Shown here piece after piece: positions 1 to 22,317 of a stretch of 22,317 nt of DNA. Each line of letters starts with the position of its first letter. Position 1 is the stretch's first letter. Position numbers and translations under genes: made by a program. A model generated the notes under the pieces. It ran no database searches, was not told the origin of the DNA, and saw nothing but the letters and a program-made list of their open reading frames with translations. This DNA is from a virus, in the IMG/VR virus record IMGVR_UViG_3300008050_000358, positions 1 to 22,317 of that record. The stretch is one strand, 5' to 3'.

Positions 1-1410
1 AACGACGCTAATGACGCCCTTAACGATCAACTGGAAGCCCAAAACGCTCTCCGAGAAATTAATCGTCAGCAGATTGAGGATACTAAGAAAGCTATCGACG
101 ACTTAGTACAAGCTCGTAAGGAGGAGCATCTAGCTGCTCAAGCAGCCGATGCTGATATTCGGGGTGACGTGATAGAGAAGGCCCGTTTTGAAGCTCAGGC
201 AATAGCATTAGCTGCTCAAAAGAGAGCTAAGGCATTACTTGACGATGCAAAAGCGGCTCGTGCGGCAGGTAACGAGGCTGCGGCCAGAGACTTTGAGCGA
301 CAAGCTCAGGACACGATTGACTTCGCTCGACGCAAGGCTGAGAAGGGTCAACGGGAGGCTCAACAGGACGTATTCGGGGCACGAGAAAAGGCAGTAGAGG
401 GAGCCGAACGGGAACGTGCCGTCGAAGAAGATATCACAAAGCAACTTATTAAGCAGGTAACTACCCTCCAAGGATATTTTGCTTTAGTGCAAGCGATTGC
501 ATACGTTCGGGAAATGAAAGAGCGTAGAGCCGTTATGGCAGCTAGGCAATCCCTAGCATATCAGCAACGGGCTATAATGCTTTCGCATAAGGCCGGTCAA
601 CCGGGAGCCACCCCGGCTATGAAACGTAAAGCTCAGGAGGCTCAGTTAGACGCAAAACTAGCTTCGGCTCTTGCCGGTAAGCGGGCCGGGGAAGCGGGCC
701 TTGACGGACTAGCATCTGAGGAATTAGCAGCCGCCAAGCAAGAAATAGTTGATACGTTAAACGATCTAGAAGGAGCTATAGCTGCTGCTAGAGATAAGGT
801 AAAAGTCGCTCTTGAAGGTTTAACGGAACCGTGGAAAGTTGCTGCGATTAGTTGGATCGACGCAGCAATTTCAGGCATTATACAAAAGTGTCCGGAACTA
901 CTCAAACACGTTCAGCATTGTGTAGATAGGGCTAAGGCAATACTAGATCCTAACTTCGTCAATGATGCTGGGTTTGCGACAATAGATATGCCTCTACCCG
1001 GAGACGCTCCTGATGATACTGACTCACCTTTGCCCGGAATAGGAGCCCTCGCAAATTTACCCACTATGGGGGAAGAAAAAGGCACGTCTATGATGGACGC
1101 TCTTGCTCAAGCTATTAGAGACGGTATCCCTAGCGTAATGATAGCTATGGATAACCTAATCGCACAGATAAGTGCTAAGTTAGACGGTCTAGGTCAGAAC
1201 GGGAAGCCCAAATTAAATCTTGGTGCGTCTATACAGAATAAAGTTCAAGCCGGTGGGGCCGGAGCTTTCGGACCTAACGCGGCGACAGGGACTCTTAACG
1301 ACAATCGAAGTATGGAAATGAACGTAAATAATAATATGGACTTAGCCGAAGTAGAACGTCATGTCGGGAATGCGATGGGAGAAGCCTTTAGTGCAACAGG
1401 TACAGTATGA
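1..1410 (+). CDS. Tail tape measure protein, C-terminal part (partial, 5' end outside window)
   Basis: The reading frame is open from base 1, so only the last 469 residues are visible; internal GTG/ATG codons are not the true start. The first ~130 residues are rich in Ala, Glu, Lys, Arg and Gln with almost no Gly or Pro, typical of a long coiled-coil rod. Two more hydrophobic stretches follow around residues 155-175 and 270-290, then a flexible Gly/Asn-rich tail ending in an Asn-Met-rich segment (NVNNNMDLAEVERHVGNAM). Such a tail is common at the end of tape measure proteins, which run down the tail tube and set its length. The next genes look like tail-tip and fibre genes, as expected after a tape measure gene. 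The stop overlaps the next start as ATGA. One copy of the dispersed palindrome lies at 488-501. Identification rests on composition and synteny, not on a diagnostic motif. Confidence 0.75.
   Translation, partial: NDANDALNDQLEAQNALREINRQQIEDTKKAIDDLVQARKEEHLAAQAADADIRGDVIEKARFEAQAIALAAQKRAKALLDDAKAARAAGNEAAARDFERQAQDTIDFARRKAEKGQREAQQDVFGAREKAVEGAERERAVEEDITKQLIKQVTTLQGYFALVQAIAYVREMKERRAVMAARQSLAYQQRAIMLSHKAGQPGATPAMKRKAQEAQLDAKLASALAGKRAGEAGLDGLASEELAAAKQEIVDTLNDLEGAIAAARDKVKVALEGLTEPWKVAAISWIDAAISGIIQKCPELLKHVQHCVDRAKAILDPNFVNDAGFATIDMPLPGDAPDDTDSPLPGIGALANLPTMGEEKGTSMMDALAQAIRDGIPSVMIAMDNLIAQISAKLDGLGQNGKPKLNLGASIQNKVQAGGAGAFGPNAATGTLNDNRSMEMNVNNNMDLAEVERHVGNAMGEAFSATGTV
488..501. promoter_or_regulatory. 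Dispersed palindrome, copy 1 (TGCAAGCGATTGCA)
   Basis: Class B variant of the dispersed 14-bp element: arms TGCAA/TTGCA intact, centre GCGA. It lies inside the tape measure gene, read as Val-Gln-Ala-Ile-Ala. It is the only copy followed by T rather than C. Confidence 0.5.
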
Positions 1411-1787
1411 CAATTACAATAGCGACATTAGACGGTACAAGTCTTCCAACACAGTTTAGTTACCGACCATACGTAGCACCTAAGCGTAATACGATAACTC
1501 GGACGGCTAACGCTGTTGTTGTACAGGCGGCACAACCTCAGATAATACATGGGGACGGTACTATTCCGTTTACATGTCCAGGGTGCTATCCTACGGAGTT
1601 CCAAACGTTCTACGATTTGTACCACACTACTAGTCTAGATTTGTACGTATTTACGGGATACTGGGGAGAGAACTTTGACGTTTATTTCTCTAGCCTAGAT
1701 CAACCTACGGTGCGGGGACGAATATTCGATGTATCAGGCTCATTACAAGTAATGTGCGTAACTACCGAACAAAATGCCGAGTGTTAG
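1407..1787 (+). CDS. Small beta-rich tail protein, possibly Dit-like
   Basis: 126 residues, starting at the ATG of an ATGA overlap with the tape measure stop. The sequence alternates polar and hydrophobic residues as in a beta-sandwich and has no signal peptide or membrane segment. The N-terminus (ATLDGTSLPTQFSY) looks like the opening strands of distal-tail or minor tail proteins, where a short 'DG..LP' turn precedes the sandwich. The C-terminal part (FDVYFSSLDQPTVRGRIFDV) could be the closing sheet. It is much shorter than canonical Dit proteins, so if related it is only the N-terminal core. Its position directly after the tape measure supports a tail-tip role. No catalytic motif is visible. 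Function is inferred mainly from position. Confidence 0.5.
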   Translation: MTITIATLDGTSLPTQFSYRPYVAPKRNTITRTANAVVVQAAQPQIIHGDGTIPFTCPGCYPTEFQTFYDLYHTTSLDLYVFTGYWGENFDVYFSSLDQPTVRGRIFDVSGSLQVMCVTTEQNAEC

Positions 1788-1793
1788 AATATA

Positions 1794-3737
1794 ATGAGTT
1801 GCGATTATCTCTACCAACATTTGTATACTAGGGCGGAATTTCCCCAGGTAGACTGGTTTAACGATTATCCGTTATACCAACCTCTCTTGTATGCACCTAT
1901 GCCCGGATCTGAGATTTGTGTTTCTAACGCTCCTTGGGATTCCGGACTAGGTTCGGATATTTTCTTAGAGTGGGAGTCCGTTCCAAATGCTTCAAATTAC
2001 ATTGTTCAATGGTGCAAGAACGGCTCTTTTAGAGGGCCTACTTTACGTGCAGTAGATGTTACTACCACTAGTTATGAGCTAAAACTGTCTGATGATATTC
2101 GTCATGGTGACGAAATTCACTGGAGAGTTATGGCGTACAACAACTTTGGGGGCCTATCTTCAAAGTCAGAACCTCGGTCGTTTAAGTATCAATGTCCTAA
2201 ACCTCAATCCGGCAAGAAGGGGGGATCTGGAAATTCTGATAACTCTGATCTTTGTGACGAATTTAATGTCGGCATAGAGATTAAGGGCGTTGACATTATG
2301 AGATGTTGTGAAACGAAATTATTCGTTGTCCATTTCTCATACGATTGTAAGGACGAGGACGGCAATCAAATTGTATCCCTTACCAATATCGCATGGTCTC
2401 TCGTTGTACCACAAGCCGAAGTTGGAAATGTTACTATCCCTGGAGCGGTTAACGGAAGAACTGTAGGTGTAAAAAGTAATTGTATTGACGATGTTATTTT
2501 TGATGTTAAGGTATGCCTAACATTTACCCACGCTCATACTGGAGCTACATTTATATGTTGTAAATCTAAGGAGGTTGTGGTAGACTGTTCTACTGACTCC
2601 AAGGATGATTTGGGTATGACTACTTTAAATATACCTTATACTTATACAGAATCTCTAGCTGATGCATGGGATGACACAGGAAATAGATTAGGGTCGGATA
2701 GTGTTACAGTTACGTCTGAGGCTTTAACGGGACCAGTATTTATAGTAGAGTCTACAACTACCGACGTTTCACAGAATGGGCATACGCCTGAGTGCAATAA
2801 TTCAGCTTCACTAGGAACCACGTTAGGGGAAAAAGTAGGGGAAGTTAATACTAGCGAGAAAAAAGTTGCTTTAGAAGCCAGAATTAATCCAGATAAGGAC
2901 GAGATTACTGCGGTTACGGTATGGTCTACTGACCCTAATTCGTTTAGTATAGAAATGGATAGGAATACGGGATTAGCTAAGTGGAGTATTACCGGCGAGC
3001 AAATGCAGATATGGGAAAACAATTCTGGTATGCTGCACAATCCTTCAGTAATACGAACAGTTACTAACTTCGGGTATCTCATAGCTTCGGATTTCTGCTA
3101 TGCTTGTACACACGATATTTACGTAGCTCCTGGGCCGGGATTCAGCGATACTTTTTACGATGACGACGATGTGGATTTAGCAGATCATATTCCAGATATA
3201 GGGGGTCATTGGGAGGCCGGGGCGGCTGCTGCATCAGATTGGGAAATTAACAGTAATACTATAGCAAATTCTGTCGCAGATCCGGATAACGATTCCTATC
3301 AAGCAGTTGTACCGTCATCAGTTAGTGCCCCTAATAAAATTACGGCTGACTTGACTATAGGTACTCATACAACCACTGGAGTTTTTGTAGGATTGATCGT
3401 TCGGTATCTCGACGAAAATAACTATTTTGTTGGGGGAATATATAATGATGGGAGTACTTCAGGTGCGAGAATTTATGAGCGAGTTGGTGGAGGGTTTACA
3501 TTAAGAGCATCTTCAGCATTTACTATTGCGGAGAGTACTGCAAGTCACTCAGTATTCGTAAGAAACGAGGCTACTCAAATAGTCTGTGATATGAATGGTT
3601 TTGTTGCTACGTACTCAACTACTCTTAATGCTACTGAACGGAATTGTGGTATACTAGGTCACACCTTTGTAGGTACGGGAGTCGGTGCTAACGATTTGAC
3701 TGTAGATAATTTGATAATAGAAGGAATACCAGAATGA
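1794..3737 (+). CDS. Tail fibre/adhesin-like protein with FN3 domain and C-terminal jelly-roll
   Basis: 647 residues. Residues ~41-133 look like a fibronectin type III domain (FLEWESVPNASNYIVQW, later HWRVMAYNNFGG). A Gly/Ser/Lys linker covers ~134-152. Residues ~153-266 form a Cys-rich beta region (CC at 171-172 and 255-256, plus other Cys) that may be an Ig-like domain. After a middle region to ~445, residues ~450-645 start with FSDTFYDDDDVDLADHIPD then GGHW, the usual opening of concanavalin/LamG-like jelly-roll domains seen in phage tail proteins and polysaccharide-active enzymes. I see no catalytic residues, so binding rather than cleavage is the simpler reading. The start is the first ATG, 6 nt after the previous stop, with only a weak ribosome site. 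The likely role is host surface or glycan binding at the tail tip. The next gene overlaps by ATGA. Confidence 0.65.
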   Translation: MSCDYLYQHLYTRAEFPQVDWFNDYPLYQPLLYAPMPGSEICVSNAPWDSGLGSDIFLEWESVPNASNYIVQWCKNGSFRGPTLRAVDVTTTSYELKLSDDIRHGDEIHWRVMAYNNFGGLSSKSEPRSFKYQCPKPQSGKKGGSGNSDNSDLCDEFNVGIEIKGVDIMRCCETKLFVVHFSYDCKDEDGNQIVSLTNIAWSLVVPQAEVGNVTIPGAVNGRTVGVKSNCIDDVIFDVKVCLTFTHAHTGATFICCKSKEVVVDCSTDSKDDLGMTTLNIPYTYTESLADAWDDTGNRLGSDSVTVTSEALTGPVFIVESTTTDVSQNGHTPECNNSASLGTTLGEKVGEVNTSEKKVALEARINPDKDEITAVTVWSTDPNSFSIEMDRNTGLAKWSITGEQMQIWENNSGMLHNPSVIRTVTNFGYLIASDFCYACTHDIYVAPGPGFSDTFYDDDDVDLADHIPDIGGHWEAGAAAASDWEINSNTIANSVADPDNDSYQAVVPSSVSAPNKITADLTIGTHTTTGVFVGLIVRYLDENNYFVGGIYNDGSTSGARIYERVGGGFTLRASSAFTIAESTASHSVFVRNEATQIVCDMNGFVATYSTTLNATERNCGILGHTFVGTGVGANDLTVDNLIIEGIPE

Positions 3738-5104
3738 ACGAAGATTATATGAAAGATTTAAGAAGTAAGATTATTAAGACTAGAGAATTTCAATTTATAC
3801 CTGGGAGGGGCCAACCTCGCCAAGTATCGTTACTAGAGGACGGGTTTATAGATGACGCCGGGGGGCACAATACTCTAGCTGCTTGGGAACTATCTTGGGA
3901 CGAAGCCCGAACAATCCACTGTATTAAACTATTTGCTGAAGATAGTACTATCGTCACTTTCTTATCTAGTGATAAAGACGGGCATTGGAAAGGGCGGGAT
4001 CGTCGTACAAAAGGAACGGTGTGTCTGATACCACTACCGTTAGGGGACCGCACTTGGGAAGCATTCGTTGACCCAACTAAGTGGTCCCAAACAATACACC
4101 CTGATCCCAATAAGGAAGAGTTTCACATGTTGGAACCTCTTCCTAGACAATTGGATTGGACGGTTGTGGATAGTTGGGACATTCGGGATCATTTAGAAAC
4201 AGAAAAAACTAAATTACCCGAATCCAATACGGCAGCTATTCTTATAGGATTTAATCGACCTGATTATTTCGAGAAGGTAGTGCAATCGATTGCACAAAAT
4301 CCAGAGGCTCAAACCACACCATTCTTTGTGTTTATGGATAAATGGCGGGATGACTTAGTTACTAATCGTCAAATTAAGGTAGCTAAGGATAATTTGCCCC
4401 ATTGTGCAATCATTAGGCGAAACATCAATTTAGGCTGTGGTCGGAATATTATTGACGCTAGAAAGCAAATCTTCGACCATCTCGGATATGAACGAGCTTG
4501 GGTATTTGAAGATGATCTAGTAATACCCCCTAACTACATGGCTTATTGTAATAATCTAATGGAGTGGGGCAGTAATCAATATGGAAACATCGGGGCAGTT
4601 CAAGGATGGACCCACTCGTTTATGGATCTTTCGGAGAAGATGGCTCAACAGCACCAAGTATTCTCAACATATCAAAGTTGGTGGGGATATTTGATGAAGA
4701 AGGAGGCTTGGGATTCTATCAAGGATTTCCTATACTCTTATCAGAACCTATTTTTGGGCGGGGCTTATATGCAACGGCCTCACCGATCAGTCGTTAAATG
4801 GTTCCACACTTATATGAAGGATACACCTGTAGAGCGTCTCCCAATGTATCCTGAAAACGCTGTTCAGACTATAGATCGTAGGGATAGGTTTAATGCACCT
4901 CCTAGTGGTCAAGACGGAGCAACTTGGATCTCGTTTTACCAGCAAGGATGGGTTCGACTAGCTCCTACAGTGGGCAGAGCCCAATATATAGGTAAGCACG
5001 GGATTCACATGAATAGCAGTTTTTGGGATAGAATGAAATTTGAAGATTTAACGTTAGATGTTTTAGAAGGCGACGAGTCTATAAAGGAGTTTATCCCAGC
5101 ATGA
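3734..5104 (+). CDS. GT-A fold glycosyltransferase with extra N-terminal domain
   Basis: 456 residues, start in an ATGA overlap, preceded by AAGGA about 9 nt upstream. The catalytic domain begins near residue 167 with a Rossmann-like strand and loop (AAILIGFNRPDYFEKVVQSI). It continues with an NxxLGCGRN segment (231-238) and has the acidic triad EDD at 259-261, in the place of the DxD motif that binds metal and nucleotide sugar. The EDD form and the 'N..RP.Y' opening resemble the GNT-I/GT13 and GT2-like families. The downstream QSWWGYLMKKEAW is consistent with an acceptor-side region. Residues 1-165 form a separate domain of short beta segments that I do not recognise. The enzyme should transfer a sugar from an activated nucleotide; donor and acceptor are unknown. 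It is co-transcribed with two other glycosyltransferases and lies between tail genes. A palindrome copy lies at 4281-4294. Confidence 0.75.
   Translation: MNEDYMKDLRSKIIKTREFQFIPGRGQPRQVSLLEDGFIDDAGGHNTLAAWELSWDEARTIHCIKLFAEDSTIVTFLSSDKDGHWKGRDRRTKGTVCLIPLPLGDRTWEAFVDPTKWSQTIHPDPNKEEFHMLEPLPRQLDWTVVDSWDIRDHLETEKTKLPESNTAAILIGFNRPDYFEKVVQSIAQNPEAQTTPFFVFMDKWRDDLVTNRQIKVAKDNLPHCAIIRRNINLGCGRNIIDARKQIFDHLGYERAWVFEDDLVIPPNYMAYCNNLMEWGSNQYGNIGAVQGWTHSFMDLSEKMAQQHQVFSTYQSWWGYLMKKEAWDSIKDFLYSYQNLFLGGAYMQRPHRSVVKWFHTYMKDTPVERLPMYPENAVQTIDRRDRFNAPPSGQDGATWISFYQQGWVRLAPTVGRAQYIGKHGIHMNSSFWDRMKFEDLTLDVLEGDESIKEFIPA
4281..4294. promoter_or_regulatory. Dispersed palindrome, copy 2 (TGCAATCGATTGCA)
   Basis: Perfect palindrome, extending one base each side as G...C. 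Class B centre (TCGA). It is inside the GT-A glycosyltransferase gene, read as Val-Gln-Ser-Ile-Ala-Gln. Confidence 0.6.
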
Positions 5105-5382
5105 ATATACCTAACTTAATGAAGAAAACCCTCACTCTTGCCTATGCCTTATTTAACGGTAAGTCGGTAAGTAAAGAGAGAATATCTGCTAGAGTAGAAA
5201 TTTGCTCAACGTGCGACTTAGTACGTGTACAGGGTGATGACGAGAACGGCCTTCTCCGATGCGGTATTTGTGGATGTAAAGTTGGAGAATCTGCTCTAAT
5301 TAATTTAGCTCGGTACGAGGAAACTGGGGCGTATGGGTGTAAACATCCCGATGGATCTAAGTGGCAGAAGGCAGGTGTCTAG
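5101..5382 (+). CDS. Small cysteine-rich, zinc-binding-type protein
   Basis: 93 residues; start in an ATGA overlap, with AGGAG upstream of the start. The N-terminal third is basic and mildly hydrophobic. The rest carries a Cys cluster: CSTC (35-38), then CGICGC (53-58), then a lone Cys at 80 in YGCKHPDGSKW. This C-x2-C...C-x2-C-x-C...C(P)xxxxW layout looks like a small metal-binding protein family that I recall beside glycosyltransferase genes in phages; that association is from memory and unverified. I see no catalytic residues. It could be an adaptor, a nucleic-acid binder, or a partner of the flanking glycosyltransferases. The gene extends into the upstream end of the next reading frame if an early start is used there. 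Confidence 0.6.
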   Translation: MNIPNLMKKTLTLAYALFNGKSVSKERISARVEICSTCDLVRVQGDDENGLLRCGICGCKVGESALINLARYEETGAYGCKHPDGSKWQKAGV

Positions 5383-5386
5383 GCCA

Positions 5387-6187
5387 ATGCGAATAGTTGA
5401 CTGCTTTTTATTCTTTAATGAATTGGAGTTACTAGAGCTTCGGTTGAATGAGTTATCTGATGTTGTGGACGAACATGTTTTAGTAGAAGCCACTCACACG
5501 TTTCGAGGTGAACGGAAAGAGTTGGTGTACACGAAAAACAGACGACGTTTTAAGAAGTATGAAAACAAGATAACTCATTTGGTCGTAGACAATCCACCTG
5601 AGTACGAGTTGCCGTTGCTAGATGCTGATGTTTGGGTAAGGGAGCATAATCAGCGGAAGGCACTACGACAACAGTTCGATTGGCAAGAGGGTGATTGGGT
5701 ACTATTATCCGATGTCGATGAGATCCCTAGACCGCGTGTAATTAAGAATGTGATTAAGGGAGGCAATCCCGACGCAATCTATGTCTTTAGGCAGGAGTTA
5801 TACTACTATTGGGTTAATCTACGACAGAACCAGATATGGTGTGGCACGCTTATGTTTCAGCCAAAGGATCACTGTTTTCAGGAATTGCGGGACGCTCGTT
5901 GGAATAGGCCACCTATGACTTTCTTGGAGAATGGGGGATGGCACTTTTCGTATTTAGGTGATGTAGCACGAATACAAAAAAAGATGCGTGCAAGTTCTGA
6001 GACTACTAACGAGAAATTCTTAGGTACTGCTTGGTTAGAGGAATGTTGCGTCAAAGGACTAGACCATTTACAGAGAGATGGTGAACAGTTCCGTAAGATA
6101 TTTGTTAAAGTGGGTAGTTCGTTTCCAAGATATATAACTAAGTGGCTTGTGAAATATCCGTCCCTATGCAAACGTTTGCACGATTAG
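5387..6187 (+). CDS. GT17-family glycosyltransferase (N-acetylglucosaminyltransferase-like)
   Basis: 266 residues from the chosen ATG. The opening MRIVDCFLFFNELELLELRL followed by VDEHVLVEATHTFRGERK is the signature of family GT17 (Pfam Glyco_transf_17), whose eukaryotic member is the bisecting GlcNAc transferase GnT-III. An acidic patch SDVDEIP (108-114) fits the metal/nucleotide-sugar site. I chose this start because the family signature begins at once; the frame is open further upstream with an ATG at 5351 and a GTG at 5375, the latter with AGAAGG just before it, so 4-12 extra residues are possible. Phage and bacterial GT17 members are usually about this length. It is the second enzyme of the glycosylation island. 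Its last codons contain palindrome copy 3. Confidence 0.85.
   Translation: MRIVDCFLFFNELELLELRLNELSDVVDEHVLVEATHTFRGERKELVYTKNRRRFKKYENKITHLVVDNPPEYELPLLDADVWVREHNQRKALRQQFDWQEGDWVLLSDVDEIPRPRVIKNVIKGGNPDAIYVFRQELYYYWVNLRQNQIWCGTLMFQPKDHCFQELRDARWNRPPMTFLENGGWHFSYLGDVARIQKKMRASSETTNEKFLGTAWLEECCVKGLDHLQRDGEQFRKIFVKVGSSFPRYITKWLVKYPSLCKRLHD
6167..6180. promoter_or_regulatory. Dispersed palindrome, copy 3 (TGCAAACGTTTGCA)
   Basis: Exact class A consensus, in the last codons of the GT17 gene (Cys-Lys-Arg-Leu-His-Asp-stop). Its right arm provides the TTGCAC of a possible -35 box for the next gene. Confidence 0.7.
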
Positions 6188-6203
6188 AGTAGATAAATAT
6201 AAA
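6176..6203 (+). promoter_or_regulatory. Candidate sigma70-like promoter overlapping palindrome copy 3
   Basis: TTGCAC (6176-6181), 16-bp spacer, TATAAA (6198-6203), followed by a 46-nt gap rich in A/T and then the GT-B gene with a strong AGGAG site. The -35 box would be half of the palindrome, so a bound protein would occlude RNA polymerase. It is weaker than the three consensus promoters of this window and may be chance. Confidence 0.3.
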
Positions 6204-6233
6204 ATACCGTTAACACAAGTATTAGGAGTTGAA

Positions 6234-7934
6234 ATGAGAATTGTATTGATTGGGGAAAACCCTCAAGTCCCGTCTGGATTCGGGATGCAGATGGAAATGT
6301 TAGCTAGAGGATTAGGGTTAAAACATGAAGTAACTATTTTAGCTACCAATCCTCCTAACATTATAGACGGTAACGTACATGCTTTGTTTTGTAGAGATTT
6401 AAATGTTCCTTCGGTAATGGATACCCATTTAAATAGGATAAGGCCGGATGCCGTAATAGTATTTTACCACACTCAGCAGGGGAGGGCTGCGGGAGAATTA
6501 CTACACGCTCCTGCAAACTGTCCCATATTTATTTGGTTGCCGTGGGAGGGGTCGGCTCTACCGAAGGGGTACGAGGGGTACTTTACTAATGTTCCTAACG
6601 ATACGGTAGTTCATCTATCTGAATACGCTAAAGATTTGTGGAAGGATCATGCTCCTTCTAAGAACGTAATTCCTCACGCATTTGACCCTGACATATTTAA
6701 CGTAGATTTTTGGGATAAGAAAATAGAGCGTGCTACGAAGCGGGAATTACGGCGTAAGTGGTCAGAACGTCTTAGATTTCCCTTGTTTGACGATTCACTA
6801 CTGATCCTAAACTTAGATAGGAATATTTGGCATAAGCGTTGGGATATGACATTCAGTTATTTAAAGGAGTTAAAGGCTCGTCATCACCCAAAATCCGTGC
6901 AATTGATTGCACACACTATAAAAACTACTGATGGCTCCGTTGGGGGAATTACTCACGACTTAGAGCAATTAGCTAAACTCTACGGTGTTTGGGAGCAAGT
7001 CTGCTTCACAGATTTCGGATGGTTTAACGGATTTAGTAGAGAGGAATTGGCGGAACTGTATAAACTATGCGACTTCCGCCTTTCGACTTCTCAAGGAGAG
7101 GGATTTGGAATTCCTACTTTAGAGGCTGCTGCTTGTGGATGCCCTCAAATAATAAACAATAGTACGACTATGCCGGAAATAGTTGGGTCCGACTATTCCG
7201 GTCTAATTGATAGTGCTGGCACAGAGGAGAGGTTAGACACTCTTTGGAAAGTTCCAGATACTCAAGCAATGGTAACTCAGACATTGAAGTTGTATAAGAA
7301 ATACCCAGTATTTCTTGAGGAGTGTAGAAAACTGGCCGAAACCCTTCCCGAAAAGTTTGGTAAGGATCGGGTAGTCACAGATTGGGACGATTTAATTGCA
7401 AGTAAGGCTCAAAATAAATTCAGGGGCTACTATCAATCTCATTGGGGATTTAAACCTGGACTTAGAGTATCTCAATGTAGAGAAGTCCTACCCAATATTA
7501 TCAGACGATTGAAGGTAAATCCTACAGTAATAGAGGCATTTGCATTTGATGGACTAACAGTAAGAGCCTGCTTAGAATATGGGATCGAGATATACGGGTA
7601 TGAGCCAGACGAAAATCTAAGGTCTAAATGGCACCCTTCAATTGCGAGTCGGTGGACAGGTAATCTGTTCAGTACAGATGTACTAGTCCTTACTACAAAT
7701 AACGGCGGTATTGTTACAGGAGATTTTGAGTGGATACTCTACCGACCTTATGAGGTAGCTCAATGGAATTCTCGTGAAAAGTCTAACATTAAAGACGAGT
7801 TACCGAAGACGCACACTAGACGTACAGATTTAGAAGGGTTAGCGAAGGAGTTTGTAGGAGGATTTTTTGAACATCAAATTTGGCATATAGACGATGATAC
7901 GTCTTATATACCAGAAGGGTTTAGAAAGAAATGA
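6234..7934 (+). CDS. GT-B fold glycosyltransferase (GT4-like) with C-terminal extension
   Basis: 566 residues, ATG preceded by AGGAG at 5-nt spacing. The N-terminal Rossmann domain starts MRIVLIGENPQVPSGFGMQM with the Gly-rich loop typical of GT4 enzymes. A nucleotide-binding half follows with NLDRNIWHKRWD near 193-204 and the E-x7-E signature region EGFGIPTLEA at 289-298, then CGCPQIINN, as in GT4/GT1 retaining transferases. Catalytic activity therefore looks intact. From about residue 395 to the end a further domain (~170 residues) begins RGYYQSHWGFKPG; I do not recognise it. It may bind the acceptor or anchor the enzyme to a tail protein. This is the third glycosyltransferase in the tail module. 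Palindrome copy 4 is inside it. The stop overlaps the hub gene start (ATGA). Confidence 0.85.
   Translation: MRIVLIGENPQVPSGFGMQMEMLARGLGLKHEVTILATNPPNIIDGNVHALFCRDLNVPSVMDTHLNRIRPDAVIVFYHTQQGRAAGELLHAPANCPIFIWLPWEGSALPKGYEGYFTNVPNDTVVHLSEYAKDLWKDHAPSKNVIPHAFDPDIFNVDFWDKKIERATKRELRRKWSERLRFPLFDDSLLILNLDRNIWHKRWDMTFSYLKELKARHHPKSVQLIAHTIKTTDGSVGGITHDLEQLAKLYGVWEQVCFTDFGWFNGFSREELAELYKLCDFRLSTSQGEGFGIPTLEAAACGCPQIINNSTTMPEIVGSDYSGLIDSAGTEERLDTLWKVPDTQAMVTQTLKLYKKYPVFLEECRKLAETLPEKFGKDRVVTDWDDLIASKAQNKFRGYYQSHWGFKPGLRVSQCREVLPNIIRRLKVNPTVIEAFAFDGLTVRACLEYGIEIYGYEPDENLRSKWHPSIASRWTGNLFSTDVLVLTTNNGGIVTGDFEWILYRPYEVAQWNSREKSNIKDELPKTHTRRTDLEGLAKEFVGGFFEHQIWHIDDDTSYIPEGFRKK
6898..6911. promoter_or_regulatory. 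Dispersed palindrome, copy 4 (TGCAATTGATTGCA)
   Basis: The most diverged copy: arms intact, but the central CG is TG. Class B. Inside the GT-B gene, read as Val-Gln-Leu-Ile-Ala-His. Flanked by G and C as in copies 2, 5 and 8. Confidence 0.45.
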
Positions 7935-9850
7935 CACTAGCAGGCACAGGCTTTATTGATCGAGTTATTGGTTGGAATGTCACCGTTTCTTTGCGGGGGG
8001 CCTACACAGCTACTATTCAATTAGCTAATAAGGACCAAGCCTTTACGACGGCAACCTTTTTAGGTAAGCCTATTATGATCCACCTAGATACTGATTCGTT
8101 GGCATCGTCCGGTATCGACAGTAGTTGTTTTCAAGGAAATTTACGTTGGATTTACGGTATAGTTAAAAGTGCTGAACAACAAGAAGGTGTAAGCGTCAGC
8201 ACTATGAATTTGCAGGTAGTATCGTTCGCCTCCCGACTTGCCAAGAAGCCCATTAATACGAAAGTTTACGATAGTACTACTACCATAGATTCAGTATTGG
8301 GGGATATAGTAAACACTTTTGGAGGATTACCTACAGCTTTATATAATTTTGAGGCGACTAATTTCACAACTTGCACAGCTATTTCGGGCGATAATATGCT
8401 CGATGAGGCTAAGAAGGTAGCTCAAGCGGCGAAGCAAGTATTGTTTGTAAATCGTAACGGTATGCTAGTTACTGAGAGTTGGCGGGACAATTCGACAATT
8501 GACGTACAATTACCTCCTGAGGCAATCAAAAGTGCCAGTCGAACTGTTCCTTTAACTCAACAAGCCTCATTTATAAATGTTAGGGGTTGTTGGATAAGTG
8601 GCATTAAAAAAGGCAAGACTGAGCAAAACAGTAAACGGGGTGGCAGTAAAAATCGTGGGAAGAAGGGTAAGCTAATCAAATGTTTTTCGTTGGCGGTACC
8701 AGTTCCGGTATTAATAGTGCCAATTGGAAATCTTCCTAATGGTGCAGTAGAGTCTGGCGAAGTTACTGTAGAAAGTCCGGGTGCGTTTTCAGATTCACCG
8801 GGTAGGGATGTAGCGTTAGCTATGGAGAACGCTGAGAATAGGGCTTACATTGAAGTAAGTCCTGACGGTACTCAGGGAAGTGATACTACGGACGGATTCG
8901 ACGGGACTGACCGAGAAGTAGAGATCGGCTACACCGCATACGATGAACATCCTGAAGAGTATGAATCCCCGGATGCCACAATTGCGAACCCAAAGGATAA
9001 GAAGGACGATGCTGCACTTATTAATATGTTCAGGAGATTTAATCCTAGAGTGGGAGGGGGAGGACAGGCTTCGCTCATAGCACCTAAAGAAACCCTTACT
9101 AAAACTAAGGAAGAAGTAATTGAGTTTCAACGTCAGCAAGTTGTAAAAGATACGGATCTTATGGCAGATGTGGGCGTTGTTTGGGATGAGTTTTCCAATC
9201 TATACGTAGACCAACCAGAAACACTGTTCGATATTGGAGTGAGAAAATTCGTAGACGATAAAATGTCTAGGAAGGCTTGGACTGTAGAGTTAGTCTACGT
9301 TACTTGCATAGATGTTAATGATGTAATTAAATTCACAGTTCCGGAGTCTCTAGAGGTAGTAACGGGATTAGTAACCGATATCCAACTTACGTATCAAGGG
9401 GCGGGGCCGTCGGCTCAAATGACTATGACGGTAGAATCATTTGAGGACACAGGCAGTACTTTATATCAGTCTGAGAATATACTCAAAGACCCCATTCCAA
9501 TTTCGACGGGAAGTGCGGATTGGACCGTTTCGACGGGAGGGGGTGAAGTACGATTTAGAAAGGGAGATCCTCATAAATTCGTTAGGACTACGAGTGGGAC
9601 TACGTATATAGAGCAGGACTTACTCATGGAAGTAGGCGTGCCTTTTGTAGCCTCTGCGTGGGTCAATTCCGGTACGTTGACGATAGAGATTCGGGATTCG
9701 GGGGGAGTACACTCAACCGTTTCTGGTACAGGTCAGATAGACCACTCTTTTACACCTGATGAGGAAGCAACCACAGTTCGATATACTTATACTGGATCGT
9801 CTACAATCATATTTCAAAATATGAAACTTGTGAAGTTCAAGACCGCATAG
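7931..9850 (+). CDS. Baseplate hub / tail-tip protein (gp27-like) with C-terminal jelly-roll
   Basis: 639 residues, start in an ATGA overlap. Residues ~1-215 read like a tail hub protein: beta-rich start, a receptor-like domain with TFGGLPTALYNFE, then the segment ISGDNMLDEAKKVAQAAKQV followed by LFVNRNGMLV, the 'helix then Asp/Asn-Gly turn' typical of gpD/gp27-like hub proteins. A Lys/Gly/Arg-rich stretch (226-250) marks an exposed linker. A middle region carries acidic loops, then VDDKMSRKAWTVELVYV with strands near 440-500 that may be a second hub domain. Residues ~515-638 (DWTVSTGGGEVRFRKG onward) look like a carbohydrate-binding jelly-roll. The hub closes the tail tube and joins it to the tip. 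Next to it is promoter P1; no terminator separates the two. Confidence 0.65.
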   Translation: MTLAGTGFIDRVIGWNVTVSLRGAYTATIQLANKDQAFTTATFLGKPIMIHLDTDSLASSGIDSSCFQGNLRWIYGIVKSAEQQEGVSVSTMNLQVVSFASRLAKKPINTKVYDSTTTIDSVLGDIVNTFGGLPTALYNFEATNFTTCTAISGDNMLDEAKKVAQAAKQVLFVNRNGMLVTESWRDNSTIDVQLPPEAIKSASRTVPLTQQASFINVRGCWISGIKKGKTEQNSKRGGSKNRGKKGKLIKCFSLAVPVPVLIVPIGNLPNGAVESGEVTVESPGAFSDSPGRDVALAMENAENRAYIEVSPDGTQGSDTTDGFDGTDREVEIGYTAYDEHPEEYESPDATIANPKDKKDDAALINMFRRFNPRVGGGGQASLIAPKETLTKTKEEVIEFQRQQVVKDTDLMADVGVVWDEFSNLYVDQPETLFDIGVRKFVDDKMSRKAWTVELVYVTCIDVNDVIKFTVPESLEVVTGLVTDIQLTYQGAGPSAQMTMTVESFEDTGSTLYQSENILKDPIPISTGSADWTVSTGGGEVRFRKGDPHKFVRTTSGTTYIEQDLLMEVGVPFVASAWVNSGTLTIEIRDSGGVHSTVSGTGQIDHSFTPDEEATTVRYTYTGSSTIIFQNMKLVKFKTA

Positions 9851-9854
9851 CTAT

Positions 9855-9883
9855 TTGACAAATACTCCGGTATCGGCTATAAT
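9855..9883 (+). promoter_or_regulatory. Sigma70 promoter P1 of the replication operon (leaderless)
   Basis: Perfect -35 TTGACA (9855-9860), 17-bp spacer, perfect -10 TATAAT (9878-9883). The ATG of the next gene starts 7 nt after the -10 box, where transcription should begin, so the mRNA would be leaderless. The spacer holds TCCGGTATCGG (9866-9876), identical in sequence and position to promoter P3. Confidence 0.9.
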
Positions 9884-9889
9884 ATACTC

Positions 9890-10981
9890 ATGGACTCACA
9901 ACTCTTCGCACTAATGTTTTCGGACAAGTTCCGATCTTTACAACCTGATGTGGCCCTAACGTATGTTCTTCTTCGGTCGGATATACACTTCGGTCATACA
10001 GGAACCGCCGTTTTACATCGTGGGAACGGTAGTTTCGTCTCAGGACTCTCCGTGCAAACGCTTGCACAACATCTACATGCTCCAAGTGTCTCGGCTGAAC
10101 GATGCCTTGCAGACCTCATTAAGCGACGTTGGGTACAAAAGCATCAGGATGGGTGGCACTTAGGCGAATCTGATAAGTGGTTTGTAGATAGCCCTCCAGG
10201 TAAACCTACCCGTGTCGGTGAGCACTCAGCCATAGATAAAGTTCGTCGCATAGCTCGGGAGGGGGCTGCTCACATAAAGGATCGGGAGACTAAGCCTAAA
10301 GAAATATCAACGGATCTTAAGGAATCTATTTTGGGGGATCTACTCAAAGTTAACCCAAAAGACGTAGACTCAATTAAGAAGATATTCCAACACAATTACG
10401 AAGTAGTTTTCGGATGCAGTCCAGCACCTCCTTCAGGAGTAGACGAGCGGAGTCAAAAGGCTCAGAAGACCGAATACATTCGTAGAGGACTTCGACACTT
10501 AGGGGGTAAGGACGAGTTCGGCAGAATAATTAAATTCATATTTGAGAACTGGGAGGATATTCGTAGTAGTCGAGTAGTCTCCTTATCCAGACCAGCCTGG
10601 AAACTTTTAGGTAACAAAACGTTTCTAAAGCAGATTCAATTAGCAGAAATCCACGGGTTCGGGTACTTCTCCGATTACGGAGTTAGGGATATTCATAGGC
10701 ACTTCTTGGAACGGCATAAAGATATTTGGGGATATCCTCCAGTAGCCCTATCTTCCGGGGTAGCGACTAAACAAAAAGCAGCCGAGGTAGCTCTAGTATC
10801 TAGGGGCTTTAACGGGATAGGCAAGGACGGGGCTCGACTAATGCGTATCATAGATTTTCTTTTCGATAACTGGGTTAAATTAAAGGAGAAACATAAGTGG
10901 GGCCACAAAAGTCCGGGTTGGCCGATGTTCGGATCTAATAAATTACTACTCTTCTTAGAAAGAGAGATGGATGAAACGTAG
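9890..10981 (+). CDS. Winged-helix replication protein with duplicated C-terminal domain (putative initiator/replisome organiser)
   Basis: 363 residues. Residues ~1-100 look like a winged-helix DNA-binding domain (VSGLSVQTLAQHLHAPS, then ERCLADLIKRRWVQKHQDGW as recognition helix and wing). A charged linker follows. Two copies of a ~85-residue domain then occur, at ~165-250 and ~271-357: both have FxxxxxxxxG, SGV, QKA, an RG turn, a G-rich turn, RII-F-F-NW, then S-P-W and GNK/GSNK. It is the first gene of an operon with a DnaC-like loader, DnaB-like helicase and primase; phages often place an HTH replisome organiser there. Origin recognition or helicase recruitment is an inference. No SD precedes the ATG; the start sits at the expected transcription start of P1. 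Palindrome copy 5 lies 163 nt into the gene. Confidence 0.6.
   Translation: MDSQLFALMFSDKFRSLQPDVALTYVLLRSDIHFGHTGTAVLHRGNGSFVSGLSVQTLAQHLHAPSVSAERCLADLIKRRWVQKHQDGWHLGESDKWFVDSPPGKPTRVGEHSAIDKVRRIAREGAAHIKDRETKPKEISTDLKESILGDLLKVNPKDVDSIKKIFQHNYEVVFGCSPAPPSGVDERSQKAQKTEYIRRGLRHLGGKDEFGRIIKFIFENWEDIRSSRVVSLSRPAWKLLGNKTFLKQIQLAEIHGFGYFSDYGVRDIHRHFLERHKDIWGYPPVALSSGVATKQKAAEVALVSRGFNGIGKDGARLMRIIDFLFDNWVKLKEKHKWGHKSPGWPMFGSNKLLLFLEREMDET
10053..10066. promoter_or_regulatory. Dispersed palindrome, copy 5 (TGCAAACGCTTGCA)
   Basis: Class A with one change in the right half of the core. It lies about 170 bp downstream of the P1 start site, inside the first gene (Val-Gln-Thr-Leu-Ala-Gln). Confidence 0.65.
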
Positions 10982-11600
10982 GTATACGTCGGAGCAATTG
11001 CTTGAGATATACAGGCGAATTGAATTACCCGATAAAAAAATGTCAGCGAATTTAGATCAGATTCCTGAATACGATTACAAGAAGGAGTTTAGATCGTACT
11101 TAGACGGTTTAAACTCTAGTTTACGTATTGGTGAAGGACTAATTTTATACGGGCCTTACTCAACCGGAAAATCTAGTTTGGCTGCAATTGTATTAAAGGA
11201 GGCTGTTCTTTACGGATGTATAGGCTTCTGGGTACGGGGGGAACATTTAACTGCCGCTAAAATGGAAGGTAAAATGTTTGACGAAAAAACTACTGTGATA
11301 GATAGATGTTTGGAAGTACCATTACTTGTAATTGACGAACTTCATTTAAGAGAGAAGACAGTCTACTCGAATATTCTAGTGGATGAAATTATACGGGAGC
11401 GGATAGATTATCAACTTCCTACAGTTTTAACTATGAACTTCGGGTTAGCGGAATTGGAGGAAAATTATCCATCCATATCCGCTATCTTAGATGAATTGGG
11501 CAAACGTTTGCACGTTACAGGTAAGGATTTTCGTCGTGGGGGGAATACTAAGAAGCCTAAAATAAAACGAAACTCTGACGGAACAACGGATATATTTTAA
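10971..11600 (+). CDS. DnaC-like helicase loader ATPase
   Basis: 209 residues. The ATG overlaps the end of the upstream gene by 11 nt and has a purine-rich GAGAG site before it. Walker A is GPYSTGKS (61-68); Walker B is PLLVIDEL (117-124) with the catalytic Glu. A sensor-type region follows (TVLTMNFGLAELEE). Size and layout match AAA+ DnaC/IstB-type loaders, with a short N-terminal part that would contact the helicase. It should load the DnaB-like helicase of the next gene onto ssDNA or replication forks, using ATP. Palindrome copy 6 lies near the 3' end, read as Gly-Lys-Arg-Leu-His. The next gene is coupled by TAATG. Confidence 0.85.
   Translation: MKRRYTSEQLLEIYRRIELPDKKMSANLDQIPEYDYKKEFRSYLDGLNSSLRIGEGLILYGPYSTGKSSLAAIVLKEAVLYGCIGFWVRGEHLTAAKMEGKMFDEKTTVIDRCLEVPLLVIDELHLREKTVYSNILVDEIIRERIDYQLPTVLTMNFGLAELEENYPSISAILDELGKRLHVTGKDFRRGGNTKKPKIKRNSDGTTDIF
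11499..11512. promoter_or_regulatory. Dispersed palindrome, copy 6 (GGCAAACGTTTGCA)
   Basis: Class A with one mismatch at the first base. Located about 100 bp before the end of the DnaC-like gene and upstream of the DnaB-like gene. Confidence 0.65.
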
Positions 11601-12889
11601 TGGAAACTACAGACGTACTAGGCAAACGTATCTTATATGTTTGGCTAAAGGATAAAAAACCGGAGCTATCGATCCCCGAAGAATTTCTCGGGGGCGAGGC
11701 TAAGGATGCGTACAAGTGGGCTCAGGACTACCGTAAGGAATACGACGGTTGGCCTACTCCTTCTCAAATAGAAGAGAATTTGGGAATAACCCTTCCCGAA
11801 GAAACCGCTCCGTTTGAATACTTATCTGACCAGATAAGAAAGCGTAACCTCGGGGTGGACATTGAAAAATCTCTACGGGCAACTATTGCGGAATTAGATA
11901 AGCGAGATCCCGATACCGCACTAGATATGATGTCAAAGTCGGTCAGGTATTTTAGGGACAAGATCAAAAAATCCGGCGTAGTAAGTTTTCGGGATACGGG
12001 CTTAGATATAGTCAAGGAATACCGAAAACTCAAAAGCTGCGACGGTCTTTTAGGATTTCCCACTCCTTGGGAACGACTTAACAGTAATATACAAGGGTGG
12101 GTTGACGGAACGCTAAACGTAGTTACCGCGATGCAGAATACGGGTAAAACGTGGTTCCTGTGCCACTGTGCTAACCACGCTTACGGTTTAGGTAAGAAAG
12201 CGTTATTTATATCTCTTGAAATGGATACTCCTCGTATCCTACGTCGTTTGCACGCAACCAGGTTCAAGATCCCATTCCGAGAACTACGTTCTTGCGAAAT
12301 GGATGACGTAGGGGAAGCTCGATGGGAAGAACGAATTAAAAGGGAGGCTAGTCTTAAGGGAAGCGACATAATTTTAGCGGATAAGAAAACTGTTCGCACA
12401 GTCGATCACGCTTACGATTTAGTCGATGCCGTTAATCCTGATATCGTATTCATTGATGGTGGGTACCGTTTTCAAGGATCGGGTAAGAGGGGAGCTTGGG
12501 AGGAATCTTCTAAGATCGTTGCAGAACTCCAACTAGCTGCGGAGTTTTCCAACATACCTTGGGTAGTTACTACACAACAAGGAGATGCTCAGGAAACCGG
12601 GAAGGAGAAGAAGCGAGGTAAAAAGATACACGCTTGGGGCGTCAGATACGCTAAGGAATGGGTAATCAACCCTGATAACGTAATCGGCCTATACGCTGAC
12701 GAGGATTTACGTCTTTTAAAATCGTTAGAAATACATACGTTAAAGATGCGAGATTCTACGGGAGATCGGCTATATCCTGACTTCCTAATTAAATGGGACT
12801 TATCTACTATGGAGTTCGGAGAATTCGTACCGATTTCCGAGGAAGAGTCCGAAGTAACTGAAACTTCTCACGAGGTTACGATTCGATGA
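11600..12889 (+). CDS. DnaB-like replicative helicase (RecA-fold)
   Basis: 429 residues; TAATG coupling with the loader gene. The N-terminal ~130 residues are mostly helical and lack a clear match to the full DnaB N-domain. The C-terminal half is a DnaB/SF4 helicase core: FPTPWERLNSNIQGW, Walker A TAMQNTGKT (176-184), the ISLEM element (204-208) typical of DnaB, Walker B DIVFIDGGY (281-289), and VVTTQQ as an H4-like segment near 325. The Walker A lacks the usual first Gly (Met-Gln-Asn-Thr-Gly-Lys-Thr), but Gly-Lys-Thr is intact. It should be the ring helicase at the phage fork, loaded by the upstream ATPase and primed by the downstream primase. The stop overlaps the next start (ATGA). Confidence 0.87.
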   Translation: METTDVLGKRILYVWLKDKKPELSIPEEFLGGEAKDAYKWAQDYRKEYDGWPTPSQIEENLGITLPEETAPFEYLSDQIRKRNLGVDIEKSLRATIAELDKRDPDTALDMMSKSVRYFRDKIKKSGVVSFRDTGLDIVKEYRKLKSCDGLLGFPTPWERLNSNIQGWVDGTLNVVTAMQNTGKTWFLCHCANHAYGLGKKALFISLEMDTPRILRRLHATRFKIPFRELRSCEMDDVGEARWEERIKREASLKGSDIILADKKTVRTVDHAYDLVDAVNPDIVFIDGGYRFQGSGKRGAWEESSKIVAELQLAAEFSNIPWVVTTQQGDAQETGKEKKRGKKIHAWGVRYAKEWVINPDNVIGLYADEDLRLLKSLEIHTLKMRDSTGDRLYPDFLIKWDLSTMEFGEFVPISEEESEVTETSHEVTIR

Positions 12890-13152
12890 TGATTGCGATT
12901 CGGGAAGCGATGGATCTAGAACCGTTATCTAGTAGTGTTCTCATATCTGAAAGTGGTAGGTATGAAATACGTTTTAATGATATGGTATATGAAGGTACGG
13001 GATTTATTAATGAGATAGTTTGTACTGGACCTACGAGGGAGTTTACGATGATTGAGGGGGTACGGATAGAGGGCATTAGGAGACCGGCTGAATTAAATAT
13101 TACTTTGATATGTACCGATGATTTCACACTCACAGAACTTAAACCTAAATAA
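12886..13152 (+). CDS. Unknown small beta-rich protein
   Basis: 88 residues, start in an ATGATG sequence overlapping the helicase stop; a second ATG three bases later is an equal candidate. I do not recognise the family. The sequence alternates short hydrophobic strands with charged turns (SESGRYEIRFNDMVYEGTGF), has one Cys at 46 and one at 76, no membrane segment and no catalytic motif. It lies between helicase and primase in one operon, so a replisome accessory role is possible, but nothing in the sequence shows this. Its stop is directly followed by palindrome copy 7. Confidence 0.7.
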   Translation: MMIAIREAMDLEPLSSSVLISESGRYEIRFNDMVYEGTGFINEIVCTGPTREFTMIEGVRIEGIRRPAELNITLICTDDFTLTELKPK

Positions 13153-13166
13153 TGCAAACGGTTGCA
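13153..13166. promoter_or_regulatory. Dispersed palindrome, copy 7 (TGCAAACGGTTGCA)
   Basis: Class A with one core change. It fills the entire gap between the 88-residue gene and the primase: it ends one base before the primase ATG at 13168 and occupies the position of a Shine-Dalgarno sequence. Confidence 0.7.
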
Positions 13167-13167
13167 C

Positions 13168-14151
13168 ATGGACTGGCCTGACTTAAAGCACGTATTGGAT
13201 CAAATGGCGGTTAACACTGAAGGGTTGCGACCTAGCCATAAATCCCAAGTAGACATCCCTTGTCCGCTAGCTCCGTGGCTACACGAATCTGGCAAGGATC
13301 ACCGACCTAGTATGACTATTAAGGTTGGCACAAGCCCCTCTCTTTATATCTGCTATGCTTGCGGAGAATCGGGGCGATTATGGGGATTAGTAGACAGCTT
13401 CGCATCATTAGCTAAACAGCCCCATCTAGTACAGCTATCTCTTGAAATACTAGAGAAAGATCGACCAGGTTTGGGAACAATGTTATCCCGAGCTATGGAT
13501 TCTTGGGAAGCCCCTTCTGTAACACCTGTACATACTCTTGGGGAAAAGCTAATTGATCCTAAGAATTTTCCATACGCTATGAGCAAACGGCGTACTTGTG
13601 AATATTTAATAAAGAGAAAAATTTCTGGTGAAGCGTTAGATCGGTACGATATCAGGTATCACGAACCTCAAGATAGAGTAGTATTTCCGGTTCGGAATCG
13701 GGAACAAGAATTACTAGGAGCCGTAGGTCGAATAATAGGCGACGGTATGCCTAAATACTATAACTACTTTGAATTTGAGGCCAGTAGAACTGTAGGAGGA
13801 ATACATTGTTTAACAGATGTTCCCGGTATCATTATCGTAGAAGGGTTCTTCGATATCTTAAACACCTGCAATTGGGCCAACTCTCAAGGATACGATGTTG
13901 TATGTACTTGGAAAGCGGAAATGTCTCTCGCACAGGCAGAGCAAATTTTAAGCCTAGATCGGAACATCGTAATAGGATTTGATAGGGATGAACCCGGTAA
14001 TCGGGGATGGCGAAAGGCGAGCAAACTTTTAAGCGGAGCTACTTATGGATTAACTAGATTACTACTTCCCACAGGAAAGGATGCCGGAGATGTGGGGAAG
14101 CCCGAATTTATAGCAGCAATACGTGACGCATCATATTCCCGATTTTCCTAA
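13168..14151 (+). CDS. DnaG-like primase with zinc-binding and Toprim domains
   Basis: 327 residues from ATG 13168; a TTG at 13162 would add two residues. A CHC2-like zinc site is formed by Cys32, His39, Cys62 and Cys65 (PCPLAPWLH and ICYACGESG). A DnaG-type N-terminal catalytic region follows (LIKRKISGEALDRYDIRYHE, VVFPVRN, LLGAVGRIIG). The Toprim part has the catalytic Glu in IIIVEGFFDIL (Glu225) and the metal-binding DRDEPG (272-277). The protein ends soon after, with no DnaB-interacting C-terminal domain like that of E. coli DnaG, as is usual for phage primases. It should make RNA primers on the lagging strand with the DnaB-like helicase. There is no SD; the palindrome occupies that site. 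It is the last gene of the operon before P2. Confidence 0.88.
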   Translation: MDWPDLKHVLDQMAVNTEGLRPSHKSQVDIPCPLAPWLHESGKDHRPSMTIKVGTSPSLYICYACGESGRLWGLVDSFASLAKQPHLVQLSLEILEKDRPGLGTMLSRAMDSWEAPSVTPVHTLGEKLIDPKNFPYAMSKRRTCEYLIKRKISGEALDRYDIRYHEPQDRVVFPVRNREQELLGAVGRIIGDGMPKYYNYFEFEASRTVGGIHCLTDVPGIIIVEGFFDILNTCNWANSQGYDVVCTWKAEMSLAQAEQILSLDRNIVIGFDRDEPGNRGWRKASKLLSGATYGLTRLLLPTGKDAGDVGKPEFIAAIRDASYSRFS

Positions 14152-14180
14152 TTGACACGGATTGACGAATATGATATAAT
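14152..14180 (+). promoter_or_regulatory. Sigma70 promoter P2 of the ssDNA-binding protein gene
   Basis: Perfect TTGACA (14152-14157), 17-bp spacer, perfect TATAAT (14175-14180), with TGA just before the -10 box (extended -10). The -35 box starts one base after the primase stop. A second TTGAC at 14162 is too close to the -10 to be used. The spacer lacks the TCCGGTATCGG element of P1 and P3. Confidence 0.9.
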
Positions 14181-14188
14181 ATTATCGT

Positions 14189-14222
14189 CGGGTTAAACCG
14201 GGGCCGGTGCTGGCCCCGCCCG
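14189..14222 (+). other. Stem-loop in the 5' leader of the ssDNA-binding protein mRNA
   Basis: Seven GC pairs (14199-14205 with 14212-14218, loop 14206-14211), extended by CGGG (14189-14192) pairing with CCCG (14219-14222). It lies just after the expected start site near 14187. Ten nt later comes TTTTTT (14233-14238). The gap is too long for a classical terminator, so a 5' mRNA-stabilising structure or an attenuator are both possible. Confidence 0.6.
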
Positions 14223-14251
14223 AACACAACCCTTTTTTCGGAGTAAGACTA

Positions 14252-15010
14252 ATGACAGATGAGAAAAAACCGTGGGACGAGTCGGATGAAAAATCCTCTG
14301 CGGATACACCCGCAGAAGAGGCATCTGACGAATCTTGGATGCTTGGTAAGGGCGTTGATACGGACATGGGTGGCGAGTACCGTCCTAGTGCCGGAGCAAA
14401 CGTCCGTTTCTGGATGAAGAAGGGTTCGGAGAGAACCGTCGTATTCATCACTGACGGGGACGCTTGCCCCGTTGTTTACGAGCATCAAATAAACTTGGGC
14501 GGCAGTTGGAAAAACTGGCTCTCTTGTTTGGAACCTTTAGGAGTTCCTTGTCCTATCTGCAAATGGGCGAACGGTCACGACGGACAGTTTTCCAGGTACA
14601 AAGGGCAATTCTTCACAGTTATCGACACTACGGAGTTTAAAGATTCTAAGGGCGTAGTCCGAAAGAATGAGCGTCGATTGCTGGTGGCGAAGAAGGAGCC
14701 TTCTGAAATTATCAAGCGAAAGTTCCTCACTCGTCTAGACGCGGGTGATCGACTTACCGGGGCGATGTTTAAAATCTTCAGGCCCGACACGGATAAATCG
14801 CCTAACGTTGGTAGCGATTACGAATTCGTGAAGATGGTAGATTTGGCAGACTATCCTGAATCCGCCGAATTCAATTATTCCGAGTTACTCAAACCCGATG
14901 TAGATCGATCTAAGTCGGTTTACAATAGGTTGGCTGACGAAAGAGATGCTCTTGGAGGATCTCCTAGTGGTGGCGTCGAAGAAGGCACCGACCATAAAGT
15001 TCGTTATTAA
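14252..15010 (+). CDS. ssDNA-binding protein, gp32-like with zinc motif
   Basis: 252 residues from ATG 14252, chosen for the GGAG 8 nt upstream; the frame is open from a GTG in the leader hairpin, which is unlikely as a start. The N-terminal ~30 residues are acidic and disordered. The core has VVFITDGDACPVVYEHQINL then WLSCLEPLGVPCPICKW, giving His78, Cys92, Cys100, Cys103: the H-C-C-x2-C pattern of the zinc module inside the OB fold of T4 gp32. The middle is beta-rich and basic (RRLLVAKKEPSEIIKRKF), as expected for ssDNA binding. The C-terminus is only mildly acidic. It should coat ssDNA and organise polymerase, helicase and recombinase. The gene has its own promoter and terminator, fitting a protein needed in large amounts. 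Confidence 0.75.
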   Translation: MTDEKKPWDESDEKSSADTPAEEASDESWMLGKGVDTDMGGEYRPSAGANVRFWMKKGSERTVVFITDGDACPVVYEHQINLGGSWKNWLSCLEPLGVPCPICKWANGHDGQFSRYKGQFFTVIDTTEFKDSKGVVRKNERRLLVAKKEPSEIIKRKFLTRLDAGDRLTGAMFKIFRPDTDKSPNVGSDYEFVKMVDLADYPESAEFNYSELLKPDVDRSKSVYNRLADERDALGGSPSGGVEEGTDHKVRY

Positions 15011-15022
15011 TTGCCAATTAGA

Positions 15023-15063
15023 CCCTGCCCGTTGTTAATTCAGCGGGCGGGGTTTTCTATTTT
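15023..15063 (+). terminator. Intrinsic terminator after the ssDNA-binding protein gene
   Basis: Nine-pair GC stem (15023-15031 with 15044-15052, one G-U pair), 12-nt loop, followed at once by TTTTCTATTTT. It begins 12 nt after the stop codon. It closes the P2 transcription unit; polymerase transcription must come from read-through or an unseen promoter. Confidence 0.88.
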
Positions 15064-15076
15064 CGGGAGAGTATGG

Positions 15077-16945
15077 ATGCAACCATCGGAAGCTATACGA
15101 AAAGCTAAAGAAGCTGGAATGTTCTGCTTTGACATAGAACATGATCCAGAATTAAAATCTAGTGACCCGGACTTTAAAATGTTCGGATGCGGGTTCAAGA
15201 CGGACGGCGTGCAAACGTTTGCACGCGACCCGAAATGGGTAAGCATAGTCCTAAAAACCCTCTTCGCAGATCCAACCATAGATGCGGTAGCCTATAACGG
15301 CAAGTACGATCTTCGATGCTTGGCCGCAGCTAAGATAATCTCGTTTGAAGATTTTCCTACGGAATCCCTATGCGACCCTATGGTAGCGGTAAATCTTTTA
15401 GACGATAACCGTAAACCGGGGGAAATGGGATTAAAGAAGGTAATCCTAGACATGTTCGGATATAAGATGGCGTCCTTCAAGGAAGCTAGTTCGGACGGAT
15501 TGGACACCGAGGCGTTTGAAGAATACGCCTTAGACGATGTAATTCAAGAGTATCGTCTATGGAAATATCTTAAGCCCCAATTGGAAGAACAAGGTTTAAT
15601 GCCCATCTTCCGAAGAATCCTAATGCCGGTATCATCCGTATTTTCTGATATGGAAATGGTAGGTATTAAATGGGACTTGGTAGGAGCCCGCCGACTTCTT
15701 CGGGGATTCCAAGAGCTTAGGACTAAGATGGAAAAGGAGATCCATAACGAGATAGGTCATATCAATATTAACTCGGGGGATCAGTTAGCTAAACGACTCT
15801 TTACGGATTTAGGGTATTCAACTAGAGGGATTACTCAAACAGCTAGCGGAAAACGTTATAGCACTGACGCTTACGCTATGAATACTCTAGCCCTGAAATA
15901 TCCTATAGCAGATAAGATACGCACATATCGCACTGCTACTAAGATGATAAATACGTATATCGAACCCATTTCTCGACTAGCGTTGGACGATGTTAGGGAA
16001 CGAGTTCATCCTACTATCTGGGTTATTTCTACTACGGGTCGAACTAGAATGACTGACCCTAACTTCCAGAATATTCCGGCTTGGATTCATACGAGGAAAG
16101 GCTTTGAGCATCTGAATATTAGGAAGAACGTAATCGCAGCAGACGGATACTCTCTTATTGTAGCTGACCTATCTCAAATTGAATTACGTTTAGTAGCTCA
16201 CGTATCTAGAGATGAGATATTTACTAACGCTTACCGGACTTGGGTTTGTAGTAATTGCGGAACAGGTGAGTCGGACGTAATCCTCCATCGTTGCCCAAAG
16301 TGTAACTTATTAGAGAACGAGTCAGCTTTAAAAGGAGGCGAGGGATTTTGGCACGGGGAAGATTTACATCAAAAGACGTGCGATCTAGTACCGGCAACTA
16401 AGAATCGTCAAGGAGCTAAGACGGCCAATTTCGCTCTAGTTTATCTGGCTACGGCTTGGAAGATGCATATCGAATATCCGGACCTTTCGGTTCGGGAATG
16501 GGAGAAAGTAATTAAAGAATACTTTGCCCGAGACGCATATTTCGGGGTACATAAGTGGCATATTCGGATGGAGCACTTATTTAAAACTAGGAGAGTGTGT
16601 ACGGATATTTTTGGAAGAAAGCGTCGAATACCGGCGGCTGCCGTAAAACGTAGTTATAAACACGCTCTAAACCAGTTCGTTAACTTCATTCCTCAAGCAT
16701 CAGCTTGTGCTATGATGGAATTGGCCGCAGTTAATATGAGAAAGGATTTCATTGATCGGGAGGTATGGAGAAGGGAAATTTACCCAGTCAACTTCATCCA
16801 CGACGAATTAGTATTTGAAGCACCTGACGAGTTAGCGGAAAAGTACGCCCGAGAAATTAGAGATCACATGGAACTAACGGTTCAACTTAAAGTACCTGTT
16901 AGAGCCGACGTAGTGATAGCAAAACGATGGGGAGATGCGAAGTGA
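15077..16945 (+). CDS. Family A DNA polymerase with 3'-5' exonuclease and inserted zinc ribbon
   Basis: 622 residues from ATG 15077 (GGAG 7 nt upstream; an upstream TTG lies before the terminator and is rejected). The exonuclease site is intact: Asp19 and Glu21 in FDIEHD, Asp78 in AYNGKYD, Tyr150 and Asp154 in YALDDV. No 5'-3' exonuclease domain. Polymerase motif A is VADLSQIELR (Asp364), motif B is RQGAKTANFALVY (Arg444, Lys448, Phe452, Tyr456), motif C is IHDELVFE (His575-Glu577). Between motifs A and B is an inserted four-cysteine ribbon (Cys391, Cys394, Cys406, Cys409) not present in E. coli Pol I. Motif B has Ala where Pol I has Gly after Phe. It is the replicative polymerase of this phage. 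The HNH gene overlaps its stop. Palindrome copy 8 lies 133 nt into the gene. Confidence 0.93.
   Translation: MQPSEAIRKAKEAGMFCFDIEHDPELKSSDPDFKMFGCGFKTDGVQTFARDPKWVSIVLKTLFADPTIDAVAYNGKYDLRCLAAAKIISFEDFPTESLCDPMVAVNLLDDNRKPGEMGLKKVILDMFGYKMASFKEASSDGLDTEAFEEYALDDVIQEYRLWKYLKPQLEEQGLMPIFRRILMPVSSVFSDMEMVGIKWDLVGARRLLRGFQELRTKMEKEIHNEIGHININSGDQLAKRLFTDLGYSTRGITQTASGKRYSTDAYAMNTLALKYPIADKIRTYRTATKMINTYIEPISRLALDDVRERVHPTIWVISTTGRTRMTDPNFQNIPAWIHTRKGFEHLNIRKNVIAADGYSLIVADLSQIELRLVAHVSRDEIFTNAYRTWVCSNCGTGESDVILHRCPKCNLLENESALKGGEGFWHGEDLHQKTCDLVPATKNRQGAKTANFALVYLATAWKMHIEYPDLSVREWEKVIKEYFARDAYFGVHKWHIRMEHLFKTRRVCTDIFGRKRRIPAAAVKRSYKHALNQFVNFIPQASACAMMELAAVNMRKDFIDREVWRREIYPVNFIHDELVFEAPDELAEKYAREIRDHMELTVQLKVPVRADVVIAKRWGDAK
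15210..15223. promoter_or_regulatory. Dispersed palindrome, copy 8 (TGCAAACGTTTGCA)
   Basis: Exact class A consensus, extended by G and C to 16 bp. Inside the polymerase gene near its 5' end, read as Val-Gln-Thr-Phe-Ala-Arg, a different frame from copies 3, 6 and 10. Confidence 0.72.
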
Positions 16946-17301
16946 CCGTGGAATATCTCAAACTTGAAGGTTATCCGGGGTATATCGTCAGTAATGACGG
17001 AAAGATTTGGTCGGTGGCGAAAGGGTCGCTCCATGAAGTAAAAGGTCGGGATAACGGGAAGGGGTATTTACAAGTAGTTTTATATAAGAGAGCCGGGGTA
17101 ACTACAGAGAAGCATCAGAAGTACGTTCACGTACTTATCGCTGAAGCGTTTATAGGTCCGTCACCTGGAGAAAACTATCAAGTAAATCACAAGAATAAGA
17201 TTAGGACCGATTGTTCCGTAGCTAATCTTGAATGGCTCACCGACATAGATAATTATCGACATCGGGATGGCATATTACCGGCAGAGGAGTACCGGGATTG
17301 A
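16942..17301 (+). CDS. HNH endonuclease with NUMOD4 motif (homing-type)
   Basis: 119 residues from a GTG in a GTGA overlap with the polymerase stop, chosen because GGAG lies 7 nt upstream; an in-frame ATG at 16927 would add five residues. The N-terminus (YLKLEGYPGYIVSNDGKIWS) is the NUMOD4 DNA-binding motif. The HNH core is YVHVLIAEAF...GENYQVNHKNKIRTDCSVANLEWLT: the first His-Val-Leu block, the central Asn-His, and the final Asn-Leu-Glu-Trp as in the HNH_3 family. Such free-standing nucleases usually nick DNA and spread by gene conversion into related phages, often beside polymerase or nucleotide genes. I see no intron or intein boundary in the polymerase. The stop codon overlaps the -35 box of promoter P3. 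Confidence 0.88.
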   Translation: MTVEYLKLEGYPGYIVSNDGKIWSVAKGSLHEVKGRDNGKGYLQVVLYKRAGVTTEKHQKYVHVLIAEAFIGPSPGENYQVNHKNKIRTDCSVANLEWLTDIDNYRHRDGILPAEEYRD

Positions 17302-17326
17302 CACTATATCCGGTATCGGGTATAAT
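17298..17326 (+). promoter_or_regulatory. Sigma70 promoter P3 of the recombination operon
   Basis: Perfect TTGACA (17298-17303), 17-bp spacer, perfect TATAAT (17321-17326). The -35 box overlaps the HNH stop. The spacer has TCCGGTATCGG at 17309-17319, as in P1. The expected start near 17333 gives a ~53-nt leader that contains palindrome copy 9, centred near +41. Confidence 0.92.
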
Positions 17327-17366
17327 ACATATATACATCGGGAGAGCGACAGCAACTAAAACCTTT

Positions 17367-17380
17367 TGCAAACGTTTGCA
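17367..17380. promoter_or_regulatory. Dispersed palindrome, copy 9 (TGCAAACGTTTGCA)
   Basis: Exact class A consensus, between promoter P3 and the helicase gene. It ends 5 nt before the ATG at 17386, where a ribosome site would be expected. This is the copy with the most classical operator position. Confidence 0.75.
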
Positions 17381-17385
17381 CGATT

Positions 17386-18747
17386 ATGAAAATACAAATC
17401 GGACGACTAGCGTGGATTCCTCGCTCGGAAATATCTCCTGAAAGGGAAGTATCTCTTAGAACCAACCTCATATTCGACTTTACAGAAGATGGGGGCGGAG
17501 TGGTCCGACTATTCGAGGATAGAGACGACGCTATCGGAATACCTAGAGTTTATGGATTATCGGAATTCCCCGAACTTGAGGTAGAAGACGTATGTGCATC
17601 TACTCAAATAGACGACTGGCCGGAGCTAACGTTTCCCCCCGGAAAGGATTACCGGCAGGGTCAAAAGAAGTCTATCGATAGAATATTTAAGGTATTTGAT
17701 GATGGAAAATACGGGGCTCTTTTGGAGGCTCACACTGGTTCGGGTAAAACTCTTATGGCAACGGCCATAGCTTCTCAATTAAAACAGCCTACCCTTGTAG
17801 TAGTACATAAAAACGACTTAGCTGAACAGTGGCAGAATACGTTTGAAGAATTTTTCCCCGGAATTCGGGTGGGGCATTGTCAGGGTAAGAAGTGGGATTA
17901 CGAAGATAAGCACATAGTTACGGCTATGGCTCAAACGATCTTCTCTCAGAAAGATATTACTCCAACATCATTCTACAATAAATTCGGGATGGTAATATTT
18001 GACGAAGGCCATAGGTATCCAGCTAGAACCTTTGAGCAAGTAATGAGATGCTTCCCAGCCAGATACCGATTAGCAGTATCGGCCACATGGAGAAGAAAAG
18101 ATGATCTCGAATGTATTTGGCATTGGCACGTAGGTACGGTTGAACACCGATTAGTAGCCGATCAATTAGTTGGGGAATACAAGCAAATTAATTGGGCCAC
18201 TAATATACAAGATAGGATGTTCTATCAAAAGTACGGCAGATTCGGTATAAATACCGCTAGGTACATAACTAGCATTTCAAGAAATGCTCCATACAATAGA
18301 TGGCTTGCACATCAAGTAGTTCTAGCTTCTGGTGTAGATCGACGGGTACTGCTGGTAAGCGATAGAGTAGAACAATGCCTAAAGATCCGAGAGTTGATTC
18401 TATCTCAATGTTCGGGTGTAACTGTCGGATTATACGTAGGAGCTATCGATAAGAAAGCGGTAAAGAAGGAGGATAGAGATAAGGCTAAGGAGTGCGACAT
18501 AGTTCTAGCTACTTACGGAATGATGTCGGAAGGCACTGATATCCCTGAACTAGATACTCTATTCTTCGCCACGCCTAGATCCGATATTGAACAGGTAGTA
18601 GGTAGAATACAACGACCTAACGATACCAAGAAGCAGTTATTAATAATAGACCCCGTATTTCAAACGAAATACAATAAAGCTCTAGCAGCAAAACGACGGA
18701 CGTTTTACAAAAAGCTGGGCTTTAAATCTCAACCTGATGAGGAGTAA
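17386..18747 (+). CDS. SF2 DNA helicase (UvsW-like DEAD/DEAH family)
   Basis: 453 residues. Motif I AHTGSGKT (115-122), motif Ia VVVHKNDLAEQW, motif II DEGH (206-209), motif III SAT (232-234). In the second RecA domain are ATYGMMSEGTDIPELDTLFF and QVVGRIQRP (motifs V and VI with the arginine finger). The ~90-residue N-terminal part before the helicase core resembles the DNA-binding cap of UvsW/RecG-type phage helicases. It likely unwinds branched or R-loop structures during recombination-dependent replication, consistent with the RecA-like recombinase three genes on. The ATG lacks an SD because the palindrome takes that place. It ends with AGGAG that serves the next gene. Confidence 0.88.
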   Translation: MKIQIGRLAWIPRSEISPEREVSLRTNLIFDFTEDGGGVVRLFEDRDDAIGIPRVYGLSEFPELEVEDVCASTQIDDWPELTFPPGKDYRQGQKKSIDRIFKVFDDGKYGALLEAHTGSGKTLMATAIASQLKQPTLVVVHKNDLAEQWQNTFEEFFPGIRVGHCQGKKWDYEDKHIVTAMAQTIFSQKDITPTSFYNKFGMVIFDEGHRYPARTFEQVMRCFPARYRLAVSATWRRKDDLECIWHWHVGTVEHRLVADQLVGEYKQINWATNIQDRMFYQKYGRFGINTARYITSISRNAPYNRWLAHQVVLASGVDRRVLLVSDRVEQCLKIRELILSQCSGVTVGLYVGAIDKKAVKKEDRDKAKECDIVLATYGMMSEGTDIPELDTLFFATPRSDIEQVVGRIQRPNDTKKQLLIIDPVFQTKYNKALAAKRRTFYKKLGFKSQPDEE

Positions 18748-18751
18748 AAGG

Positions 18752-19171
18752 ATGCCCACAATTGACGAATTAAAAGCTGCGGCTAAAGAGGCCAAAACGC
18801 CAGAACCTGAAGAGGCTGTAGCTATGGACGAAGTAGTTCCTCACGTAGCTGGGAAGACCGGATACTTGCGGGTCACTAAAATGTGGAAGGATAGCGGGGA
18901 AGTAAAATCGGAAGATAGTGACGAAGAACTCATTGATGTTCAGATATCCAATCCTCTAGTAACGATGGCTACGGTATCATTCCATTGTGATATGTCACTC
19001 AATCTTGGAAACTATGAAACTGTAAAAGTTGGGGTATTCGCATCAGTCCCTTGTTACGTTGAGGAGATGGATGACGCATTTTTAGCGGCGAAAAAGTTCG
19101 TTGATCTCCGACTTAACAAGGAAGTCAAGAGTATTCGGGACTATCGAGAAAAGAAGCGGGGTGGCGAATGA
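18752..19171 (+). CDS. Unknown small acidic protein before the recombinase
   Basis: 139 residues from ATG 18752, chosen over an earlier in-frame ATG at 18737 because AGGAG (18740-18744) lies 7 nt upstream of it, inside the end of the helicase gene. The N-terminal ~35 residues are Glu/Lys/Ala-rich and likely disordered. The middle has a beta segment (YLRVTKMW, LIDVQISNPL), and the C-terminal part reads SLNLGNYETVKVGVFASVPC then a charged helix (DDAFLAAKKFVDLRLNKEV). The pattern 'NLGNYE..KV.V..S.PC' followed by a helix looks familiar to me from phage genomes, where function is not assigned. It could be an accessory of ssDNA handling or of the recombinase, whose gene overlaps its stop by ATGA. 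No catalytic motif. Confidence 0.75.
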   Translation: MPTIDELKAAAKEAKTPEPEEAVAMDEVVPHVAGKTGYLRVTKMWKDSGEVKSEDSDEELIDVQISNPLVTMATVSFHCDMSLNLGNYETVKVGVFASVPCYVEEMDDAFLAAKKFVDLRLNKEVKSIRDYREKKRGGE

Positions 19172-20259
19172 ATCCCGAAACCCTACTTAAAGCATTCAAG
19201 GAAAAGATCAATAAAACCTATAAAGGGGAAGTATTAAAACTGGGTTCGGATGTAGCTAAAACTAACCTAGCTACTAAACGTTTTTCATCAGGAATATTCT
19301 CTTGCGACATGGCTCTCGGGGGCGGTTGGCCTTTTGGGAAAATTGTAATTGATGCGGGGGACGAATCTACAGGAAAGACTTTAAAGGCTATTAAGGCGTG
19401 CGTATCGATCCAGGAATACGATCACATGACACGCCAACATAAGGATTATATTAAAGAAGGGCGACCTTTTAGACCCGGTAGAGCATTATACATCGATGCC
19501 GAAGGATCATGGGACGAAGATTGGGCTACCCGACTAGGATTTGACCACGATCACCACATGATTGCTCAATGTGAATTCGCAGAACAGGCGATTGATATCG
19601 CTAACGGGGCAATTAGAGAAAACCTATTCGACATAATTGTAATAGATTCTATCGCAGCTTTAATTCCTATGAAGGAGTTAGAGGATTCAATGGAGGATTG
19701 GCAAATGGGGCTAGCTGCCCGACTCGTTAATAAAGCAATGCGTAAATGGGTAGGGTCTCTTAATAAATTAAAGCAGACGACTAATAACGGGGGGCCTTGT
19801 ATCTATTGCTTAAATCAATTTAGGATAGATATTAACGCTCCTTCTTTTATAGATCCTCGGGTATTACCGGGAGGAAAGGCTCAACGATTCGCTTGCTCGA
19901 TTTTAGGATATACTAAAGGCCCTAAAGTTGAGGATGGGGATAGTAAGGAAACGGAATGGGTAACTCTCGGAGGAGTATGGAAAAAGAATAAAACCTATCT
20001 ACCTAAACTCAACTACGAGTTTAAGATGCGTCTCAAAGACTCGGCAGACGGTAGGACTGGGGATGTTGAAAATATTAATAAATTGGTAGAAGAGGGGCTA
20101 AGTCGAAAATTAATTAAGAAGGTAGGAGCTAAGGTTGTTTTCGGTAAAGTAGAAGTATCTAACGAACGAGCGTTTAAGGAGAGACTCAGAGTATCTCCGG
20201 TACTTCAAAAACAACTTTGGCGGTCTATCGTAAAACAGGCTTGCGGGGTACTTATATGA
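19168..20259 (+). CDS. RecA/UvsX-like recombinase
   Basis: 363 residues. FSSGIFSCDMALGGGWPFGK corresponds to the RecA start of the ATPase core; Walker A is GDESTGKT (64-71), the catalytic Glu lies in YIDAEGSWDEDW (Glu112), and Walker B is FDIIVIDSIAAL (154-165). A loop MTRQHKDYIKEGRPFRPG (~87-104) separates Walker A from the catalytic Glu strand and is longer than in E. coli RecA. CLNQFR (~199-204) fits the conserved Gln of loop L2. It should form filaments on ssDNA and catalyse strand exchange, working with the gp32-like protein, UvsW-like helicase and resolvase-like nuclease. Start in an ATGA overlap with GGGG upstream. The following gene again overlaps by ATGA. Confidence 0.92.
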   Translation: MNPETLLKAFKEKINKTYKGEVLKLGSDVAKTNLATKRFSSGIFSCDMALGGGWPFGKIVIDAGDESTGKTLKAIKACVSIQEYDHMTRQHKDYIKEGRPFRPGRALYIDAEGSWDEDWATRLGFDHDHHMIAQCEFAEQAIDIANGAIRENLFDIIVIDSIAALIPMKELEDSMEDWQMGLAARLVNKAMRKWVGSLNKLKQTTNNGGPCIYCLNQFRIDINAPSFIDPRVLPGGKAQRFACSILGYTKGPKVEDGDSKETEWVTLGGVWKKNKTYLPKLNYEFKMRLKDSADGRTGDVENINKLVEEGLSRKLIKKVGAKVVFGKVEVSNERAFKERLRVSPVLQKQLWRSIVKQACGVLI

Positions 20260-20636
20260 GCGACGAAGAACTCGATTATAGTATCGGGGGGAAGAGACGA
20301 CGCGAATCCGGTAAGGCTAAAGTAAATCGCCATGAAAAAGAAATAGCCGAAAAGTTAGGTGGATTCGCTCAACCTGCTTCTGGTGCGTTAGATCACATGA
20401 AGGGGGACGTAAAACTAGATAACTTCCTCCTCGACAGTAAGGAGACTATACACGCTTCGATTAAGGTCGAAGGGAAGGATCTAACGAAGATTTGTAGGGA
20501 AGCGGGGGAAGTAAACCTCCATCCCGGTCTTTATATAAAGATAGAGAAGATAGCAAACACTACACCGAACGAGTGGGTTTTAATACCTGCTGAAATATTT
20601 GCTACTTTGGCAGAAAGGGTAGACGATGCCGATTAA
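20256..20636 (+). CDS. PD-(D/E)XK nuclease, Holliday-junction-resolvase-like
   Basis: 126 residues from ATG 20256 (ATGA overlap with the recombinase; a longer frame starting at 20217 is less likely). After a basic N-terminus, RHEKEIAEKLGG supplies the family's N-terminal Glu; FAQPASGALDHMKGDV gives the Ser-Gly-Ala turn and the Gly-Asp; NFLLDSKET gives Asp60 and Lys62, i.e. D-x-K in place of the more common E-x-K. Then KVEG and a helix with Lys (LTKICREAGEV), and GLYIKIEK. The layout matches small archaeal Hjc/VRR-like and phage resolvase-type nucleases. It likely cuts branched DNA made by the recombinase. It overlaps the next gene by 11 nt. Confidence 0.7.
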   Translation: MSDEELDYSIGGKRRRESGKAKVNRHEKEIAEKLGGFAQPASGALDHMKGDVKLDNFLLDSKETIHASIKVEGKDLTKICREAGEVNLHPGLYIKIEKIANTTPNEWVLIPAEIFATLAERVDDAD

Positions 20637-21015
20637 AAAGAAGACGAAGAAAAAAGCTACTAAACCTGCATTAGAGATGGGGAAAGCAGAAGTAAAGTCT
20701 AGAGGAATCGTAGTAATAGATTTCGACTGTCTTTGGGACGATAGTAAACGGGATATATTTGAAGGAGCCGACGAATTTTGCAAACGTTTGCACGAACAGT
20801 TTGATTTGGTTATAGAGACAGACCGCGATGTACCGGACGTAAAATTAGCGTTGGATGAGGCTGAGATTAGGTACAAGAGAGTAGAGGGGACCGCTTCAAT
20901 CGTTGCAATAATTTCTGATAAGGCAGTTAGATGCTATCCTAAACGGACTAATCGGGCGTGGAATTGGTATAAGGCTGCTTTAAGCGAACTACGTATGACA
21001 GTAGGTAACAAATAA
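20626..21015 (+). CDS. HAD-like protein with degenerate motifs
   Basis: 129 residues, ATG preceded by AAGGG at 7-nt spacing. The N-terminus is extremely Lys-rich (KKKTKKKATK). Then VVIDFDCLWDD offers Asp32 and Asp34, like motif I of the HAD superfamily (DxD), followed by GADEFCKRLHEQFDLVIETD, in the place of the 'L..L...v.i.T' motif II, and SIVAIISDKAVRCYP where HAD hydrolases usually have an acidic pair before 'a..f'. Here that pair is weak (only Asp98), and no obvious motif III Lys is present, so catalysis is uncertain. It might be a small phosphatase, a DNA 3'-end processing fold or a non-catalytic relic. Palindrome copy 10 is inside (Cys-Lys-Arg-Leu-His). TAATG coupling to the next gene. 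Confidence 0.5.
   Translation: MPIKKKTKKKATKPALEMGKAEVKSRGIVVIDFDCLWDDSKRDIFEGADEFCKRLHEQFDLVIETDRDVPDVKLALDEAEIRYKRVEGTASIVAIISDKAVRCYPKRTNRAWNWYKAALSELRMTVGNK
20779..20792. promoter_or_regulatory. Dispersed palindrome, copy 10 (TGCAAACGTTTGCA)
   Basis: Exact class A consensus within the HAD-like gene, 153 nt after its ATG, read as Cys-Lys-Arg-Leu-His. Confidence 0.72.
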
Positions 21016-22112
21016 TGGATTTTCTAGGCACGCTGGGCGAATGGCGGGAAGACAAGAAAAAAGAAGAGGCTACCCACGATGAGGAAGTTCTCTACTTATT
21101 AAGGGCTTGTAAAGCATTCGGGGATGGGATGCCTCCCCAACCCACTCAGACGAACCATCTACGATCAAGCCAGATGCATGGGGTTTGCCCAAGAGAATTC
21201 GTAATGAACTATTGGCAACCCCGACCCAATAGATCGTTCGACATGAAATCGCAATTTATGATGGGTATGGGAACCCATATTCACGATTACGTACAGAACG
21301 CTATTCTAGGCCCAATGGGAGTACTACATGGTAAGTGGGTGACTAATTACGGTTCTGGTGCCGCAGGGGAGCCTGAGGATAAAATAATCCGCAAGAAGAT
21401 GTTTTCAGGCGAAGATGGGCCAATCACGCACTTTGTCCGAACAGGATTTCACCCTGACCCTGAAAAAACGATTTGGGAATTATCCCAGCAGAAACCTTTA
21501 ACTTGGAGATACGAGGAAGAGAAGGTTTGGTCGGAAAAATATCGTATCTCAGGTCATGTGGATGGAGTTGTATCACTTGACAGAATAATGTTTTTATACG
21601 AGAATAGGTCGAAGATAAAGAAAGACTACAAATCCGTAATGCGGGACGTTCTTTCAATTAGTGCGGAAGACTTAGCTCTCTTTGAACTCAAGGTATCCGG
21701 TACGTTTGTTTGGGACAAGGTTTTGGGGGGATCAAGCATTGCTCCATATTACAAGACTCAAGCTAACATTTACCAAAAATTAAGGGGTTTACATAAAACA
21801 GTTTTCTGGTATATTAATAGAAACGATATCAAGTCTAAGGCTTTCATCTATAATCATAACAACAGTATTTGGGTGGAAGCTAAACGAAAAGCCTTAGTGG
21901 TATGGAAGTCAATTCGGGACGAGACGTTACCAGACTCCATGAAAACTTGTAAGATACCTACCGAGAAACGGGCTCGGGATTGCGTCTTTGGAAAAGAATG
22001 TTGGAGTCACCGATTCGACTTTAAAGCCTATGTAGAAGAAGGTAAAAAAATGGCGGCGGAAGAAGGACGTAAATTACTAAACCTCTCAGATTGGAGAGGG
22101 GACGGTGAGTAA
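21015..22112 (+). CDS. Cas4/RecB-like PD-(D/E)XK nuclease with probable Fe-S cluster
   Basis: 365 residues; ATG in TAATG coupling. Cas4-family hallmarks in order: LRSSQMHGVCPREF (Cys58), MGTHIHD (His88, His90), SGHVDGVVS (Asp183), FELKVSG (Glu224, Lys226), TQANIYQ (Gln249), and three C-terminal Cys in TCKIP, RDCVFG and KECWSH (Cys312, Cys323, Cys329). One N-terminal plus three C-terminal Cys is the Fe-S ligand pattern of Cas4 and AddB-type nucleases. A ~70-residue insertion between the His motif and Asp183 is longer than in typical Cas4. There are no CRISPR genes nearby; in phages such enzymes serve recombination as 5'-end resection exonucleases. Here it sits with recombinase, helicase and resolvase genes, supporting that role. 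A GC hairpin overlaps its end. Confidence 0.82.
   Translation: MDFLGTLGEWREDKKKEEATHDEEVLYLLRACKAFGDGMPPQPTQTNHLRSSQMHGVCPREFVMNYWQPRPNRSFDMKSQFMMGMGTHIHDYVQNAILGPMGVLHGKWVTNYGSGAAGEPEDKIIRKKMFSGEDGPITHFVRTGFHPDPEKTIWELSQQKPLTWRYEEEKVWSEKYRISGHVDGVVSLDRIMFLYENRSKIKKDYKSVMRDVLSISAEDLALFELKVSGTFVWDKVLGGSSIAPYYKTQANIYQKLRGLHKTVFWYINRNDIKSKAFIYNHNNSIWVEAKRKALVVWKSIRDETLPDSMKTCKIPTEKRARDCVFGKECWSHRFDFKAYVEEGKKMAAEEGRKLLNLSDWRGDGE
22082..22099 (+). other. Short inverted repeat at the end of the Cas4-like gene
   Basis: CCTCTC (22082-22087), 6-nt loop, GAGAGG (22094-22099), in the last codons of the gene. No T-run follows and the next gene's ribosome site is 17 nt away, so it is not an intrinsic terminator. 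It may be chance or an RNA-processing structure. Confidence 0.3.
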
Positions 22113-22129
22113 TCTCAAAGGAGTGAGTC

Positions 22130-22317
22130 ATGGTTAAGCTAATAGCGACACACGGACACCTTACGCAACATAATATGCCACCTGTTGCAGAAGTTGATAA
22201 GCCCCCCTTTATTTCTAATTCTATATGTAAGAGATGTGGGAGCAAGATAACCGTTATAAAGTGTAGTAAGCCGGGATCAACCGCACCTAACAAGGTACTA
22301 TGCCTTACGTGTTGCAA
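22130..22317 (+). CDS. Small zinc-ribbon-like protein (partial, 3' end outside window)
   Basis: Sixty-two residues are visible from an ATG with a strong AAAGGAG 6 nt upstream, so this is a real start. The protein carries CKRCGSK (CxxC) and, at the window edge, CLTCC (CxxC), a spacing of about 25 residues consistent with a four-Cys zinc ribbon. The frame has no stop to the end of the window. I do not recognise a family; small zinc proteins are common in phage replication and transcription-control regions. It follows the Cas4-like gene after 17 nt and is probably in the same operon. Confidence 0.7.
   Translation, partial: MVKLIATHGHLTQHNMPPVAEVDKPPFISNSICKRCGSKITVIKCSKPGSTAPNKVLCLTCC

Follow-up and report, generated by a model that had tools for sequence, protein, structure and literature searches.

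A putative virion-glycosylation module in the tail-tip operon of an apparently lytic phage lineage

Gene content of the tail-tip operon

The window, by which we mean the whole 22,317-nt stretch analysed, is the IMG/VR virus record IMGVR_UViG_3300008050_000358, and all of its genes lie on the + strand. According to the ORF list and family searches, the end of a tape-measure gene is followed by a tail-tip segment and then by a replication segment (DnaC-like loader, DnaB helicase, primase, DNA polymerase, helicase, UvsX-like recombinase and Cas4-like exonuclease). Behind the DNA polymerase gene, a short ORF (16927–17301) resembles an HNH endonuclease by eye. Directly after the tape-measure C-terminus lies g02 (1407–1787), a small conserved tail protein that matches no Pfam or PHROG family and, at 48–67% identity to its relatives, is the best marker of the lineage. 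An island of four genes, g04–g07 (3734–7934), then sits between the fibre-like g03 (1794–3737) and the hub-like g08 (7931–9850). The initial annotation had described this island as three transferases of three types (GT-A with EDD, GT17 and GT-B) plus a small Cys-rich protein, joined by start/stop overlaps. The ORFs, the transferase types and their position between the two tail genes were borne out; the overlaps hold at three of the five junctions, where 4-nt ATGA overlaps occur at 3734 (g03/g04), 5101 (g04/g05) and 7931 (g07/g08). An overlap of g05 with g06 is doubtful, since the g06 frame is open from 5333 but homology to other GT17 proteins begins at the ATG at 5387, 4 nt past the g05 stop, and a 46-nt gap separates g06 from g07. 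These spacings leave the GT17 as the one gene without tight coupling to its neighbours.

The first transferase, g04 (3734–5104), is a GT-A enzyme that bears an N-terminal domain of its own (∼ 160 aa). Its Pfam matches to GT2 (5.7e-4) and GNT-I (9e-3) are both under the cut-off and a direct PDB search gave no match. The predicted structure (pLDDT 69) matches GT-A enzymes, GNT-I (1foa) being the best (Foldseek, 4.5e-8). The EDD motif (residues 259–261) is invariant in nine lineages, as is Q393–D394. The fold prediction and this acidic, metal-binding EDD motif together identify the protein as GT-A. Assignment to the GT13/GNT-I family was rejected, as PF03071 scored 15.3 bits against a cut-off of 25.4 and the PDB profile match reached just E 0.31. 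The small protein g05 (5101–5382) has no Pfam match and matches PHROG 13558 (1.8e-4). Its six cysteines are invariant in nine lineages and likely form a metal site. A generic relative (from L200) matches proteins of cyanophages and a Stenotrophomonas phage, mostly of unknown function.

The GT17 assignment of g06 (5387–6187) is clear: PF04724 matches over most of its length (1.3e-31, 110 bits against a cut-off of 26), and the acidic SDxDE motif is kept in relatives. In g07 (6234–7934), residues 1 to ∼ 390 form a GT4 domain of GT-B fold (PF00534, Glycos_transf_1, 9.4e-15). The predicted structure gives GT-B matches, the best being the chlorovirus protein 3oy2 (1.1e-16), and both glutamates of the E-x7-E motif (E289 and E297) are invariant in nine lineages, together with K201. 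The initial annotation overlooked that this domain is fused to a C-terminal methyltransferase-like domain. Matches to the latter are weak (Pfam Methyltransf_23 1.3e-5 in L169, below the cut-off; PDB 0.0065), and in relatives its motif I reads EVGSFDG and is accompanied by an acidic motif II. In the window, F replaces the first motif-I glycine and the domain is modelled with low confidence; this copy may be inactive. The invariance of the motif residues of g04, g05 and g07 suggests that the island enzymes are probably active. A hydrophobicity check found no strongly hydrophobic stretch in the transferases.

Assignment of the flanking genes relies more on context. By sequence g08, the syntenic next gene, is weakly hub-like (Phage_GPD 0.002, VgrG 0.007), in agreement with gene order and conservation. 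We call g03 a fibre-like tail-tip protein from its position and variable C-terminus; it has no Pfam or PHROG match. Its first ∼ 265 residues are conserved and the remainder varies. Residues 301–350, within the variable part, are 32% Ser+Thr and form a plausible O-glycosylation site. By eye, the C-termini of g03 (3110–3737) and the hub protein (9430–9850) look like carbohydrate-binding β-sandwiches; neither has a profile match.

Core, variable slot and capsid side in related phages

Relatives were reached solely by alignment-based IMG/VR scans, which gave L088 and L089 first and then about a dozen distinct lineages; tblastn of g04, g05 and the hub against 50,697 annotated phage records returned no match, and single-protein IMG/VR scans with g04, g07 and the hub found no relatives. 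About 13 deeply diverged IMG/VR relatives share the tail-to-replication backbone in the same order at ∼ 25–68% identity. Nine distinct lineages (the window, L169, L173/L202, L088/L168, L089/L172, L198, L201, L204 and L206) retain, at 30–53% identity, a gene order that runs from the fibre through the GT-A, the Cys protein and the GT4 with its methyltransferase-like tail to the hub. Related phages thus keep the island beside the same fibre–hub pair, which answers a check proposed in the initial annotation, and we regard the core order as beyond chance because it recurs across such deeply diverged lineages. The pairing is not absolute: one relative (L208) lacks the GT4 and two (L200 and L210) carry the GT-A after the hub, while L205 keeps the core order with a looser Cys protein. 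Small Cys-rich proteins of the g05 type lie at 5101–5382 in the window and at L205:11768–12004, L208:1767–2093 and L200:3595–3966. Since the Cys-rich protein lies near the hub even without a GT4 or in an altered gene order, it may be a tail-tip component and not part of the transferase set. Two GTDB genome scans (with the GT-A and g02) revealed no prophage and no host.

Pairwise identity among the nine lineages averages 37% in both g04 and DnaC, 36% in g07, 29% in the hub and 44% in DnaB, which puts the two transferases on a par with the hub and DnaC. In trees, the window and L169 are sisters for both g04 (support 100/99) and g07 (100/100), L168 and L198 for both g07 and the hub (100/100 each), and L172 and L201 for g07 (94/94), the hub (100/99) and DnaB (86/92). 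The DnaB tree is poorly resolved, and since the deeper branches are not settled, occasional exchange is possible. Given the order kept at 30–53% identity, the invariant motifs and the agreement of the trees with those of the hub and DnaB, we take the GT-A, the Cys protein and the GT4 with its methyltransferase-like tail to be a stable core that is old and was inherited mostly vertically with the tail tip.

Membership of the GT17 in this island, which the initial annotation treated as a unit, did not hold up to the same degree. It occupies a slot between the Cys protein and the GT4 that in L169 holds a weak PhyH-like (dioxygenase-like) gene (E 0.038) and an RMNT_CmcI sugar O-methyltransferase (2.4e-37), in L089 an HNH endonuclease (L089:9440–9964), which might drive exchange at the slot, and in L173 no gene. 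No GT17 scored above the cut-off in any of the ten relative contigs; G008 has one sub-threshold match, downstream of the hub gene at a distance of several kb. An alignment scan confirmed 466 GT17 loci, and none of the 80 that were compared shares a backbone with the window; a GT17 by itself is therefore no marker of the system. On this gene-content evidence we class it as changeable cargo, outside the stable core. Other glycan-type genes occupy further positions in the fibre-to-hub interval: a GT8 in L201 (2.3e-12), two GT2s in L205, GT2s in L200, methyltransferases in L210 and Methyltransf_24 in L088.

A further transferase accompanies the capsid genes. The major capsid protein of the relatives matches phrog_1623 (5.8e-62), and its distant homologues are annotated as such. 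A GT9 (heptosyltransferase-type) gene is the immediate downstream neighbour of the capsid gene in six contigs (G001, G002, G004, G008, G010 and G012) and lies ∼ 3 kb from it in a seventh; it is present as a single copy in nine of the ten relative contigs. Examples are L181:15866–17035 (−) and L185:1461–2660, with others near capsid genes in L218, L220, L221 and L223. Among relatives the capsid protein is 66–80% identical, whereas the GT9 is only about 31–43% identical. For the phage of the window we infer a capsid-side GT9, since the window stops short of its own capsid gene.

Some relatives also encode sugar synthesis. The contig of L169, G001, carries NeuB, a CTP-dependent CMP-sugar-type cytidylyltransferase and a GT29 sialyltransferase-like protein (L183:6176–11890, −), as well as a DegT aminotransferase and an epimerase, which suggests that this phage makes a sialic-acid-like sugar. 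G001 also encodes a radical SAM protein (L182:7644–8936, −) next to its DegT and epimerase sugar genes. The contig of L173 has DegT, an epimerase and further GT4s. Streptomyces phage Karimac and Vibrio phage HC, which are cultured but distant and have related capsids, show no annotated tail-tip transferase; in Karimac a single glycosyltransferase lies upstream of the head genes.

Proposed virion glycosylation and competing explanations

We consider it probable that the island is a virion-glycosylation module in the tail-tip operon of an apparently lytic lineage, and the data suggest that phages bearing it put sugar coats on their own particles. In the mechanism we propose, the transferases would be translated late, together with the tail-tip proteins. 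Soluble g04 and g07 would draw on host or phage nucleotide sugars to initiate and lengthen a glycan on a freshly synthesised protein of the tail tip. The likeliest acceptor is g03, through its Ser/Thr-rich variable C-terminal part, or alternatively the hub g08. The slot enzymes (the GT17 in the window, and in other phages a methyltransferase or dioxygenase-like protein) would alter the outer sugars, so that particle surfaces could differ between phages around a constant core, and the GT9 beside the capsid gene probably does likewise for the head. Decoration of the virion is favoured because the transferases are predicted to be late, are probably soluble, having no strongly hydrophobic stretch, and would be made beside their likely acceptors. 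The tie to structural genes is seen in nine lineages on the tail side and, for the GT9, in six contigs on the capsid side. Gene content and order, fold classes, conserved catalytic motifs, vertical inheritance, slot variation and the capsid-side GT9 of relatives are observed; we infer the acceptor, the sugars, the order of the enzymes, the timing and the lytic lifestyle, as well as the purpose, which could be shielding or the tuning of receptor binding.

Glycosylation of virion tail proteins, as advanced in the initial annotation, is thus the best-supported reading with the tail acceptor as a candidate; since a conserved transferase also accompanies the capsid genes, decoration probably extends beyond the tail. 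The accompanying idea that antibody recognition is altered found no support in this analysis. We also put forward, tentatively and with less confidence than the module itself, a two-site system, in which head and tail tip would each have a dedicated, vertically inherited transferase set beside the gene of the modified protein, with a constant core that would begin the glycan and an exchangeable slot that would diversify its outer sugars. If this is true, particle surface chemistry would vary between phages while their structural proteins stay unchanged.

The strongest rival has the enzymes act on glycans of the host surface (LPS, capsule or teichoic-type polymers) late in infection, so that particles stick less to debris or superinfection is blocked. 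GT4, GT9, GT17, DegT, NeuB and epimerase families are known in surface-polysaccharide loci, where GT9, DegT, NeuB and epimerases are typical, and G001 has such a set; RMNT_CmcI, found in the L169 slot, takes its name from an enzyme that acts on a surface glycolipid. Gene neighbourhood can mirror mere shared late expression, and vertical descent is also compatible with an essential late host-modifying role. Against this, the transferase genes are part of the operons for the tail tip and the capsid and have been inherited along with them, and their products have no strongly hydrophobic stretch. In temperate phages, gtr serotype-conversion cassettes (GtrA, GtrB and a type-specific Gtr) likewise encode glycosyltransferases and require the membrane flippase GtrA. 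We rejected the island as such a cassette, as no GtrA-type flippase was found in the ten relative contigs and no integrase in the contigs searched, records that may be incomplete; the lack of integrase also makes lysogenic conversion unlikely. Host-glycan modification, named as the main alternative in the initial annotation, is therefore weakened and in our judgement unlikely, but it still stands as a rival to virion glycosylation.

That the locus is merely a hot spot that attracts exchangeable cargo (moron) genes, where glycan genes accumulate with no fixed role in the virion, would fit the varying slot, with its HNH endonuclease in L089, its absence of any gene in L173 and its GT17 without a homologue at that place in relatives; the invariable GT-A/Cys/GT4 core, with conserved catalytic residues and congruent trees in nine lineages, makes this very improbable. 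T4 α- and β-glucosyltransferases glucosylate modified DNA bases, and a system of this type here is scarcely credible: the GT-A has a very weak PHROG match to β-glucosyl-HMC-α-glucosyltransferase (E 0.028 in the window, 0.01 in L088), but this spans just ∼ 30–55 residues, the structural matches of g04 are GNT-I/GT2-like, the genes sit with structural genes and not with nucleotide metabolism, and a thymidylate-synthase-family hydroxymethylase (PF00303) was found in none of ten possibly incomplete contigs. A weak ThyX-like match in the contig of L169 has no bearing on base hydroxymethylation.

Relation to known systems

Few cases of phage virion glycosylation are known, and a literature search on glycosylated phage tails returned nothing specific. 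Glycosyltransferases encoded by mycobacteriophages (Che8, Rita) attach glycans to proteins of the virion, especially to the major capsid protein (Freeman et al. 2023, as cited in PMC11256854), and those of the cluster F1 phage Maravista lie near the 3' end of its genome (PMC11256854). The present transferases, for which the acceptors are candidates, are likewise phage-encoded; unlike those of Maravista, they lie in a tail-tip operon (in relatives also behind the capsid gene) of an unrelated uncultured lineage. Pontimonas phage phiPsal1 similarly has a GT4 (25% identical to g07), a methyltransferase and a GT2 among its structural genes. However, its block lies between the major capsid and neck genes of a small genome, its GT-A is of another type, and its methyltransferase is a separate gene on the other strand, whereas the methyltransferase-like domain of the window is fused to the GT4. 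In Microcystis phage Mae-JY09 a glycosyltransferase block lies near the capsid genes.

Virion glycosylation by mycobacteriophage enzymes and transferase blocks near capsid genes were thus already known. What appears to be new is the fixed tail-tip module, a GT-A branch beyond the Pfam cut-offs, the GT4–methyltransferase-like fusion and the link, throughout a deep lineage, to a GT9 on the capsid side. A lineage with transferases fixed in both capsid and tail-tip operons would suggest an old, selected trait. The candidate acceptors can be named (g03, g08 and the major capsid protein), and the slot variants offer a natural series for the effect of tail-tip sugars on adsorption and host range.

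Chloroviruses glycosylate their own capsid. The best structural match of g07, B736L of PBCV-NY2A (3oy2), is likewise a virus-encoded GT4-like protein; it comes from a eukaryotic algal virus and is 16% identical in the structural alignment, a distant relation at the level of the fold only.
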